DNA of 64,000 bases from Clostridia bacterium (GTDB taxonomy: Bacteria; Bacillota; Clostridia; Oscillospirales; Acutalibacteraceae). Each line of letters begins with the position of its first letter. Within the stretch, counting starts at the first letter, position 1. This document shows positions 1-64,000 of this stretch, in pieces. The position numbers and the translations under genes were made by a program. The DNA lies in the NCBI GenBank assembly GCA_017516745.1, contig JAFXBF010000011.1, positions 62,001-126,000 on the forward strand, read 5' to 3'. The notes beneath the pieces were generated by a model. That model worked only from the letters and a program-made list of their open reading frames with translations, made no database searches and had not been told where the DNA came from.

Positions 1-1
1 G

Positions 2-1963
2 ATGCCTGCAGAGGCAAAGCGCTACATTGCAAAGAACAATGTTCAGCTCTATACAGTTAACGCTATCGACCTTGCCGCCGAAATCGGTCTTGGCAAGAGA
101 ACAAACACAATCCTTCAGGCTTCCTTCTTTGCACTTGCAAACGTTCTTCCAAAGGATGAGGCTATCAAGTATATGAAGGACGCAGCTATGAAGTTCCTCA
201 AGAAGGGCCAGGATATCGTCGATATGAACCACAAGGCTATCGACGCAGGCTTCGGTGCATACGTCAAGGTTGATGTTCCCGCAGATTGGGCAGATGCTCA
301 GGACGATGCAGCAGTTGAGGCTTCCAAGGGCGCAGAAAAGCTTGTCAAGATGGTTGACAACATCATGAAGCCCGTTGGCCTTATGAACGGTGATTCTCTC
401 CCCGTTTCCGCATTCACAGACCATGCAGACGGTACCTTCGAGCAGGGTGCTTCCGCTTACGAGAAGCGTGGCGTTGCAGTTATGGTTCCTGCTTGGGATG
501 CTTCCAAGTGTGCACAGTGTAACCGCTGCTCCTATGTATGTCCCCACGCTACAATCCGTCCCTTCGCTCTCACAGCTGATGAGGCTGCCGGAGCTCCTGC
601 AAACGCAGTTATCGTTGACAAGAAGGGTAAGGGCAAGGACGCTTACAAGTACACCCTTTCCGTTTCTCCGCTCGATTGTATGGGTTGCGGCGTTTGTATC
701 GGCGTTTGCCCGACAAACTCCCTTACAATGGTTCCCAGAGAGTCTCAGGACAACCAGCAGGTTGTATTTGACTATATGGTTGCAAACGTTTCCGAGAAGG
801 CTGATATGTGCGACAACACAGTAATCGGCAGCCAGTTCAAGAAGCCTCTTCTTGAGTTCTCCGGTTCTTGCGCAGGTTGTGCTGAAACATCCTATGCACG
901 CCTTATCACACAGCTCTTCGGCGACAGAATGTATATCTCCAACGCAACAGGCTGTTCCTCCATCTGGGGCGGCCCCGCAGCAACCTCACCCTACACAGTA
1001 AATGCTAAGGGTCAGGGTCCTGCTTGGGCAAACTCCCTCTTCGAGGATAACGCAGAGCATGGCTTCGGTATGCTCCTCGGTCAGAACGCTATCCGTTCCA
1101 GACTTATTGACGATGCAAAGGCTCTTACCGAGTCTGATAAGGCAAGCGACGAGATTAAGGCAGCTTGCGCAGCATATCTCGATACAGTAAACGACGGTGC
1201 AAAGAACGGCGCAGCAGCAGATGCTCTTGTTGCAGCAGCTTCCACTTGCGATTGCGAGCTTTGCAAGGATATTGTTGACAACAAGGATTATCTTGCCAAG
1301 AAGTCCGTATGGATCTTCGGCGGCGACGGTTGGGCATACGACATCGGCTTCGGCGGTGTTGACCACGTTCTCGCTTCCGGCCAGGATGTAAACATCATGG
1401 TATTCGATACAGAAGTTTACTCCAACACAGGCGGTCAGGCTTCCAAGGCTTCCCAGATCGGTCAGGTTGCACAGTTCGCAGCAGCAGGTAAGGCTATCGC
1501 AAAGAAGAGCCTTTCCGAAATCGCAATGAGCTACGGCTACGTTTACGTTGCTCAGATTGCTATGGGCGCTGATATGAACCAGACAATCAAGGCTATCACA
1601 GAAGCTGAAGCATATCCGGGTCCATCAATCATCATCGCATACGCTCCCTGTGAGATGCACTCCATCAAGGGCGGTATGGTTAACTGCCAGGCTGAAATGA
1701 AGAAGGCTGTTGACTGCGGCTACTGGAATATGTTCCGCTACAACCCTGCTCTCAAGGCAGAAGGCAAGAACCCCTTCACAATCGACTCCAAGCCCGCAAC
1801 AGGCAGCTACCGTGACTTCATCCTTGGCGAAGCACGTTACTCTTCACTTACACGTTCCTTCCCCGAGCGTGCTGAAGAACTCTTCGCAGCAGCAGAGAAG
1901 GCATCTCTCGACAGATACGATCACCTTCTCAGACTTAAGGACCTCTATGCTCCTGCTGAATAA
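2..1963 (+). CDS. nifJ: Pyruvate:ferredoxin (flavodoxin) oxidoreductase, C-terminal part (5' end outside window)
   Basis: Cytoplasmic enzyme that oxidatively decarboxylates pyruvate with CoA to acetyl-CoA, CO2 and reduced ferredoxin. The 653 visible residues hold the end of the gamma-type domain, a two-cluster ferredoxin domain with CxxCxxCxxxCP motifs near residues 170-181 (CAQCNRCSYVCP) and 226-237 (CMGCGVCIGVCP), then the thiamine-diphosphate domain with GCAGCAETSY near 290 and GDGWAYDIGFGG followed by the DTEVYSNTGGQASK stretch near 440-480. Full-length single-chain PFOR is about 1170-1200 residues, so roughly 500 N-terminal residues lie upstream; the Met at position 2 is internal. A small ferredoxin, the likely electron acceptor, follows about 350 bp downstream. 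Confidence 0.96.
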   Translation: MPAEAKRYIAKNNVQLYTVNAIDLAAEIGLGKRTNTILQASFFALANVLPKDEAIKYMKDAAMKFLKKGQDIVDMNHKAIDAGFGAYVKVDVPADWADAQDDAAVEASKGAEKLVKMVDNIMKPVGLMNGDSLPVSAFTDHADGTFEQGASAYEKRGVAVMVPAWDASKCAQCNRCSYVCPHATIRPFALTADEAAGAPANAVIVDKKGKGKDAYKYTLSVSPLDCMGCGVCIGVCPTNSLTMVPRESQDNQQVVFDYMVANVSEKADMCDNTVIGSQFKKPLLEFSGSCAGCAETSYARLITQLFGDRMYISNATGCSSIWGGPAATSPYTVNAKGQGPAWANSLFEDNAEHGFGMLLGQNAIRSRLIDDAKALTESDKASDEIKAACAAYLDTVNDGAKNGAAADALVAAASTCDCELCKDIVDNKDYLAKKSVWIFGGDGWAYDIGFGGVDHVLASGQDVNIMVFDTEVYSNTGGQASKASQIGQVAQFAAAGKAIAKKSLSEIAMSYGYVYVAQIAMGADMNQTIKAITEAEAYPGPSIIIAYAPCEMHSIKGGMVNCQAEMKKAVDCGYWNMFRYNPALKAEGKNPFTIDSKPATGSYRDFILGEARYSSLTRSFPERAEELFAAAEKASLDRYDHLLRLKDLYAPAE

Positions 1964-1965
1964 TG

Positions 1966-2243
1966 TAGGGGAGAGCTGAGCAATCCGAACTTGCCCAAAA
2001 GCGAGTCTTTTCGCTGCTTTTCGGCGTTTCGGTCTTGAAAGGCGTCAGCCTTCCTGCGACCTCAACATCCAAAAATCATCTGAAAATACTCAGCTTTTGG
2101 GTCGAAGAATTTTCTCAGAGCGGATTTTTGGTCAACCGAGGCACAAAACGCAGCAAATCCTGTTGGATTTGCGAGTATTTTAACAATGGGTGAGCGGAAA
2201 TCCGCCTGCGAAAATCACAGTTTGGATTACTCAACTCTCCCTA
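1966..2243 (+). repeat. Structured intergenic repeat element, copy 1
   Basis: A 278-bp element fills most of the gap between the PFOR gene and ferredoxin. Its ends are imperfect inverted repeats (1966-1992 against 2219-2243, about 25 bp with a few G/T-compatible changes). Inside are further self-complementary segments: CCAAAAATC at about 2070 with GATTTTTGG at about 2124, and a perfect hairpin GCAAATCC-TGTT-GGATTTGC near 2154-2173. A similar sequence lies at 42733-43004, and a shorter divergent relative at 58607-58764. No coding potential is evident. It could be a miniature inverted-repeat element or a folded RNA. Confidence 0.8.
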
Positions 2244-2310
2244 AAACACTTGCATTTTCACAAAAGTGTGATAAAATCAAATTAATAAAATAAAGAGGAG
2301 GATATTACCC

Positions 2311-2481
2311 ATGGCATACGTTATTACTGACGATTGCATCGCTTGCGGTGCATGTGCAGCAGATTGCCCCGTAGGCGCTATCTCCGAGGGCGACGGCAAG
2401 TACGTTATCGACGCTGATACCTGCATCGATTGCGGCGCTTGTGCAGGTTCCTGCCCCGTAGGTGCAGCACAGGAAGGCTAA
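2311..2481 (+). CDS. Clostridial-type 2[4Fe-4S] ferredoxin, 56 aa
   Basis: Small soluble electron carrier with two CxxCxxCxxxCP motifs, at residues 9-20 (CIACGACAADCP) and 38-49 (CIDCGACAGSCP), each ligating one 4Fe-4S cluster. The length (56 aa) is typical of clostridial ferredoxins. The start is fixed by the strong Shine-Dalgarno AAAGAGGAGG at 2292-2301. It lies downstream of the PFOR gene, which needs such an acceptor, and ends at a strong terminator. The protein is too short to appear in many automatic ORF lists. Confidence 0.96.
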   Translation: MAYVITDDCIACGACAADCPVGAISEGDGKYVIDADTCIDCGACAGSCPVGAAQEG

Positions 2482-2501
2482 TTAAACCTTACCGAATAGA
2501 A

Positions 2502-2534
2502 AACCGCCTTACCCGAAAGGGTAGGGCGGTTTTT
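2502..2534 (+). terminator. Rho-independent terminator after ferredoxin
   Basis: Stem AACCGCC-TACCC with GAAA loop pairing to GGGTA-GGCGGTT, followed by a T run at 2530-2534. Confidence 0.9.
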
Positions 2535-2578
2535 GTGTGTGCCGAAGATAACAACAAGGTTATAATTCTCATAAACGG

Positions 2579-2607
2579 TTGAAAACAGGAAATATCTGTG
2601 GTATAAT
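2579..2607 (+). promoter_or_regulatory. SigA-type promoter for the SDR gene
   Basis: TTGAAA at 2579-2584, 17-bp spacer, TATAAT at 2602-2607; the gene starts 36 bp further on. Confidence 0.75.
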
Positions 2608-2643
2608 TTTTTTTATATTAATGATAATTTTGAGGTGTGTGTT

Positions 2644-3489
2644 ATGTCAAAGTGGATTGATAACAAAACCGTAATCCTTACAGGTGCATCAAGCGGTATC
2701 GGCAAAATGCTTGCTGAAAGGCTCATAAAAGAGCATAACTGTACCGTAATCGGTGTAGCCAGAAGCGAAAAGAAAATGATTAAATTCGTTGAAGAGCTTG
2801 GCGATTATTCAAAGCTGTTTTCTTATAGGCTTTTTGACGTTTCAAGCTATGATAATTGGCAGAGCTTCCACGATTGGCTTGTTGAAAATAATATCAGCCC
2901 CGATGTGCTTATCAATAATGCCGGTGTTCTTCCCCGTTTTGACAGACTTATGAACTACACCAAAGAGGAAATCGACGAGTCAATCAATATCGACTTCTAT
3001 TCGGCAGCATATTCTTCAAAAATTATGCTTCCTCTTCTTCTTAAGAGCGAAACACCTGCAATAATAAATGTTGCATCTTCTGCTGCTCTTATGGCTCTGG
3101 GCGGAACATCAATGTATTCCGCAAGTAAGGCAGCCGTTAAGGGTTTGACCGAGGCTATGAGAGAAGAGCTCAGAGGCGAAGCATACATAGGCCTTGTCTG
3201 CCCGGGCTTTACCAAAACGGATATTTTCAGAAATCAGGGCGAAACAAACGGTATGGACCTTATCAATATGGTTTCAACTCCCTGCCATAAGGCAGTTAAC
3301 ACAATTCTCAAGGGTATACTCCGTAAGAAATCCTATATCGTTGTCGGCTTCGACGGCAACGCAATGGGCAGATTTAACAGACTTATGCCTGTCCAGGGCT
3401 CAAGACTTTTCAGCTCGGTAATCAAGGCCTTCAAAATTGACCTTTTCGCTTCCACCTTCGGCTACGAAAAGAAAGGCGAGAAAAAGTAA
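2644..3489 (+). CDS. Short-chain dehydrogenase/reductase (SDR) family oxidoreductase
   Basis: Predicted NAD(P)-dependent oxidoreductase of the classical SDR family, 281 aa. The Rossmann dinucleotide motif TGASSGIG is at residues 13-20, NNAG near 91, a catalytic Ser region (VASSAAL) near 142, and the YxxxK motif (YSASK) near 156. The substrate cannot be told from sequence. The ATG at 2644 is preferred over a GTG at 2635 because GAGG at 2632-2635 then serves as its ribosome site. It has its own promoter and terminator and so looks monocistronic. Confidence 0.9.
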   Translation: MSKWIDNKTVILTGASSGIGKMLAERLIKEHNCTVIGVARSEKKMIKFVEELGDYSKLFSYRLFDVSSYDNWQSFHDWLVENNISPDVLINNAGVLPRFDRLMNYTKEEIDESINIDFYSAAYSSKIMLPLLLKSETPAIINVASSAALMALGGTSMYSASKAAVKGLTEAMREELRGEAYIGLVCPGFTKTDIFRNQGETNGMDLINMVSTPCHKAVNTILKGILRKKSYIVVGFDGNAMGRFNRLMPVQGSRLFSSVIKAFKIDLFASTFGYEKKGEKK

Positions 3490-3500
3490 ATAAGCATAAC

Positions 3501-3540
3501 AAAAACAGACAGCCTCATTTGTTGAAGCTGTCTGTTTTTT
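3501..3540 (+). terminator. Terminator after SDR gene
   Basis: AAAAACAGACAGC at 3501-3513 pairs with GCTGTCTGTTTTTT at 3527-3540. Confidence 0.9.
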
Positions 3541-3557
3541 GTTAGTACTTTTAAAAA

Positions 3558-3836
3558 TTAATATTTCTTATTTATTATTTTTTCTTTATTCTTTATTATT
3601 TTTTTAATCTTTACCGACTCTTCCGTTTCTTCAATTCGGAAAAATGCCGGTCTTTCGTCGGGCTGGTTGTTGGGGCAATGGAGTGTTAAATAGAGTTCGC
3701 CGTCAAGCCCTGTAAATATCATTCCGTGTCCGCCGTCCTTGTCAAACATTGTGGGCAGATGAGTCCAGTTGCCGTCTGTCCTGCCATTGTCGGATGTAGT
3801 AACGCATTGCGCATAGCCGTTTTTGAGCGTATCAGT
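3558..3836 (-). pseudogene. Fragment of a GH43 glycosidase gene (3' end only)
   Basis: On the minus strand this stretch encodes a near copy of the last ~80 residues of the GH43-like protein at 5383-6246: NGYAQCV, SDNGR, GNWTHLP and MFDKDGGHGMIF are shared almost unchanged, and DNA identity is high over about 3610-3820. Upstream of the NGY motif similarity stops abruptly, so the catalytic N-terminal part is missing. The fragment ends in an AT-rich tail (about 3560-3605). The lipase gene lies between this fragment and the intact copy, so the fragment is best read as a remnant of duplication or recombination, not an expressed gene. Confidence 0.75.
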
Positions 3837-3929
3837 TTTAACATCTTCAAATTTCAGTTAGACATTCTCAAACTCATCAACAGGCTCTGATAGATAAATT
3901 AAAAAATATTAAAATAAAGTAACACTACA

Positions 3930-3958
3930 TTGACGCACTCCTACAGAAGTGGTAAAAT
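3930..3958 (+). promoter_or_regulatory. SigA-type promoter for the lipase gene
   Basis: TTGACG at 3930-3935, 17-bp spacer, TAAAAT at 3953-3958, 58 bp before the lipase start. Confidence 0.7.
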
Positions 3959-4015
3959 TAATTATGTTTGAAGTTAATTCATTCATCGTAAGAAACGAAA
4001 AGGAGGAGTAATTTA

Positions 4016-5293
4016 ATGAAATTGCGAAAAGTATTAAGTTGTGTTCTGATTTTTACGCTGTTGCTCGGTGCATTTCCAACTGCTTCATTTGCTGTTCAGG
4101 ACAGTTGGCAGCCTAAAAATAACGAACCGTTTATTTTTGTTCACGGTTTAAACGGCTGGGGTAGTGATGAAGGTATTAACTCTCTGATACCTTATTGGGG
4201 AGCAACCACAGGCGACCTGATGGTGTTTCTGAACAAAAACGGGTACGAATGTTATTCTGCATCAGTAGGTCCTATAAGCAGTGCATGGGACAGAGCGTGC
4301 GAGCTTTATGCCCAGATTATAGGTTCAACCGTTGATTACGGTGTTGCACACTCAGAGAAAAACGGTCACGACAGGTTCGGCAGAACATATTACAGTGCAC
4401 TTGTTCCCGATTGGGGAGAGCTTGACGAAAACGGTAAAATCCAGAAAATCCATCTTATCGGTCACAGCTTCGGCGGTACAACAATCAGAATGCTCGTGCA
4501 TCTTTTAACCTACGGTTCACCCGAAGAAATTGCAGCAACAGAATCAAACGATATTTCAGGTCTTTTTATAGGCGGAAAAAAAGATTGGGTAAAGAGCGTA
4601 ACAACGGTCAGTACTCCTCATAATAGCTCAAATATATATTATCCCCTCAAATATTTCGGGATTTATGATGTAGTTCGGATTTTCAGTTATCTTTATGCAG
4701 GAATTATGGGCAGAAGCTTTTTGAACGGCAGGTTTGTTGATTTTCACCTTGAGCAGTTCGGATTAACCGATATTCCGGGCGAAGGCGGTGCGGATAACCT
4801 TTTGGCAGCCATATATCGTGCTGAAACCAATAACGAAGATACATGTGCATATGATCTGTCTCCTAAAGGTACGGCAGAGCTTAATGATATGCTTGAAATA
4901 ACGGACAGCATATATTATTTTTCATATTCGTTTTCAACAACCGAAAAACTTCCTATTATCGGTGCTGAGTTTCCGAAACTCAACACCAACCCTGTTATTT
5001 ATCTCACTTCTTTGATTATGGTATTTATGCCTGAATTCAAGGACGAATATACGCAAGTTGTATATGATGACAACTGGCGTTCAAACGATGCATTGATTAA
5101 TACGATGAGCGCAACTTATCCCTTTGATGAAGCTCATAAAGATTTTGACGAAACCTTTGAAAAAGGCATTTGGAATGTTATGCCCGTAAGAGAAGGTGAC
5201 CACGGTTCTGCTATCGGTCTTTTTGCTGATGAAGAAACCGTTCAATCTTATTACCTTGAGTTAAGTGATATGCTCTGTAATCTTCCAGATTAA
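4016..5293 (+). CDS. Secreted triacylglycerol lipase-like alpha/beta hydrolase
   Basis: 425-aa secreted hydrolase. A Sec signal peptide (KLRK, hydrophobic core, cleavage probably after ASFA near residue 26) is followed by an oxyanion motif FVHGLNGWG (about 40-48), the nucleophile elbow GHSFGG with Ser151, the segment STPHNSS near 200, and a C-terminal DHGSAIG that supplies the likely catalytic His near 395. Layout and length resemble the Gram-positive lipase family I.5/I.6 (Geobacillus/Staphylococcus type). The strong site AAAGGAGGAG precedes the ATG. It has its own promoter and terminator and is flanked by GH43-homologous DNA on both sides, suggesting insertion at this locus. Confidence 0.85.
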   Translation: MKLRKVLSCVLIFTLLLGAFPTASFAVQDSWQPKNNEPFIFVHGLNGWGSDEGINSLIPYWGATTGDLMVFLNKNGYECYSASVGPISSAWDRACELYAQIIGSTVDYGVAHSEKNGHDRFGRTYYSALVPDWGELDENGKIQKIHLIGHSFGGTTIRMLVHLLTYGSPEEIAATESNDISGLFIGGKKDWVKSVTTVSTPHNSSNIYYPLKYFGIYDVVRIFSYLYAGIMGRSFLNGRFVDFHLEQFGLTDIPGEGGADNLLAAIYRAETNNEDTCAYDLSPKGTAELNDMLEITDSIYYFSYSFSTTEKLPIIGAEFPKLNTNPVIYLTSLIMVFMPEFKDEYTQVVYDDNWRSNDALINTMSATYPFDEAHKDFDETFEKGIWNVMPVREGDHGSAIGLFADEETVQSYYLELSDMLCNLPD

Positions 5294-5300
5294 TAATAAA

Positions 5301-5327
5301 AATCCTTGCTTATAACATGCAAGGATT
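5301..5327 (+). terminator. Terminator hairpin after lipase
   Basis: AATCCTTGC at 5301-5309 pairs with GCAAGGATT at 5319-5327; the T run is short. Confidence 0.65.
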
Positions 5328-5340
5328 TCGTAGATATAAC

Positions 5341-5378
5341 AGAACAGCTATGCCGGTAGTACTCCGCATAGCTGTTCT
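5341..5378. terminator. Bidirectional terminator between lipase and GH43 genes
   Basis: AGAACAGCTATGC at 5341-5353 pairs perfectly with GCATAGCTGTTCT at 5366-5378, between convergent genes; T-rich flank on the plus side. Confidence 0.8.
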
Positions 5379-5382
5379 ATTA

Positions 5383-6246
5383 TTATTTATTTATTGTTAT
5401 TTCTTTAATTTTCAAGGATTCTTCAGTTTCCTCAATTCTGAAAAATGCGGGTCTTTCGTCGGGCTGGTTGTTGGGGCAATGGAGCGTTAAATAGAGCTCG
5501 CCGTCAAGCCCTGTAAATATCATACCGTGTCCGCCGTCCTTGTCAAACATTGTGGGCAGGTGAGTCCAGTTGCCGTCTACTCTGCCGTTGTCGGAGGCAG
5601 CTACGCACTGCAGGTAACCGTTATGGCAGGTTGACCATATCATAATGAGTTTGCCGTTTTTCTTCTTGAAAAGGAAAGGTCCGTCGGTAACGTTGTGGTC
5701 TTTTTCGGTTGCCTGCTTGTTTAAGAATGAGCTGCCCGTAAAGAGCGTTTTCGGCTCGGTTACAGCCTTTGTAAGGTCGTCGGAAAGGCGGATGTATTCA
5801 ACCGTGCCGTCGAAAATCTGCGTGTGCTCGTGGCAGAATATGCAGTAGGGGACACCGTCCTCAACATAAAACGTGCCGTCAAGGCATTCCCATTCAACGG
5901 GTGTAATTGCTTCACCCGTAAGGGGCTTGAATTCGCCTTCAAGTGAGTCGGAAACGAGAATATAAGTGCCTCGAAGTCCGTTTTCTTTCAGAAATGTGGC
6001 AAACATATAGTATTTGCCCTTGTACTCGTGTACCTCGGGTGCCCAGTTGGCTTGCTTGTTGAGCCCGAATTTTTCGGAATCAAAAACCTGAACAGGGCCT
6101 TCCCAGTTTACAAGGTCAGTGCCCTTGTAAACATCAACGCCGCCCGTCTGCTGTCCGAAATTCCTGCCTCTTGTGCCGTACATATAATATGTGCCGTCCT
6201 TCACAACCACAAACGGGTCACGGATATGTATGTCGTGGTTTTTCAT
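5383..6246 (-). CDS. Glycoside hydrolase family 43-like (five-bladed beta-propeller) protein
   Basis: 287-aa predicted intracellular glycosidase with no signal peptide. GH43 hallmarks are RDPFVVVKDGTYYMYGT at the N-terminus (Asp10 as general base), WAPEVHEYKGKYYMF near 70, a DGPF(L)F segment near 195 and GHGMIF near 245. GH43 enzymes act on arabinosides, xylosides or galactosides; the substrate here is not predictable. The start at 6246 is chosen because AAGGAG lies in the end of the upstream gene, whose stop is one base away, indicating translational coupling. Its 3' end is partly duplicated at 3558-3836. Confidence 0.85.
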   Translation of the reverse strand: MKNHDIHIRDPFVVVKDGTYYMYGTRGRNFGQQTGGVDVYKGTDLVNWEGPVQVFDSEKFGLNKQANWAPEVHEYKGKYYMFATFLKENGLRGTYILVSDSLEGEFKPLTGEAITPVEWECLDGTFYVEDGVPYCIFCHEHTQIFDGTVEYIRLSDDLTKAVTEPKTLFTGSSFLNKQATEKDHNVTDGPFLFKKKNGKLIMIWSTCHNGYLQCVAASDNGRVDGNWTHLPTMFDKDGGHGMIFTGLDGELYLTLHCPNNQPDERPAFFRIEETEESLKIKEITINK

Positions 6247-6247
6247 T

Positions 6248-7021
6248 TTAATTCTCCTTTGTAAGCCATTCGTGCTCTTTGGCGTAAAAGCGTGTTGTTT
6301 TGTACCACGGGTCGGAGTCAATGTGGCGAATCATCCAGATATAGCACATTTCGTAGCCGGGCGCAACAACCTGCTGGTGGTCGTTGCCGTCCGTAATGCA
6401 GGCAACAGAGCCCTGTGTGCTCTTGAAACAGTTGTCGCCGATAAAGCAGGCGCCGAAGCCCTGCGGCTTGTCAAACTGGTAGTAGTAAACCTCGGGCTGT
6501 GGGTGGTGGTGCGGCGGATAGCTCGACCATTTGCCCGGCTGGTTGAATACCTCGCCGAGCACCATATTTGAGTAGGGAGCGTTGTCGTAATCAAAAACGG
6601 TGGAAACAATTCTGTGTCCCGTGCCGCCCCACTGACCTTTGCCGAATTCCTGGTAAAGAATCATATCGGGTGTGTAGAAAATGGGCTTAAACTCTCTTTC
6701 GTTATCAGTCTGCTGAATGAGAATTTCGCTGTCGGCATTTGCCGTTATTTCGATTTTTACGCCTTTAGGTGTGTGCAGGCAGTAGGGTGTTTTTGCAAAC
6801 GGAGTTTCACGCTGCATATTTTCTGTTCTGCCCAGCCAGCTTATATCCGCATTTCCGTAAAGAATAAGGCAGGCAGTTTCAAGCGTGTCACTTTCAACCG
6901 TAAAGCTTTCGCCTGCGGCAAATTTCTTTACTCGAATTGTCATATTCATTTCCTTGTTAAGTCCGCCGATTTCGCAAAGCGTCTTAACGCCGTTGCTGTC
7001 ATATACGGGATAATCGAACAT
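6248..7021 (-). CDS. IolB-like (5-deoxy-glucuronate isomerase family) cupin protein
   Basis: 257-aa bicupin of the KduI/IolB family. In myo-inositol catabolism IolB converts 5-deoxy-glucuronate to 5-dehydro-2-deoxy-gluconate. The signature KWSSYPPHHHPQPEVYYY near residues 160-177 provides metal-binding His and Glu residues, and the C-terminus carries the family's HEWL ending. No other inositol genes are nearby; it forms a two-gene unit with the GH43 gene, so it may isomerise a sugar released by that enzyme. Exact activity is uncertain; family assignment is firm. Confidence 0.82.
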   Translation of the reverse strand: MFDYPVYDSNGVKTLCEIGGLNKEMNMTIRVKKFAAGESFTVESDTLETACLILYGNADISWLGRTENMQRETPFAKTPYCLHTPKGVKIEITANADSEILIQQTDNEREFKPIFYTPDMILYQEFGKGQWGGTGHRIVSTVFDYDNAPYSNMVLGEVFNQPGKWSSYPPHHHPQPEVYYYQFDKPQGFGACFIGDNCFKSTQGSVACITDGNDHQQVVAPGYEMCYIWMIRHIDSDPWYKTTRFYAKEHEWLTKEN

Positions 7022-7054
7022 AATTAATCAGTCCTTTTTCTCATTAATAAAATA

Positions 7055-7083
7055 ATTATACATTAACAGTAATAATTTTACAA
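7055..7083 (-). promoter_or_regulatory. Promoter for the iolB-like/GH43 operon
   Basis: On the minus strand TTGTAA (7078-7083), 17-bp spacer, TATAAT (7055-7060). It nearly abuts the divergent promoter at 7091-7119. Confidence 0.65.
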
Positions 7084-7090
7084 CAAATAT

Positions 7091-7119
7091 TTGACCTTTG
7101 TACTATAAATCTCTATAAT
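7091..7119 (+). promoter_or_regulatory. SigA-type promoter for the acetyltransferase gene
   Basis: TTGACC at 7091-7096, 17-bp spacer, TATAAT at 7114-7119. Confidence 0.75.
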
Positions 7120-7150
7120 AAAAACGGATACAACTTAAGGAGATAACAAA

Positions 7151-7780
7151 ATGACAGACAAAGAAAAAATGCACAGCGGTGATGTTTATTACCCCAGCGG
7201 CGATGAAATAATGACAGAGCAGCTTGCCTGCCTTGATAAATTATACGATTTCAATATGACCCGTCCGAGTGAGCTTGACAAAAGAGCCGAGCTTCTCAAG
7301 GAGATGTTTGCCGAGATAGGGGAGGACTGCTATATTGAGCCGCCTCTGCACGCAAACTGGGCAGGAAAGCACGTGCATTTCGGCAAGGCGGTCTATGCCA
7401 ATTTCGGGCTTACGCTTGTTGACGATACGGATATTTTTGTCGGCGATAACACAATGTTTGCGCCGAATGTAGTTGTTGCAACCGCAGGTCACCCGATTAA
7501 CCCCGAGCTTCGAGCAAAGGCATATCAATACAATATGCCCGTACATATAGGCAAAAACTGCTGGCTGGGCGCAGGTGTGCTCGTTATGCCTGGCGTTACA
7601 ATCGGCGATAATACCGTTATCGGCGCAGGCAGCGTTGTAACAAAGGATATACCTGCAAACGTTGTTGCCTACGGCAACCCCTGCAGAGTAATCCGTGAAA
7701 TCGGCGAGCACGATAAGGTTTATTATTATAAGGACAGAAAAATTAATTACGAGGATTTGTTTGTCCCCGACAAACTGTAA
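7151..7780 (+). CDS. Maltose/galactoside O-acetyltransferase-type hexapeptide-repeat protein
   Basis: 209-aa cytoplasmic acetyltransferase of the LacA/Maa family, which transfers acetyl from acetyl-CoA to sugars. An N-terminal helical Mac segment (residues 1-60) precedes a left-handed parallel beta-helix with hexapeptide repeats (HIGKNCWLGAGVLVMPGVTIGDN, about 137-160) and the catalytic-region motif ATAGHP (His near 115). The C-terminal GNPCRVIREI is typical. It is divergent from the iolB-like operon and followed 18 bp later by a small conserved gene. Confidence 0.92.
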   Translation: MTDKEKMHSGDVYYPSGDEIMTEQLACLDKLYDFNMTRPSELDKRAELLKEMFAEIGEDCYIEPPLHANWAGKHVHFGKAVYANFGLTLVDDTDIFVGDNTMFAPNVVVATAGHPINPELRAKAYQYNMPVHIGKNCWLGAGVLVMPGVTIGDNTVIGAGSVVTKDIPANVVAYGNPCRVIREIGEHDKVYYYKDRKINYEDLFVPDKL

Positions 7781-7798
7781 TTTACAAAGGAGAAATCT

Positions 7799-8281
7799 AT
7801 GTCAAAGGCACTTGGTTCTTGGAGCGCAATGAGAAAATACCTTGAAGAGGAAATGCTCTGCGAAAGTTTACGGGGCAGGATAAGGTATGCTCACACAAAG
7901 TACAGAAACATGGATACTTGTTGGGGTATTTTTGAGGTGTTTGCCGACGGCAATTTGCTCAAACGCTTTTCTGCTGAAACAATGGGCAAGGAAATGCAGA
8001 CAGACGGTAAAATATGGGAAACCTATTGGACAGTGAAGAAAATGCCTGTTGAAAGCAGAAACGCTTTTGACGATGAAGATTTTGCAGATGGCTTAGTTCT
8101 TTACCGTTCTTTGCCGATTAGTGAAGCATTGAATTCTGAAAACCCGATTGTCAGAATGTTTGCTGTTTTTGACAGACGAGTAGGGAAACGAACGTTGGAG
8201 AAATTAAAAGATAGTATAAGCAATCAGCCTGAATGGTTAAGAGTGTTTTATACTATTAGAACAGAGAGCGAAAACATATAA
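7799..8281 (+). CDS. Small conserved protein, SF0329-like
   Basis: 160-aa soluble protein with no signal peptide or membrane segment. The N-terminal W-xx-MRKYLEEEML...LRGRIRYAHTKYRN segment resembles the uncharacterised SF0329 family as I remember it; no biochemical role is known for that family. AAGGAG precedes the ATG. Co-oriented and closely spaced with the acetyltransferase gene, it probably shares its transcript. Confidence 0.7.
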   Translation: MSKALGSWSAMRKYLEEEMLCESLRGRIRYAHTKYRNMDTCWGIFEVFADGNLLKRFSAETMGKEMQTDGKIWETYWTVKKMPVESRNAFDDEDFADGLVLYRSLPISEALNSENPIVRMFAVFDRRVGKRTLEKLKDSISNQPEWLRVFYTIRTESENI

Positions 8282-8286
8282 AAATT

Positions 8287-8330
8287 GAGCACACAAGGCA
8301 ATTTGATATGCCCGTGTGCTCTTTGCTTTT
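8287..8330. terminator. Bidirectional terminator
   Basis: GAGCACAC...GGCA at 8287-8300 pairs with TGCC...GTGTGCTC ending at 8321; followed by a T-rich run on the plus side. It separates convergent genes. Confidence 0.8.
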
Positions 8331-9986
8331 TTATTTTACGTTTTTGCCGAAACGCTTGATTTTCTGTGTTGTTGTCTTTTCAAGTGCGTTTGAGAGCACC
8401 TCAACCATTTTGATGTGCTTGTAGTTTGGGATTTTGCTGTTAACGGTCTTGATGGCATTCTGCACAATTGACTTGATTTCTTCCTCGCTGAGCTTTTTGT
8501 CGCCGAACTTTTCCTTGAGGTATTCCATATTCGGGAATATCTTTGCCTTAACGGTCGTTACACCGCCTTCTTCAGCAGCGCAGACAAGTGCTTCGCCGAT
8601 TTCGGGGCACTGTGATAGTCTTGTTTCAAGCTCCTCGGGGTAGATGTTTTTACCGTTTTCGGTAACGATAACGTTCTTTATTCTGCCCTTGATGAAGATA
8701 TCGCCGTTTTCGTCCATAAGGCCGAGGTCTCCCGTGTGGAACCAGCCGTCCTTAAGTACTTCTGCTGTAGCCTCGGGGTCGTTGAAGTAGCCGAGCATAA
8801 CGTTTTCGCCCTTGATGATGATTTCGCCGACACCCTCTTCGTTGGGGTTGTCAATCTTAACCTGAACGTCGGGAATTGCAATACCTGTTGAAGCGGCGTT
8901 GAAGTGGAAATCGCCGTTACCTGCAACAAGCGGTGCACACTCTGTCAGACCGTAGCCCTGGAGCGTGCGGATGCCGAAGGCTGCAAAATCGTCGATAAGC
9001 GAAACATCAAGCTCTGCAGCACCGACAATGAAAACACGCAAATTTCCGCCGAGAGTCTGTCTTACCTTTGAAATGATAATCTTGCGGATAAGCCACGGGC
9101 ACTTCTGGAGTGCGTCGGCAATGGGCATTGTTTCAAAATAGGTCTTGTATTTGCCGGGTGCATCCTTTGCAAGCTTTGCCTTTATGCGCTTGCTGAGCAC
9201 CTTAAGCAGTGCAGGAACAACAACAAGTATGCTCGGGCTGTACTCAGCCATATTCTTCTGCACCTTTGTAAGACCGTCGCAGTAGCAGATGCTGGCGCCT
9301 CTTGTAAGGAAGAGGATGAAGTCGAGCGTACATTCATAGGTGTGGTGAAGCGGAAGAATTGAAAGCGTGCTATCCTCTTCGTTTACCCTGAACATACGGC
9401 AGGTGGAATGAATATTGGAGCAGATGTTGTACTGTGAAAGACAAACACCCTTTGCGTTACCTGTTGTACCCGATGTGAAGATGAGAATGCTCATCTGATC
9501 CTTTTCGTAAGTGATTGCATCAATTGTCTTGGCGTCAATTGAAGAAGCCTTGATTATACCGTCAAGCTCTTCAAAATCGACGTGATACAGCTCTCTGTCG
9601 GTAATACCTTTAAGCTCCTTGTTGCGCTTTGCCTCGGTAAAAACTGCATCACATTCGGCAGCGTTAAGAAAGTCGTTGACGTCCTGCGACTGCAACTCCT
9701 TGTCTATCGGCACAACAACACCTACGGTAGCCGCAGCAAGGTAGGAAATAGCCCACTCGAAGCAGTTGTGACCGACAACCGCAATGCGCTTGCCCATAAG
9801 ACCCTTTTCAATCATATGTGTGCAAAGGCGGTAGTAAAGGTCCTTAAGCTCTTTATAGTAAATTGTGCGGTATTTGCCTTCCTCGAGCTTTATTGTGAAA
9901 GCCTTGTTTTCGGGAAATGTTGCTGCCGCAAAGTTTACAATTTCCCTGTAGTTTGAAAATCTCTTTTCTGTGTATGTACCTGCCAT
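8331..9986 (-). CDS. AMP-dependent long-chain acyl-CoA synthetase/ligase
   Basis: 551-aa ANL-superfamily ligase that activates a carboxylic acid, probably a fatty acid, to the acyl-CoA through an acyl-adenylate. The P-loop ILIFTSGTTGNAKG lies near 168-181, YGLTECAP near 343, the adenylate-binding GWFHTGDLG near 417, and the hinge/A8 stretch KGRIKNVIVTENGKNIYPEELE near 436-457. The C-terminal KTTTQKIKRF carries the usual catalytic Lys. It is divergent from a TetR-type regulator that may control it. Confidence 0.9.
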   Translation of the reverse strand: MAGTYTEKRFSNYREIVNFAAATFPENKAFTIKLEEGKYRTIYYKELKDLYYRLCTHMIEKGLMGKRIAVVGHNCFEWAISYLAAATVGVVVPIDKELQSQDVNDFLNAAECDAVFTEAKRNKELKGITDRELYHVDFEELDGIIKASSIDAKTIDAITYEKDQMSILIFTSGTTGNAKGVCLSQYNICSNIHSTCRMFRVNEEDSTLSILPLHHTYECTLDFILFLTRGASICYCDGLTKVQKNMAEYSPSILVVVPALLKVLSKRIKAKLAKDAPGKYKTYFETMPIADALQKCPWLIRKIIISKVRQTLGGNLRVFIVGAAELDVSLIDDFAAFGIRTLQGYGLTECAPLVAGNGDFHFNAASTGIAIPDVQVKIDNPNEEGVGEIIIKGENVMLGYFNDPEATAEVLKDGWFHTGDLGLMDENGDIFIKGRIKNVIVTENGKNIYPEELETRLSQCPEIGEALVCAAEEGGVTTVKAKIFPNMEYLKEKFGDKKLSEEEIKSIVQNAIKTVNSKIPNYKHIKMVEVLSNALEKTTTQKIKRFGKNVK

Positions 9987-10032
9987 TTATTGTCCTCCCC
10001 ATATCTTGACAAACTTTTTCGCATACTGTATC

Positions 10033-10061
10033 ATTTTAACAACACCGTGTTTAAAAATCAA
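10033..10061 (-). promoter_or_regulatory. Promoter for acyl-CoA synthetase gene
   Basis: On the minus strand TTGATT (10056-10061), 17-bp spacer, TAAAAT (10033-10038). Confidence 0.55.
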
Positions 10062-10149
10062 CAAGCAGTTTTTTCTAAAAAGATAAAAAAACAACACTTT
10101 TTGTCGATTTGTCGGTAAAAATAAGGTAACAAAAGGAGAACGGTTGGTT

Positions 10150-10710
10150 ATGGCAGAGAGCAGAAGAGTAAAAATGACAAAGAAAATGATAAAAGAGGCG
10201 TTTATTGAAATCTGCGCCGAAAAGCCTATATCAAAGGTAAGCGTAAAGGATGTGTGCGAAGCGGCAGATGTCAACCGTTCAACCTTCTATGCCCATTATG
10301 AGGACGTCATTGCTTTAAGGCACGAGATAGAGGATGAGGTGCTTTCCCAGATTCCCGAGCCCGATGAGCTTCCGCTTATTGATTCAATTATATCTTTCCT
10401 CGATAAAATTGAGGGCGTGTTTGACTATGTTATTGAGAACAAGGAGCTTTTCAAGGTGCTCATAACTCACGCCGATGACGATATTTTTGTCGGTAAATTA
10501 ATACACACCGTGCTTGCCAGATACCCCAAGAGCTTTCAGGGCTATGTTGACCCGGAGTATGAATACTGCTTTGATTTTTGCTTCAACGGCTTTATAGGCA
10601 TACTCAAAAAGTGGATTGAGGAGGATTTCCCCGTCAGCAGCCGCCGCTTCGCCGAAATTGCGCTGACGCTTACAATAAAGACCACAAGGTTTGAGGATGG
10701 GGAGCTTTGA
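10150..10710 (+). CDS. TetR/AcrR family transcriptional regulator
   Basis: About 186 aa. The N-terminal helix-turn-helix reads ITKKMIKEAF-like, then KVSVKDVCEAADVNRSTFYAHYEDV near residues 30-55, the classic TetR DNA-recognition pattern; the C-terminal ligand-binding domain is unassigned. A TTG at 10144 (5 nt after GGAG) is an alternative start that would add MV. Its position divergent from the acyl-CoA synthetase gene suggests it controls that gene and itself; a fatty-acid or acyl-CoA ligand is inference. Confidence 0.88.
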   Translation: MAESRRVKMTKKMIKEAFIEICAEKPISKVSVKDVCEAADVNRSTFYAHYEDVIALRHEIEDEVLSQIPEPDELPLIDSIISFLDKIEGVFDYVIENKELFKVLITHADDDIFVGKLIHTVLARYPKSFQGYVDPEYEYCFDFCFNGFIGILKKWIEEDFPVSSRRFAEIALTLTIKTTRFEDGEL

Positions 10711-10770
10711 GTGTTACTTTCGGTAACAAATTAAGAAATAAAAAATAATAGATAATAAATAATAAAAACG

Positions 10771-10821
10771 GTGGGCTTTGCCCACACCCATTTTCTGTTC
10801 GGGTGCGGGTGTCCCGCCCAC
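10771..10821. repeat. Dispersed GC-rich hairpin repeat in AT-rich flanks, copy A
   Basis: GTGGGCTTTGCCCAC hairpin followed by CACCC...GGGTGCGGGTG and GTCCCGCCCAC, embedded in AT-rich flanks (about 10735-10770 and 10822-10860) that are roughly complementary. A close copy is at 31617-31670. Non-coding; it lies in the leader of the first ECF sigma module. Confidence 0.75.
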
Positions 10822-10918
10822 AATTATTCTTTCTTATTTATTCTTTATTATTTCTTCTTTAATGCATAAGGACTTTACAGTATCTCATTCGTATAATGGT
10901 TGAAGGGAGAGGAGAAAA

Positions 10919-11461
10919 ATGGATAACGGTGCAAGTAGCTACCGCCGTTTCCTTGATGGTGATGAAGCCGCCTTCGACCTTGTTGTAAGAGAATACCGTG
11001 AGCCCTTGATTTTTTTCATCAGCCGCTATGTGCACGATACCTCGGCGGCAGAGGATATAGCAATTGATGTGTTTATGTATATCCTCGTGCACCCGAAACG
11101 CTATAATTTTAAAGTAAGCCTTAAAACCTACCTTTTTATGCTCGGTCGCAGCCGTGCGGTTGACTTTCTGCGCAGGCAGAAAAAGCTCCTGCCGCTTGAA
11201 GAAGCGGTAACGGCAGAGGATTATATTTCACTCGAAAACATAATTCTTGCCGACCAACGCCGGAAAACAGTCAACGAGGCTGTATTAAAGCTCAACACGG
11301 ATATGCAGGCAGCCGTTCACCTTGTGTATTTTGAAGGTCTTACTTATGAGGAAACGGCACGGGTAATGAAAAAAAGCAAGAAGCAGGTTGACAACCTTCT
11401 CTACAGGGCGAAGAAAGAGCTTCGTACCATCCTCGGAAAGGAGGGCGAAGAGCTTTTATGA
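10919..11461 (+). CDS. ECF-type RNA polymerase sigma factor
   Basis: 180-aa sigma-70 family protein containing only regions 2 and 4. Region 2 (about 20-90) includes AAEDIAIDVFMYI and the promoter-melting stretch ending SRAVDFLRRQKK; region 4 (about 125-175) includes the HTH LTYEETARVMKKSKKQVDNLLYRAKKEL. GGAG precedes the ATG. It overlaps the next gene by 4 bp (ATGA) and heads a three-gene unit with two envelope proteins, a usual arrangement for surface-sensing sigma factors. Confidence 0.93.
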   Translation: MDNGASSYRRFLDGDEAAFDLVVREYREPLIFFISRYVHDTSAAEDIAIDVFMYILVHPKRYNFKVSLKTYLFMLGRSRAVDFLRRQKKLLPLEEAVTAEDYISLENIILADQRRKTVNEAVLKLNTDMQAAVHLVYFEGLTYEETARVMKKSKKQVDNLLYRAKKELRTILGKEGEELL

Positions 11462-12159
11462 GAAACCACGAAGAATTTGTAAATGAAATTTATAACAGAA
11501 AAGAAACATATTTAAGAAACAAAAAGAAAACACGAAAGAACATAATCACCTTTTCAATTCCCTTTGTGCTTGTTGCTGTGCTTTATTCGGTTATGATACT
11601 GCCTGCGATGATGCCCGCAGGAAGCGAGGGAACCCCGAATTACGAGGAAAGCACAACGGTTGCGGCTGACGAATTTTCACACCTTACAGAAGTGTTCACC
11701 GAACCTGCTACATCCGTAAAGCAGCCTTCATTAAACAGCTCGCCGACTAGTGCTGCCCATTCTGTGCCGTCAGACGAAACTGCGCCGACCCGTCCGCCTG
11801 AGGCGGTAAAGCCGACAACGGTAAGCCCCGAAATATTCATTGAGCTTGACAGAGCAGAATACAAGACGGACGATAAAATCACCCTTTCAATTACCGATAC
11901 GGCAAACGTCGGCTTCGGCTACAGTAAGTTCGTTGACCTTTTTGAAGCTAACGGCGGCGAATGGGTGCTCAAGCCCAACAACCACCCGAAGCCTGCAATT
12001 GCCTACGAAGCCCTGCCTTCAAGCATGAGGGATGAAATCACCGTCAGCTTTGAAATTGACCTTGGCGAATACGAAAACCTGAAACCGAGTACGCAGTACA
12101 AAATAACAATAAACATTGAAAAGCAAAGCTACGAAGCATATTTTACCGTGACTGAATAG
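11458..12159 (+). CDS. Single-pass membrane protein with Ig-like extracytoplasmic domain, possible anti-sigma partner
   Basis: 233 aa. A 29-residue basic N-terminus is followed by one transmembrane helix (about 30-50), a low-complexity Thr/Ser/Pro/Glu linker (55-125) and a beta-rich C-terminal domain (125-233) resembling bacterial Ig-like folds. Start codon overlaps the stop of the sigma gene, so the two are translationally coupled. The topology fits an anti-sigma or signalling partner but no zinc-binding anti-sigma motif is seen, so that role is inference. Confidence 0.65.
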   Translation: MRNHEEFVNEIYNRKETYLRNKKKTRKNIITFSIPFVLVAVLYSVMILPAMMPAGSEGTPNYEESTTVAADEFSHLTEVFTEPATSVKQPSLNSSPTSAAHSVPSDETAPTRPPEAVKPTTVSPEIFIELDRAEYKTDDKITLSITDTANVGFGYSKFVDLFEANGGEWVLKPNNHPKPAIAYEALPSSMRDEITVSFEIDLGEYENLKPSTQYKITINIEKQSYEAYFTVTE

Positions 12160-12170
12160 GAGGTAAGCGT

Positions 12171-13340
12171 ATGAAAAGAAGTTTAAAAAGGATAGTTCCC
12201 GTTGTTCTTATATTGAGTATTGTTTTTTCGTTCACCGCCTTTGCCGATACGGGCCCGAAGCCGAGCGTTGTAATTGACCTTGTCGGCCTTAACGGCAGGG
12301 AGTGCTACGGTACGTTGCTTTCCGAAGATGAGTCCTACGGACCGAACAGGGCGTGGAGAGAGGGCGAGGAAATGCTTGCCTACCACGAAACAAATGCCGA
12401 AATCTGGCGGAAATTTGTTGATTATAAGGACAAGGACGGCTATTATTTTCTTCAGCAGTTCTGGAACTGTACCGAAGCAAAGGGCTTCAAGTGGGGCTAT
12501 TATCCGCCCGACCCGTTTAAGCTCCTGCTCTATTTTCCCGAAACCGATACCTTTGCCGTAACACCCGTTTACGAGCAGTATGCCTTTGACAGCTACTATA
12601 AGGTAGACGTGAGCAAAATCGGCGAAAAATCCACTCTTGAGGTTGTGACACAAGCCTCTTCAAACGAGCTGATGTCAGATACAGCAGAGGATTTACAGGG
12701 TGCTTTTGAACCCACCACCGAGGTCTGTTCACAGCCCTTGAAAAATGATACGGCGACAACCGTTAACAAACTGATTGAAGATACTCCCGAAGATTTACCC
12801 GGCGTTTTTGAGCCCGAAACCGAAGTCTGTTCATATCCCTTGAAGGAGGATATGGAAAGCATACAGGAAAGTATACAGCAGGGCAGTACCGAGCCTTCTA
12901 CTGTACCCGAAGAACTGCATTCCGTTAAAGATGTTCTGCTCCACGCCGAGCCGAGCTACGATTACAAGTGGGAAATAATATCCCTCATTGCAAGAATAGC
13001 AATAACGCTTGTGCTTGAAATTGCTGTTGCCTTAATTTTCGGCTTCGGGAAGAAAAACATCCTCGGTTTTATCACGGTTGTAAACGTGATAACGCAGGTT
13101 CTTCTTAACCTCATTCTTTTCAGCGTGGATATTAACCACGGGTCAATGGCGTTTACGGCGTATTATGTTTTCCTTGAAATCTGCGTTTTCGCTGTTGAAG
13201 CGGTTGCCTACAGCCTGTATATAAAGAAAAAGCAGCTTGATGTAAGTAAAAAGAAAGCAATTATTTATGCACTTGTTGCAAATGTACTTTCCTTCGGTGC
13301 AGGACTGGGTCTGGCACATCTTATTCCGGGGATTTTTTAA
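12171..13340 (+). CDS. Secreted/membrane protein with tandem 34-residue repeats
   Basis: 389 aa; third gene of the ECF unit. A signal peptide (KRSLKR, hydrophobic core, FADTG near 26) leads an extracytoplasmic domain, then two tandem 34-residue repeats starting at Asp170 and Asp204 (shared core EDLxGxFEPxTEVCSxPLK), then about four C-terminal transmembrane helices (roughly 270-385). I do not recognise a family with known function. The repeat Cys could form disulfides. Co-transcription with a sigma factor suggests a cell-envelope role. Confidence 0.6.
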   Translation: MKRSLKRIVPVVLILSIVFSFTAFADTGPKPSVVIDLVGLNGRECYGTLLSEDESYGPNRAWREGEEMLAYHETNAEIWRKFVDYKDKDGYYFLQQFWNCTEAKGFKWGYYPPDPFKLLLYFPETDTFAVTPVYEQYAFDSYYKVDVSKIGEKSTLEVVTQASSNELMSDTAEDLQGAFEPTTEVCSQPLKNDTATTVNKLIEDTPEDLPGVFEPETEVCSYPLKEDMESIQESIQQGSTEPSTVPEELHSVKDVLLHAEPSYDYKWEIISLIARIAITLVLEIAVALIFGFGKKNILGFITVVNVITQVLLNLILFSVDINHGSMAFTAYYVFLEICVFAVEAVAYSLYIKKKQLDVSKKKAIIYALVANVLSFGAGLGLAHLIPGIF

Positions 13341-13370
13341 TAATTCATAATTCGCAATGCGTAATTATTA
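13341..13370. repeat. Short dispersed palindrome-like repeat, copy A
   Basis: AATTCATAATTCGCAATGCG followed by TAATTA; the reverse complement matches 34361-34391 at nearly every position. AT-rich, non-coding. Confidence 0.55.
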
Positions 13371-13414
13371 TCTCATAAATATTATCTGTTATCTTTTATC
13401 TGACTGAACAAATA

Positions 13415-13450
13415 AAGAGCAAGGTTACTGTTAAGGTAAACCTTGCTCTT
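13415..13450. terminator. Bidirectional terminator
   Basis: AAGAGCAAGGTT at 13415-13426 pairs perfectly with AACCTTGCTCTT at 13439-13450, between convergent genes. Confidence 0.85.
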
Positions 13451-13455
13451 ACTTT

Positions 13456-14325
13456 TTATATCTCTTTTGCTAAATTTGCCATATCCTCGGGCAGCTCTGC
13501 TGTGAAAACCATTTCTTCGCCCGTTACGGGGTGGGTGAGGGTCAGTTTGCCGCAATGCAGGGCGTGGCGTGTGATTTTGTCGGTGTGGCCGCCGTACATT
13601 TCATCGCCTGCAAGCGGTGTACCAAGGGACGCAAAATGCACTCTTATCTGGTGTGTCCTGCCTGTTTCAAGGTTGATTTCAAGCACACTCAGTCCGTCTT
13701 TACTGCCGAGTGCTTTCCAATGCGTAACCGCTTCTTCTCCGCCTTCGCCTACTGCACGAATAGTTTTCATCGGGTCGGGTCGTATTATCGGCGCATCAAT
13801 TGTGCCTGTGCCCGTGTATTCACCCTCAACAATGGCGGTGTACTGCTTTTCGTATTTGCCTGCCAGCTTGCTTGCTGCCATTTTGTGCAGTGCGCAGATT
13901 ACAAGCCCCGACGTGCCTTTATCAAGTCTGCCTGCGGCACGGAAAACGGCGTCTCTGCCGCTTTGTGTAAGGTAATAAGAAACTGCGTTTGCCAGCGTGT
14001 CACCCTGGTGGTTGTGTGTCGGGTGCATTGCAAGCCCTGCAGGCTTGTTGATGACAAGAATGTCGCCGTCCTCGTAAATTATCTCGAAATCCGCTTTTTG
14101 CGGTTCGGCGGTGCTCTTGTCCTGCGGAAGGGTGAGTGTCAGCGTTGCGCCTGCCTTCAACGGGTCTATCGTGCGGATATATTCGCCGTCAAGCAGCATT
14201 GAGCCCTTAATCTGCTTTAGCGAGCGCACCATACGGTAGGAAAGGCCTATTCCGCTGCGCAGAAATTTATTCATTTTTTCGCCGTCATATTCGGGCGGTA
14301 TGGTGTAATTAATCGTTCTGTTCAT
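13456..14325 (-). CDS. RluA-family pseudouridine synthase
   Basis: 289-aa RNA-modifying enzyme that isomerises uridine in rRNA or tRNA. It has an N-terminal S4-like segment (about 10-60) and the RluA catalytic motif RLDKGTSGLVI with the nucleophilic Asp near residue 143; the family's usual form is RLDKxTSGLxx. NKPAGLAMHPT near 95 and GRTHQIRVH near 225 are also diagnostic. RluD or RluC specificity cannot be decided. Its start overlaps the end of the upstream FliB-like gene by 17 bp, so the two are co-transcribed. Confidence 0.93.
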   Translation of the reverse strand: MNRTINYTIPPEYDGEKMNKFLRSGIGLSYRMVRSLKQIKGSMLLDGEYIRTIDPLKAGATLTLTLPQDKSTAEPQKADFEIIYEDGDILVINKPAGLAMHPTHNHQGDTLANAVSYYLTQSGRDAVFRAAGRLDKGTSGLVICALHKMAASKLAGKYEKQYTAIVEGEYTGTGTIDAPIIRPDPMKTIRAVGEGGEEAVTHWKALGSKDGLSVLEINLETGRTHQIRVHFASLGTPLAGDEMYGGHTDKITRHALHCGKLTLTHPVTGEEMVFTAELPEDMANLAKEI

Positions 14326-15235
14326 ATAATAAATCCCAAAGTGTATTCAGGTTTTCCTGCGAATATTCAATTTCCGAGGAATACAGCCTGACAAGCTGCT
14401 TCAGTGCTTCAAAATCCTGCTTTTCTTCCCTTGAAAGTATTGCGGCAATAATTCTCACACTCAGCACAGAAAAGCCGATTTTGGAAGCAATATCGCCGTC
14501 GTCAAGTGCGCTTGGTATATGGCGGTAAAGCAGATACACGAGAAGCTGCTCAAAGGGAATTTCAAGTGAAGAGGGGATAGCGTAAGTTTCGGCTTTCTTC
14601 AATAAATTCAGCTTGTCCGTCCATTCTTCGTCAAGCCTTTCGAGTGAAAGATAGATTTCAGCCCATTCCGAAAAACTCTTTTCGGGCAAATCAATTCCGC
14701 AAAAATCTAGCAGGTTTTCAAGCCTTTCTTCAACGGTGAAATCTCTGTCCTGCGCTATTGCGAAAAGCTGATTTCTGTATTTCAGCAGATATTCTTCGTC
14801 CTCTGTTAAGGTTTCTTCGTCATCTTCAAGTGTTACAAGTGTAACCTTGTGCTGTTGACTTAAAATAAGGTCTGTCGCTGCTTCACAGCAAAGTCCGAGT
14901 CCGATTTCTGTTCTTTGGGAATAGAAGCTTCTGAATCGTGGGTGGTCGGCACAGATATTGCAAAGCGAGCTTTCACCCAACTCTTTTATCAGCCTGCAAA
15001 GCCCGTCCTTCTCAAGAAACGGGCATCTCTCGTTTTCATCAAGGGTAAAATTTGCCGTGCCGTCACAAACGGCAATGTTGGCTTGGAGGGCTTTACCCAA
15101 CTCACCACCTATAGATTTATAGTATTCGTATGTGTTTTCGTCAATATCAATTTCCCAGCCGACACAACAGCTATGTCGGCACCTGTCGGCTATGCAGGAG
15201 AATTTGTCATAATAATCGGGTGCAATAAGTTTCAT
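14309..15235 (-). CDS. fliB: FliB-like flagellin lysine N-methylase family protein
   Basis: 308 aa. The cysteine-rich N-terminus (FSCIADRCRHSCCVGWEIDID, about 12-32) and later cysteines (CPFLEKDGLCRLIK near 90, LCNICADHPRF near 110, GLCCEAA near 135) match the FliB family, whose Salmonella founder methylates lysines of flagellin. The cysteines probably bind a metal cluster. No flagellar gene is in the window and the family is common in non-flagellated Clostridia, so the substrate here is unknown. Confidence 0.82.
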   Translation of the reverse strand: MKLIAPDYYDKFSCIADRCRHSCCVGWEIDIDENTYEYYKSIGGELGKALQANIAVCDGTANFTLDENERCPFLEKDGLCRLIKELGESSLCNICADHPRFRSFYSQRTEIGLGLCCEAATDLILSQQHKVTLVTLEDDEETLTEDEEYLLKYRNQLFAIAQDRDFTVEERLENLLDFCGIDLPEKSFSEWAEIYLSLERLDEEWTDKLNLLKKAETYAIPSSLEIPFEQLLVYLLYRHIPSALDDGDIASKIGFSVLSVRIIAAILSREEKQDFEALKQLVRLYSSEIEYSQENLNTLWDLLYEQND

Positions 15236-15263
15236 TTTTTCACTTACCTTATTTTTTATACAT

Positions 15264-15998
15264 TTAGATTATATCGTTCTTTCCTCTTGAAATCAAGTCA
15301 TCAAGCGTATATTCGCCGATTGCTCTCACACCGCTGCATTCAAACAGAGCACACAAAAAATCAAAGCAATCAATTCCCTGCGGACATAGCCGTGCATACT
15401 GCTCGGGTATTTCGGGCGTGCCTTCAGCTTTGATGGATGAAACGCTGAAATTTAAGTTTGCGTTTTTTACGGGCTCATCGGAAACGGCGGCATCAAATTT
15501 TTCGTTCTCTCCTTTTTCTCCGCAAACGATAGGTGAAGCACCGAAACGCTCCATAAGCCTTAACCCTGCGGTGTAATACGACTGCGGCTTATCCGTTACA
15601 ATTTTAATTTTTGAAGCACAGGTTGCAACCCTGTCAATATAGTCAGGCAGTACGGCATTTTTATCTTCAATCAGCAGACTGCGTTTTGTTGCGCCGGGTA
15701 TGGCTTTCAGCTTTTTTGCTGCTGTGTTGAGCATAATCAGAAGCGGAAGTGTATCAGCTTTAAAAAGGCTCAGGTAAGGATTGTCGGGTAAAATGAAGCC
15801 GTCGGGAATAAGCAGGTTTCTGCTGCCGCAGCTTGCCGCCTCGGCAACACGGTGCCAGTCAATGTCCTTTCCGCCTTTGCTGATTGTAACAATTCTGAAC
15901 GGTGCACCGCCACGCACGGGGGTCTGTATCGCTTCAATTTTTGTCTTGCGCTTTCGTATTTTTCTTTTCTCATTCTCAAAGCAAATAACTGCAAACAT
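15264..15998 (-). CDS. Hypothetical protein
   Basis: About 244 aa, soluble, no signal peptide. Sequence begins MFAVICFENEKRKIRKRKTK; a GTG at 16007 is an upstream alternative, but the AGGGTGA just before ATG 15998 favours the shorter form. I do not recognise a family. The middle (WHRVAEAASCGSRNLLIPDG, then KIKIVTDKPQSYYTAGLRLMERFGASPIVCGE) has an alternating strand/helix pattern like an alpha/beta fold. It lies 28 bp upstream of the FliB-like gene on the same strand. Confidence 0.6.
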   Translation of the reverse strand: MFAVICFENEKRKIRKRKTKIEAIQTPVRGGAPFRIVTISKGGKDIDWHRVAEAASCGSRNLLIPDGFILPDNPYLSLFKADTLPLLIMLNTAAKKLKAIPGATKRSLLIEDKNAVLPDYIDRVATCASKIKIVTDKPQSYYTAGLRLMERFGASPIVCGEKGENEKFDAAVSDEPVKNANLNFSVSSIKAEGTPEIPEQYARLCPQGIDCFDFLCALFECSGVRAIGEYTLDDLISRGKNDII

Positions 15999-16038
15999 AT
16001 AAATCACCCTTATTATAAATATGTTTGCAAAATAAAAA

Positions 16039-16060
16039 GAGGACTGAAAAATCAGTCCTC
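16039..16060 (-). terminator. Terminator after the YjdF-like gene
   Basis: GAGGACTGA/TCAGTCCTC hairpin followed on the minus strand by TCTTTTTATTTT. Confidence 0.8.
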
Positions 16061-16067
16061 CCGAAAT

Positions 16068-16712
16068 TTATTTGTCAGTTGCCTGTTTGCGCTTCTTTGC
16101 GTCTGCAAAGGCGAAGCAGAACATACCCGTCAGCGCACCGCCTGCGCCGAGTATGAAGTCCCACATTGTGTCGATGAGACCTTCGTTTGTAAACGGACTT
16201 GAAACCTGAAGGTTGAAGCCGTAAATCTTGTCCATTGTGAATTCGTAGAATTCCCAGCCGACAAGAATGGCAACACCCATTCCGAAGCCTGCCATAGCGG
16301 CAATTGAGGGCGCAAGGGGAATGTTCTTCTTTTCCTGCATTATTATCAGCAGTCTTGCACTCCAGCCCGAGGCGATAAAGCCTGCAAAATAGTGGGTTAC
16401 AATGTCCGAATACGAAAAGCTTGTGCGGTTATTAAGCGTTGAACCTATACACACGCCGAGCGTTATAAACAGCGTGAGGTGTGTCTGAAACTGCCACGGT
16501 AATCTTGTGATGAAGGATTTGCCGCCAAGAAGCTGAAACAAATCCCACAGGTGAGTGAAGGCAATTGCAAACAGACCCTGTAAAAATTCCGAGGTGTAGC
16601 CTCTGAAAAGGCCGTTAATACCCCAGATGAGCAGAGCAGCTCTGCATATCCACCACACGGCGATTGTCTTTTTGGGCATCGGTGTGATGGGGTTTAATGT
16701 TTTCTTTTTCAT
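16068..16712 (-). CDS. YjdF-like (DUF2238-type) integral membrane protein
   Basis: 214 aa with about five or six transmembrane helices. The segment GWEFYEFTMDKIYG followed by DTMWDFILGAGGAL near residues 150-195 resembles the conserved part of the YjdF/DUF2238 family, which has no established function. A basic C-terminus (KKRKQATDK) is probably cytoplasmic. It is the last gene of a minus-strand run guaB-VanY-this gene with gaps of 5 and 23 bp. Confidence 0.7.
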   Translation of the reverse strand: MKKKTLNPITPMPKKTIAVWWICRAALLIWGINGLFRGYTSEFLQGLFAIAFTHLWDLFQLLGGKSFITRLPWQFQTHLTLFITLGVCIGSTLNNRTSFSYSDIVTHYFAGFIASGWSARLLIIMQEKKNIPLAPSIAAMAGFGMGVAILVGWEFYEFTMDKIYGFNLQVSSPFTNEGLIDTMWDFILGAGGALTGMFCFAFADAKKRKQATDK

Positions 16713-16717
16713 TCCTT

Positions 16718-17593
16718 TTAATCCATTCCGAGATATTCTTCGAGCGTTACGCCTTGTGCCTTGATTTCCTTAGCAACGTCAACGCCTACATAGCGCCAGT
16801 GCCAGGGCTCATAGGTTACCATTGTGATATCCTGAGTGTCCTCTTCATAGCGGAGTATAAAGCCGTAATCGGCTGCGTTTTCGCTCAGCCAACGGAAGGC
16901 ATCGGTGTTTGCAAAGTTTTCGTCAAGCGTGTAGTTGCCGTTTGTGCCGAAATCCATTGCAAGTCCTGCGTTGTGCTCGCTTGTGCCGGGCATAAGCACT
17001 ATCTTTGCGGCAAGGCGTGTAGCCTCCGCTTTAGAATAGCCGAGGGAAGAATAATAATCAATCTTGCGAGTGAAGTTAGTCTTCTGTCTCGAAAGGCTTC
17101 TGTAGCCCGAAACGGGAATAAGGGAAATTCCGTCAGCTTCTGCTGCGGCCACCATTTTGTTGTAGTGGGGTACAACACGGTGGTCGAGTGACTGACCGCC
17201 GCCCTTGATTTCAGCCGTCTGCACGGTGTAATCGGTGGGCAGGATATATTTCTGGTTAACAAGCAGAAGATTCCATTTTTCATTGTCAACAACCGCAACC
17301 GACGGGTTGAAGCCTGCATAGGCGTATTCGTATTCACCGCCCATGGTCTCAGGCTCCTTTGTCGTGGTTTCAGCTTGGGTAGTTGTTTCGGTTTCGGAAA
17401 CAACTTCGGTTGTTGAGTCGTTTTCCGTGCCCGGCTCATCGGATGATGTGTCGGACTCTGCGGAGTTTTCTGTTGTATTCTGTGTGGTGGTTTCAGGCTC
17501 TTTGCTGTCCATACCTACGGTAATATAGGCTATGCTCAAGAGAGCCACGAATATGCAAAGACCTGCAAGAAGTATGAGACGGATTCTGTTCAT
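16718..17593 (-). CDS. VanY-type D-alanyl-D-alanine carboxypeptidase, membrane anchored
   Basis: 291 aa. One N-terminal transmembrane helix (about 5-27), a Thr/Glu-rich linker to about residue 85, then a LAS-family zinc peptidase domain: SGYRSLSRQK near 162, SEHNAGLAMDFG near 205 (His and Asp zinc ligands) and EPWHWRYVG near 268 (catalytic Glu/His). It trims the terminal D-Ala of peptidoglycan stem peptides outside the membrane. Vancomycin resistance is not implied; no vanHAX genes are present. Confidence 0.93.
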   Translation of the reverse strand: MNRIRLILLAGLCIFVALLSIAYITVGMDSKEPETTTQNTTENSAESDTSSDEPGTENDSTTEVVSETETTTQAETTTKEPETMGGEYEYAYAGFNPSVAVVDNEKWNLLLVNQKYILPTDYTVQTAEIKGGGQSLDHRVVPHYNKMVAAAEADGISLIPVSGYRSLSRQKTNFTRKIDYYSSLGYSKAEATRLAAKIVLMPGTSEHNAGLAMDFGTNGNYTLDENFANTDAFRWLSENAADYGFILRYEEDTQDITMVTYEPWHWRYVGVDVAKEIKAQGVTLEEYLGMD

Positions 17594-17616
17594 TCGCTCA
17601 TAACCTTTCTTTTATT

Positions 17617-19146
<1,530 letters not shown>

Positions 19147-19168
19147 TTAATTAAAATTATTAAACTAA

Positions 19169-19197
19169 ATTATAACAAGGCGAGAGAAAAATATCAA
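19169..19197 (-). promoter_or_regulatory. guaB promoter
   Basis: On the minus strand TTGATA (19192-19197), 17-bp spacer, TATAAT (19169-19174). Confidence 0.75.
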
Positions 19198-19262
19198 TAT
19201 ATTATGAATAAAAAAACTATAGAAAAATTTACCTTTTTCTGCTGTCGGATTTGTTGAAAAAA

Positions 19263-19853
19263 TCAATAATAGCGGTGGAGTGCAACTACCTTGCCGAGAA
19301 TGGCAACCTCGTCGACAATAATCGGCTCGTACGCATCGTTTTCGGGCTGAAGTCTGAAATGGCCGTTTTCCTTGTAAAAGGTCTTGACCGTGGCTTCATC
19401 GCCGACAAGTGCAACTATAATTTCGCCGTTGCGTGCAACGGGAGTTCTTTCGACAACAACAAGGTCGCCGTCGTGAATGCCTGCATTGAGCATACTTTCG
19501 CCTCGTACACGAAGGGCAAAGAGGGATTTGTCCTTGGAGGCAAAGCCTGCGTAGGGGAGATAGCCCTCAATCTGTTCAACGGCAAGTATGGGCGCACCTG
19601 CGGTAACGGTACCGAGAATGGGCACCTGCTTGATGTTGGAAAGGTCCTCCTGACCGACTATGCGGATAGAGCGTTTGAGAAGCGGGTCACGGGAAATGAA
19701 GCCCTCGTTTTCAAGAGCATCAAGCGAAGCCTGAACGGACGAGGTCGATTTGAGACCGACATGAGCACCGATTTCCCTTATAGAAGGGGGAACGCCGTCC
19801 TGAAGGCGCTCAAGTAAAAAGTTGTATATTTTTTGCTGAGTTTCGTTTAACAT
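19263..19853 (-). CDS. lexA: LexA repressor
   Basis: 196 aa. Represses SOS genes until RecA filaments trigger self-cleavage. N-terminal winged HTH (about 1-65; PPSIREIGAHVGLKSTSSVQASLDAL), cleavage site VTAGAP (Ala85-Gly86), catalytic Ser120 in RGESM and Lys157 in ATVKTF. The ATG at 19853 is chosen because AGGAGG lies 9 bp before it; an in-frame extension upstream would run through the operator region. Two LexA-box-like sites in its promoter indicate autoregulation. Confidence 0.97.
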   Translation of the reverse strand: MLNETQQKIYNFLLERLQDGVPPSIREIGAHVGLKSTSSVQASLDALENEGFISRDPLLKRSIRIVGQEDLSNIKQVPILGTVTAGAPILAVEQIEGYLPYAGFASKDKSLFALRVRGESMLNAGIHDGDLVVVERTPVARNGEIIVALVGDEATVKTFYKENGHFRLQPENDAYEPIIVDEVAILGKVVALHRYY

Positions 19854-19906
19854 AAGTACATCCTCCTGAAGATGTTTAAAACACCCTGTTTTGAGCAAAA
19901 GCCGGC

Positions 19907-19920
19907 AGCACATATGTTCT
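19907..19920. promoter_or_regulatory. LexA box 1 at lexA
   Basis: AGCACATATGTTCT resembles the Gram-positive SOS box (CGAAC-N4-GTTCG type). It lies just downstream of the lexA -10 box. Confidence 0.7.
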
Positions 19921-19929
19921 GCTGAAACG

Positions 19930-19958
19930 ATTATAGCACATCTTTTTACAAAAAGCAA
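19930..19958 (-). promoter_or_regulatory. lexA promoter
   Basis: On the minus strand TTGCTT (19953-19958), 17-bp spacer, TATAAT (19930-19935), flanked on both sides by LexA-box-like sequences. Confidence 0.75.
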
Positions 19959-19970
19959 ACATTTGTTTGC
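19955..19970. promoter_or_regulatory. LexA box 2 at lexA
   Basis: GCAAACATTTGTTTGC, an inverted repeat similar to the SOS box, overlapping the lexA -35 element. Confidence 0.6.
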
Positions 19971-20140
19971 AAAATTTCAAAAAAATTTTTTATTGCTGAA
20001 ATAACAAAGGAAAAACACATTATGTTTACAGTTTGTTCATTGTACACGCAAACAAGCCTGCTATTATGAAAATGCACCCGGAAAATGAGCCGCAACGTTT
20101 TCCGAACGGTGTGTTTTTACCCCCTCAAATTTGTGAAAAG

Positions 20141-20170
20141 GACATCCTGTGTTATGCAGGGTGTCTTTTT
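20141..20170 (+). terminator. Terminator without an assigned upstream gene
   Basis: GACATCCTG at 20141-20149 pairs with CAGGGTGTC at 20157-20165, then TTTTT. The 19971-20140 stretch before it has no convincing gene on the plus strand (only a possible 15-codon ORF at 20022-20069 preceded by AAAGGA), so a small RNA or micro-ORF divergent from lexA is possible. I see nothing else in the 19854-20245 gap beyond the lexA control region and the promoter at 20181. Confidence 0.65.
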
Positions 20171-20180
20171 CTTTGGGTCT

Positions 20181-20210
20181 GTATAAATAAAATTTATCTC
20201 TCCAATAATA
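20181..20210 (+). promoter_or_regulatory. Possible forespore-type promoter for the M23 gene
   Basis: GTATA at 20181-20185, 15-bp spacer, TCCAATAATA at 20201-20210. The -35 and the A-rich part of the -10 agree with the SigF/SigG consensus, but the GG of a SigF -10 is missing. Tentative. Confidence 0.35.
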
Positions 20211-20245
20211 GTGTTACGCAAACAGCATTACGGAGGGATAAATTT

Positions 20246-20941
20246 ATGGATTTTGAATTCAAGAAAACAAGCAAAAATACATTGGGCAGGCTCGGTCTTT
20301 ACACGCTTTTGCTGCTGTGCATAACGGCGCTCGGAATAGGCTCCTATGCCGCAATGAAAAGGTCTTTCGGCGCTCCCGAAGCATCTACCACGGTTGACTG
20401 GGACAATCAGGGCGGCACGCTTGAAGCGGATAAGCCCGAAAAGAAAATCACCGTTGAGCAGACAACAACGGCAGCCTTTACAACCGAACAGGCAACAACC
20501 GTGAAAGCGGAAGAAAACCTGCCGTTTACGGGCAAATTCACACTGCCTCTGGGCACGGATATTCTTAAAGATTATTCGCACGGCGAAATGGTAAGCTCAA
20601 AAACAATGGGCGATTGGCGTGTGCACAACGGCATTGATTTTACAGGCGGTGAAAATTCGCAGGTGCTTGCTATCCAGAGCGGTACGGTAAAGGATGTCTA
20701 CACAGACGAAATGTGGGGCACGGTGGTTGAAATTGACCACGGCAACACAATGGTTGCAAAATACTGCGGACTTAAAGAGGGCACAACGCCGAAAAAGGGT
20801 GCAACGGTTAAAAACGGACAGGAGATAGGCGAGCTTGCCTCGATTCCCGTTGAAGCTGCGGACGGATTGCATCTCCACCTTGAAATAACCGTAAACGGCA
20901 GCATTGTTGACCCACTTGCGGCAATAAATCGGGCACAATAA
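20246..20941 (+). CDS. Membrane-anchored M23 (LytM) peptidase, SpoIIQ-like
   Basis: 231 aa. One transmembrane helix (about 17-36), a Thr/Glu-rich linker (45-95), then an M23 domain with GDWRVHNGIDF (His near 127 and Asp near 131) and HLHLE near 208, so all zinc ligands appear present. M23 enzymes cut peptidoglycan cross-bridges. The GDWRxHNGxD wording and single-TM layout resemble clostridial SpoIIQ, which acts at the forespore membrane during engulfment; this assignment is probable, not certain. The start at 20246 follows CGGAGGG; the longer upstream ORF runs through a terminator and is rejected. Confidence 0.85.
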   Translation: MDFEFKKTSKNTLGRLGLYTLLLLCITALGIGSYAAMKRSFGAPEASTTVDWDNQGGTLEADKPEKKITVEQTTTAAFTTEQATTVKAEENLPFTGKFTLPLGTDILKDYSHGEMVSSKTMGDWRVHNGIDFTGGENSQVLAIQSGTVKDVYTDEMWGTVVEIDHGNTMVAKYCGLKEGTTPKKGATVKNGQEIGELASIPVEAADGLHLHLEITVNGSIVDPLAAINRAQ

Positions 20942-20960
20942 ATTACAGTTTATCAAACAA

Positions 20961-20988
20961 AAAATGCACGGGACAGACCGTGCATTTT
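20961..20988. terminator. Bidirectional terminator between M23 and GH3 genes
   Basis: AAAATGCACGG pairs with CCGTGCATTTT, T run on the plus side, A run on the other. Confidence 0.88.
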
Positions 20989-21000
20989 TTATACATATCT

Positions 21001-23376
21001 TTATGCCAATTTAAGGAACATACCGAGTATTCTGCTGACACACAGCTCAAGCTGTGCTCTGCTTAATTCGCCCTTGTCGTAGGCGGCTTTAAGGTCTTCG
21101 GGGTAGCCGCAGTGCATCTTCAGGTCGTTGCCTGCCCAGACTTCTTTGACGGGGTCGTTCTTTACACCCCAGTCGGTAACTACCATGCCCTTATAGCCCC
21201 ATTCGTTACGGAGTATTCCCGTGAGAAGCTCCCAGCTTTCCGAGGTGTGCTGGCCGTTGATAAGGTTATACGAGGACATAACGGTGTACGGGTCGGATTC
21301 TTTGACTGCTATCTCAAAGCCCTTGAGATATATTTCTCTCAACGCTCTTTCGGAAAGGCGTGAATCGCTTGCAAAACGGTTTGCCTCCTTGTTGTTACAG
21401 GCAAAGTGCTTCATTGAAACGGCAACCCTGTTGGACTGAACGCCTCTGATATCTGCCGCCGCACATTTACCTGCTACAAGCGGGTCTTCGGAATAGTATT
21501 CAAAGTTTCTGCCGCAAAGCGGGTCACGGTGAATGTTGAGTGCAGGTGCAAGCCATATACCCATATTGTTTTCTTTAAGCTCTGCACCGCCTGCCTGACC
21601 GACCTTGAAAATGATGTCGGTGTTCCACGTGCAGGCAAGAAGCGTTGCGCACGGCCAGGCGGTTGTGGGAATGCCCGTGCAGGGCTCAATTCTGATGCCT
21701 GCAGGGCCGTCTGCCGTGGGTACGGCAGGAACGCCCAGACGCTTTATCGGGCCGAAGCAGCCCGTATTTGCAACACCCGTGGGCGGCTGACCGCCGACAA
21801 AATCCATAAGCTCTTCAAGGGTGAGCTGTGCCACAAATTCGTCAAGGCTGATTTCTTCGCCGACCTTGTCAAACATTACTTCGCTTTCGGGTGCAGCAGC
21901 GCCTGTAGGCTCAACCTCGCCGTAGTAATAGCTTTCTTCGCCCATAGGCAGATTTTCAAAGCTGCCGTCGGAAAGCATACGCTTCTCTAACTTGAACGGC
22001 TTGCACCACTGTGTGAGCTGTTCAATGACCGTGTCTTCTTTTACTTCATATTCAAATGTGAGCTTTTCAGCTTCTCTTACGTTTTTGCCGAGGTAGAATT
22101 CGTACTTGCCTTTTTCAAGCACATAGGCGGATTTTTGTATTTTGCCAAGGTCGTCAAAGCTTGCCATGAAGCTTACATCAAAGGTGAGTGCAAGAGTCTC
22201 GGCTTCACCGGGTGCAAGGAGCTTTGTTTTGGCATAGGCCGCAAGCTCTCTTGAGGGCTTGCCGAGCTTGCCCTGAGGCGCAGAGTAGTAAAGCTGGACA
22301 ACCTCTTTGCCTGCAATACTACCGGTGTTTGTAACGGTTACGGCGGCTGTGATTTTGCCGTCAGCCTCACCGCAGAGCTTGCCTGTCAGCGAAAAATCGG
22401 TGTAGGAAAGACCGAAGCCGAAGGGGTAGCGCACCTTTTCCTTTGCGCCGGGTATCGTTTCAAAATAGCGGTAGCCGACATAGATATCGTCGGAATAGTC
22501 AACGTGGTCAAAGCATTCCCAGAAATCTTCCTTGCAGGGGTATGCATCATAGGATTTTGCAATTGTGTCCGCCATTCTGCCCGAGGGATTAACATCGCCG
22601 CAGAGTATGTCGGCAATTGCGCTGCCGCCTTCCATACCGCCCTGCCATGCGAAAACAACACCCTTTACGTTTTCATTTTCGGCAAAGTATTCGCAGTCAA
22701 TTACTGCACCCGAGTTTATAACGATAATAACCTTTTTGAACAGCTTGCCTGCCGTGTCAATAAGGTTCTTTTCAAGGTCGGAAAGGTAGTAGTCCTCACC
22801 CTGCGGTCTGCGGTCAACACCCTCTGCGGAAAAGCGGCTGATTGTAATAACTGCCGTGTCGGCATTGTCTGCGGCTGCTTTGATTATGTCGTAGGGTACT
22901 TCCGCTTCTTTGACGTGCATAGCCGCAAAGGTGTCGTAGGTCATATCGTCACGCTCTGTGCAGAACTCCATATTGTTGACTATATCCCAGCGTGCATTAA
23001 TCTGCTCCTGCGTAAGTACGTTTACGCTTTCTCTTTCAACATACTCTCTGTAAAACTCAACAAGAGGCTTGTAAACCCAAACCTTGCCCTGTTCTTCTTT
23101 TTCGTTGAAGCCGTCTGCAATGTTGCAGATGTACGGGCAGTGCACGTCGCCGCTACCGCCGCCACCCTTTATGTATTCAATGGTTGCCTTGCCGAAAAGT
23201 GCAACCCTTTCACCCTTTTTAAGGGGCAGAGCGTTGCCTTCGTTCTTAAGCAAAACGATACCCTCTGTTGCCGCCTCACGGGAGAGGTTGATGTGCTTTA
23301 AAGAAGCCGTAACACAGCGTCCGTCCTCACCGAGCGGAATACAGGGCTGATATTTAAACCTTGCAAATTTATCCAT
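21001..23376 (-). CDS. Glycoside hydrolase family 3 beta-glucosidase with swapped domain order
   Basis: 791 aa, no signal peptide, so probably cytoplasmic hydrolysis of imported beta-glucosides. The order is reversed relative to ordinary GH3: the alpha/beta sandwich domain comes first (REAATEGIVLLKNEGNALPL near 35-55 to about 340), then a fibronectin-III-like domain (KEVVQLYYSAP near 350), then the TIM barrel (from about 520; ADGPAGIR near 555) with the nucleophile motif VVTDWG at Asp735. Such permuted GH3 enzymes are known from Ruminococcus albus and Butyrivibrio. The start at 23376 follows AAAGGAA. Confidence 0.92.
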   Translation of the reverse strand: MDKFARFKYQPCIPLGEDGRCVTASLKHINLSREAATEGIVLLKNEGNALPLKKGERVALFGKATIEYIKGGGGSGDVHCPYICNIADGFNEKEEQGKVWVYKPLVEFYREYVERESVNVLTQEQINARWDIVNNMEFCTERDDMTYDTFAAMHVKEAEVPYDIIKAAADNADTAVITISRFSAEGVDRRPQGEDYYLSDLEKNLIDTAGKLFKKVIIVINSGAVIDCEYFAENENVKGVVFAWQGGMEGGSAIADILCGDVNPSGRMADTIAKSYDAYPCKEDFWECFDHVDYSDDIYVGYRYFETIPGAKEKVRYPFGFGLSYTDFSLTGKLCGEADGKITAAVTVTNTGSIAGKEVVQLYYSAPQGKLGKPSRELAAYAKTKLLAPGEAETLALTFDVSFMASFDDLGKIQKSAYVLEKGKYEFYLGKNVREAEKLTFEYEVKEDTVIEQLTQWCKPFKLEKRMLSDGSFENLPMGEESYYYGEVEPTGAAAPESEVMFDKVGEEISLDEFVAQLTLEELMDFVGGQPPTGVANTGCFGPIKRLGVPAVPTADGPAGIRIEPCTGIPTTAWPCATLLACTWNTDIIFKVGQAGGAELKENNMGIWLAPALNIHRDPLCGRNFEYYSEDPLVAGKCAAADIRGVQSNRVAVSMKHFACNNKEANRFASDSRLSERALREIYLKGFEIAVKESDPYTVMSSYNLINGQHTSESWELLTGILRNEWGYKGMVVTDWGVKNDPVKEVWAGNDLKMHCGYPEDLKAAYDKGELSRAQLELCVSRILGMFLKLA

Positions 23377-23405
23377 AGTCGATGTTCCTTTCATTTGCGT
23401 AAGAT

Positions 23406-23437
23406 GGATATTTGTAAACATTTTATAACAAATATCC
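23406..23437. promoter_or_regulatory. Candidate operator at the GH3 promoter
   Basis: Perfect 10-bp inverted repeat GGATATTTGT (23406-23415) and ACAAATATCC (23428-23437) straddling the GH3 -10 box. Confidence 0.6.
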
Positions 23438-23448
23438 GTTATCTGCAA
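23420..23448 (-). promoter_or_regulatory. GH3 gene promoter
   Basis: On the minus strand TTGCAG (23443-23448), 17-bp spacer, TAAAAT (23420-23425). Confidence 0.6.
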
Positions 23449-23455
23449 GTAGTTA

Positions 23456-23484
23456 TTGAAATCTGAAAGAAGTTTTTATATAAT
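23456..23484 (+). promoter_or_regulatory. Promoter for the MFS gene
   Basis: TTGAAA at 23456-23461, 17-bp spacer, TATAAT at 23479-23484. Confidence 0.72.
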
Positions 23485-23513
23485 AAAAATGAATTTTTGT
23501 GTGAGGTGGGGAA

Positions 23514-24956
23514 ATGACTGATACAAAGCTCGAAAAAAAGCGCTTGAAGCGTGAAAGGGAAATTGCAAAGTGGCAGCGTGAAAAGCTGCGACCCAAGGGC
23601 AATACATATCTGATATATATGGTTTTCATAATATGTCTTATCTACATAACGGATGAGGTTGCCTCGCAGATAGGCACGCTTATGAAAACGGAAATAGCAA
23701 ACGACCTGTTTGCAAAATACGGTGAAAGCTCTGTCGGTCTGCTGGATATTGTCACGATGCTTGTCGTTCCTTTCCAGGCACTTGCAATTGTGTATAAGCC
23801 GCTTGCAGACCGCTTCGGCAGAAAAATGTTCCTCATTATAAATACCTTCGGTATGAGCCTTTCAATGCTGCTCATCTTCCTTTCGGACAGCATTATTGCC
23901 TACGTTCTCGGTGCGTGTATTGTTCAGTTCTTTATTCCGCACGATATGCAGGTTGTTTATATAATGGAAACAGCTCCGTCAAAGCACAGGGCAAGGATTT
24001 ATTCGGCAATAAAGTTCTTTGCAAATATGGGCGTTATGCTCATACCCTTGCTGCGCAGAATGCTTATGCACAGCGCTTCCGAGTGGCGTAATGTCTATTT
24101 CGTGCCTGCCGTGGTTGGTCTTGTTGCCTGCGGCGTTGCGCTTTTCTTTGCCCGTGAAACAGATGCGTTTATTGATTCACGCCTGAAATTCTTAAGAATG
24201 ACGGATGAAGAGCGTGCCCTCGACAAGATTAACAAAAACACTGAAAACGCTCAGGGCGGTGTTATCCCTGCGCTTAAATTTGCCTTTAAGCACAAGCAGC
24301 TGCGCTGGCTTTATATTGTCGGCGCAATTGCAAATGTGGGCTTTATCACAACAATCAACTACCAGGTTATTCTTTCCTACGGCTATGCACAAAGCTATAT
24401 TGATTCGGGTGCGTATTCATCATTTACGGATGAATTGATGAATATTGTAAGCATAGGCCCCGTCACAACTGCGCTGTTTATGTTTCCTGTAGGCTCTGCT
24501 GTGGCACAGGTTATTATGGGCTTTATTTCCGACTCGAAGGGCAGAAAGGCCGCCGCTATGGTTACCGCCTTCAACTGTCTGCTTGCCTTTATAGGCTTCA
24601 GCGTAGGTGCAAAGCTTGCGTGGCCGCCTTATCTTGTCGGCTTCCTTTGCGGTGCTTGTATAGGCAGCTTCTATTCCTCAAACGACGTTATAATTATGAT
24701 GATAGGCGAGTCAGCTCCGACCAACCTGCGCTCGTCAATTATGTCGGCAGAGTTTGTCGTTGTCGGTGCAGGCGTTGTCGTTTCCTACGGTGTCAGCCTG
24801 CCGCTTATCACCCTGCTCGGTAACAGCTTTATGGGTGTAGTCGCTTTTGCCCTCACCGTGCCCGGTTTTGTCGGTGCACTTATCACAATGGCATTAAAAA
24901 CACACGACACAAAGGGCATAGACCTCGACAAAGTTACAGGTGCTGAATGGGATTGA
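23514..24956 (+). CDS. Major facilitator superfamily transporter
   Basis: 480 aa, about 12 transmembrane helices in two halves. The MFS loop motif appears as KPLADRFGRKMFL near residue 100 and a second form SDSKGRKAAAM near 342. A long basic cytoplasmic N-terminus (KLEKKRLKREREIAKWQREKLRPK) is unusual. Divergent from the GH3 beta-glucosidase across a shared 137-bp control region, it may import the glucoside substrate of that enzyme; substrate is inference. Confidence 0.88.
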   Translation: MTDTKLEKKRLKREREIAKWQREKLRPKGNTYLIYMVFIICLIYITDEVASQIGTLMKTEIANDLFAKYGESSVGLLDIVTMLVVPFQALAIVYKPLADRFGRKMFLIINTFGMSLSMLLIFLSDSIIAYVLGACIVQFFIPHDMQVVYIMETAPSKHRARIYSAIKFFANMGVMLIPLLRRMLMHSASEWRNVYFVPAVVGLVACGVALFFARETDAFIDSRLKFLRMTDEERALDKINKNTENAQGGVIPALKFAFKHKQLRWLYIVGAIANVGFITTINYQVILSYGYAQSYIDSGAYSSFTDELMNIVSIGPVTTALFMFPVGSAVAQVIMGFISDSKGRKAAAMVTAFNCLLAFIGFSVGAKLAWPPYLVGFLCGACIGSFYSSNDVIIMMIGESAPTNLRSSIMSAEFVVVGAGVVVSYGVSLPLITLLGNSFMGVVAFALTVPGFVGALITMALKTHDTKGIDLDKVTGAEWD

Positions 24957-25023
24957 CTTGATGGCATCTGTAAGGTTTACATACTTTACAGCGTGTATTT
25001 AATCTATGAATAAAGGGAGAAAA

Positions 25024-26430
25024 ATGGTTATGAAAAAATACGATATTCTTGTTATCGGCGCTTCCACAACGGGCTGCTGGTTTGCACAGAAAATGGCTGA
25101 AAACGGCTTCAGAACACTGGTTATTGAGAAGGAACAGCCTGACGATGTTTCCCGCTCCTACGACATTTTCCATATGGGTCAGGGCGAAATGGAGCAGTTC
25201 GGCCTTGAGGTGCCCGAAGAGGGCGATTCTGTAAGGGAGTTCCGCTTTACAGGCTCTCCTATGATATCTCCCTACGGAGAATACCGCAAGTCTGCCGGAA
25301 ATCTGCCCGTAATCGGTCTGCACAAGCACGACTACATTATGAAAATGGCTGAAAAGGCAAAAAAGAGCGGTGCAAAAATCCTATACGGCGCAAAATTCAC
25401 AAAGCTGCTGTACGATGAAAAGGGCAGGGTAATCGGCTGTGAATACGAAACGGGGGAAGGTACACAGCAGGCATACGCAAGGATAGTTTCCGACTGCTCG
25501 GGTATCCCTTCCGTTGCAAGAACAACCCTTCCCGACACATCTGCGGTTGATAATTTTAAGCTCACGCCGATTGATATTTTTTATGTTGTTCTTTACTATG
25601 TCGAATACATCGACAAAAACATAAATCCCCGTGACCTTGACGGCTTCTTTATGCAGTACAAATCCTGGTCTGCACCTGCCGGCGAGGGGTACGATGCAAT
25701 TCTCGGCATCGGCGGCAGTTATTCCTACGCTTACTCCGAGGAAGTATTCGACACACAGTTTATGAAGAATGTTGCCTTCCCCGAATACAGGGTCAAGAAG
25801 GTTGAAAAGGGTATGACTCCCTGGCACCGTTCGCTTTATTCCTTTGTTGATGACGGATTCATTGCTATGGGCGATGCCGCCTGCCTGACAAAGCCCACCT
25901 GCGGTGAGGGCTGCACATCCTCGCTTGTTCAGGCTGAGATTGCCGTTGAGGTTATTTCACAGCTTCTCAAGTACAGCGATTTTCTCACCAAGGAAAAAAT
26001 GTGGAGCATCAACTCCCGTTATATGAAGGCACAGGGCAAGGATTTCGATTCAATGCGTCCGCTTCTTATGGGTCTTGTTTCGATGAGTTTTGATGAGGCT
26101 GAGTATTTGTTTGAAAACGATGTTATTTTCAGCGATAAAATTCTCGGCGGTATGGACGATGGTCTTGTAATCGGCGCAAAAGATGTTGCCGATATGGTTA
26201 AGGGCGTTACAAAGGGCATAGCAAAGAAAAAGTTCCGTGCCGAAACACTCGGTAAAATCGTCAGGGGTCTTATGAATATGATTAAGGTGGGCACGCTTTA
26301 CGATGCTTACCCTGAAACACCCGACGGCTTTGAAGAGTGGAAGGCAAAGGCAGACAAACTCTGGGCTCAAATCGGCACTCTTGCCAATACCTGTGACCCC
26401 GAAATCAAAGCTAAACTTGGTATAGAATAA
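25024..26430 (+). CDS. FAD-dependent oxidoreductase, FixC/geranylgeranyl-reductase-like
   Basis: About 468 aa. N-terminal dinucleotide-binding fold DILVIGASTTGCWFAQKMAENG...VIEK (residues ~6-38) and the second FAD motif GFIAMGDAACLTKPTCGEGCTSSLVQA near 283-310, as in the FixC/GGR flavoprotein family that reduces isoprenoid or quinone-like substrates. ATG 25024 is taken because GGGAGAAAAATG matches spacing used elsewhere here; ATG 25030 is an alternative. It lies about 65 bp after the MFS gene and 9 bp before a phosphoesterase gene, suggesting one transcript. Confidence 0.82.
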   Translation: MVMKKYDILVIGASTTGCWFAQKMAENGFRTLVIEKEQPDDVSRSYDIFHMGQGEMEQFGLEVPEEGDSVREFRFTGSPMISPYGEYRKSAGNLPVIGLHKHDYIMKMAEKAKKSGAKILYGAKFTKLLYDEKGRVIGCEYETGEGTQQAYARIVSDCSGIPSVARTTLPDTSAVDNFKLTPIDIFYVVLYYVEYIDKNINPRDLDGFFMQYKSWSAPAGEGYDAILGIGGSYSYAYSEEVFDTQFMKNVAFPEYRVKKVEKGMTPWHRSLYSFVDDGFIAMGDAACLTKPTCGEGCTSSLVQAEIAVEVISQLLKYSDFLTKEKMWSINSRYMKAQGKDFDSMRPLLMGLVSMSFDEAEYLFENDVIFSDKILGGMDDGLVIGAKDVADMVKGVTKGIAKKKFRAETLGKIVRGLMNMIKVGTLYDAYPETPDGFEEWKAKADKLWAQIGTLANTCDPEIKAKLGIE

Positions 26431-26439
26431 GGAAAAATT

Positions 26440-27768
26440 ATGGATTTATATACAATTAACATTGAAAACTGGAAAAGCCGTTATTTATCATTAATTGAAA
26501 GCAATACTCTGCCTATGCTGAATGTCGGTGCGGATGAAACACAGGTCAGCCTCTGCTGGCACGCACCGAAGCAAACCGCTTCGGCACAGGTTATGCTATC
26601 CGTTAACGAAGATATGACCGATGCAAGGCTTTTTGAAGGCGAAATCACCGAGGCGGAAAACGATTTTCAGAGCGTTTGCAGGGTAAATATAACGGGTCTC
26701 AAAGAAAATACTACATATTTTTATCAATGGAATACGGGCAACGGTTGGAGTGATGTTGAGAAATACGAAACGAAGTCCTTCACTTCACACAAGGCTGTGA
26801 TTTTCGGCGATATTCAGATTACCGAAATCCACGACGGCGATAATTCGGCACAGATAAGCGAGAGCAATTACTGGAACAATCTTCTTGAAAAAGCACTCGC
26901 CGACAATGCCGAAATTGCCTATCTTCTCTCACCCGGTGATAACACTTCCACGGGTAAAACAGCTGAAGAATGGCAGAGCTTTCTGATGCCGCCTTCGCTT
27001 CGTTCTCTGCCGCTGGCGCTTGCAATAGGCAACCACGACAAAAAGGGTAAGACATACCACTACTACACCAATATGCCAAACGAATATTACGGCAAAGGCT
27101 TTTTCGGTCTTGACCGTGATTTCTGGTTCAGATACGGGGATGTGCTTTACCTTGTTTTTGACTCAACCTCGGGCAGTGCCCCCGATCATATCGCTATGGC
27201 AAAAGAGGCTGTTGCAAAGAACAGGGATGCCAAGTGGCGCATAGGTCTTGTTCACCACGGCATCTACGGTGCAGGCGACTGCATAGGCGACAAGGAAACA
27301 GAAATCCTTCTGAACTCTATTTTTACACCGATTTTTGAGTCCTTCGACCTTGACCTTGTAATAACGGGGCACACCCATTCGCAGGGTCGTTCTCACTTTA
27401 TGAAAAAGAGAAAAATAGTCGGCAGGGCTGAAAACGGCAAAACCTATAAAGACCCCGACGGTATAGTCTATATCAACGCCAACTCCGTTTGCGGTAAGGT
27501 TGTAATGGATTACGAGGCGGATTATCTTGCCTATGCCTTTATGGAAAACGATGTCACGACCTATACCACACTTGAGTATAAGGGTAATCAGCTTATACTC
27601 CAAACAAGAAGAGGCGACAGCGGTGCGCTTCTTGACAGTATAACGCTTGAACGCACAAAGGCACACAACGAAAATTCAGCCGCAAACAAATTGAGGCGCA
27701 TTGCTTATAAGCCCATAGAGTTTGCAGGCTGGGCTTACAATAGGGTTACCAAGCTTCTCACGAAATAA
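26440..27768 (+). CDS. Calcineurin-like metallophosphoesterase with N-terminal Fn3/purple-acid-phosphatase-like domain
   Basis: 442 aa, no signal peptide. An N-terminal beta-sandwich (about 20-115) resembling that of purple acid phosphatases precedes a two-metal phosphoesterase domain with GDIQ near 127, SPGDN near 165, GNHDKKG near 193, a VHHG His near 268, and GHTHSQG near 310. It hydrolyses a phosphate ester, substrate unknown. The start is 9 bp after the flavoprotein stop. Confidence 0.88.
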   Translation: MDLYTINIENWKSRYLSLIESNTLPMLNVGADETQVSLCWHAPKQTASAQVMLSVNEDMTDARLFEGEITEAENDFQSVCRVNITGLKENTTYFYQWNTGNGWSDVEKYETKSFTSHKAVIFGDIQITEIHDGDNSAQISESNYWNNLLEKALADNAEIAYLLSPGDNTSTGKTAEEWQSFLMPPSLRSLPLALAIGNHDKKGKTYHYYTNMPNEYYGKGFFGLDRDFWFRYGDVLYLVFDSTSGSAPDHIAMAKEAVAKNRDAKWRIGLVHHGIYGAGDCIGDKETEILLNSIFTPIFESFDLDLVITGHTHSQGRSHFMKKRKIVGRAENGKTYKDPDGIVYINANSVCGKVVMDYEADYLAYAFMENDVTTYTTLEYKGNQLILQTRRGDSGALLDSITLERTKAHNENSAANKLRRIAYKPIEFAGWAYNRVTKLLTK

Positions 27769-27840
27769 ATTGTGTTCTCCGTTTGTCAGAGTGCTTAAAA
27801 AATTACGTTAAAAAGTGATTTTATCTGTCAATAGCATTAA

Positions 27841-27869
27841 TTGAAAATAATAAATATTTATGGTATTAT
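27841..27869 (+). promoter_or_regulatory. glyQS promoter
   Basis: TTGAAA at 27841-27846, 17-bp spacer, TATTAT at 27864-27869. No T-box leader is present in the short 5' region. Confidence 0.65.
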
Positions 27870-27918
27870 GTTTTGGTATGGTTAATCAATGAAATAAGGT
27901 ATTGAAAGGATTTTTGCA

Positions 27919-29298
27919 ATGCTTAATACAGAAAAAACAATGGAAAAAATAGTTGCTCTTTGCAAGGGCAGAGGCTTTATTTTTGCGGGCAGTGAAATCT
28001 ACGGCGGCCTTGCAAATACGTGGGACTACGGTCCTCTCGGCACAAGAATGAAAAACAACGTCAAGGATACGTGGCGTAAAAGATTTATTCAGGAAAGAAA
28101 GAACAGCTACGAGGTTGATGCTGATATTCTTATGCACCCCAGAGTATGGGAGGCAAGCGGTCACGTTGCAAGCTTCTCCGACCCTCTTCTTGACTGTAAG
28201 GAGTGCAAAAAGCGCCACAGGGCAGATAATCTTATTGACAATTTCAATCCCGATGCACACGCAGACGGCATGACGAAGGAAGAAATGTTTGAGTACATCA
28301 AGGCCAATTCAATTCCCTGTCCCCACTGCGGCAAGCACGATTTTACCGACATAAGAGAATTTAACCTTATGTTCCAGACCTTCAGAGGCGTTACCAATGA
28401 CAGCAAAAACGTCATTTATCTTCGCCCCGAAAATGCGCAGGGCGAGTACGTAAACTATCTCAACGTTCAAAGAACAATGAGAGCAAAGCTCCCTTTCAGC
28501 ATCGGTCAGATAGGTAAGGCTTTCAGAAATGAAATCACTCCCGGTAACTTCACATTCAGAACAATCGAGTTTGAACAGATGGAGTTCCAGACCTTCTGCA
28601 AGGAGGGCACTGATACCGAGCTTTACAGTTACTTCAAGGAATACGGTATGAAGTATTATCAGGATCTTGGTATTGCTGCTGAGAATCTCCGCTTCCACGA
28701 CCACGAAAAGCTTGCTCATTACGCAAAGGCTGCCTGTGATATAGAATTCCTCTTCCCCTTTGGCTGGGGCGAAATCAACGGCACTCACAACAGAACAAAC
28801 TTCGACCTTACAAGACACCAGGAATACAGCGGTCAGAAAATGGACTATCTTGACCCCGAAACCAATGAGAAGTTCATTCCCTTTATCATTGAGTCAACCT
28901 ACGGTCTTGACAGAACGGTTCTTGCTCTTTTATGCGAGGCTTATGATGAGGAAGTTATTGATGCGGAAAAGAACGACACAAGAGTTGTTCTTCACCTGAG
29001 TCCTGTGGTTGCACCCTATAAGGCGGCTGTTCTTCCGCTTTCAAAGAAGCTTTCGCCCGATGCTCTCAAGGTATATGAAAAGCTGCAGAAGAACTATATG
29101 GTTGACTTTGATGAGACAGGCTCAATCGGCAAGCGTTACCGCAGACAGGACGAAATCGGTACTCCCGTTTGTATCACTTATGACTTTGATAGCCTTGAGG
29201 ACGGCTGCGTAACAGTCCGTGACCGTGACACTATGGAGCAGAAGAGAATCAAGATTGACGAGCTCGAAGCATATATCGAGTCACTTCTTGAATTTTAA
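27919..29298 (+). CDS. glyQS: Glycyl-tRNA synthetase (homodimeric type)
   Basis: 459-aa class II aminoacyl-tRNA synthetase that charges tRNA-Gly. Motif 1 region FAGSEIYGGLANTWDYGPLG (22-41), the eukaryote/archaea-like single-chain form, a zinc-finger-like pair DCKECKK near 92 and CPHCGKH near 134, motif 2 FRNEITPGNFTFRTIEFEQMEF near 200-225, motif 3 STYGLDRT near 332, and a C-terminal anticodon-binding domain (about 355-459). It is monocistronic with a strong terminator. Confidence 0.97.
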   Translation: MLNTEKTMEKIVALCKGRGFIFAGSEIYGGLANTWDYGPLGTRMKNNVKDTWRKRFIQERKNSYEVDADILMHPRVWEASGHVASFSDPLLDCKECKKRHRADNLIDNFNPDAHADGMTKEEMFEYIKANSIPCPHCGKHDFTDIREFNLMFQTFRGVTNDSKNVIYLRPENAQGEYVNYLNVQRTMRAKLPFSIGQIGKAFRNEITPGNFTFRTIEFEQMEFQTFCKEGTDTELYSYFKEYGMKYYQDLGIAAENLRFHDHEKLAHYAKAACDIEFLFPFGWGEINGTHNRTNFDLTRHQEYSGQKMDYLDPETNEKFIPFIIESTYGLDRTVLALLCEAYDEEVIDAEKNDTRVVLHLSPVVAPYKAAVLPLSKKLSPDALKVYEKLQKNYMVDFDETGSIGKRYRRQDEIGTPVCITYDFDSLEDGCVTVRDRDTMEQKRIKIDELEAYIESLLEF

Positions 29299-29320
29299 GG
29301 TGTAATAAATATATAATTTA

Positions 29321-29355
29321 AAAAGCTCTGACTCATTTTTTGTCAGAGCTTTTTT
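29321..29355 (+). terminator. glyQS terminator
   Basis: AAAAGCTCTGAC (29321-29332) pairs with GTCAGAGCTTTT (29342-29353). Confidence 0.92.
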
Positions 29356-29419
29356 GGAAGGTATGCTTTTGTGAACATTGGTTGTTTGTTGCATTCTCAG
29401 ACATAAATTTGTTTGTCAA

Positions 29420-29760
29420 TTGCGGTAGGGGACGGCGTCCTCGACGTCCCGTTTTAAAGGCATCCTCGACGTCCCGACCGACGAATTATGTTACTTTTGT
29501 CAGGCGTTACAAAAGTAACCAAAAGAACTTTTGGGTTTTGCGCACTCCGCTTACGGCTGACGGTAACAACTCCGCAAAGCAGACAGAACAAAAAATGTTT
29601 TGTTCTGCTGCCGCAACGGCGCTCAAGGTTTGTTCAGACTTTGAATGTACGTGTTGTCGCCTGCGGAACTTTGCTCGGATAAATGAGTTGGCTTTAATGC
29701 ACGTCAGCCTGCTCCGTTCAAACTGCCGGCATATTATTACTTTTTGCTCTTTAAAGTATT
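29420..29760. repeat. Repeat-rich non-coding spacer between glyQS and a sigma factor gene
   Basis: About 340 bp with no convincing gene. It contains TCCTCGACGTCCCG twice (29438-29451 and 29463-29476), a hairpin GTTACTTTTGT/ACAAAAGTAAC near 29488-29517, a hairpin CAGAACAAAA/TTTTGTTCTG at 29584-29607, and two stretches (CCTGCGGAACTTTGC; CGCACTCCGCTTACGG) that look like degraded structured repeats. Overlapping ORFs are low-complexity and unsupported by ribosome sites. Confidence 0.6.
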
Positions 29761-29814
29761 GAATGCGAACACGAAAGCATATTTTACAAACTTTAAAAAA
29801 TTTTTTAAAATTTT

Positions 29815-29843
29815 TGTGACCTTTCATTATCTTGAAACGTTTT
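29815..29843 (+). promoter_or_regulatory. Candidate ECF-type autoregulated promoter
   Basis: TGTGACC at 29815-29821 and CGTTTT at 29838-29843 with a 16-bp gap resembles ECF promoters (AACC-type -35 and CGT-type -10) just upstream of the sigma gene at 29865. Confidence 0.45.
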
Positions 29844-29864
29844 ATTTACGGAGGGCATCGGTAA

Positions 29865-30362
29865 ATGCTTTTTTCATTTGCCTCACAACCGAATAAAGCA
29901 GACCTCGAAGCCGCTTACGGCAGATATGCCGATATGCTCTACAGGCTCTCTCTTTCTCATCTCGGTGTGGTGGAGGATGCGGAGGATGCCGTGCACGATG
30001 TGTTTGAAAAATACATCAACACTTCACCCGAATTCAAGGACAGCGAGCACGAAAAAGCGTGGTTTGTCCGTGTTACGGTAAACCGTTGTCACGATTTGCT
30101 GCGCAAACGCTCAAAGCGCAACCACGAAGCAATCGAAGCGGCGTATGACATAGCCCACGAAGACAGTGAAGAGCCCGAAGTATTCCGCATCGTACACTCC
30201 CTGCCTGAAAAATACAGGGCGGTAATAGTGCTCCACTATCTTGAAGGCTATTCCGTCGAGGAAACCGCAAAGCTGCTTAAAATAACCGTTTCGGCGGTCA
30301 AAATGCGGCTTGCAAGGGGCAGAGAACAACTCAGACAAATAATGGAAGGTGTTAATAGATAA
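29865..30362 (+). CDS. ECF-type RNA polymerase sigma factor
   Basis: 165 aa with sigma regions 2 (about 17-85; LGVVEDAEDAVHDVFEKYI and VTVNRCHDLLRKRSKR) and 4 (about 105-160; LEGYSVEETAKLLKITVSAVKMRLARGREQL). The site ACGGAGGG precedes the ATG. Its stop abuts the start of the next gene (TAAATG), implying coupling with a membrane partner, and a lipoprotein gene follows: a second surface-sensing module distinct from the one at 10919. Confidence 0.94.
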   Translation: MLFSFASQPNKADLEAAYGRYADMLYRLSLSHLGVVEDAEDAVHDVFEKYINTSPEFKDSEHEKAWFVRVTVNRCHDLLRKRSKRNHEAIEAAYDIAHEDSEEPEVFRIVHSLPEKYRAVIVLHYLEGYSVEETAKLLKITVSAVKMRLARGREQLRQIMEGVNR

Positions 30363-30842
30363 ATGTTCAGTGAAAAACAGCTTGAGCAGTACCGCTCGGT
30401 TAAGGCTTCGCAGGAGCTTCGGGAAAGCGTTATGTCGCTTGAAAAAAGCGGTAAAATTTACGCTTTCAACCGCAAGACCTTGTCTGCAATTGCGGCGTGC
30501 CTTGTTGCGGTGATTGCACTCGGCTCGTACTTTGGCATGAGTGCAGGTGTGAACGCCGAGCTTGTTGCTGTGCCGCAGTCAGCTTCATTCTACCGTGCAA
30601 CGGCGGATGAAAGAGCGGTTGTGAAGCTCGATATCGGCGGCAGCTACACGGTAAAAGTTTCGTCGGGATATGTTTTACAAAACGGCGAACAGGTGAAAAC
30701 GGCTGAGCTTGACGGCGAAACGGAAATTGAATGGTTTGTGCCTGCCGAAGGTGAGCTCGTGCTCACGGTTAAAAAAGGGTTAATCATCAAGCACTACAGA
30801 CTGTACCACGATGTGCAGGGCTGGAAGCTTGAAGAAATATAA
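30363..30842 (+). CDS. Single-pass membrane protein, likely anti-sigma partner
   Basis: 159 aa. A cytoplasmic N-terminal helical region (about 1-38), one transmembrane helix (about 39-58), and an extracytoplasmic beta-rich domain (SYTVKVSSGYVLQNGEQV near 95-115). The start directly follows the sigma-factor stop codon. Topology and coupling fit an anti-sigma factor; there is no recognisable zinc anti-sigma motif, so the role is inferred from context. Confidence 0.65.
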   Translation: MFSEKQLEQYRSVKASQELRESVMSLEKSGKIYAFNRKTLSAIAACLVAVIALGSYFGMSAGVNAELVAVPQSASFYRATADERAVVKLDIGGSYTVKVSSGYVLQNGEQVKTAELDGETEIEWFVPAEGELVLTVKKGLIIKHYRLYHDVQGWKLEEI

Positions 30843-30879
30843 AGACGTATAAAAATTTTATTAAAGGAGAAAAACTACT

Positions 30880-31551
30880 ATGAAAAAACTTCTCGCACTC
30901 ATTCTTGCAGGCGCAATGCTTCTTAGCTTCGCAGCTTGCGGCGGCAACGAAACACCCGAAAACGAAACCACAACAGAGGCTGCTGTTGAAAACACAACAG
31001 ATGCAGCAGAAAACACAACAGATGCAGTAGTTGAAAACGACACAAGCGTTGACGCTACTCAGGCTCCCGAGGGTCAGACAAGTGCATTGGCTGCTGTTGA
31101 TGTTCTTAACCTCGTATGGGCAAAGTTTGCTGACGATGAAAAGCCCTTCGTAATGGGCGGCTATGCAGACACAATGGTTGACGGTGCACCCGGCAAGTTT
31201 GATATCTCTCTCGTTGAGGATATGGATGCTATGCTTGGTATTCCCGTAGCTAACGTTGCAGATATCGACGATGCAGCTTCCGTTATCCACGCTATGAACG
31301 CTAACACTTTCACAGGTGCTGCTTATCACCTCAAGGAAGGTAAGGATGCTTCCGCTCTTGCTTCTGCAATCGAAGCACACCTTGCAGGCAGACAGTGGAT
31401 GTGCGGTATCCCCGAAACTCTTCTCATCATTTCCGTTGACGGCTTTGTTGTAACTGCTTTCGGTGCAAACGATATCGTTTCCAACTTCAAGGCAAAGCTC
31501 ACAGGCGAGTTCGCTTCCGCACAGGTTCTTGTTGAAAAGCCCATCGCATAA
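30880..31551 (+). CDS. Putative lipoprotein of unknown function
   Basis: 223 aa. Signal peptide with lipobox LSFAAC (Cys20), a low-complexity Asn/Glu/Thr linker containing ENTTDA repeats (about 25-60), and a folded domain (65-223) ending SVDGFVVTAFGANDIVSNFKAKL. I do not recognise the domain with confidence. AAAGGAG precedes the ATG. It follows the ECF/anti-sigma pair and is probably part of its operon or regulon. Codon use (frequent GCT/GCA and GTT) resembles highly expressed genes here. Confidence 0.7.
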   Translation: MKKLLALILAGAMLLSFAACGGNETPENETTTEAAVENTTDAAENTTDAVVENDTSVDATQAPEGQTSALAAVDVLNLVWAKFADDEKPFVMGGYADTMVDGAPGKFDISLVEDMDAMLGIPVANVADIDDAASVIHAMNANTFTGAAYHLKEGKDASALASAIEAHLAGRQWMCGIPETLLIISVDGFVVTAFGANDIVSNFKAKLTGEFASAQVLVEKPIA

Positions 31552-31581
31552 AATACAGTTCAGCTTTGCTAAACTGTATTT
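31550..31581 (+). terminator. Terminator after lipoprotein gene
   Basis: AAAATACAGTT pairs with AACTGTATTTT; the stem overlaps the stop codon. Confidence 0.75.
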
Positions 31582-31616
31582 TAAAGAATAAATAATAATT
31601 AATAAAGAATAAATGA

Positions 31617-31670
31617 GGGTGGGCTTAACGCCCACACCCATTATATTCGGGTGCGGGTGTCCCGCCATCA
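31617..31670. repeat. Dispersed GC-rich hairpin repeat in AT-rich flanks, copy B
   Basis: GGTGGGC-TTAAC-GCCCACACCC then GGGTGCGGGTGTCCCGCC; near copy of 10771-10821 with a compensated change in the first hairpin loop. Flanked by AATAAAGAATAAA and its approximate complement TTTATTCTTTATTATT. Confidence 0.75.
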
Positions 31671-31761
31671 ATTATTATTTATTCAATATTCTTTATTCTT
31701 TATTATTTAGCAACAATTTATTGTTGCACTCAAAAGCGCACACAGTAGGAGGAAAACATAA

Positions 31762-33162
31762 ATGTTATTTTCAAGTATCCCATTTCTTTATTTCTTCCTG
31801 CCGTGTGTGCTTATTTTATATTTTGCTGTCCCGAGGTGTCTGAAAAATACCGTGCTGATGCTTGTCAGTTTGTTTTTCTACGCTTGGGGAGAGCCTAAAT
31901 ATGTTCTGCTTATGGCGGCTACAATAGGTATAGGATATGTTACCGGTCTGCTGATTGAAAAGTTCAAGGGCAAAGCGCTTTCAAAGGTTTTCCTCGGCTT
32001 ATCCGTTGCTGTTGATTTGGGCTTCCTTGCTTATTTCAAGTATGCCGATTTCTTTATTGAAAACTTCAACGCAGTAACAGGCCTTTCCCTGCCGCTTCTG
32101 CGTATAGCTCTGCCTATCGGTATCAGCTTCTATACCTTCCAGATTATGAGCTATTCAATCGACGTTTACAGGGGAGATGTGCCTGCACAGAAAAACCCCG
32201 TAAATCTTGCTGCCTATGTTACAATGTTTCCGCAGCTTATCGCAGGCCCGATTGTCCGCTATGCCGATATTGAAAAGCAGTTAAAGCACAGAACGCACAG
32301 CTTTGAGAAGGCTGCTGCAGGTATCCGCAGGTTTGTAATCGGTCTTGCCAAAAAGATTCTGATTGCAAACACACTAGGTGAGCTCTGCGATATTTTCCGT
32401 GAGTCGGATGAAAAAGCCGTGCTATATTACTGGCTTTACGCCGTTGCCTTTGCTCTGCACATTTATTTCGATTTCTCGGGCTACAGCGATATGGCTATAG
32501 GCTTGGGCAAAATCTTCGGCTTCGACTTCCTTGAAAACTTCAACTATCCCTTTGTTTCCTCAACAGTTACCGAATTCTGGCGCAGGTGGCATATGTCACT
32601 CGGCTCATGGTTCAGAGATTATGTCTATATTCCGCTTGGCGGCAACCGTGTTTCAAAGGGCAGATGGTTTTTCAATATATTTGTTGTCTGGCTGCTTACG
32701 GGCTTCTGGCACGGTGCGGCGTGGAACTTTATTATATGGGGTCTGTTCTTTGCGGTGCTTCTCGTGCTCGAAAAGCTCTTCCTTAAGAATTTCCTTGAAA
32801 AAACAAAGGTTATCAAGCGTATCTATATTGCGCTTGCCGTGCTTATCAGCTTTGTAATATTCAACGCAACCGATATGAAGGAAGCGTTCCAGTATATCGG
32901 CGGTATGTTCGGTGCAGGCGGCATTCCGTTTGTAAGTGCCGAAATGCTCTATTATCTTAAGAGCTATGCACTCGTGCTTGTGCTCAGCCTTATTGGCTCA
33001 ACTCCTGTCATTAAAAACACGGCACTTCGCTTGTGCAACGGCGAAAAAACAGTTAAGGTGATAAATGTTCTTGAGCCCGTTGTTATCGCCGCCTTGCTTA
33101 TCGTTATGACCGCTTATCTTGTGGACGGCTCGTTCAATCCGTTCCTGTACTTCAGATTCTAA
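31762..33162 (+). CDS. MBOAT-family O-acyltransferase, AlgI/DltB type
   Basis: 466-aa polytopic membrane protein (about 11 helices) that moves acyl groups, usually acetyl, across the membrane for modification of surface polymers. Hallmarks are the family segment YFDFSGYSDMAIGLGKIFGF near 234-253, FWRRWHMSLGSWFRDYVYIPLGGNR near 272-296, and the catalytic His in TGFWHGAAWN near 314-320. AGGAGG precedes the ATG. It is followed 16 bp later by a DHHW protein gene, a recurrent pair in Clostridia, so both probably acetylate one cell-wall polymer. Confidence 0.93.
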   Translation: MLFSSIPFLYFFLPCVLILYFAVPRCLKNTVLMLVSLFFYAWGEPKYVLLMAATIGIGYVTGLLIEKFKGKALSKVFLGLSVAVDLGFLAYFKYADFFIENFNAVTGLSLPLLRIALPIGISFYTFQIMSYSIDVYRGDVPAQKNPVNLAAYVTMFPQLIAGPIVRYADIEKQLKHRTHSFEKAAAGIRRFVIGLAKKILIANTLGELCDIFRESDEKAVLYYWLYAVAFALHIYFDFSGYSDMAIGLGKIFGFDFLENFNYPFVSSTVTEFWRRWHMSLGSWFRDYVYIPLGGNRVSKGRWFFNIFVVWLLTGFWHGAAWNFIIWGLFFAVLLVLEKLFLKNFLEKTKVIKRIYIALAVLISFVIFNATDMKEAFQYIGGMFGAGGIPFVSAEMLYYLKSYALVLVLSLIGSTPVIKNTALRLCNGEKTVKVINVLEPVVIAALLIVMTAYLVDGSFNPFLYFRF

Positions 33163-33178
33163 AGGAAGGAGAGCGTAA

Positions 33179-34279
33179 ATGAAAAGCAAAATAAAAAACA
33201 TTGCCGTAACCGTCGTTTTTGCGGTTGTTATCTTCGGTCTCTCCGTTTCCTTTATCCTCAAGCCTGCTGGTGAATTTTCGGTTTCGGAGCGTAGGGCACT
33301 TTTACAGTTTCCCGTTGTGAACATTGAAAACATTATGTCGGGCAAGTTTATGACGGATTTTGAAAGCTACACGCTTGACCAGTTTCCGCTTCGTGACGGC
33401 TTCCGTACAATCAAGGCGCTGTTTGCCGCAAATATATTCCGCCACAAGGACAATAATGATATTTATGTCGAGGAAGGTATAGCCGCACAGATTGAATATC
33501 CGCTGAAAAATTCCTCTCTTGAAAATGCGGCAAAGAAATTCAATAATATTAAGGATAAATATCTTAACGAAAGCAACAAGATATATCTTTCGCTTATACC
33601 CGATAAAAACTACTTCCTTGCACCGACAAGCGGCAGGCTTTCGCTCGATTACAAAGCCTTAGTCAGTCGGCTTTGTGAGAATATGCAGGGTGAAGAATAT
33701 ATTGATATTTTTGAGCTGCTTAATATAAATGATTATTATAAAACGGATACTCATTGGAGGCAGGAAAATCTGCTTGATACGGCAGAAAAGTTGCTTGAAG
33801 AAATGGGCGCAAGTGCAGATTTTGACGGCTTGAAAGAAAACACACTGGATGTACCCTTTCACGGTGTCTATTACGGTCAGTCCGCTTTGCCGCTTGATGC
33901 AGAGCAGATTAAGTATTATACCTCTGATATAATAGATTCCTTTGAGGTGTATGACTATCAGAACGACAAGCCTATGTCCGTTTACGATATGGAAAAGGCA
34001 CATGGCAAAGACCCCTACGAAATGTTCCTTTCGGGCTCAATATCGCTTATTACAATTGACAACCCCAACGCAAAGACGGATAAGGAGCTTGTGCTTTTCC
34101 GTGATTCATTCGGCAGCAGTATTGCTCCGCTTCTTGCAACCGGCTACAGTAAGGTTACGGTTGTGGATATCCGCTATGTTCAGAGCGCAATACTCGGCCG
34201 CTTTATCAATTTTGAAAACGCAGATGTACTTTTCCTGTATAGTACGCTTGTGCTCAATAACAGTGAAACTTTGAAGTAA
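33179..34279 (+). CDS. DHHW family protein (AlgJ/AlgX-like SGNH partner)
   Basis: 366 aa with an N-terminal transmembrane anchor (about 8-27) and an extracytoplasmic SGNH-like domain. KTDTHW near residues 184-189 provides the Asp/His/Trp motif the family is named after, and LFRDSFGSSIAPLLA near 306-320 the Ser-containing block. Such proteins receive acetyl groups from an MBOAT partner and transfer them to a polysaccharide. It ends at a strong terminator. Confidence 0.88.
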   Translation: MKSKIKNIAVTVVFAVVIFGLSVSFILKPAGEFSVSERRALLQFPVVNIENIMSGKFMTDFESYTLDQFPLRDGFRTIKALFAANIFRHKDNNDIYVEEGIAAQIEYPLKNSSLENAAKKFNNIKDKYLNESNKIYLSLIPDKNYFLAPTSGRLSLDYKALVSRLCENMQGEEYIDIFELLNINDYYKTDTHWRQENLLDTAEKLLEEMGASADFDGLKENTLDVPFHGVYYGQSALPLDAEQIKYYTSDIIDSFEVYDYQNDKPMSVYDMEKAHGKDPYEMFLSGSISLITIDNPNAKTDKELVLFRDSFGSSIAPLLATGYSKVTVVDIRYVQSAILGRFINFENADVLFLYSTLVLNNSETLK

Positions 34280-34310
34280 TTAATTAAATATCAAAAGGAA
34301 TAATAATGTA

Positions 34311-34350
34311 AAAAATGCTTGCAATCCGTGGTGGTATGCAAGCATTTTTT
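34311..34350 (+). terminator. Terminator after the MBOAT/DHHW operon
   Basis: AAAAATGCTTGCA (34311-34323) pairs with TGCAAGCATTTTTT (34337-34350). Confidence 0.92.
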
Positions 34351-34355
34351 ATCGT

Positions 34356-34391
34356 TTAATTACGCATTACGCATTGCGAATTACGAATTAA
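34356..34391. repeat. Short dispersed palindrome-like repeat, copy B
   Basis: TTAATTACGCATTACGCATT followed by GCGAATTACGAATTAA, an imperfect palindrome; inverted relative to 13341-13370. The rest of the 34280-34600 gap is AT-rich leader with the dcw promoter. Confidence 0.55.
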
Positions 34392-34510
34392 TTTGTGGGT
34401 GAAAAAATGTTCACCACAAGATATATGAGTGCTATTTCGCTGTTGTTGAAAAGCGCCAAAAAACCGGTAAATATTTCTACTGTTTGCACAAAACTTTTTC
34501 ATAAAAAAAC

Positions 34511-34539
34511 TTGACTAATGGGGCGCATAATATTATAAT
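34511..34539 (+). promoter_or_regulatory. Promoter of the dcw cluster
   Basis: TTGACT at 34511-34516, 17-bp spacer, TATAAT at 34534-34539. An AAAGTGG just downstream (about 34547) resembles half of a MraZ target but the tandem repeat expected for MraZ binding is not clear. Confidence 0.8.
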
Positions 34540-34606
34540 AAACCTAAAAGTGGAGCAAAAAAGCGCCATTTAAGAGCGAAAATACACAGAAAAGGAGTGA
34601 ATGGGC

Positions 34607-35056
34607 TTGGCATACATGAAATTTAAAGGCACATACCGTCACGGTCTGGATGCTAAAAACCGTCTTTTTATCCCTGCCAAGTACCGTGAACCCCTTGGCA
34701 CCAATTTCGTTATCTGCCGTGCTCCGCAGCCGTTAATCGGTCTTTATGTTTTCCCCGAAGATACGTGGGACGAGCTTTGCGAGGAGCTCAACCAGAAAAA
34801 CTCCATGGGCGAGCTTACCGAGGAGCAGGAGTGGGAACGCAGAGATTTATACCGCTACTCCGAAGACGTCACAATGGACAAGCAGGGCAGAATTACAATC
34901 AGCGCCGATATGTGCGAGTATGCAGGCTTAAAAGATGAGGTTACCATAATCGGTAATATGAAACGCCTCGAAATCTGGGATCCCGAAACCTTTGCAAAGG
35001 CAGAAGAAGCAAGCCACGCAGGCAGGGTAGTCGGTACTCCCAAGCTTAATTTCTGA
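34607..35056 (+). CDS. mraZ: Transcriptional regulator MraZ
   Basis: About 149 aa. AbrB-like double-barrel DNA-binding protein that controls the dcw cluster. Two copies of the MraZ motif: HGLDAKNRLFIPAKYRE near 11-27 and the second DKQGRITISADM near 88-99. A TTG at 34607 with 9-nt spacing from GGAG is preferred over ATG 34601 (3-nt spacing); ATG 34616 is also possible. First gene of the cluster, 16 bp before rsmH. Confidence 0.94.
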   Translation: MAYMKFKGTYRHGLDAKNRLFIPAKYREPLGTNFVICRAPQPLIGLYVFPEDTWDELCEELNQKNSMGELTEEQEWERRDLYRYSEDVTMDKQGRITISADMCEYAGLKDEVTIIGNMKRLEIWDPETFAKAEEASHAGRVVGTPKLNF

Positions 35057-35072
35057 TTCGGGAGAGCAGCTC

Positions 35073-35993
35073 ATGGAATTCAACCATAAGTCAGTTCTGT
35101 TTGACGAAACAATAGAAGCTCTCAACATAAAGCCCGATGGCGTAGTTGTCGACTGCACGGGCGGCGGAGGCGGCCACAGCGCTGCGGCACTTGAGCGGCT
35201 CGGCGAAAACGGCAGGCTTATCGTTATCGACCGTGACCCCGATGCAATAGCCGTTCTCACCAAACGCTTTGAAGGCGACAGCAGGGTAACAATAATCAAC
35301 GACAACTTCTTTAACATAAAAGATATTCTACAGTCACTTGACATAGACGGCGCCGATTCGATTATGGCTGACCTTGGTGTCAGCTCCTATCAGCTCGACG
35401 AAGCTCAAAGAGGTTTTTCGTTTCACCGTGATGCACCGCTTGATATGCGTATGAGCAAAAGCGGTACAAGTGCGGCAGATCTGGTAAACACACTTTCCGA
35501 AAACGAGCTTAAGAACATTCTCTACACCTTCGGCGAAGAAAAATTTGCTCCCCGTATTGCTCAGGCAATAGTCAGGGAGAGGGAGAAGGGCAGAATTGAA
35601 ACGACCCTTCAGCTTGCCGAAATAATCAAGGGTGCATATCCTGCCGCCGCAAGGCGAGACGGACACCCTGCTAAAAAAAGTTTTATGGCACTGCGCATTC
35701 AGGTCAACGGCGAACTCACAAATCTTGACCGTGCAGTTCACGATATGTTCCATTCGCTAAACGCAGGCGGCAGGTTGGCAATCATCACTTTCCATTCGCT
35801 TGAAGATAAAATTATCAAAAATGCCTTTTCCGACTTCACTGTTGGTTGCACCTGTCCGCCTGAATTTCCCGTGTGTGTCTGCGGTAAAAAGCCGCAGGGC
35901 AGAACACACAAGCCGAAAACGGCAACCAAACAGGAGCTTGAAGAAAACTCCAGAAGCCGCAGCGCAAAGCTGCGCACCATCGAAAAACTATAA
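35073..35993 (+). CDS. rsmH: 16S rRNA m4C1402 methyltransferase RsmH
   Basis: 306 aa. SAM-dependent methylation of C1402 in 16S rRNA. N-terminal HKSVLFDETIEAL (4-16), SAM-binding DCTGGGGGHSAAAL near 28-41, DLGVSSYQLDEAQRGFSF near 98-115, ALRIQVNGEL near 205-214, and the HSLEDKIIK motif near 242-250. Former name MraW. Standard position after mraZ. Confidence 0.97.
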   Translation: MEFNHKSVLFDETIEALNIKPDGVVVDCTGGGGGHSAAALERLGENGRLIVIDRDPDAIAVLTKRFEGDSRVTIINDNFFNIKDILQSLDIDGADSIMADLGVSSYQLDEAQRGFSFHRDAPLDMRMSKSGTSAADLVNTLSENELKNILYTFGEEKFAPRIAQAIVREREKGRIETTLQLAEIIKGAYPAAARRDGHPAKKSFMALRIQVNGELTNLDRAVHDMFHSLNAGGRLAIITFHSLEDKIIKNAFSDFTVGCTCPPEFPVCVCGKKPQGRTHKPKTATKQELEENSRSRSAKLRTIEKL

Positions 35994-36014
35994 TTACAAA
36001 CGGAGGACAAAGCC

Positions 36015-36470
36015 TTGGCTTATATGAACGAAAACATCGCTTACGATCTTGACAGATTCTCTTCCGCAGCCCCCAAAAAAGAAAAGACCGTACAGCAGCC
36101 GGCGGTCCGTCCGACGCTTGTCAAGCCCCAGCGCAAGACAGAGCAGGAAATTAAGGCTGAAAGACGCTTCAATCTCGGTAAGATTGCAAAGTTTATGGTT
36201 GTTGCTGCTGTTTGCTTTACCTTTATCGCTTCAAATATCAACTACAGAGTTCAGATTAACGAGCTCAACGGTGCGATTGTAAGCCTTGATAAGGAGCTAA
36301 ACGAGAAGAAGAGCGAAAACACACGCCTTAATATGGCTCTCAATTCAAAAATTTCCCTTGAGAATGTTCAGGATTATGCGGAAAACGTGCTCGGTATGGT
36401 TAAAAGGGAGCGTTACCAGATAATCTATTTCGACCTTGAAACAGGCAACGAAATAATCCCTGCGCAGTAA
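36015..36470 (+). CDS. ftsL: Cell division protein FtsL (septum initiator-like)
   Basis: 151 aa with a TTG start 8 nt after GGAGG. A basic cytoplasmic N-terminus (to about 55), one transmembrane helix (about 58-75), and a periplasmic-side coiled coil (INELNGAIVSLDKELNEKKSENTRLN, about 80-105) ending in a VLGMVKRERYQIIYFDL segment. FtsL forms the FtsL-DivIC-DivIB complex that activates septal synthases. Position between rsmH and the class B PBP supports the call. Confidence 0.9.
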   Translation: MAYMNENIAYDLDRFSSAAPKKEKTVQQPAVRPTLVKPQRKTEQEIKAERRFNLGKIAKFMVVAAVCFTFIASNINYRVQINELNGAIVSLDKELNEKKSENTRLNMALNSKISLENVQDYAENVLGMVKRERYQIIYFDLETGNEIIPAQ

Positions 36471-36480
36471 TAATATATTA

Positions 36481-36553
36481 AGGTTAAAAATAATAATATA
36501 TATAGTTACAACGACGGGAGTTAGTGTTTTCATAACTCTCGTCATTTTAACCT
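36481..36553 (+). other. Structured leader before spoVD
   Basis: Inner stem GACGGGAGTTA (36513-36523) with TAACTCTCGTC (36533-36543), one mismatch, and an outer stem AGGTTAAAAAT (36481-36491) with ATTTTAACCT (36544-36553). No T run follows, so it is not an obvious terminator; it may modulate expression between ftsL and spoVD. Confidence 0.5.
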
Positions 36554-36575
36554 AAAAGAGAAGGAGAATGTTCGC

Positions 36576-38846
36576 ATGGCCTCAAAGCCGTCAAAACTTA
36601 TGATTAAAAGAGCAGGTATACTTCTGGCTCTTGTGCTTGTTCTCGGTTTCGGAACAGGTATGGTGCGCCTTGCAAAGCTTCAGCTTATTGACGGCGAGGA
36701 GTACAGACAGAAGGCGGAGCTTCAGCAGCTTGGCGACAGCTCCGTTCAGGCACTTCGAGGCACTATTTATGACTGCAACGGCAGAATTCTTGCACAGAGT
36801 GCCACAGCGTGGAAGGTGTTCATTGACCCGTCAAACATCAAGGTAAATGAAAAAGACAAGACGGAGGACGAAATCAAGGCTGAACTTGAAGCCAAAAGAC
36901 GCCTTGTTTCAAACGGCCTTGCCGAAATTCTCGGCGTAGAGGCTGAAAGCATTTACGAAAAATCCCTGAAATCCACAAGCGGATACCAGAAAATCAAGGG
37001 TGAGGTTGAGCTCGAATCCAAAAACCGTGTCAGCGAGTTTATTTCCGAAAACGAGCTTTACGACTGTATCGGCATCGAGCCCGACACAAAGCGCTACTAC
37101 CCCTACAATTCACTTGCTTCAACAATTATCGGCTTTACGGGTACGGACGATGTCGGCATCGAAGGCCTTGAATACAAGTACGATAACGTTCTTACCGGTA
37201 TTCCGGGCAGAGTTATCACCGCCAAAAACGGTACGCTCGGCAGTATGCCTATTGAATACACTGCAAGCTATGCCGCACAGCAGGGCACAAGCCTTGTACT
37301 GACCATTGACGAAACAATACAGAGCCTGCTTGAAGCAGAGCTTGAAAAAGCATACGAGAGTGCAAACGCCAACGCCGCCTACGGACTTGTTATGGATGTT
37401 GAAACGGGTGCAATTCTTGCTATGTCCAACCAGCCCGACTACGACCTCAACCAGCCCTACACAATTCTCAGCGAGACGGTCAATACCGAAATAGAAGCTA
37501 TTGAAGATCCGACTGCAAAGAACGAGGCTGTTTCAATTGCCCGTCAGGCACAGTGGAGAAACAGAACAATAAGTGACACCTATGAGCCGGGCTCGGTTTT
37601 CAAGGTTATCACACTTGCTGCCGCTCTTGAAGAGGGTGTTGCAACAAAGGATATGTCTTATACCTGTGTCGGCGGTATTCAGGTTGCCAACAACTACATC
37701 AAGTGCCACAAGCACGAGGGTCACGGCAGACAGAATCTCCAGATGGCTCTTATGAATTCCTGCAACCCGTTCTTTATCACCGTCGGTCAGAAGCTCGGCG
37801 TTGAAAAGTTCTGCGAATACTTCGAGGCCTTCGGCTTTACCGAAACCACGGGTATCGACCTTTCGGGTGAGGCTGTGCCCAAGGCAGGCGTAACCTACCA
37901 CACGCAGGAAAAAATGGGTATATCACAGCTTTCGAGCTGTTCCTTCGGTCAGACCTTCCAGATAAGTCCCATGCAGATGATTACAGCCATTGCCGCAATT
38001 GCAAACGGCGGCAAGCTGATGAAGCCCTACATAGTCGCTAAACAGCTCGACGGTGAGGGCAACGTAATAAAGGAAACCCAGCCTACTGTCAAGCGTCAGG
38101 TTGTTTCCGAATCAACGGCACGAACCGTTCTTGATATGATGGAAGCGGTTGTCAGCGCAGGTACGGGTAAGAATGCCTATGTTGCAGGCTTCCACGTTGC
38201 AGGTAAAACAGGTACCTCGCAGAAAATCGGTGCCGCCAACAACCAGTATGTTGCTTCCTTCTCCTGTGTTGCACCCGGTGATGACCCCAAGGTAGCAATT
38301 CTTATTACAATAGATGAGCCTGTCGGACAGATTAACGGCGGTCAGATTGCCGCTCCCGTTGCGGCAGCCCTCGTTGAAGAGGTTATGACTTACTTAAGCG
38401 TTGAGCCCGAATATACCGAAGAAGAGCAGACTCTTATTGATGTTGCCGCCCCTGCGGTTACGGGCAGAACCGTTGAAGATGCAAAGCAGATTGCTGACGA
38501 CCAGAACCTTAAGGTAAGAGTAATCGGCAACGGCGACAATGTTGTAAAGCAGATTCCCGCCTTCGGCCAGACTATGCCGAGAAACGGCGTAGTAATACTC
38601 TATACCGACGACAGAGCAGAGGAAATGACCACCGTGCCCGAGTTTGCAGGTATGAGCCTTTCAATGGCAAGGCGAAGCGCAAACGACTTAGGCTTAAACC
38701 TCAAAATTTCGGGCAACGCCTTCTCAGGCTCCGATATTCTTGCTTACAGTCAGGATACGGCTAAAGATACCGAAGTGCCGTACGGCTCGGTTGTGACGGT
38801 TTATTTCAAATCGTATTCGGGCGTTTCCGATTCAATATACGGATAA
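36576..38846 (+). CDS. spoVD: Class B penicillin-binding protein with PASTA domains, SpoVD/FtsI type
   Basis: 756 aa. Septal or spore-cortex transpeptidase anchored by an N-terminal helix (about 10-30). Dimerisation domain (to about 200), transpeptidase domain with SVFK at Ser340-Lys343, MNSCNPF near 392, and KTGT at 544-547. The C-terminus has two PASTA domains (about 620-685 and 690-750), which fits clostridial SpoVD/PBP2 enzymes. It is the only class B PBP in the cluster, so it may serve vegetative division as well as sporulation. Confidence 0.93.
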   Translation: MASKPSKLMIKRAGILLALVLVLGFGTGMVRLAKLQLIDGEEYRQKAELQQLGDSSVQALRGTIYDCNGRILAQSATAWKVFIDPSNIKVNEKDKTEDEIKAELEAKRRLVSNGLAEILGVEAESIYEKSLKSTSGYQKIKGEVELESKNRVSEFISENELYDCIGIEPDTKRYYPYNSLASTIIGFTGTDDVGIEGLEYKYDNVLTGIPGRVITAKNGTLGSMPIEYTASYAAQQGTSLVLTIDETIQSLLEAELEKAYESANANAAYGLVMDVETGAILAMSNQPDYDLNQPYTILSETVNTEIEAIEDPTAKNEAVSIARQAQWRNRTISDTYEPGSVFKVITLAAALEEGVATKDMSYTCVGGIQVANNYIKCHKHEGHGRQNLQMALMNSCNPFFITVGQKLGVEKFCEYFEAFGFTETTGIDLSGEAVPKAGVTYHTQEKMGISQLSSCSFGQTFQISPMQMITAIAAIANGGKLMKPYIVAKQLDGEGNVIKETQPTVKRQVVSESTARTVLDMMEAVVSAGTGKNAYVAGFHVAGKTGTSQKIGAANNQYVASFSCVAPGDDPKVAILITIDEPVGQINGGQIAAPVAAALVEEVMTYLSVEPEYTEEEQTLIDVAAPAVTGRTVEDAKQIADDQNLKVRVIGNGDNVVKQIPAFGQTMPRNGVVILYTDDRAEEMTTVPEFAGMSLSMARRSANDLGLNLKISGNAFSGSDILAYSQDTAKDTEVPYGSVVTVYFKSYSGVSDSIYG

Positions 38847-38878
38847 TTCCGATAATTATTTAAAAGAGGAAAAAGTAA

Positions 38879-40312
38879 ATGAAATTATTTCAACTTCTGG
38901 AGGGTGCAGGCTACGGCTTGGGCGGTATAAAGGACGCCGATGTAACGCTTGTCACCGAGGATTCACGCAAGGTGTGCGAGGGCAGCGTATTTGTCTGCGT
39001 AAAGGGCGCACGCTTTGACGGACATGATGCGGCAGCCGATGCCGTAAAAAAGGGTGCTGTGCTCATTGTTGCACAGCACGACACGGGCTGTGAAAACCAG
39101 TTAATAGTTGAAGACACAAGAGAAGCGTTTTCGCTTCTCTCTGCGTCGTTTTTCTCAAACCCTGCACGCAAGCTCCGCCTTGTGGGTGTAACGGGTACAA
39201 ACGGCAAAACCACAACCTGCTTCCTGCTTAAAGCGATTTTTGAAAGCTTAGGTCATAAGACGGGTCTTGTCGGTACTGTCAAGAATATGGTAGGCGACAA
39301 GGAATATCCTGCTCACCTTACAACACCCGACCCGTTTGAGCTCAATTCACTTTTTGCCCAAATGGTTGAACAGGGCTGTGAATTCTGCGTTATGGAGGTT
39401 TCTTCGCAGGCGCTTGCACAGCAGCGTGTTGCAGGCCTGCACTACGAAAGCGCAATTTTCACCAACCTCACGCAGGATCATCTCGACTACCACGGCAATT
39501 TTGAAAACTACATTGCCGCAAAGCACAAGCTCTTTGAAATGTGTGACACCGCCGTTATCAACTGCGACGATGAAGCACACACAGCAATGGTAGAGGGCAC
39601 CGATTGCCGTAAGGTGACGTATTCCGTTATGAGCGACAATGCGGATTATACGGCAAAGAACGCCGAGTACAAAACAAGCGGCGTTTCCTATATTCTTGTC
39701 GGCTTCGGCAGGCTTGAACGCATAAAGCTGCGTATTCCCGGCGGCTTTACCGTTTACAACTCAATGGGTGCGGCCGTCTGTGCTGTTGAACTCGGCCTGC
39801 CTATGGACTCCGTTGCCAAAGCACTCGGCGAAGCTGTAGGCGTGCCCGGCAGAATAGAGGTTGTTCCCACCGATACAGACTATACCGTTATTATCGACTA
39901 TGCCCATTCTCCCGATGGACTGCAGAATATTCTTGCCGCACTTCGTAAAATTGCCGAAGCAAGAGTTATAACCGTTTTCGGCTGCGGCGGCGACAGAGAT
40001 AAAACCAAGCGTCCGCAGATGGGTAAAATTGCCGCAGATATGTCCGATTTTGTAATCATCACCTCCGATAATCCCCGTACCGAAGATCCGCAGACAATAG
40101 TCAACGAGATTGCCGAGGGTACAAAGGGTGCAAAAATTCCCGTTGTTACAATTACGGACAGAACTCAGGCTATCGAGTTTGCGCTCAATGAAGCAAACGA
40201 AAATGACATCGTGCTTCTTGCAGGTAAGGGACACGAAACCTACCAGATTATCGGTACCGAAAAGAAACACTACGACGAGCGTGAGGTCGTTCGTGACCTG
40301 CTCAATAAATAA
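38879..40312 (+). CDS. murE: UDP-MurNAc-L-Ala-D-Glu:meso-diaminopimelate ligase
   Basis: 477 aa. ATP-dependent addition of the third amino acid to the peptidoglycan precursor. ATP loop VTGTNGKTTT near 104-113, FTNLTQDHLDYHG near 193-205, and DNPRTEDPQ near 398-406; the DNPR motif marks the diaminopimelate-adding type rather than the lysine type, so this organism likely has meso-DAP peptidoglycan. C-terminal GKGHETYQ near 447. Standard place between spoVD and murF. Confidence 0.97.
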   Translation: MKLFQLLEGAGYGLGGIKDADVTLVTEDSRKVCEGSVFVCVKGARFDGHDAAADAVKKGAVLIVAQHDTGCENQLIVEDTREAFSLLSASFFSNPARKLRLVGVTGTNGKTTTCFLLKAIFESLGHKTGLVGTVKNMVGDKEYPAHLTTPDPFELNSLFAQMVEQGCEFCVMEVSSQALAQQRVAGLHYESAIFTNLTQDHLDYHGNFENYIAAKHKLFEMCDTAVINCDDEAHTAMVEGTDCRKVTYSVMSDNADYTAKNAEYKTSGVSYILVGFGRLERIKLRIPGGFTVYNSMGAAVCAVELGLPMDSVAKALGEAVGVPGRIEVVPTDTDYTVIIDYAHSPDGLQNILAALRKIAEARVITVFGCGGDRDKTKRPQMGKIAADMSDFVIITSDNPRTEDPQTIVNEIAEGTKGAKIPVVTITDRTQAIEFALNEANENDIVLLAGKGHETYQIIGTEKKHYDEREVVRDLLNK

Positions 40313-40329
40313 ATCCGGAGGTGCGGTGA

Positions 40330-41676
40330 ATGATACCGCTTAGACTTAAAGAAATAGCCGCCGCATTGGGTACAACCTGCCGTGAGGATGCGGAGATATT
40401 AAGCATCTGCACAGACTCCCGTAAAATCACAAGGGGCTGTCTTTTCATTGCCCTTGTCGGCGAACGCTTTGACGGACACAGCTTTGTTGCCTCTGCCTTT
40501 GAGCAGGGCGCTGCTGCGGCTGTATGCTCAAAGCCCGTTGAAACGAACGGTGAAGTTCTGCTTGTAAAGAATACCGGCAAGGCGTTTATGCTTCTTGCCG
40601 CTTACTACCGTTCGCTTTTCTCAATTCCCGTTGCAGCTATTACGGGCAGTGTAGGCAAGACCACAACCAAGGAAATGGTCTATGCCGTTCTGTCCGAAAA
40701 ATATAATACATTAAAGAACGAGGGCAACCTCAATAACGAAATCGGTCTGCCGACAACCGTGTTCCGTATGAATGCGGATTATGAGGCGGCTATACTTGAA
40801 ATGGGTATGAGCGCCTTCGGCGAAATTTCACGCCTTTCCAAGGTTGCACAGCCGAGCATAGGCGTAATAAGCAAAATCGGCGTTTCCCATATTGAGCACC
40901 TCGGCTCAAGAGAGGGCATACTCAAGGCTAAGCTTGAAATTCTCGACGGCCTTAAGCCCGGTGCACCGCTTGTCGTAAACGGTGATGATGATTTGCTCTC
41001 AACCGTTGAGCTTGCTGACCGCAAGGTCATAAAATTCGGCATTGAAAACACTGCCTGCGACTATGTTGCAAAGGATATTGAGCAGGGTGAAAAGGAAACC
41101 ACCTTTACAGTGTCTTTCGGTGGCAAGGTTCAGACCGTTACAATCCCTACAGTGGGTATTCACAACGTTTACAACGCTCTTTCTGCTTTTGCCGTGGGCA
41201 TTTATCTCGGCGTAGCTCCCGAAAAGGCGGCTGAGGGTCTTTCAAAATACGTAACCTCGGGTATGCGCCAGCGCGTGAGCGATTTTAATGGTATTACCGT
41301 TGTTGAGGACTGCTACAACGCAAGCCCCGATTCAATGCGTGCGGCTGTTGAAGTGCTCAGGGGTTTGAACGCAAAAACAAAGGCGCTCGTTTTCGGCGAT
41401 ATGCTGGAGCTCGGTGAAATATCTGCCGATGCTCACAGGGAAATCGGCGTGCTTGCCGCCCGAAAGGGCATTGACCGCCTTTATACTTACGGCGAAATGG
41501 CAGCCCTTGCCGCAGAAAGCGCAAGGGAAAACGGCATAGCCTTTGCCAAAAGCTTTGACGATAAAAACGCACTTGCCGCTGAATTGAAAAAAGAACTCTC
41601 TGCAGGTGATGCTGTTCTTTTCAAAGCAAGCAGGGGAATGAAATTAGAGGAAGTAATAACAGCTTTTAAAGAATAA
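40330..41676 (+). CDS. murF: UDP-MurNAc-tripeptide:D-Ala-D-Ala ligase
   Basis: 448 aa. Adds D-Ala-D-Ala to the UDP-MurNAc-tripeptide in the cytoplasm. ATP loop ITGSVGKTTTKEM near 103-115, NEGNLNNEIGLP near 133-144, EMGMS near 157, and DCYNASPDSMRAA near 327-339. The start is 17 bp after murE, preceded by CCGGAGG. Confidence 0.97.
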   Translation: MIPLRLKEIAAALGTTCREDAEILSICTDSRKITRGCLFIALVGERFDGHSFVASAFEQGAAAAVCSKPVETNGEVLLVKNTGKAFMLLAAYYRSLFSIPVAAITGSVGKTTTKEMVYAVLSEKYNTLKNEGNLNNEIGLPTTVFRMNADYEAAILEMGMSAFGEISRLSKVAQPSIGVISKIGVSHIEHLGSREGILKAKLEILDGLKPGAPLVVNGDDDLLSTVELADRKVIKFGIENTACDYVAKDIEQGEKETTFTVSFGGKVQTVTIPTVGIHNVYNALSAFAVGIYLGVAPEKAAEGLSKYVTSGMRQRVSDFNGITVVEDCYNASPDSMRAAVEVLRGLNAKTKALVFGDMLELGEISADAHREIGVLAARKGIDRLYTYGEMAALAAESARENGIAFAKSFDDKNALAAELKKELSAGDAVLFKASRGMKLEEVITAFKE

Positions 41677-41700
41677 ATTACTTTCGGAGGCTTTCGCTTT

Positions 41701-42723
41701 ATGAATACATTTTTTGCCCTTGGTCTCGGTGCGCTTTTAGGCTTCGGTGTTACCGCCTTACTCGGATTTATTATGATTCCGTGGCTTCGCAGACTCAAAT
41801 TCGGGCAGACTATTCTTGAAATAGGTCCTGCGTGGCACAAAAGCAAGCAGGGCACACCCACAATGGGCGGTCTGATTTTTATTGCAGGTACGCTTCTGTC
41901 GCTTCTTGTTGTGCTTGTTTCGGACAGAATTATGGGCGGCGATATTGTCCTGGGTGACAATCTTGTGCGGTCGTCTATGTACACAAAGCTCTTTGCAGGT
42001 ATCTTTATGTCGCTGACACTCGGCCTTATAGGCTTCGTGGACGATTACATCAAGGTTGTCAAAAAACGCAACCTCGGTCTTACCGTCAGGCAGAAAACAT
42101 TTATGCAGCTTCTTGCGATAATTGCCTACCTCGGCAGTTTAAAGCTTGCAGGGTGTTCGTATATGTATATTCCGTTTTACGGTGTAACGGGCGACCTCGG
42201 AATATTCTTCTTCCTTTTCGGCATCTGCCTGATTTACGGTGCAACAAACGCCGTAAACTTTACCGATGGAATAGACGGGCTTTGCTCTTCGGTTACTCTC
42301 ACCTCTGCCACAGCGATGATTGTAATTGCCTTTATGCGCAACAATCTCGGTGCAGGTCTGCTCGCCGCCTGCCTTGCAGGTGCCTGCGCAGGCTTCCTCG
42401 TGTGGAACTGGAATCCTGCAAAGGTGTTTATGGGTGACACGGGCTCAATGTTCCTTGGCGGAATGATAGTTGCCCTTGCCTATGCGGTGGACTGTCCGTT
42501 GATTCTTCTGCCTGTCGGCATAATTTACTTTATCGAAGGCCTTTCCGATGTTCTTCAGATAGGCTATTTCAAGCTCACCCACGGCAAACGCATTTTCAAA
42601 ATGGCACCTATTCACCACCATTTTGAAATGAGCGGCTGGGGTGAAAAGAAAATCGTTCTTGTTTTTTCAACTGTGAACATTATCGGCTGTGCTTTGGGTG
42701 CAGCAATCATATATTACGGCTGA
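41701..42723 (+). CDS. mraY: Phospho-N-acetylmuramoyl-pentapeptide transferase
   Basis: 340-aa, ten-helix membrane enzyme forming lipid I from UDP-MurNAc-pentapeptide and undecaprenyl phosphate. Signature loops: KQGTPTMGGL near 50-59, FVDDYIKVVKKRNLGL near 112-127 (paired Asp), TDGIDGL near 188-194, and APIHHHFE near 302-309. The next cluster gene would normally be murD; here a non-coding repeat follows instead and then ftsW. Confidence 0.97.
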   Translation: MNTFFALGLGALLGFGVTALLGFIMIPWLRRLKFGQTILEIGPAWHKSKQGTPTMGGLIFIAGTLLSLLVVLVSDRIMGGDIVLGDNLVRSSMYTKLFAGIFMSLTLGLIGFVDDYIKVVKKRNLGLTVRQKTFMQLLAIIAYLGSLKLAGCSYMYIPFYGVTGDLGIFFFLFGICLIYGATNAVNFTDGIDGLCSSVTLTSATAMIVIAFMRNNLGAGLLAACLAGACAGFLVWNWNPAKVFMGDTGSMFLGGMIVALAYAVDCPLILLPVGIIYFIEGLSDVLQIGYFKLTHGKRIFKMAPIHHHFEMSGWGEKKIVLVFSTVNIIGCALGAAIIYYG

Positions 42724-42732
42724 GAAGCCTAT

Positions 42733-43004
42733 GGGTGTCGAGTATAATCCAAACTCGCCCAAAAGCGTGAATTTTTGCGGCTTTTCGGCGTTTCGGATTT
42801 GAAAGGCGACAGCCTGTCGGCATCCTCAACATCCAAAAATCCATCAAAAATTCGCACTTTTGGGTCGCAGATTTTTTGCAAAGCGGATTTTTGGCATATC
42901 AAGGCACAAAACGCAGTAAATCCTGACGGATTTACGAGTATTTTAACGATGAGATGGCGGAAATCCGCCCCGCAAAAAACGGGTTCGGATTATACTCGCC
43001 ACCC
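42733..43004 (+). repeat. Structured intergenic repeat element, copy 2 (at the usual murD position)
   Basis: 272-bp relative of 1966-2243 in the same orientation as the surrounding genes. Its ends are inverted repeats of their own (42733-42756 against about 42981-43004), different in sequence from copy 1 but again self-complementary. Internal hairpin GTAAATCC-TGAC-GGATTTAC near 42917-42936 and stem CCAAAAATCC with GGATTTTTGG. It ends 14 bp before the TTG start of ftsW, right at its ribosome site, so folding could affect ftsW translation. Confidence 0.8.
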
Positions 43005-43018
43005 TGGGGGGTATTGCT

Positions 43019-44167
43019 TTGGAAAAGAAAAACAGCGTTTTCGCACGCTTTGAAAAATATTTTGCAAAGGGGAACTTTGATGTAACCTTTCTGCTTATAG
43101 TTCTTGCGTTGCTGATTACGGGTCTTGTTATGCTCTTTTCGGCAGGCTACTCCTACGCCTACTATAAGTACGACAACAGCCTTCATTTCATCGTGCGCCA
43201 GGGCATATTTGCCGCAATCGGTGTTACGGCTATGCTGTTTATATCCAAAATCAACTACAACTATTTCCGCTGGTTTGCCATTATAGGTATGGGCATATCG
43301 CTGTTTCTGCTGCTCATAGTCTTTGTGCTTCCGCAGTGGAAGCCGGGCTTCTACCGTTGGATTGCTATAGGCAGCTTTACCTTTCAGCCGTCGGAAATAG
43401 CTAAAATCGCAATAGTGCTTTTCTATGCCTGGGCGTGTGAAAAGTGGGAAAAGGAAATCAAAAAGGACTGGAAATACGCTTTGTATTTCGGTGCTGTGGC
43501 AATTGTGTTTGCCGGTCTTGTTGCTCTTGAAAACCACCTTTCGGGTGCTATTCTCATGGCGGCAATTTCCGTTGCAATGCTCTACCTCGGCGGCTTCAAC
43601 AAGTGGTGGTTTATATTCGGTGTCGGTGCCGTTCTGGCCTTGATTATATTCTTTGTCGCCAATCCCGATTTGCTCAAGGAATATGCAGGCGAAAGAATTG
43701 TCGCCTGGCTCGATAAGGATTACGACCCGAGGGGTGCACGCTGGCAGACCAACCAGTCACTCAACGCTATAGGCTCAGGCGGTTTCCTCGGACAGGGTCT
43801 GGGTGAGTCCAAGCAGAAGCATCTCTATGTTTCCGAGCCTCAGAACGACTTTATTTTCGCCATCGTCTGCGAGGAGCTCGGATTTGTAGGTGCAACGGCA
43901 ATTATCGTGCTCTTTGCCCTTCTTGTGTGGAGAGGCTTCGTTGTTGCAATGAACTGCCGCAGCAAATTCGGTGCGCTCCTTTCAATGGGCATAGTTTTCC
44001 AGGTCGGTATCCAGACCATTCTCAATATCCTCGTTGTTACCGATACCATTCCCAACACGGGTATTTCGCTTCCGTTTTTCAGCTACGGCGGTACATCGCT
44101 TGTTATGCTGCTTGCGGAAATGGGTATGGTGCTTTCGGTTTCAAGGGCATCCAACTTGAAAAAATAA
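43019..44167 (+). CDS. ftsW: SEDS peptidoglycan polymerase FtsW/SpoVE
   Basis: 382 aa, about ten transmembrane helices. Lipid II glycosyltransferase that works with the class B PBP at the septum. RWIAIGSFTFQPSEIAKIAIV near 117-137, the long extracellular loop WQTNQSLNAIGSGGFLGQGLG near 242-262, and PQNDFIFAIVCEELGFVG near 274-291. TTG start after GGGGGGT. Follows the repeat element rather than murD. Confidence 0.95.
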   Translation: MEKKNSVFARFEKYFAKGNFDVTFLLIVLALLITGLVMLFSAGYSYAYYKYDNSLHFIVRQGIFAAIGVTAMLFISKINYNYFRWFAIIGMGISLFLLLIVFVLPQWKPGFYRWIAIGSFTFQPSEIAKIAIVLFYAWACEKWEKEIKKDWKYALYFGAVAIVFAGLVALENHLSGAILMAAISVAMLYLGGFNKWWFIFGVGAVLALIIFFVANPDLLKEYAGERIVAWLDKDYDPRGARWQTNQSLNAIGSGGFLGQGLGESKQKHLYVSEPQNDFIFAIVCEELGFVGATAIIVLFALLVWRGFVVAMNCRSKFGALLSMGIVFQVGIQTILNILVVTDTIPNTGISLPFFSYGGTSLVMLLAEMGMVLSVSRASNLKK

Positions 44168-44186
44168 CTTTAAGGTGATGATATAA

Positions 44187-45311
44187 ATGCTCAACGGTAA
44201 AAAAATCATCTTCGCCGCAGGCGGTACGGGCGGCCACATCAACCCTGCACTTGCTGTGGCAGGCGAGGTCAGAAGGCAGTACCCCGATGCGAAAATTCTC
44301 TTCATCGGTACTGCGGAAAAAATGGAGGCAAGGCTTGTCCCTGCCGCAGGCTACGATTTCAAGACAATTCAGATTAGCGGCTTCAACCGTGTGCTCAACC
44401 TCAACGGTATAAAGCAGAATATCAAAACGCTCTCTCATCTTCTCAAATCCTCCTCACAGGCAAAGAAGATAATCAGGGAGTTTGCACCCGATGTTGTAAT
44501 CGGCTTCGGCGGCTATGTGAGCGGCCCCGTTGTGCGTGCGGCGGCAAAGCTCGGTATTCCCACGGCTATACACGAGCAGAATGCTTTCCCGGGTGTGACC
44601 AACAAAACGCTTGCAAAAATGGTCGATGCAGTAATGCTCACGGCGGAGCAGGCGGCACAGTATATGCAGCCCAAAAATCCCGTTATCGTCACGGGTCTGC
44701 CCGTGCGAGGTGAGCTTCTCGAGGCGGACAGAGATATCAGCAGGGCAGAGCTCGGCCTTGACGAAAAACCGCTTATTCTCTCTATGGGCGGCTCACTCGG
44801 CGCAAAGGCGATAAACGAAGCAATGCTTGAGGTGATTTCAAACCGCTGGCAGGCAAACAACTGCACCTTTATGCACGCTACGGGTAAGGACTGCAAGGAT
44901 TTCCCCGAGCGTCTTGCCGAAAAAGGCGCTGACCTTAATACAAAGAATATCATCGTAAGAGATTACATAAACGATATGCACCGCTGTCTTGCGGCGGCTG
45001 ACCTTGTTATCTGCCGTGCAGGTGCAAGCTCACTCAGCGAATTTCAGGCGCTGGGCAAGCCGTCAATTCTCATTCCCTATCCCTTTGCAACGGAAAACCA
45101 CCAGTTCCACAACGCAAAGGCACTTGCGGATAAGGGTGCGGCTATCGTGATTGAGGAAAAGGACCTCACAAGTGCAAAACTTATGCAGCAGATTGATACG
45201 CTGCTCGAAAGCCCGGGTAAGCTCGACTCAATGGGCAGGGCGGCAAAATCAATGGCTGTCACCGATGCACAGGCAAGAATAGTCGAGGTTCTCGGCAAAA
45301 TCGCAAAGTAA
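44187..45311 (+). CDS. murG: UDP-GlcNAc:lipid I N-acetylglucosaminyltransferase
   Basis: 374 aa. Membrane-associated GT28 enzyme converting lipid I to lipid II. N-terminal GGTGGHINPALAVA near 12-25, the membrane-binding middle, HEQNAFPG near 129-136, and the sugar-nucleotide site CRAGASSLSEFQALGKPSILIPYP near 275-298 followed by HQFHNA. Standard position after ftsW. Confidence 0.97.
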   Translation: MLNGKKIIFAAGGTGGHINPALAVAGEVRRQYPDAKILFIGTAEKMEARLVPAAGYDFKTIQISGFNRVLNLNGIKQNIKTLSHLLKSSSQAKKIIREFAPDVVIGFGGYVSGPVVRAAAKLGIPTAIHEQNAFPGVTNKTLAKMVDAVMLTAEQAAQYMQPKNPVIVTGLPVRGELLEADRDISRAELGLDEKPLILSMGGSLGAKAINEAMLEVISNRWQANNCTFMHATGKDCKDFPERLAEKGADLNTKNIIVRDYINDMHRCLAAADLVICRAGASSLSEFQALGKPSILIPYPFATENHQFHNAKALADKGAAIVIEEKDLTSAKLMQQIDTLLESPGKLDSMGRAAKSMAVTDAQARIVEVLGKIAK

Positions 45312-45362
45312 CCGCTTTACCGCCTTTTGCATACTATGTGTTATGCGAAAGGGTGGAGAAAA

Positions 45363-46619
45363 ATGGCTTGCTACATCATTGAGGGCGGTAACAGATTAAG
45401 CGGAGAAATCACGGTGCAGGGCTCCAAAAACGGCTCGCTGCCTCTGCTTTCAGCCTGTGTTCTTGTTCGGGGCGAAACCGCGCTGAAAAACTGCCCCCGT
45501 CTTACCGATGTTGATGCGGCGGTGAATATACTTACATATCTCGGCTGCAAAGCCGGGCGTTGCGGTGACAGCGTTGTTGTGGATAGTACGGATGCCTGTG
45601 AGTGCGATATTCCTGATTCGCTTATGCAGGAAATGCGTTCCTCCGTGGTGTTTCTCGGTGCCTTGCTCGGCAGGTTCGGCAGGGCAGAGCTTTCTTCACC
45701 AGGCGGCTGCGAAATAGGTCTGCGTCCTATAGACCTGCACCTTGAGGCGATGCGTGCACTCGGTACAAAAATTACCGAAGAAGGCGGCAGACTTATCTGC
45801 TCTTGTCCCGACGGGCTTAAGGGCGCAAGAATTACGCTTTCCTTCCCGAGCGTCGGCGCAACGGAAAACGTTCTGCTTGCGGCTTGTACGGCAAAGGGCG
45901 AAACCGTGCTTATCAATGCGGCAAGAGAGCCCGAAATAAAGGAGCTTGCCGATTTTCTCAATGCCTGCGGCGCAAAAATAAAAGGCGCAGGCGAGAGCAT
46001 AATAACAGTTGAGGGTGTGAAAGCTCTCTGCGGTGCTGAACATACAGTTTCCCGTGACAGAATAGCGGCGTGTACCTTTATGGCGGCGGCAGCTGTTACA
46101 AAGGGTGACGTGCTGCTGTGCGGCATGACGCAGGATATGCTTATGCCGGTGCTTGAGCCCTTTGAAAAAACGGGCTGTAAATTGATGCAGGACACAAGAG
46201 GTCTGCGTATAAAAGCTCCCGAAAGGCTTTTGAGCTTTTCTTCGGTGAGGACTATGCCTTATCCCGGCTTCCCGACTGATTCGCAGGCGGATTTCGGCGT
46301 TATGGCAAGCGTTGCCCACGGTACGGGCGTTATTATCGAAAACATCTTTGAAAACAGGTTCAAATATACTGCCGAGCTGACAAAAATGGGTGCAGATATC
46401 CGCACGGAAGGCAGAGTGGCCGTTATACAGGGCGTAAAAGCTCTTCACGGTGCACAGGTTTTTTCGCCCGATTTGCGTGGCGGAAGCGCACTCGTTGTTG
46501 CAGGGCTTTGCGCAAAGGGTGTAACAAGGGTTAACGGCATACACTACATTGACAGAGGGTACGAGAATTTTGACGGTCAGCTTGCGGCATTGGGTGCAAA
46601 AATAATCAGGGGAGAATGA
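45363..46619 (+). CDS. murA: UDP-N-acetylglucosamine 1-carboxyvinyltransferase
   Basis: 418 aa. Transfers enolpyruvate from PEP to UDP-GlcNAc, the first committed step of peptidoglycan synthesis. Start MACYIIEGGNRLSGEITVQGSKN-type N-terminus, active-site loop SSPGGCEIGLRPIDLHL with Cys116 (the fosfomycin target), and DIRTEGRVAVIQGV-type C-terminal region. The start at 45363 is set by GGAG 4 nt upstream; a longer ORF exists but lacks a site. Confidence 0.96.
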   Translation: MACYIIEGGNRLSGEITVQGSKNGSLPLLSACVLVRGETALKNCPRLTDVDAAVNILTYLGCKAGRCGDSVVVDSTDACECDIPDSLMQEMRSSVVFLGALLGRFGRAELSSPGGCEIGLRPIDLHLEAMRALGTKITEEGGRLICSCPDGLKGARITLSFPSVGATENVLLAACTAKGETVLINAAREPEIKELADFLNACGAKIKGAGESIITVEGVKALCGAEHTVSRDRIAACTFMAAAAVTKGDVLLCGMTQDMLMPVLEPFEKTGCKLMQDTRGLRIKAPERLLSFSSVRTMPYPGFPTDSQADFGVMASVAHGTGVIIENIFENRFKYTAELTKMGADIRTEGRVAVIQGVKALHGAQVFSPDLRGGSALVVAGLCAKGVTRVNGIHYIDRGYENFDGQLAALGAKIIRGE

Positions 46620-46621
46620 AA

Positions 46622-47725
46622 ATGTCGGAAAAGGAGAACAAGTTCATACTGGGCGACAACAGCGACGGCTACAGGCGCAGTGCAGACAGCACACAGCCCT
46701 TCAATCTGCCGCCGCAGCGCCCTGCTGAGAAAAAGCCTCAGCCAAAGCCAAAGCCCGTCAGACCGTCGGCAAGACCGTCTGCGGCACAGCCTGTGCGCAG
46801 AAAGCCGCAGGCTTCGGCTTCCGTGCGCCGTAAAACCGGACAGGCTCAAAGCAACGGACAGCCTATGTCTGCCAACGAAAAGCGCAGACTTCATAACGAA
46901 CTTCGCAAAAAACAGCGCAGGCGCAAGCAGATACTGACCTATATTGCTCTTGCGCTCGGCGTTGTTGCAATAGCCGTGGTGCTCTCACTCACGGTGTTTT
47001 TCCAGATTAACGAAATAACGATAAAGGGTGACTCACCCTATACCGATGAGCAGATTATCGGTGCATCGGGTATTTCGCTGGGTGAAAATATTATCCGCTG
47101 CGGTGCGAATGAGGTAAGCGGAAATCTTTCAAAATCACTGCCCTATATCAGCTCGGCAACCGTTGAACGCTCCGCCTCGGGTAAGGTTGTAATCACGGTC
47201 AAAAGGGCTGTACCTGAGTGGTCTTTTATAAACGGTGAACAGGCCGTGCTGATTGATAAGTCGGGCAAGGTGCTCGAAATAGGTCTGCCGGAAGCGGCTC
47301 TTGAAGCAACAATTGTGCAGGGCGCAACGGTTACCTATGCCGTGCCGGGTGAGGAAATAGTACTCGGCGAGGAAGTGTCGCTTTCGTTTGTCAAGGAGCT
47401 CGGTGCAGCCTTTGACGAGGCAGGAATAAACCTGCTCACAACGGTGAACCTTTCCGATACGGATTATATTCAGGCACTTTACGATGGCAGATACAAGCTC
47501 ATTGTCGGCTCAACAAGCGGTATAGATGTCAAGCTTGCTCTTGCCGCAAAGGTTATAGACCGTGAAAACGAAATTGACCCCAATCAGCACGCAACACTTG
47601 ATCTGACGGTTGATAACAAGGTCTATTTCCGACCCGAAGAAAACCCCGACGACTATTCAGACGGCGAGGAAGAAACATCGGCACCTGCCGAAGAAACCAC
47701 GGATACACAGACTCAGGCACAATAA
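46622..47725 (+). CDS. divIB: Cell division protein DivIB/FtsQ
   Basis: 367 aa. A long Pro/Lys/Arg-rich cytoplasmic N-terminus (to about 103), one transmembrane helix (about 106-126), a POTRA domain (INEITIKGDSPYTDEQIIGASG, about 130-200), the beta domain, and an acidic Glu/Thr tail (EEETSAPAEETTDTQTQAQ). Part of the DivIB-DivIC-FtsL complex. ATG 46622 has GGGGAG at proper distance; ATG 46616 overlaps the murA stop and is the alternative. Confidence 0.9.
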   Translation: MSEKENKFILGDNSDGYRRSADSTQPFNLPPQRPAEKKPQPKPKPVRPSARPSAAQPVRRKPQASASVRRKTGQAQSNGQPMSANEKRRLHNELRKKQRRRKQILTYIALALGVVAIAVVLSLTVFFQINEITIKGDSPYTDEQIIGASGISLGENIIRCGANEVSGNLSKSLPYISSATVERSASGKVVITVKRAVPEWSFINGEQAVLIDKSGKVLEIGLPEAALEATIVQGATVTYAVPGEEIVLGEEVSLSFVKELGAAFDEAGINLLTTVNLSDTDYIQALYDGRYKLIVGSTSGIDVKLALAAKVIDRENEIDPNQHATLDLTVDNKVYFRPEENPDDYSDGEEETSAPAEETTDTQTQAQ

Positions 47726-47733
47726 AACAGACC

Positions 47734-47775
47734 GGGGCAAGGAGCATTTATATACTCTTTGCCCTAAATTTTTAC
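47734..47775 (+). terminator. Terminator closing the main dcw transcript
   Basis: GGGGCAAGGAG (47734-47744) pairs with CTCTTTGCCC (47755-47764), then AAATTTTTACTTTTTTT. Confidence 0.7.
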
Positions 47776-47793
47776 TTTTTTTATAAAATGCTC

Positions 47794-47822
47794 TTGTAAT
47801 TGACTTGAATCTGTGATATTAT
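47794..47822 (+). promoter_or_regulatory. Separate ftsZ promoter
   Basis: TTGTAA at 47794-47799, 17-bp spacer, TATTAT at 47817-47822. Together with the preceding terminator this makes ftsZ independently transcribed. Confidence 0.6.
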
Positions 47823-47890
47823 CCTTTTAACTGATTAATTATAATCAAAAACTATGTAAATTTAAAATATATTTTGGGAGGCACAGAAGA

Positions 47891-49069
47891 ATGGGTTTCG
47901 AAATTGATAACGAAATAGAAAACGTGGTGCAAATTAAAGTAATCGGTGTCGGCGGCGGCGGCGGAAACGCTGTTAACCGTATGATCACTTCAGGTATCAG
48001 AGGTGTTGAGTTCATTGCTGTCAACACAGACAAGCAGATGCTTCTCAGCTCCCAGGCTACACACAAAATCCAGATTGGCGAAAAGGTTACCCGTGGTATG
48101 GGTGCCGGCGGCAAGCCTGAGGTTGGCCAGAAGGCAGCCGAGGAAAGCCGTGACGTCATTTCCGATACTCTCAAGGGTACGGATATGGTCTTCATCACAG
48201 CAGGTATGGGCGGCGGCACAGGCACAGGTGCAGCTCCCGTTATTGCCCAGATTGCAAAGGATATGGGCATTCTCACCGTTGGTGTTGTCACAAAGCCCTT
48301 CAACTTCGAGGGTAAGCGCAGAATGACTCAGGCAGAAAACGGTATCGATATGCTCACAGAGCACGTTGACAGCCTTGTCATCATCCCCAACGAGCGCCTT
48401 CGCTTTGCAAGCGAAACCAAAATCACAATGAGCAACGCTTTTGCAAAGGCAGACGATGTTCTCCTTCAGGGCGTTAAGAATATCTCCGAGCTTATCAAGA
48501 TTCCCGGCGTAATCAACCTCGACTTTGCGGACGTTCTCTCCGTAATGAAGGACGCAGGTCACGCTCATATGGGTATCGGCTACGCAAAGGGCAAGGACAA
48601 GCCCGAGGTTGCCGCAGAGGCAGCTATCTCCAGCCCGCTTCTTGAAACCTCCATCAAGGGTGCAAAGGGCGTTATCATCAGCATTACTTCCTCACCCGAT
48701 ATCGGTCTTGAGGATATCGAGCTTGCAAGTGAGAAAATCAAGGATGCAGCACATCCCGAAGCAAATATCATCTGGGGTCTTGCCTTCGACGATTCTCTCA
48801 ACGACGAGCTTTACATCACTGTTATTGCTACAGGCTTCGGCTTCGGTTCCGACGGCGCTATCGATGCTCCCCCCACCGCAGCAGAAATCTTCAGCAGCGC
48901 AGCACATCCCAATATGGATACTCTCCTTACAGATGCTCCCGCAGCACCTGTTGCTCCCGTTGCGCCTGCAGCACCTGCCGCTCCCGCAGCTCCCGCTGTT
49001 GATGCAGGTATGGGCAACAACGACGACGATTATTTCGATTTCCTCAATTTTTTCAACGACAAGAAATAA
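47891..49069 (+). CDS. ftsZ: Cell division GTPase FtsZ
   Basis: 392 aa. Tubulin homologue that forms the Z ring. [14 protein letters not shown] near 19-32, tubulin signature [11 protein letters not shown] near 106-116, [10 protein letters not shown] near 186, and synergy-loop NLDFADVL near 205-212. The C-terminal linker is an Ala/Pro repeat (about 350-370) and the extreme tail reads [15 protein letters not shown], which lacks the usual basic (D/E)IPxFLR-like peptide that binds FtsA, SepF or ZapA. No ftsA lies nearby. Strong site GGGAGG precedes the ATG. Confidence 0.97.
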
Positions 49070-49091
49070 TCCGTAACTGCATATAATATCA

Positions 49092-49112
49092 GGGCGCACC
49101 CAAGGTGCGCCC
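49092..49112 (+). terminator. ftsZ terminator
   Basis: GGGCGCACC-CAA-GGTGCGCCC perfect hairpin followed by GATTTTG; weak T run. Confidence 0.7.
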
Positions 49113-49140
49113 GATTTTGCTATAAAAGCGAGGTAACACA

Positions 49141-49995
49141 ATGAAGCTTATCGACGGAAAAATCATATCCGAACACATCAAACAGCAGGTTATAAAGCAG
49201 GTAAACGAGGTTAAGGAAAAGGGCATTGAACCCTGCCTTGCCGTTATTATTGTGGGCGACGATTTTGCCTCACGCACCTATGTGAACAACAAGAAAAAGA
49301 CCTGCGACTATGTAGGCATAAAATCGCTCGAGTTTGCTCTGCCTGCCGAAACCACGCAGGAAGAATTGCTTGCACTTGTTGAAAAGCTCAACAAGGACGA
49401 GAGCGTTCACGGCATACTCTGCCAGCTTCCTATCCCGAAGCACATCGACGAAAAGGTTATTCTAAACGCAATCAGCCCCGAAAAGGATGTAGATGCCTTC
49501 CACCCCGTAAACGCAGGTCACATTATGATAGGCGACAGCTTTCTCAAGCCCTGCACACCTGCAGGTATTATGGAAATGCTTAAGTTCGAGGGCGTTGAAA
49601 TCGAGGGCAAAAACTGCGTTGTTATGGGCAGAAGCAACATTGTCGGTAAGCCCATGGCTATGCTTCTGATAAATGCAGGCGGCACCGTTACCGTCTGCAA
49701 CTCCAAGACAAAGAATCTTGCTCAGGTTACACGTAATGCGGATATACTCGTTGTCGCTATCGGCAAGGCGAAGTTTGTTACCGCCGATATGGTAAAAGAA
49801 GGTGCGGTTGTTATTGATGTCGGTATGGACAGGGATGAAAACGGCAACCGTTGCGGTGACGTGGATTTTGACTCCGTCAAGGAAAAGGCTTCTCACCTCA
49901 CGCCCGTACCCGGCGGTGTAGGCCTTATGACCGTTGCAATGCTTATGCTCAACACCGTAACAGCGGCAAAAATGCAGAAAATCAAGGAAGACTGA
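49141..49995 (+). CDS. folD: Bifunctional methylenetetrahydrofolate dehydrogenase/methenyltetrahydrofolate cyclohydrolase
   Basis: 284 aa. Interconverts 5,10-methylene-, 5,10-methenyl- and 10-formyl-THF using NADP. YVNNKKKTCDYVGI near 44-57 (catalytic Lys), QLPIPKHIDE near 98-107, KDVDAFHP near 116-123, and the Rossmann region GRSNIVGKPMAMLL near 161-174; C-terminal PVPGGVGLMTVAMLM near 257-271. One-carbon partner of glyA at 57356. The next gene starts 2 bp after its stop. Confidence 0.97.
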   Translation: MKLIDGKIISEHIKQQVIKQVNEVKEKGIEPCLAVIIVGDDFASRTYVNNKKKTCDYVGIKSLEFALPAETTQEELLALVEKLNKDESVHGILCQLPIPKHIDEKVILNAISPEKDVDAFHPVNAGHIMIGDSFLKPCTPAGIMEMLKFEGVEIEGKNCVVMGRSNIVGKPMAMLLINAGGTVTVCNSKTKNLAQVTRNADILVVAIGKAKFVTADMVKEGAVVIDVGMDRDENGNRCGDVDFDSVKEKASHLTPVPGGVGLMTVAMLMLNTVTAAKMQKIKED

Positions 49996-49997
49996 TT

Positions 49998-52064
49998 ATG
50001 ATTAAAGAACTTATCCTGCGCCGCACACCCGAGTGGGCGGACAGCTTTGTAACCGAAACGGCAGAAAGCGAAAATACCTGGAGCTATGAGCCTGCCGAAG
50101 GCAAGGTGCTCATAAAAGGCGGCAATGCCGTTGATATGTCTGTAGCTTATTATGCTTTTTTGCGTGATAACTGCGGCGGTTATTTTGATGTTGACCACGC
50201 TCTTAAGGTCGGCGAATTTAAGCTTCCCGAAGAGAAAAAAGAGGGCGTAATTGAAAAGAAATACCGCATCTGCTTTGAATATACCGCCTTTTCCTGTGCC
50301 GCATGCTGGTGGAGCTGGGAAAGATGGGAAAACGAAATAGACTTTATGGCTATGAACGGCGTCAATATGCCGCTTTCTGTAGTCGGCACAGAGGCTGTCT
50401 GGCTCAAGACTATGAAGGACCTCGGCATAAAAGAGGACCTTGCTCTTGCCGGTATTTCAGGCCCTGCCTTCTGGGGCTGGCAGCTTTACAACTGCTTTGA
50501 CGGCTATCTTCCGCAAAGCTCTGCCGCTACGGTTGACAAGCGCATTGAGCTTGGCAGAAAGATTATCGAGCGTGAAAAACAACTCGGTATGACCCCGGTT
50601 ATGCACGGCTATTCGGGCTATATTTCACGCAATTTCATCCAGTCCAAAATCCGTGTAAGAGTAAACAAAACCGATGAATGGTGCCTTTTCCCCAAGCAGT
50701 ACCATATTATTGTCAGGGATACCACCTTCCACCGCATAGGTACGCTTTACTACAGAAACCTCGGCCTTTTACTTGGTGAGGGCTGTTATTTCCTTGCAGA
50801 CCCGTTTACCGCACACGAGCCTGCAAAGCGTGATTCCGCCTTCCTTGCAGGTGTCGGTGCGGCTATATACAAGCTCATTTCCGACCAGGATGAAAACGCC
50901 GTATGGGTTGTTCATTCCTCCTCCGTGCGGGACTCTATGTTCCGTGCCGTCCCCAAGGAAAATGTGCTCATTATAGGCAGTAAAGAGGAAAGTGAAAGCA
51001 GCCGTTTTGAGGGCTTTGAATTCGTTGTCGGCTCACAGTTCAACAATGCCGATGTTACATCAATACACGGCGATTTTAACGCTGTTTCGGGCGTTTGTGC
51101 TTCAGAAAACACAAGCGGTGTCGGCGTATTTTCCGACGGTGCTTATTCCAACGAGGCCTTCCGCCAGTTCAGCTACTCCGCAATGAGCGGTGCGAAGAAT
51201 GTTGATTCTTGGCTTGAAACCTATGCAAAAAACCGTTATCGGACGGATAAAAAGGAAGCCCTTGAAGCTTTACAGCTGCTCAAAAAGAGCTGCTGGCGTG
51301 AGGGTCAGCCCGTGCGTGAGCACGGCAGTGCAATCTGTACCCGACCCACAACTCTGCTGCGCCACACATCTGTAGGCGACAGCGGCAACGATATACCCTA
51401 CGATATTGCCGATGTGTTTGCTGCGGCAAAGAAGCTGCTTGAAGCTCAGGGCAAAACCTACGAATACGAGCTTGACGTCTGCGATGCTTTAAGGCAGGCA
51501 CTCAGCGACCTTGCAAACACGGTCTGCAAAAAGGCGCTTGAAGGCTACAAGACCAAGAATGTTGAGCAGTTTGAAACAAATTCAAATCTCTTCCTCAGCA
51601 TAATCGAGGATATGGACAGGCTGCTTATGACAAAGAAGGAGTTTGCTCTGCCTCATTACCTTGAGCTTGCACGTTCATTCGGCAACAGCCCTGAGGAAAG
51701 TGAGAATTTTGAAATTAACATTCTTGCACAGATTACCTCCTTCGGCCCGATTAAGGACAGCGTGCTTTACGATATGTGCTGGAAGGAATGGGCAGGTGTG
51801 CTCAATACCTTCTATGCAAAGCGCTGGCGTGCGTTTTTTGAAACACTTGCCGCCAACTTCAAAAAGCTCAGGCGTTTGCCTGAAAAGACCAAAACGCAGG
51901 TTTTTGACAGGGATGCCTACCTCGGCAGTGATTTCGGCATAAGCCTTTCCAAGGTGGAAAAAGCGTGGATTGCCGAATATGCGCCCGAAAACGAGTTTGT
52001 CGGCAAAGAGGACACTCTTCTTGTTGCAAATGAGCTCGTCGCCAAATATGCCGCAAATTTTTAA
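49998..52064 (+). CDS. Alpha-N-acetylglucosaminidase (GH89 family)
   Basis: 688 aa, no signal peptide. Glycosidase that removes terminal alpha-linked GlcNAc, as found on gastric-type mucin and heparan-derived glycans. The GH89 core begins RICFEYTAFSCAACWWSWERWENEIDFMAMNGVN near 91-125, with ISGPAFWGWQ near 154 and YSGYISRNF near 204. N-terminal small domain (1-85) and C-terminal helical domain (about 430-688) match the family layout. GH89 enzymes are often exported; an intracellular one implies import of oligosaccharides. Tight coupling to folD is odd for a sugar enzyme. Confidence 0.87.
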   Translation: MIKELILRRTPEWADSFVTETAESENTWSYEPAEGKVLIKGGNAVDMSVAYYAFLRDNCGGYFDVDHALKVGEFKLPEEKKEGVIEKKYRICFEYTAFSCAACWWSWERWENEIDFMAMNGVNMPLSVVGTEAVWLKTMKDLGIKEDLALAGISGPAFWGWQLYNCFDGYLPQSSAATVDKRIELGRKIIEREKQLGMTPVMHGYSGYISRNFIQSKIRVRVNKTDEWCLFPKQYHIIVRDTTFHRIGTLYYRNLGLLLGEGCYFLADPFTAHEPAKRDSAFLAGVGAAIYKLISDQDENAVWVVHSSSVRDSMFRAVPKENVLIIGSKEESESSRFEGFEFVVGSQFNNADVTSIHGDFNAVSGVCASENTSGVGVFSDGAYSNEAFRQFSYSAMSGAKNVDSWLETYAKNRYRTDKKEALEALQLLKKSCWREGQPVREHGSAICTRPTTLLRHTSVGDSGNDIPYDIADVFAAAKKLLEAQGKTYEYELDVCDALRQALSDLANTVCKKALEGYKTKNVEQFETNSNLFLSIIEDMDRLLMTKKEFALPHYLELARSFGNSPEESENFEINILAQITSFGPIKDSVLYDMCWKEWAGVLNTFYAKRWRAFFETLAANFKKLRRLPEKTKTQVFDRDAYLGSDFGISLSKVEKAWIAEYAPENEFVGKEDTLLVANELVAKYAANF

Positions 52065-52093
52065 TATTTTGCGATATTTTGAATAAAAACAGT

Positions 52094-52126
52094 AAAAGGA
52101 CTTTCGGAAAAACCGAAAGTCCTTTT
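52094..52126. terminator. Bidirectional terminator
   Basis: AAAAGGACTTTCGG (52094-52107) pairs with CCGAAAGTCCTTTT (52113-52126). It is flanked by direct copies of GCAAATTTTTAATATTTTG at 52053-52071 and 52133-52151. Confidence 0.9.
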
Positions 52127-52169
52127 TTGACGGCAAATTTTTAATATTTTGATATGTGCTTTCTGCGGA

Positions 52170-52649
52170 TTATGCCTCGTTCTGCCACGCTTTGCAAAGG
52201 TCAACCCACTCGGCATCGGGGCAGAGTGCTGCCAGCTCGTCGGGCGTGAGCCTTACTGCGCTGTTTGAGCTGCCTGCGGCAGGGTAAACAGTTTCAAAAC
52301 GCTTGAGTGAAATGTCAAGATAAATCTTTACGCCCTCATTTACCGCAAACGGGCATACACCGCCCACTGCGTGGCCGACAAGCTCAACCGCTTCGTCGGG
52401 TGTGAGCATCTTTGCTTTTATACCGAAAAATGCCTTGTATTTGGAGTTGTCAACCTTTGCGTCTCCTGCGGCAACAATGAGTATTGCTTTGCCGTTAACC
52501 ATAAATGACAGTGTTTTTGCAATTCTCTTGCCCTCACAGCCGAGTGCGGCTGCGGCAAGCTCAACCGTTGCGCTTGATACGTCAAATTCCTTTATTCTGT
52601 CTGCCATACCTCTTCCTTCAAGGTAGGGACGTACTCTTTCTATAGACAT
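52170..52649 (-). CDS. YbaK/ProX-type aminoacyl-tRNA deacylase
   Basis: 159 aa. Trans-editing hydrolase family that removes wrong amino acids from tRNA (Cys- or Ala-tRNA-Pro among others). Conserved features are KTLSFMV with the catalytic-type Lys near 45, GDAKVDNSKYKAFF near 58-71, GHAVGGVCPFAV near 87-98, and SSNSAVRLTPDEL near 127-139. The substrate within the family is undecided. It lies 14 bp after the exonuclease III gene on the same strand. Confidence 0.9.
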   Translation of the reverse strand: MSIERVRPYLEGRGMADRIKEFDVSSATVELAAAALGCEGKRIAKTLSFMVNGKAILIVAAGDAKVDNSKYKAFFGIKAKMLTPDEAVELVGHAVGGVCPFAVNEGVKIYLDISLKRFETVYPAAGSSNSAVRLTPDELAALCPDAEWVDLCKAWQNEA

Positions 52650-52663
52650 CCTGCTTTATCTCC

Positions 52664-53422
52664 TCAAAAATCAATTTCAACTTCTACGGGGCAGTGGTCG
52701 GAGCCGAAAACATTATCGTGAATTTTTGCCGAAACGAGCTTTTCGTTGATTGAAGCGCTCGTCACAAAATAGTCAATTCTCCAGCCTATGCCCTTTTCTC
52801 TTGCGTGGAAACGGTAGCTCCACCACGAATAAGCGCCCTCAAGGTCGGGGTAGAAATAGCGGAAGGTGTCGGTAAAGCCTGCATTCAGCAGCTCGGTGAA
52901 CTTTCCTCTTTCCTCGTCCGTAAAGCCGGGGTTGCGGTGGTTTGTCTTCGGGTTTTTAAGGTCGATATCGTTGTGCGCAACGTTCATATCACCGCAGACA
53001 ACAACGGGCTTTGTCTTGTCAAGAGAAACAAGATATGCCCTGAAATCGTCCTCCCACTCCATACGGTAGTCAAGCCTTTTCAGCCCGTCCTGTGAGTTGG
53101 GTGTGTAAACGCAGACAAAGTAAAATTCCTCAAATTCCAGGGTGATAACTCTGCCCTCCGTGTCGTGCTTTGCAATGTCAATTCCGTTGAATACGGAAAG
53201 CGGCTTTTCTTTTGTGAAAACCGCCGTGCCCGAATAGCCCTTCTTTTCCGCATAGTTCCAGTAGCTGTAATAGCCATCGGGGTTAAAGTCAATCTGACCC
53301 TCCTGCAGCTTTGTTTCCTGTACGCAGAGTATGTCTGCATCAAATTCGTTAAAAATATCTGCAAAGCCCTTTGTCATACAGGCTCGCAGTCCGTTTACGT
53401 TCCAAGAAATAAATTTCTTCAT
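52664..53422 (-). CDS. exoA: Exodeoxyribonuclease III / AP endonuclease
   Basis: 252 aa. Metal-dependent nuclease that nicks DNA at abasic sites in base-excision repair. SWNVNGLRACM near 5-15, QETKL (Glu near 36), GYSGTAVFTK near 65, CGDMNVAHNDIDL near 144-156, and the catalytic GSDHCPVEVE near 240-249. The start at 53422 is chosen as it begins directly at the conserved MKKFISWNVNG; the longer ORF has no site. Confidence 0.96.
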   Translation of the reverse strand: MKKFISWNVNGLRACMTKGFADIFNEFDADILCVQETKLQEGQIDFNPDGYYSYWNYAEKKGYSGTAVFTKEKPLSVFNGIDIAKHDTEGRVITLEFEEFYFVCVYTPNSQDGLKRLDYRMEWEDDFRAYLVSLDKTKPVVVCGDMNVAHNDIDLKNPKTNHRNPGFTDEERGKFTELLNAGFTDTFRYFYPDLEGAYSWWSYRFHAREKGIGWRIDYFVTSASINEKLVSAKIHDNVFGSDHCPVEVEIDF

Positions 53423-53506
53423 TTTTTCAACTCTCCCAACATAATACCTGCTTATTTTACCATACAAATTTGGTTATTTCAACAACTATTATTTTCAGTA
53501 TCGGTG

Positions 53507-53535
53507 TTGCATTTTTGTGCTTCGTGTGGTATAAT
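53507..53535 (+). promoter_or_regulatory. Promoter for CPBP-tadA-remB-gyrB run
   Basis: TTGCAT at 53507-53512, 17-bp spacer, TATAAT at 53530-53535. Confidence 0.7.
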
Positions 53536-53603
53536 CAATGCGTTATATATTATTATTGAAAATAATATTAATTATTTGCGCAAATATTTAAAGGACGAAT
53601 CAA

Positions 53604-54560
53604 ATGGAAACAATAAACACAAACTACAATTTTCAAAGGCAGGAATACTCCTCTCTGCGCAGGCACGGTCTTCTGGTCGGTGCCTGTCTGCTGGGCAATT
53701 TCCTTTTACAGAATGTGTTTGTGCTTATCTTACGCCTTTTCGGTCTGCTTGAAGCTTTTTACGGCAACGCTTCTTTTCAGTATGCGGCAAGTGCCGTTTT
53801 CGTAACGGCAGGCTGTCTGGGTATTCCGTTTTTCTTTATGAGCTGCCGCAAGGGCTCGCTGAGCTACCGCCGTGCCTTGCCGTTTAATTTCCCCGAGGAT
53901 AAGAGCAAGGCGTTTTACCTCATCTGTGCAGGCTTTGCCTTCTGCCTTGCCTCGAATTATCTGGCTGTTTATTTCAACGCTTTCTTAAACGGTGTCGGTG
54001 TCGGCACGGTAGAGAATGAAGTGGTCGAATCAGTCAGTGGCGGTGATACCTTCCTCAATTTTCTTTGTGCTGCGGTTGTTGCACCGCTTGTGGAGGAGTT
54101 TGTTTTCCGTGGTGTTATAATGCAGCCTCTGCGCCGCTTCGGCAACGTGTTTGCCGTTGTTGCTTCCGCACTTCTTTTCGGCCTTTCCCACGGCGGCCCT
54201 TCCAATATCGTCTTTGCGTTTCTCTGCGGTGTTGCGCTCGGCTTTGTCGTAATCGCTTCAAAAAGCATCTGGGTTGGCATTGCGGTGCATTTTCTTAACA
54301 ATTTCTATGCCGTGGCTTCTTACGAGCTTTACAATGCCTTTCCTTCGCTTGGTGCACTTCCGCAGCTCATTATGGGCGCTGTTATATTTGCCCTTGGCGC
54401 AGGTGCCGTTGCCGCTCTGCTTGTCAGGCGTGAATTAGGTTTGCCCCGTGTGAATACAACGCTTTCAAAGGGAAAGTGCATCCGTGCGTTTTTTGTGAAT
54501 GTACCTATGCTTCTTGCACTTGCTTATCTTGTTGTAGGTATGTTTACTTATATCAAATAG
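53604..54560 (+). CDS. CPBP-family intramembrane metalloprotease (CAAX protease-like)
   Basis: 318 aa, about eight transmembrane helices. The family's catalytic motifs are visible: EEFVFRG near 164-170, FGLSHGG near 192-198, and HFLNN near 229-233. In bacteria these proteases process small peptides or regulators and some give bacteriocin immunity; the substrate here is unknown. Followed 12 bp later by tadA. Confidence 0.92.
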   Translation: METINTNYNFQRQEYSSLRRHGLLVGACLLGNFLLQNVFVLILRLFGLLEAFYGNASFQYAASAVFVTAGCLGIPFFFMSCRKGSLSYRRALPFNFPEDKSKAFYLICAGFAFCLASNYLAVYFNAFLNGVGVGTVENEVVESVSGGDTFLNFLCAAVVAPLVEEFVFRGVIMQPLRRFGNVFAVVASALLFGLSHGGPSNIVFAFLCGVALGFVVIASKSIWVGIAVHFLNNFYAVASYELYNAFPSLGALPQLIMGAVIFALGAGAVAALLVRRELGLPRVNTTLSKGKCIRAFFVNVPMLLALAYLVVGMFTYIK

Positions 54561-54572
54561 GGGAGCGTAAAA

Positions 54573-55040
54573 ATGACTGGAACCGAAATTATGCTCCGTG
54601 CAATCGAGCTTGCCAAAAAAGCTGCCGAGCTTGACGAAGTACCCGTCGGCGCCGTTGTGGTCAAAGACGGTGAAATAGTAGGCGAAGGCTTCAACCGCCG
54701 TGAAACGGGCAAAAACGCCCTTGCACACGCCGAGCTGGAAGCAATAGACAACGCCTGCAAGCGTCTGGGCGGCTGGCGGCTTCACCAATGTGAAATCTAT
54801 GTTACGCTTGAGCCCTGCCCGATGTGTACGGGTGCAATTATAAATTCACGGCTTAAAAGAATTGTTTTCGGTGCTTACGACCCGAAGGCAGGCTCCGTCG
54901 GCAGCGTGGTAAACCTCTGCGACCTGCCGTATAACCACAAGCCCGAAATTCAGGGCGGCTTTATGCGGGAGCAGTGTTCGTCGCTTCTTACGGAATTTTT
55001 TGCAAGGCTTCGTGAACGCCGCAAACAGGAGGGACACTGA
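54573..55040 (+). CDS. tadA: tRNA adenosine(34) deaminase
   Basis: 155 aa. Zinc deaminase making inosine at the wobble position of tRNA-Arg(ACG). Zinc motifs HAELEAI with His/Glu near 52-54 and EPCPMCTGAI near 80-89. The stop overlaps the start of remB by 1 base (TGATG), indicating coupling. Confidence 0.95.
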   Translation: MTGTEIMLRAIELAKKAAELDEVPVGAVVVKDGEIVGEGFNRRETGKNALAHAELEAIDNACKRLGGWRLHQCEIYVTLEPCPMCTGAIINSRLKRIVFGAYDPKAGSVGSVVNLCDLPYNHKPEIQGGFMREQCSSLLTEFFARLRERRKQEGH

Positions 55041-55306
55041 TGTATCTTCACCTCGGACAGGATACGGTCATAACCTATGACGAAATTTTAGGCATATTCG
55101 ACCTGGAAGCAACCACCGTTTCCAAGGCGACGAGGGATTACCTCGCCACAGCCACGAAGCAGGGTAGGGTAGTCAATGTCGGCTACGAGCTTCCCAAGTC
55201 GTTTATTGTCTGCCGCAATAAAGACGGCGGCACGACAGTATATATTTCACCTATTTCACCCTCAACCCTGCTCAAGCGAAGTAGGTCGAAATTAACTAAC
55301 TTGTAA
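55040..55306 (+). CDS. remB: RemB-like (DUF370) regulatory protein
   Basis: 88 aa. Resembles Bacillus YaaB/RemB: MYLHLGQDTVITYDEILGIFDLE at the N-terminus and YELPKSFIVCRNK...VYISPISPSTLLKR at the end. In Bacillus the gene is also just upstream of gyrB, and related RemA activates matrix genes; the role of RemB itself is less clear. The neighbouring gyrB supports the call. Confidence 0.9.
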   Translation: MYLHLGQDTVITYDEILGIFDLEATTVSKATRDYLATATKQGRVVNVGYELPKSFIVCRNKDGGTTVYISPISPSTLLKRSRSKLTNL

Positions 55307-55336
55307 AAATGCAAATAACATAGGAGGAGTTTTGCT

Positions 55337-57334
55337 TTGGATAATCAGGAAATTCAGCTTCAGGAAACACCCCTTACCGCAGAAGAACTTAACACCGAGC
55401 CCGTTGAGCAGATGGACACCGCCGTAAGCGAAGAATACGGCGCAGGTCAGATTCAGGTTCTCGAAGGTCTCGAGGCGGTTCGTATGCGCCCCGGTATGTA
55501 TATCGGTTCAACAGGCCCCAACGGTCTGCACCACCTTGTTTACGAAATTGTTGACAACTCAATCGACGAAGCTCTTGCAGGCTTCTGTACTCACATCGAG
55601 GTTGAAATTGAGCCGGGCGATATAATCAGCGTTCGTGATAACGGCCGTGGTATCCCCGTTGATATGAACGAAAAAATGGGTCTGCCCGCAGTTACCGTTG
55701 TTCTCACCGTTCTTCACGCAGGCGGTAAGTTCGGCGGCAGCGGCTACAAGGTTTCGGGCGGTCTTCACGGTGTCGGTTCGTCCGTAGTTAACGCTCTTTC
55801 GGAGTGGTTTGAGGTAGAGGTTTCCCGTAACGGCAACGTTTACCGCCAGCGCTTCGAGCGTGGCAACATTATGAGCGACCTTGATGTTGTCGGCAGCAGT
55901 GACACTACGGGTACCTTCATCCGCTTCAAGGCAGATGCCGAAATCTTTACCGAAACAACAGTTTATGAGTTTGAGGTGCTTGAACGCAGGCTGCGTGAAT
56001 CGGCCTTCCTCAACGCAGGCCTTAAAATCACCTTTACCGACAGACGTGACCCCGACAATATTGTCGAGCGTGTATTCTGTTTTGAGGGCGGCCTGAGCGA
56101 GTTTGTAAATTATACAAACGAAAGCCACGGCCTTACCCCCATTCAGCCTGCACCCATTCATTTTTCCAGCGTGCGTGACGATTCGAGCGCAGAAATCGCT
56201 CTTATGTATAACGACGGCTATAAGGAAACAATAATCAGCTTTGCCAACAATGTCCGCACCATAGACGGCGGTACACACGAAACGGGCTTCAAGACCGCAC
56301 TCACCAAGGTCTTTAACGACTACGGCAGAAAGTACGGTATACTCAAGGATAACGACAAGAATCTTTCGGGTGAAGACGTGCGTGAGGGTATTGTTGCAAT
56401 TATCAGCGTAAAGCTCACCGAGGCACAGTTTGAGGGCCAGACCAAGGGCAAGCTCGGCAACACGGAAATGACAAAGCTCGTTTCCAAAACTGTTGTTGAT
56501 AAGCTGATGACCTATTTCGAGGAAAATCCGCAGATTGCCAAAGTTCTCCTCAATAAAGCGCTTGAGGCTTCCCGTGTGCGTGAGGCTGTGCGTAAGGCAA
56601 AGGAATCCGCCCGTAAGAGCGCCCTTTCCAACTCCAGCTCACTTCCCGGCAAGCTTGCCGACTGTACCGACAGAAACCCCGAAAACACAGAGCTCTACAT
56701 CGTCGAGGGTGATTCTGCAGGCGGCTCCGCAAAGCTTGGCAGAGATAACAGATATCAGGCTATCCTTCCCTTGTGGGGTAAAATGCTCAATGTTGAAAAG
56801 GCAAGACTGGACAAGGTTATCGGCAACGATAAGCTCACTCCCGTTGTAACCGCACTCGGCACGGGTATTGATGAGGATTTCGATATTACAAAGCTGCGTT
56901 ACCACAAAATCGTCATCATGGCCGATGCCGACGTTGACGGCGCCCACATCAGAACACTTCTTCTTACCTTCTTCTTCCGCTATATGCGCCCGCTTATTGA
57001 CAGCGGCTATATCTATATTGCTCAGCCGCCTCTGTTCAAAGTTACCAAGGGCAAGAAGGTTGCCTACGCCTTCTCCGATGAAGAGCGTGACGAGAAAATT
57101 GCCGAATTCGGCGGCAGCTGCGATGTTCAGCGCTACAAAGGTCTCGGTGAAATGGACCCCGACCAGCTTCGTGAAACAACTATGGACCCTGCAAACCGCA
57201 CAATGCTGCGTGTGACGCTTGAGGATGCAATCCTTGCAGACGAAACCTTCTCAATTCTTATGGGCGACAAGGTTGAGCCCAGAAGAGAATTCATTGAGAA
57301 GAACGCAAAATACGTACAGAATCTTGATATATAA
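55337..57334 (+). CDS. gyrB: DNA gyrase subunit B
   Basis: 665 aa. ATPase subunit of the type II topoisomerase that adds negative supercoils. GHKL ATPase motifs: [12 protein letters not shown] near 50-61, [10 protein letters not shown] near 73-82, DNGRGIPV near 100-107, [15 protein letters not shown] near 142-156; Toprim [10 protein letters not shown] near 457-466 and [13 protein letters not shown] near 535-547. The TTG start follows GGAGGAG. gyrA is not adjacent; remB precedes and glyA follows by 21 bp. Confidence 0.97.
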
Positions 57335-57355
57335 ATTTTAAGGGGATATAAAATT

Positions 57356-58603
57356 ATGTTTGAAAATGTACTTGATTCAATCGGCCTTATCGCCAAGACG
57401 GATAAGGAAGTAGCCGACGCTATGCAGCTCGAGCTTGACAGACAGAAGAGAAACATCGAGCTTATCGCTTCCGAAAACATCGTTTCGCCTGCAGTTATGG
57501 CTGCAATGGGCAGCGTGCTGACAAATAAGTATGCAGAGGGCTACCCTGCAAAGCGCTACTACGGCGGCTGTGAATGCGTTGATATTGTTGAAAATATCGC
57601 CATTGAGCGTGCAAAGCAGCTTTTCGGTGCAGAACATGTCAACGTTCAGCCTCACTCGGGCTCACAGGCAAATTTCGCCGTTTACAATGCATTCCTCAAG
57701 CCGGGTGACACCGTTATCGGTATGAGCCTCGACTGCGGCGGCCACCTTACACACGGCTCACCTGCAAACTTAAGCGGCAAGCTCTACAACTTCGTTCCCT
57801 ACGGTGTTACCGAAGAAGGCTTTATCGACTATGACGAGCTTGAAAGACTTGCCTGTGAAGTAAAGCCCAAGCTCATTGTTGCAGGTGCTTCCGCATACCC
57901 CAGAACAATCGACTTCCGCCGTATCGGCAAGATTGCAAAGCTTGCAGGCAGCCTGTTTATGGTTGATATGGCTCATATCGCAGGTCTTGTTGCCGCAGAG
58001 CTTCACGAGTCACCCGTACCCTTTGCAGACTTTGTAACAACCACAACCCATAAGACTCTCCGTGGCCCCAGAGGCGGTATGATACTCTGCAAGGAAGAGT
58101 ACGCAAAGGAAATTGATAAGGCTATCTTCCCCGGCAGCCAGGGCGGCCCTCTTATGCACGTTATCGCAGGTAAGGCTGTCTGCTTCGGCGAAGCACTCAA
58201 GCCCGAATTCAAAGCATACCAGGAGCAGATTGTCAAGAACGCAAAGGCTCTTGCTTCAGCTCTCCTCGAAAAGGGCTTCAACCTTGTTTCAGGCGGTACG
58301 GACAACCACCTTATGCTTGTTGACCTTCGTCCCTTCAGCATCACGGGTAAAGAGCTTGAAAAGCGCCTTGACACCGTTTATATCACAGTCAATAAGAACG
58401 CTATCCCCAACGACCCCGAAAAGTTCTTCATTACAAGCGGTGTTCGTATCGGCACAGCAGCAGTCACCTCCAGAGGCCTTGTTGAAGAGGATATGGTAAA
58501 GATTGCTCAGCTTATCTACCTTGCCGCAACGGATTACGAAAACAGTGCAGACAAAATCCGTGAGGAAGTCAACGCAATCTGCGCAAAGTGCCCCATTTAT
58601 TAA
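57356..58603 (+). CDS. glyA: Serine hydroxymethyltransferase
   Basis: 415 aa. PLP enzyme converting serine and THF to glycine and 5,10-methylene-THF. [15 protein letters not shown] near 31-45, [16 protein letters not shown] near 58-73, and the PLP-lysine motif [14 protein letters not shown] with Lys near 231. A divergent copy of the structured repeat lies immediately after its stop codon, in opposite orientation. Confidence 0.98.
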
Positions 58604-58606
58604 TGG

Positions 58607-58764
58607 GTACACTCCTGAAAACCCATTGCACAATCTTGTGAGTGCTTTTTCCGCCATATCGTTCCGAAATACTCGGCAATACACAAAGTATTGCCTGCGT
58701 TTTCAAAACTTCTCTGACGAAAAATCATCTCACAATCTTTGCACACTGTGTTTTCGTCGTGTAC
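58607..58764 (-). repeat. Structured intergenic repeat element, divergent copy 3
   Basis: On the minus strand this 158-bp stretch shares ordered blocks with copies 1 and 2: GATTTTT, AAAACGCAG, a hairpin, CGAGTATTT, and ACGAT...ATGGCGGAAA, at near-identical spacing. The hairpin between AAAACGCA and GAGTATTT is GGCAATAC/GTATTGCC here, different in sequence but intact. Its ends are again imperfect inverted repeats beginning GTACAC. It starts just after the glyA stop. Confidence 0.65.
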
Positions 58765-58799
58765 TTATGTCGTGCACCTGTGAAGATTTATAGAAATTC

Positions 58800-58832
58800 A
58801 ACTGCTCTGTCATTTGACGGGGCAGTTTTTTT
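58800..58832 (+). terminator. Terminator downstream of glyA
   Basis: AACTGC-TC-TGTCA with TGAC-GG-GCAGTT and a TTTTTTT tail. The remaining gap to 58909 shows nothing else. Confidence 0.88.
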
Positions 58833-58909
58833 GTCGGCGTTCTTTACCTTCGTGTTACTTTGTCATTACCTGTTTGTTACTTTACAGTTAATAATTTGTG
58901 AACAAACTG

Positions 58910-58939
58910 TTGACAGGGTGCATAAAAGTTATGTATAAT
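58910..58939 (+). promoter_or_regulatory. Strong promoter for micropeptide 1
   Basis: Consensus TTGACA at 58910-58915, 18-bp spacer, consensus TATAAT at 58934-58939. Confidence 0.85.
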
Positions 58940-58969
58940 TAAGCCAACAAAACAACGGAGGTGAAATTA

Positions 58970-59113
58970 ATGGATACTATTCTCGGTTTTGTACAGCAGC
59001 TTCTTGCTTACCTTAACGAGGGTGAGGCAGCAGACATCGTAGGTATGGTTAAGAATTCCGGCGTTGTTGAGGCTGTTATCAACTTCTTCAAGAGCATTAT
59101 TGAACTCTTCTAA
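58970..59113 (+). CDS. Leaderless amphipathic micropeptide 1, 47 aa
   Basis: Predicted peptide starts MDTILGFVQQLLAYL and ends VVEAVINFFKSIIELF. Two amphipathic helices flank a polar/Gly-Asn middle; net charge is about -4 and there is no signal peptide or Cys. The near-perfect ribosome site CGGAGGTGA, consensus promoter and own terminator argue for a real, highly expressed gene. Size, acidity, N-formyl-Met start without leader, and helix-NG-helix layout recall beta-type phenol-soluble modulins and leaderless bacteriocins; this is analogy, not demonstrated homology. Confidence 0.75.
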   Translation: MDTILGFVQQLLAYLNEGEAADIVGMVKNSGVVEAVINFFKSIIELF

Positions 59114-59151
59114 GAAAACGCTTCTCATTCACATTTTCATAAACCCTACAT

Positions 59152-59181
59152 AAAGACCTTTGTCATCGGACAGGGGTCTTT
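59152..59181 (+). terminator. Terminator after micropeptide 1
   Basis: AAAGACC...TGTC with GACA...GGTCTTT, then AATTTTCC. Confidence 0.75.
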
Positions 59182-59247
59182 AATTTTCCTTTGGGGAAGA
59201 ATATTAACGAAATATGAATAAATATGCGAGAAATATGTTGTTTTTGA

Positions 59248-59276
59248 TTGACAAAGTAAAAAAATAGGAATATACT
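59248..59276 (+). promoter_or_regulatory. Strong promoter for micropeptide 2
   Basis: TTGACA at 59248-59253, 17-bp spacer, TATACT at 59271-59276. Confidence 0.82.
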
Positions 59277-59314
59277 TTTTACATCAAGTATTGTAAACGG
59301 AGGTGAAATTTACA

Positions 59315-59461
59315 ATGGATGCTATCATGGAAGTAATCGGCAAGATCGACTTTGAGCAGATTATCGATGTCGTTAAGAAGGTAGTTGCTTGGATTCAGGA
59401 GTCCGGTATCATCGAGAAGGTTATCGATGTAGTTAAGGGTCTCATCGCTAACATTGCCTAA
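59315..59461 (+). CDS. Leaderless amphipathic micropeptide 2, 48 aa
   Basis: Starts MDAIMEVIGKIDFEQI and ends KVIDVVKGLIANIA. A heptad-like spacing of Ile/Val with Asp/Glu/Lys gives a strongly amphipathic helix broken by SG near residue 30; net charge about -3; no leader, no Cys. It contains a partial internal repeat (QIIDVVKKVVAWI and KVIDVVKGLIANI). Site CGGAGGTGA matches that of peptide 1, and both begin Met-Asp, so the two are probably paralogous or functionally paired. Own promoter and terminator. Confidence 0.75.
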   Translation: MDAIMEVIGKIDFEQIIDVVKKVVAWIQESGIIEKVIDVVKGLIANIA

Positions 59462-59480
59462 TTTTATTATTATGCAGATA

Positions 59481-59508
59481 AAAACTCTCGCTTAAATGCG
59501 GGAGTTTT
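59481..59508 (+). terminator. Terminator after micropeptide 2
   Basis: AAAACTCTCGC pairs with GCGGGAGTTTT, then TGTTTT. Confidence 0.85.
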
Positions 59509-59568
59509 TGTTTTATGCTCGTTTTGGTGTCAATAATAAAAGAAAACCGAAAAGGGTAGACAAGATAT

Positions 59569-60282
59569 ATGGACAAAGAAAAAATCAGGTTTAAAGTCGA
59601 TTATCTTCTGCTGGGCGAAAGGCAGTTTTCACGCCTTACGGTGCTTGTACCGCAGGTGCTCAAAATACTGTCCTTCGGGCTGATTGTGCTTGCAGTACCT
59701 CAGATAGATGTGTTGTATTATTCATTTCCCATGCTCGGTGTGCTTTATGTTCTTGCCGCAGTTTTGCTGCGGCTGTTGGTGTGGTGTGCGGAGCTTTTGC
59801 GTGACAGATGGTTTATGCACAGAATAACCGGTATGAAAATATCCGCTTCAAGTCTGCTTGCTCAATTTTCATTTGCGGATATTTTCCGTGCAGCCGTGCT
59901 TGCTATGATTTTGAGGGTGCGTTGTTGGGGCAGGGGACTGCTGTTTTTTACCGTGCCTGCGCTTTGCCTTGCGTTAAGCCTTGGCTTTATCAATTCGGGT
60001 GTCAGCAGTGCGGTGCTCGGTGCTCTCGTGTGCGGAAATATTCTGCTTTTTGCGGTCGCAGGGCTTTTCTGTTCGGCGGCTTTCTGTACAGTGCGCTATG
60101 CGGTAAAGCTTACAAGCCTTGAAAAATCCGGGCTGTTCAGCGCTGTAAAAGAAAAAATAACCGCTCTTGATTCAAGCGGCTTCAGGCTGCTTCGTTTGCG
60201 TGTGCTGTCCGCAGGCACATTTTCTTCGGAGAGAATAATGGCAGGGTTGCTTTATTCCCGGAATATGTTAATAAAGTGTTAA
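59569..60282 (+). CDS. Integral membrane protein of unknown function beside the micropeptides
   Basis: 237 aa. Four likely transmembrane helices (about 25-45, 48-72, 122-145, 148-172) between basic cytoplasmic ends (RFKVDYLLLGERQF; LRLRVLSAG). The ribosome site is weak (AAAGGG). I do not recognise a family. Lying between micropeptide 2 and a secreted small protein, it may serve export, immunity or sensing for these peptides; this is inference. The next gene's promoter is just after its end. Confidence 0.6.
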   Translation: MDKEKIRFKVDYLLLGERQFSRLTVLVPQVLKILSFGLIVLAVPQIDVLYYSFPMLGVLYVLAAVLLRLLVWCAELLRDRWFMHRITGMKISASSLLAQFSFADIFRAAVLAMILRVRCWGRGLLFFTVPALCLALSLGFINSGVSSAVLGALVCGNILLFAVAGLFCSAAFCTVRYAVKLTSLEKSGLFSAVKEKITALDSSGFRLLRLRVLSAGTFSSERIMAGLLYSRNMLIKC

Positions 60283-60290
60283 CGAAAGTG

Positions 60291-60319
60291 TTGACAATAT
60301 CTGCCTCGTGTGGTAAAAT
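60291..60319 (+). promoter_or_regulatory. Strong promoter for the secreted small protein
   Basis: TTGACA at 60291-60296, 17-bp spacer, TAAAAT at 60314-60319. Confidence 0.82.
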
Positions 60320-60369
60320 ACATTGCAAGCAAAAGTCACAAAATAACAAAATAAAGGAGAAAAATCAGA

Positions 60370-60735
60370 ATGAAAAAGTCTTTCAGAAAAGTACTTGCCG
60401 TTATTATGAGCGTAGTAATGCTTCTCGGCGCAACAAGCATCACAGCCTTCGCAGCAGATGAAAAGGTCGGTTCCTTCGATAACATTATAAAGGCATTTTC
60501 CGATTGGATTGACGCTATCACCAACTACGAAATGAGTGATTTTAACGACTTTGTAACAGCTATCCTCGGTCTCTTCGGCTTCAAGGGTGCATTCGAAGGC
60601 GTTCACAGCATTCCCTCTCTTGTTGACGAGTGGTTCGGCTGGCTTGGCGATCTCGGCGGCCTTTACGAAACTATTATCAACTTCCTCAGCACATCCGAGC
60701 TTCTTAACCTTATCAACGGCTTCCTTTCCAAGTAA
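60370..60735 (+). CDS. Small secreted amphipathic protein, 121 aa
   Basis: A clear signal peptide (KKSFRK, hydrophobic core, AFA cleavage near residue 29) releases an acidic mature protein of about 92 residues built of predicted amphipathic helices: NIIKAFSDWIDAI, FVTAILGLFGFKGAF, IPSLVDEWFGWLGDLGGLYETII and LLNLINGFL. No Cys and no known domain. Its composition (Ile/Leu/Phe/Gly/Asp/Asn) and helix style resemble the two leaderless peptides upstream, suggesting one system. AAAGGAG precedes the start. Confidence 0.75.
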   Translation: MKKSFRKVLAVIMSVVMLLGATSITAFAADEKVGSFDNIIKAFSDWIDAITNYEMSDFNDFVTAILGLFGFKGAFEGVHSIPSLVDEWFGWLGDLGGLYETIINFLSTSELLNLINGFLSK

Positions 60736-60752
60736 TTAATTCGTATTTTTTC

Positions 60753-60780
60753 AAAAACCCTCTTTCACAAGAGGGTTTTT
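60753..60780 (+). terminator. Terminator after the secreted small protein
   Basis: AAAAACCCTCTT pairs with AAGAGGGTTTTT. Confidence 0.9.
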
Positions 60781-60819
60781 TCTGTTATATTAAAGAAAAA
60801 CATATCAGGAGAATTACCT

Positions 60820-62133
60820 ATGAAATACGAAAACAACTGGGACTCTCTCAATTCAAGACCCGTGCCCGAATGGTTTGCCGATGCAAAGTTCGGCATCTTC
60901 ATCCATTGGGGTCTTTATTCTGTGCCTGCATACGCACCCAAGGGCGATTATGCGGAGTGGTACGGCTATTCCTGCAATCTTGAAACTCCTGAGCATCCTT
61001 CACATCCGAAATATAAGGAATTCCACAGGAAGCACTACAATTCAAGACCCTACTACGATTTTATAAACGATTTTACGGGTTACCGTTTCGATGCAAATAA
61101 GTGGGCTCAGCTTTTCAAAAAAGCAGGCGCAAAGTACATAAACTTCGTTTCCAAGCATCACGACGGCTACTGCCTATACGAAACCGAATATGCACCGGGT
61201 CTCAACTCTGTTGAGTGTGCACCCAAGCGTGATTTCCTTATGGAGCTCAAAAACGCTATGGAGGGTACAGGTGTTCGTTTCGGCGTTTACCACTCTGTTT
61301 ATGAGTGGTGGCACCCCTATTACCTTGAGGACCCCGAAAAATATGCGCTTGAGCACCTTCATCCCATGCTCAAGGAGCTTATTGAAAAGTATCAGCCTAA
61401 CACACTGTTTACCGACGGCGAATGGTCACACGAAAGCTCTGTCTGGCATTCAACGGAGTTTCTGCAGTGGCTTTACAACGAGTCAAGCGTAAAGGATTTC
61501 ATAGTTCCCAACGACCGTTGGGGTAAGGAAACCCGTGGTAAGCTCGGCGGTAACTTCACAACAGAATACGGAATAATTGATGTTTACCTCGGTACTGAAA
61601 GAAGAATTGAGGATGTTGAGCTTGACAGACCGTTTGAAGAGTGCAGAGGTATCGGCCGCTCCTTCGGTATCAACAAGGAGGAAGAGGTAGAGGATTACCT
61701 TTCCGCAAAGGAGCTGCTTGAAACTCTTTGCGACCTTGTTTCAAAGGGCGGTAACTTCCTGCTGAATATCGGCCCCGATGCAGACGGTACAATTCCCGTA
61801 ATTATGGAAGAGCGTCTGCTCCAGATGGGCGACTGGCTTCGTGTCAACGGCGAAGCAATTTACGGCACACGTGTCTATACTAAAAAGCTCCAGGACGGCG
61901 TATACTACACCAAGAAGGGCGACGACGTTTACGCAATAATCAACCGTTTCCCGTTCGGCTCTCAGGTGCTTAACGAGGTTGAATATTCCGCAGATATCAA
62001 GGCTTCTCTTCTGGGCTGTGATGCCGTGCTTGAGGTTAAGGACAACGCAGGCAAGGCGGAAATCGTCTTCCCTGCAATCAACCCCGATAACCTTGACAGT
62101 AACTGGCTATACACAATAAAACTTACAAAATAA
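60820..62133 (+). CDS. Alpha-L-fucosidase (GH29 family)
   Basis: 437 aa, no signal peptide, so intracellular release of fucose from imported glycans such as mucin or milk oligosaccharides. Family motifs: WFADAKFGIFIHWGLYSVPAY near 18-38, YINFVSKHHDGYCLY near 107-121, and the nucleophile in LFTDGEW at Asp199; NFLLNIGPDADG near 312-323 is also typical. It lacks the C-terminal beta-sandwich extension of larger GH29s. Followed 15 bp later by a phosphohexomutase gene. Confidence 0.92.
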   Translation: MKYENNWDSLNSRPVPEWFADAKFGIFIHWGLYSVPAYAPKGDYAEWYGYSCNLETPEHPSHPKYKEFHRKHYNSRPYYDFINDFTGYRFDANKWAQLFKKAGAKYINFVSKHHDGYCLYETEYAPGLNSVECAPKRDFLMELKNAMEGTGVRFGVYHSVYEWWHPYYLEDPEKYALEHLHPMLKELIEKYQPNTLFTDGEWSHESSVWHSTEFLQWLYNESSVKDFIVPNDRWGKETRGKLGGNFTTEYGIIDVYLGTERRIEDVELDRPFEECRGIGRSFGINKEEEVEDYLSAKELLETLCDLVSKGGNFLLNIGPDADGTIPVIMEERLLQMGDWLRVNGEAIYGTRVYTKKLQDGVYYTKKGDDVYAIINRFPFGSQVLNEVEYSADIKASLLGCDAVLEVKDNAGKAEIVFPAINPDNLDSNWLYTIKLTK

Positions 62134-62148
62134 AGAAGGCGTGTAATA

Positions 62149-63639
62149 ATGCAGGATATGCTTAAATTTAAAAGCGGTACGGATGTCAGAGGCATAGCGG
62201 TAGGAGAAAGTGACGGCAAAATACCGTTTCTTTCCGATGAAGCCGTGCGCAATATCGTGCTCGGGTTCGTGAAATTTCTTGACGAAAAGCCGCTTAAAAT
62301 AGCCGTCGGCCACGATTGCCGTGTGTCTGCCGGAAGGCTTAAAAATGTAGTAATTGCTGCACTTGTCGATGCGGGTGTAACCGTAATTGACTGCGGTCTT
62401 TCCTCAACGCCTGCCATGTTTATGACCAATGTCGAGCTCTCCTGCGATGCCGCAATCCAGCTCACCGCAAGCCACCACCCGTGGGACAAGAACGGCCTGA
62501 AATTCTTTGTGGGAAGAAGCGGAATTGACGGCAAACAGCTTACCGAAATTCTCAAAAATGCTGAAAATCCCACCGTTCCCGAAGGTGAAAAAGGCACGGT
62601 TGAAGCGGTTGATTTTATGCCACGTTATGCCGAAATCCTGCGTGAAATCATAATCAGAGAAACGGGCGAAGAAAAGCCCTTGAAAGGGCTTAAAATAGCC
62701 GTTGATGCAGGTAACGGCGTCGGCGGATTTTACGCAAATCAGGTGCTCGAGCCTCTCGGTGCGGACGTTTCGGGAAGCAGGTTTTTAGAGCCCGACGGAA
62801 TGTTCCCAAACCACATTCCAAACCCCGAAAACAAGCAGGCTATGCAGGCAATATCAGAAGCTGTTGTTGACAGCAAATCCGACCTCGGCTTAATCTTTGA
62901 CACCGATGTTGACAGAGCCGCCTGTGTCGATTCAAGCGGCAGGGAAATTGCCCGAAACCGCCTTGTTGCGCTTGCGGCTGCAATTGCTCTTGAGGGCAAC
63001 GACGGCGGTACAATAGTCACCGACAGCATCGTTTCCGACGGTCTTATAGACTTTATCAACAACACCCTCGGCGGTGTGATTCTGCCGTTCAAGAGGGGCT
63101 ATAAGAACGTTATCGACAAGCAGATTGAACTGAACAATTCGGGCACAAACTGTCCGCTTGCAATAGAAACCTCGGGTCACGCCGCTTTCAGGAATAATTA
63201 TTATCTTGACGACGGCGCCTACCTTGCGGCAAGAATTGTAATAAAGCTGGTCGAGCTCAAGAAACAGGGCAAGTCGCTCGAAAGTCTTTTTGCTTCGCTT
63301 GCTCAAGCGGAGGAAGAAAAAGAAATCCGCCTTAAAATCAAGGTCGAGGATTTCCGCAGCTATGGCGAAAAGTTTGTTGAGGATCTGCGTGAATTTGCCG
63401 CTGAAAGCGAAAATTGGAGCGTAGTGCCGAACACATACGAGGGTGTGCGCATCAACGCCGATTCCAAAAGCGGTGACGGTTGGCTGCTTGCACGCTTAAG
63501 CGTTCACGACCCCGTAATCCCCGTCAATTTTGAAAGCAGAAGCAAGGGCGGCACACTCACCGCCGCAAAAATTCTGCTCGACTTCACTAAAAATTATCCC
63601 GAACTCGATTGTTCGGCGTTGGAAGAATATTGCGGATAA
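62149..63639 (+). CDS. Phosphomannomutase/phosphoglucomutase
   Basis: 496 aa. Alpha-D-phosphohexomutase moving phosphate between C1 and C6. Active-site Ser108 lies in TASHHPWDKNG (the common form is TASHNP, so His replaces Asn), metal loop DTDVDR at Asp251/253/255, and sugar-binding ETSGHAAF near 340-347. Likely co-transcribed with the fucosidase gene and could feed GDP-mannose/GDP-fucose or glycogen pathways; preferred sugar cannot be read from sequence. Confidence 0.92.
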   Translation: MQDMLKFKSGTDVRGIAVGESDGKIPFLSDEAVRNIVLGFVKFLDEKPLKIAVGHDCRVSAGRLKNVVIAALVDAGVTVIDCGLSSTPAMFMTNVELSCDAAIQLTASHHPWDKNGLKFFVGRSGIDGKQLTEILKNAENPTVPEGEKGTVEAVDFMPRYAEILREIIIRETGEEKPLKGLKIAVDAGNGVGGFYANQVLEPLGADVSGSRFLEPDGMFPNHIPNPENKQAMQAISEAVVDSKSDLGLIFDTDVDRAACVDSSGREIARNRLVALAAAIALEGNDGGTIVTDSIVSDGLIDFINNTLGGVILPFKRGYKNVIDKQIELNNSGTNCPLAIETSGHAAFRNNYYLDDGAYLAARIVIKLVELKKQGKSLESLFASLAQAEEEKEIRLKIKVEDFRSYGEKFVEDLREFAAESENWSVVPNTYEGVRINADSKSGDGWLLARLSVHDPVIPVNFESRSKGGTLTAAKILLDFTKNYPELDCSALEEYCG

Positions 63640-63714
63640 TGCAAATAGAATTAAGCTGCCGTTCAATTGCGAACAGCAGCTTAATTTGTTTATTTCTGAT
63701 TTAACTGAAATATA

Positions 63715-63743
63715 TTGACTCTATAGAACATTTGTGCTAAAGT
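63715..63743 (+). promoter_or_regulatory. Promoter of the small toxin gene
   Basis: TTGACT at 63715-63720, 17-bp spacer, extended -10 TGC-TAAAGT ending at 63743. A LexA-box-like site fills the spacer. Confidence 0.7.
63725..63738. promoter_or_regulatory. LexA box in the toxin promoter
   Basis: AGAACATTTGTGCT; its reverse complement AGCACAAATGTTCT differs from the lexA site AGCACATATGTTCT (19907-19920) at one of 14 positions. It sits exactly between the -35 and -10 boxes. Confidence 0.65.
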
Positions 63744-63813
63744 GTTCTGTGTAAGGTGTTGTCATAACACGGTAGGCGGTTACACTCTTTGCCCTCGCAA
63801 GGGGGTGATGCGT

Positions 63814-63912
63814 ATGCAGTACATAACATTATCGGATTTATTACAATTCGTTCTTGTTATTATCGGCATTATAGGAGTTGTTTTCACAGCTTTTGAGCAT
63901 AAAAAGAATTAA
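63814..63912 (+). CDS. Holin-like small membrane toxin (type I toxin candidate), 32 aa
   Basis: Peptide MQYITLSDLLQF, then a hydrophobic stretch VLVIIGIIGVVFTAF and a basic tail EHKKN: a single transmembrane helix with charged end, the layout of TxpA/Hol-Tox type I toxins. ATG 63814 is chosen because AAGGGGGTGAT is well spaced; ATG 63808 is too close. A convergent inverted copy of its leader (63963-63998) and a two-way terminator suggest an antisense RNA antitoxin starting beyond the window. LexA control is predicted from its promoter. Confidence 0.7.
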   Translation: MQYITLSDLLQFVLVIIGIIGVVFTAFEHKKN

Positions 63913-63942
63913 CCGCCAGTCCCTGAACAAGATGGCGGTTAA
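63909..63942. terminator. Bidirectional terminator at the toxin 3' end
   Basis: TTAACCGCCA (63909-63918) pairs with TGGCGGTTAA (63933-63942); T-rich on both outward sides (ATCTTTTAATC; TTCTTTTTATG on the minus strand). Confidence 0.8.
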
Positions 63943-63962
63943 TCTTTTAATCTTCATTAATT

Positions 63963-63998
63963 CGAGGGCGTAACCGTCTATCGGCAGCGCCTTACACC
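63963..63998 (-). ncRNA. Possible antisense antitoxin RNA, 5' part (promoter outside window)
   Basis: On the minus strand GGTGTAAGGCG, CGGTTAC and GCCCTCG recur in the same order as in the toxin leader (GTGTAAGGTG at 63749, GCGGTTAC at 63776, GCCCTCG at 63791). An RNA read leftward from here would end at the shared terminator and be antisense to the toxin 3' end, as RatA is to TxpA. Transcription itself is not visible in the window. Confidence 0.4.
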
Positions 63999-64000
63999 TT

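Follow-up and report, generated by a model that had tools for sequence, protein, structure and literature searches.

Our findings describe a four-gene locus, coding for two leaderless peptides (pep1, pep2), a membrane protein (MP) and a small, predicted secreted protein (SP), that is kept throughout a gut clostridial genus seen in ruminant and horse samples and looks like a new peptide system because none of its four proteins reaches a known-family cut-off. The explanation we prefer, and put forward tentatively, is an abundant core-genome set of surfactant-like peptides resembling beta-type phenol-soluble modulins (PSMs), with MP as export or self-protection partner, in which the peptides would be exported and active outside.

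Locus organization and predicted expression

Genes, conservation, promoters and codon usage were all computed, as were three relations (pep1 with pep2, MP with DUF975, SP with a predicted wall-anchored protein) and an SP form without signal peptide. The four genes lie on the + strand at positions 58910-60780 of the window (the whole 64-kb stretch of DNA analysed), with these features:

58910..58939, + strand: pep1 promoter TTGACA-18-TATAAT, 12/12 (scan)
58957..58964, + strand: pep1 ribosome site GGAGGTGA (sequence)
58970..59113, + strand: pep1 gene for an acidic, amphipathic 47-aa peptide with no leader (ORF, profile matches, dN/dS)
59151..59182, + strand: terminator-like hairpin 3' of pep1 (scan)
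59248..59276, + strand: pep2 promoter TTGACA-17-TATACT, 11/12 (scan)
59299..59306, + strand: pep2 ribosome site GGAGGTGA (sequence)
59315..59461, + strand: pep2 gene for an acidic, amphipathic 48-aa peptide with no leader, probably paralogous to pep1 (ORF, search, profiles)
59480..59509, + strand: hairpin 3' of pep2 with A/T-rich outer stem, probable terminator (by eye; absent from the scan list)
59569..60282, + strand: MP gene for a polytopic membrane protein of 237 aa, remotely related to DUF975 (ORF, profiles, hydrophobicity)
60291..60319, + strand: SP promoter TTGACA-17-TAAAAT, 11/12 (scan)
60370..60735, + strand: SP gene, predicted 121-aa small secreted protein (ORF, profiles, hydrophobicity)
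60753..60780, + strand: terminator-like hairpin 3' of SP (scan)

In line with the sequence-only reading, the tiny genes each have their own near-consensus TTGACA promoter: three of the 11 sites scoring at least 11/12 on both strands of the whole window fall in this locus, and pep1 owns the sole 12/12 site. That two genes share the same strong ribosome site and that a terminator follows each tiny gene had also been claimed, and both are supported, the first by a 15-nt block (AACGGAGGTGAAATT) that pep1 and pep2 have in identical form at their ribosome sites, the second by hairpins found after pep1 and SP by scan and after pep2 by eye. Promoters and ribosome sites are present in relatives as well (by eye), an Rfam search of the whole window gave no match, and a candidate common motif was noticed by eye 5' of the -35 box. 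The start codons of both peptide genes sit directly behind promoter and ribosome site, leaving no leader; while the ORF list starts them at GTG codons located 3 (pep1) and 4 (pep2) codons upstream, we preferred the ATG behind the ribosome site.

Codon adaptation to ribosomal genes reaches 0.788 for pep1, 0.777 for pep2 and 0.752 for mature SP, each above 53 of the 54 long ORFs of the window; MP stands at 0.307 and none of these 54 is lower. Because ribosomal-gene-like codon usage goes together with near-consensus promoters, the peptides and SP are predicted to be abundant, so that pep1, pep2 and SP appear to be made in large amounts and MP to be scarce.

Conservation across the genus

Conserved synteny in gut Clostridia, which the sequence-only reading had named as a check, was found: all four genes occur in 11/11 genomes of the genus (pep1 and MP counted by profile, pep2 and SP through searches or direct reading) and their order is retained on one stretch in 10/11, the remaining genome (G004) having pep1-pep2 and MP-SP on different contigs. 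The position of the locus downstream of glyA is fixed across the genus; G001, G003 and G010 have one additional gene separating glyA from pep1, and in G007 and G009 a lipase-like gene separates MP from SP. The locus proteins have diverged to 25-81% identity, and their divergence far outpaces that of glyA and the adjoining fucosidase-like gene, with MP at 25-33% identity (six genomes) versus 92-94% for glyA (five genomes).

Outside the genus, five further genera in the family sample have single pep1 relatives of 36-57 aa, which adjoin seemingly ordinary metabolic genes (by eye). With pep2 as single query, 22 of 97 relatives match at E up to 1; eight of these are in the genus, including G001 only at E 0.008, and the remaining 14, with E values of 0.017 and above, were not accepted as relatives. 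Also set aside were the 30/250 matches of a first pep1 profile (E up to 0.1), mostly short pieces of longer frames, and 30 stretches of viral contigs fitting the pattern sought, none of which was confirmed. No plasmids carrying MP were found.

Could the four genes be independent neighbours without a joint function, in which a patchy small peptide has doubled and, by chance, stayed beside a DUF975-like protein and a small secreted one? The separate promoters, the pep relatives that stand alone in other genera, the split in G004 and the lipase-like gene in G007 and G009 would agree with this. We nevertheless consider it unlikely, since the order survives in 10/11 genomes despite such divergence and inserted genes, and G004 still pairs pep1 with pep2 and MP with SP.

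Properties of pep1 and pep2

The description of two leaderless, acidic, Cys-free and amphipathic peptides of 47 and 48 aa stands, with the rider that their amphipathicity over shuffles is modest. None of the 30 pep1/pep2-type peptides read contains Cys, and net charge in 29 of them (pep2 of G001 being left out) runs from -6 to +2, with 24 negative, one zero and four positive. The maximum moment compared with shuffles gave p 0.003-0.048 for 8/8 pep1 and p 0.006-0.034 for 6/7 pep2, the seventh being at 0.117; the strongest amphipathic window is C-terminal in 5/8 and N-terminal in 3/8 pep1, and central (residue 13 on) in 7/7 pep2. A structure model of pep1 has three helices, among them helix 32-46, at a mean pLDDT of 72 and a pTM of only 0.35, and a Foldseek fold search with it returned no PDB match.

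The dN/dS values of pep1 (0 to 0.26 over 10 genome pairs) indicate purifying selection, and those of pep2, up to 0.80 between clades, indicate weak constraint there. The two are probably paralogues, profile comparison relating them at 90% with genus profiles but at 25% and 56% with widened ones.

Type I toxins are small hydrophobic membrane-spanning peptides; pep1 and pep2 of the window, with no 19-residue hydrophobic window above 1.6 and hence no transmembrane segment, were rejected as such. AgrD-type peptides, for their part, need Cys for a (thio)lactone ring, and because Cys is missing from all 30 peptides, an AgrD-type thiolactone signal was likewise dismissed. Peptide signalling more generally, with the peptides as pheromones and MP as processing or sensing protein, takes up the pairing of small peptides with a membrane protein and strikes us as highly improbable: besides the lack of Cys, pep1 is conserved over its full length rather than in a short core, predicted expression is very high for a signal, and none of the four genes codes for a kinase or regulator.

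MP and SP and their relatives

A four-helix membrane protein had been placed between peptides and secreted protein, which agrees with an MP of at least four hydrophobic segments. By profile comparison MP is a remote, shortened relative of DUF975, a domain of unknown function in Pfam's description: hhalign aligned it over 217 columns (probability 95.6, E 1.3e-8 in a single comparison) with DUF975-type proteins of the same bacterial family, an alignment of four proteins: one exceeds the Pfam cut-off (an added neighbour gene that did not match MP itself), a second falls 0.1 bit short of it, a third is clearly below and the fourth has no match. At E up to 1 the Pfam DUF975 model (PF06161) itself matches 0/8 MPs scanned, a set comprising all but those of G002, G007 and G009, and MP lacks the final hydrophobic segment that the longer DUF975-type relatives have. 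One MP member has a sub-threshold match to Phage_holin_4_2 (E 0.025).

Read by eye, SP has a signal peptide spanning roughly residues 1-29, with its hydrophobic segment at 8-26; the mature part is 92 aa long and has a net charge of -10. The signal peptide is present in eight genomes and entirely missing from SP in three of the genus's 11, with a promoter immediately upstream of the signal-less form; these three make up one group in the MP tree (100/99), and since the tree is compatible with that group branching first or later, either state of SP may be the older. A profile including the signal peptide matched in 112/250 family genomes, most listed matches covering the signal-peptide end only, and the mature-SP profile had 3/200 matches, all in this genus. 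AlphaFold gives SP five helices (mean pLDDT 53.8, pTM 0.35). The view that SP is built of helices like those of the peptides did not survive profile comparison, which found no relation to pep1 or pep2 (hhalign 0.3-1.5%).

Instead, hhalign relates the SP domain to a predicted wall-anchored protein (probability 92.9, E 3.7e-7, single comparison) whose own domain occurs in 11/11 genus genomes. This protein shares its helical domain with SP in the same genomes and differs from it by acidic linkers, a gene elsewhere in the chromosome and an anchor pattern at the C-terminus, of PDTG type or closely similar (7/11 genomes, by eye); anchor models stayed sub-threshold for the two genus proteins scanned. 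Pep2 matches its first helices at 71% (A2) and 62% (A9), a weak likeness over 27 helical residues for which composition may suffice.

Discussion

Translation level, export, membrane activity and the role of MP are what we infer in our proposal of a surfactant-like set. Accordingly worded as a model, pep1 and pep2 would be made directly in mature form and at a high predicted level, adopt short amphipathic helices at a membrane or interface, and work outside or at the cell surface as beta-type PSMs do; SP, with its Sec signal peptide in this clade, may be a third helical surface component, and the scarce DUF975-like MP a dedicated partner that exports the peptides or shields the maker's membrane. 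That SP has no signal peptide in three genomes would be consistent with export by a route needing no signal, and could equally mean a cytoplasmic role there. Counted against the surfactant-like set are the lack of an ABC exporter inside the locus and the unknown function of DUF975, the lack of a PSM model at cut-off or of any beta-type PSM model listed, the weak constraint on pep2 and the drop of the pep1-pep2 relation with widened profiles, an amphipathic stretch that is C-terminal in 5/8 pep1 only and central in the seven pep2, the split contigs of G004 and the missing PDB fold match of the pep1 model.

Alternatively, the peptides may stay inside as abundant amphipathic proteins of the cytosol or the inner membrane face (stress, membrane curvature, envelope housekeeping), with MP as anchor or receptor and SP as a separate envelope neighbour. 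Their lack of a leader, the fixed site downstream of glyA, extra gene in three genomes included, and the metabolic-looking neighbours of lone relatives in other genera would all suit this, and the signal-less SP would then simply be intracellular. Yet since SP carries a signal peptide in eight genomes and has a predicted wall-anchored relative, at least one partner probably works outside, and together with the much faster divergence of the locus than of glyA and the fucosidase-like gene this makes an intracellular role somewhat unlikely.

Going further than the surfactant-like set, one may envisage that the DUF975-like MP, without an ABC exporter, exports abundant helical peptides plus the SP domain in three genomes (the other eight using a Sec signal), with the helices coating the surface or forming a surfactant layer, a scenario we regard as very doubtful.

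Proteins as short as pep1 and pep2 are often missing from annotation, and these two match no family at cut-off in the libraries searched; yet should their expression live up to their codon usage and promoters, they would rank among the more abundant proteins in a gut lineage. An SP domain with and without signal peptide at the same locus offers a natural experiment on how leaderless peptides exit. Such exit is treated as poorly understood in PMC6131525. Our analysis adds to the sequence-only reading the DUF975-likeness of MP, the occurrence of the SP domain in a predicted wall-anchored protein as well, and the signal-less SP form.

Comparison with known systems

Pfam, NCBIfam, PHROGs and PADLOC gave nothing at curated cut-off for the four proteins, and searching PDB sequences with four profiles yielded no hit below E 0.2. 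Sub-threshold matches were seen for pep2 (PMBR, E 0.011; phrog_33068, of unknown function, E 0.0016; Antimicrobial20, a 13-position antibiotic-peptide model, E 0.31) and SP (DUF3852, E 0.0094). The literature held no description of a pep1-pep2-MP-SP locus as far as the beginnings of abstracts tell, so the claim that no described system has this make-up holds to that extent.

Leaderless bacteriocins (enterocin 7/L50 and aureocin A53 types), to which pep1 and pep2 had been likened, resemble them in being leaderless, helical, of similar size and encoded as adjacent related peptides. A two- or three-peptide bacteriocin with MP as immunity protein would account for two adjacent, probably paralogous leaderless peptides and for a fast-evolving MP with poor codon usage, as might be expected of immunity; multi-peptide members exist (PMC6131525). 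Most leaderless bacteriocins, however, are highly cationic (PMC6131525), while 24/29 of our peptides are net negative and the highest is +2. Hence a bacteriocin is less likely than a surfactant-like set and, to our mind, quite unlikely: there is no ABC exporter within the locus, the peptides occur in every genus genome rather than sporadically, MP lies apart from them in G004, and the Pfam and NCBIfam scans list no bacteriocin family for the peptides scanned, the nearest being the sub-threshold Antimicrobial20 match of pep2. Membership of this group is not supported.

Much the same goes for PSMs, where size and leaderlessness agree, amphipathicity agrees in part and family membership is not supported, the best PSM-alpha scores (17.8 versus a cut-off of 23 bits for Pfam PSMalpha, 23.6 versus 30 for NCBIfam PSM_alpha_1_2) falling on C-terminal stretches of the peptides, with no beta-type PSM model among the matches listed in these scans. 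Like pep1 and pep2, staphylococcal beta-type PSMs are about 45 aa long, have no signal peptide, form amphipathic helices (as predicted for our peptides) and commonly belong to the core genome (PMC5442197). Unlike them, the peptides described here reach no PSM model cut-off, have no ABC exporter among the four genes and come, in gut Clostridia, alongside a DUF975-like membrane protein and a predicted secreted helical protein.

Genomic setting and conservation

Re-reading of the open frames returned the four plus-strand genes that the sequence-only reading had described, and its coordinates and description are right in all essentials. The products are two leaderless small peptides (pep1, pep2), a polytopic membrane protein (MP) and a small secreted helical protein (SP), with a gene that we take to be glyA on the left side and a presumably alpha-L-fucosidase-like gene on the right, both named from their sequence.

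58910-60780, plus strand: four-gene locus; pep1 47 aa, pep2 48 aa, MP 237 aa, SP 121 aa with signal peptide

The genome containing the window measures 2.89 Mb; its relatives (10 loci, named collection) are metagenome-assembled Clostridia, one filed under Oscillospiraceae and one under Ruminococcaceae, with goat, sheep, water deer and horse as gut sources where stated. Conserved synteny among relatives, which had been proposed as a check, is borne out: all four genes occur in the 11 genomes of the genus, and in ten the order pep1-pep2-MP-SP is kept on a single stretch. Profiles of pep1 and MP match in 11/11, pep2 was found in eight by search and in the remaining three by reading, and SP in all 11 by reading. 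In genome G004, the pep1-pep2 and MP-SP pairs lie on separate contigs, each keeping its usual outer neighbour. In two of the ten one-stretch genomes (G009, G007), MP and SP are separated by a gene on the opposite strand; Pfam identifies it as a lipase in G009 (Lip_C, E 1.9e-59), and its counterpart in G007 looks similar by eye.

L138:4704-5963 and L139:5593-6873 (loci in related genomes), minus strand: lipase-like gene between MP and SP, assigned to Lip_C by Pfam in G009

Since its dN/dS is 0 to 0.26 over ten genome pairs, pep1 is a translated and clearly constrained gene; pep2, at 0.05 to 0.80 (ten pairs), is less constrained between clades. The ratio is 0.17 to 0.32 for SP (ten pairs) and 0.21 to 0.51 for MP in the seven of ten pairs that were computable. 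Pep1 keeps 42-81% identity to the window copy, pep2 25-60% and mature SP 36-56% (six genomes each); MP retains 25-33% in six more distant genomes, compared with GlyA at 92-94% (five genomes) and the fucosidase-like protein at 88-93% (three). MP thus reads as a fast-diverging protein.

Expression signals and codon usage

Counted as matched positions of the TTGACA and TATAAT hexamers, the sole 12/12 sigma-A-type promoter in the window is that of pep1, and with those of pep2 and SP (11/12) it makes up three of the 11 sites at 11/12 or better on both strands of the 64 kb. By eye, pep1 in 11/11 genomes and 12/12 SP genes are preceded by promoter hexamers and a ribosome site of AGGAG type, and eight genomes show a separate promoter for pep2; in the other three (G002, G009, G007), pep2 sits close behind pep1, with which it is probably co-transcribed. 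A GTTAATAA / GTGAACAAA-like stretch, perhaps an UP element or the site of a regulator, recurs immediately 5' of the -35 box in several pep1 and SP promoters (window 58880-58930 and relatives).

Codon adaptation was scored with a table from 21 genes of the window genome's ribosomal protein cluster (one located by Pfam match, the rest recognised by eye) and compared with 54 long window ORFs picked mechanically by length. Pep1 (0.788), pep2 (0.777) and mature SP (0.752) each exceed 53 of the 54, albeit short genes scatter more: among 3240 random 47-codon stretches, 2.8% score as high as pep1 and 3.3% as high as pep2. For MP the value is 0.307, and none of the 54 is lower. The pattern suggests abundant small proteins and one scarce membrane protein, with abundance predicted from promoters and codon usage.

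The peptides and their relatives

Pep1 and pep2 are probably paralogues: their genus profiles align by hhalign with probability 90 (E 1.5e-6, one comparison), and with only 25% and 56% once widened by more distant members. Cys is absent from all 30 peptides read. Structure prediction, likewise proposed earlier, gave pep1 as three helices (AlphaFold; residues 2-16, 20-30, 32-46), which at a mean pLDDT of 72.3 and pTM of 0.35 are plausible, with no reliable packing; a fold search of the PDB with this model returned no match. A 32-nt direct repeat, 75% identical, links the ends of pep1 (59059-59090) and SP (60657-60688); it probably reflects amphipathic-helix codons and may point to a common origin of that helix.

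Among 250 genomes of the family, the widened pep1 profile has matches in 12 (E up to 0.01). Two were taken as chance (short matches within longer frames), leaving relatives in ten genomes and 6/135 genera, the genus of the window included. Across the order (394 genomes), a further widened profile gave four matches at E up to 0.001, three from the genus and one of 18 residues in a longer frame. Outside the genus, the relatives (eight read) are single genes of 35-57 aa, by eye also with promoter-like and ribosome sites, so it is the lone short peptide that has the wider, patchy distribution; a second peptide, like MP and SP as partners, was seen in this genus only. In G013, from another genus, a 45-aa pep1 relative (L071:5031-5168) is followed by a 228-aa protein (L071:5539-6225) with a signal-peptide-like start and hydrophobic end, which makes a further pairing of a small peptide with a putative secreted protein.

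One SP domain in three forms

In a 200-genome family sample, the mature SP domain was not found outside the genus. The genomes of the genus encode a second small protein with a related helical domain (hhalign probability 92.9; E 3.7e-7 for one comparison), which is present in 11/11 (L146-L157; contig C17 in the window genome) and adjoined in five of seven loci by a presumably ctsR-like gene. The seven proteins of this kind that were read over their whole length all show a signal peptide and, by eye, an anchor pattern of PDTG type, or one close to it, at the C-terminus; because anchor models stayed below threshold for the two scanned, we treat the wall anchor as predicted.

An unexpected finding was an SP homologue without signal peptide (89-93 aa) in G002, G009 and G007, three genomes that group together in the MP tree.

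L139:7061-7342 and 7489-7770: tandem pair of signal-less SP copies in G007, each behind a promoter of its own as judged by eye

Their start codon lies directly behind promoter and ribosome site, and in G002 the open frame starts merely ten codons upstream. The copies are constrained, as pS is 0.51 and pN 0.24 between G002 and G009. We thus see one domain in three forms: behind a Sec signal, free without signal, and as part of a protein with a predicted wall anchor. Of the three genomes with signal-less SP, two have a secreted lipase-like gene separating MP from SP; beside surfactant-like peptides, this is perhaps no accident.

To our minds, pep1 and pep2 may have a surfactant-like or surface-coating role close to that of beta-type phenol-soluble modulins (PSMs), and MP, scarce and fast-evolving, would be their export or self-protection partner. 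Such a role fits predicted abundance, leaderless amphipathic helices, genus-wide presence and a helical partner probably at the surface. The signal-less SP would provide the best indirect support for export, and a new export route is conceivable, if improbable. The same SP form may, however, also be read as a shift to a cytoplasmic role, in keeping with peptides that are not exported. Because it can be taken both ways and we infer export, we put forward the surfactant-like set tentatively and regard peptides that stay inside as only somewhat less likely.

A distant relative of MP

Weak MP matches at E up to 0.01 occurred in nine of 250 family genomes, four of these being the genus itself, and it is from those in other genera that DUF975 (Pfam PF06161, membrane proteins) was identified as a relative. 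Of three such proteins, one scored 0.1 bit below the Pfam DUF975 cut-off, one clearly below and one without match, and a gene adjoining one of them scored well above it. The alignment of the MP profile with these four spans 217 columns (hhalign probability 95.6; E 1.3e-8 for one comparison). The Pfam model itself matched none of eight MP members scanned, and MP lacks the final hydrophobic segment seen in the longer DUF975-type relatives.

Comparison with known systems

The four proteins scored below cut-off with every Pfam and NCBIfam model, PADLOC gave nothing, the PHROGs matches were weak and to families without an assigned function, and a PDB sequence search gave nothing better than E 0.2; a literature search found no description of such a system among the abstracts listed. 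Closest among family models is PSM-alpha (23.6 bits, cut-off 30), which we read as shared physics of amphipathic helices, not descent. The likeness to beta-type PSMs or leaderless bacteriocins drawn by the sequence-only reading stands for size and the lack of a leader, and falters in its bacteriocin half. Most leaderless bacteriocins are highly cationic (PMC6131525), whereas net charge here, computed for 29 of the 30 peptides, is negative in 24, zero in one and positive in four (range -6 to +2); this, and the presence of the locus throughout the genus, makes a bacteriocin the less likely reading. Beta-type PSMs, as described in PMC5442197, resemble pep1 and pep2 in size, in having no signal peptide and in core-genome coding. 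We file the locus under leaderless amphipathic peptide loci, a known kind, as a new variety.
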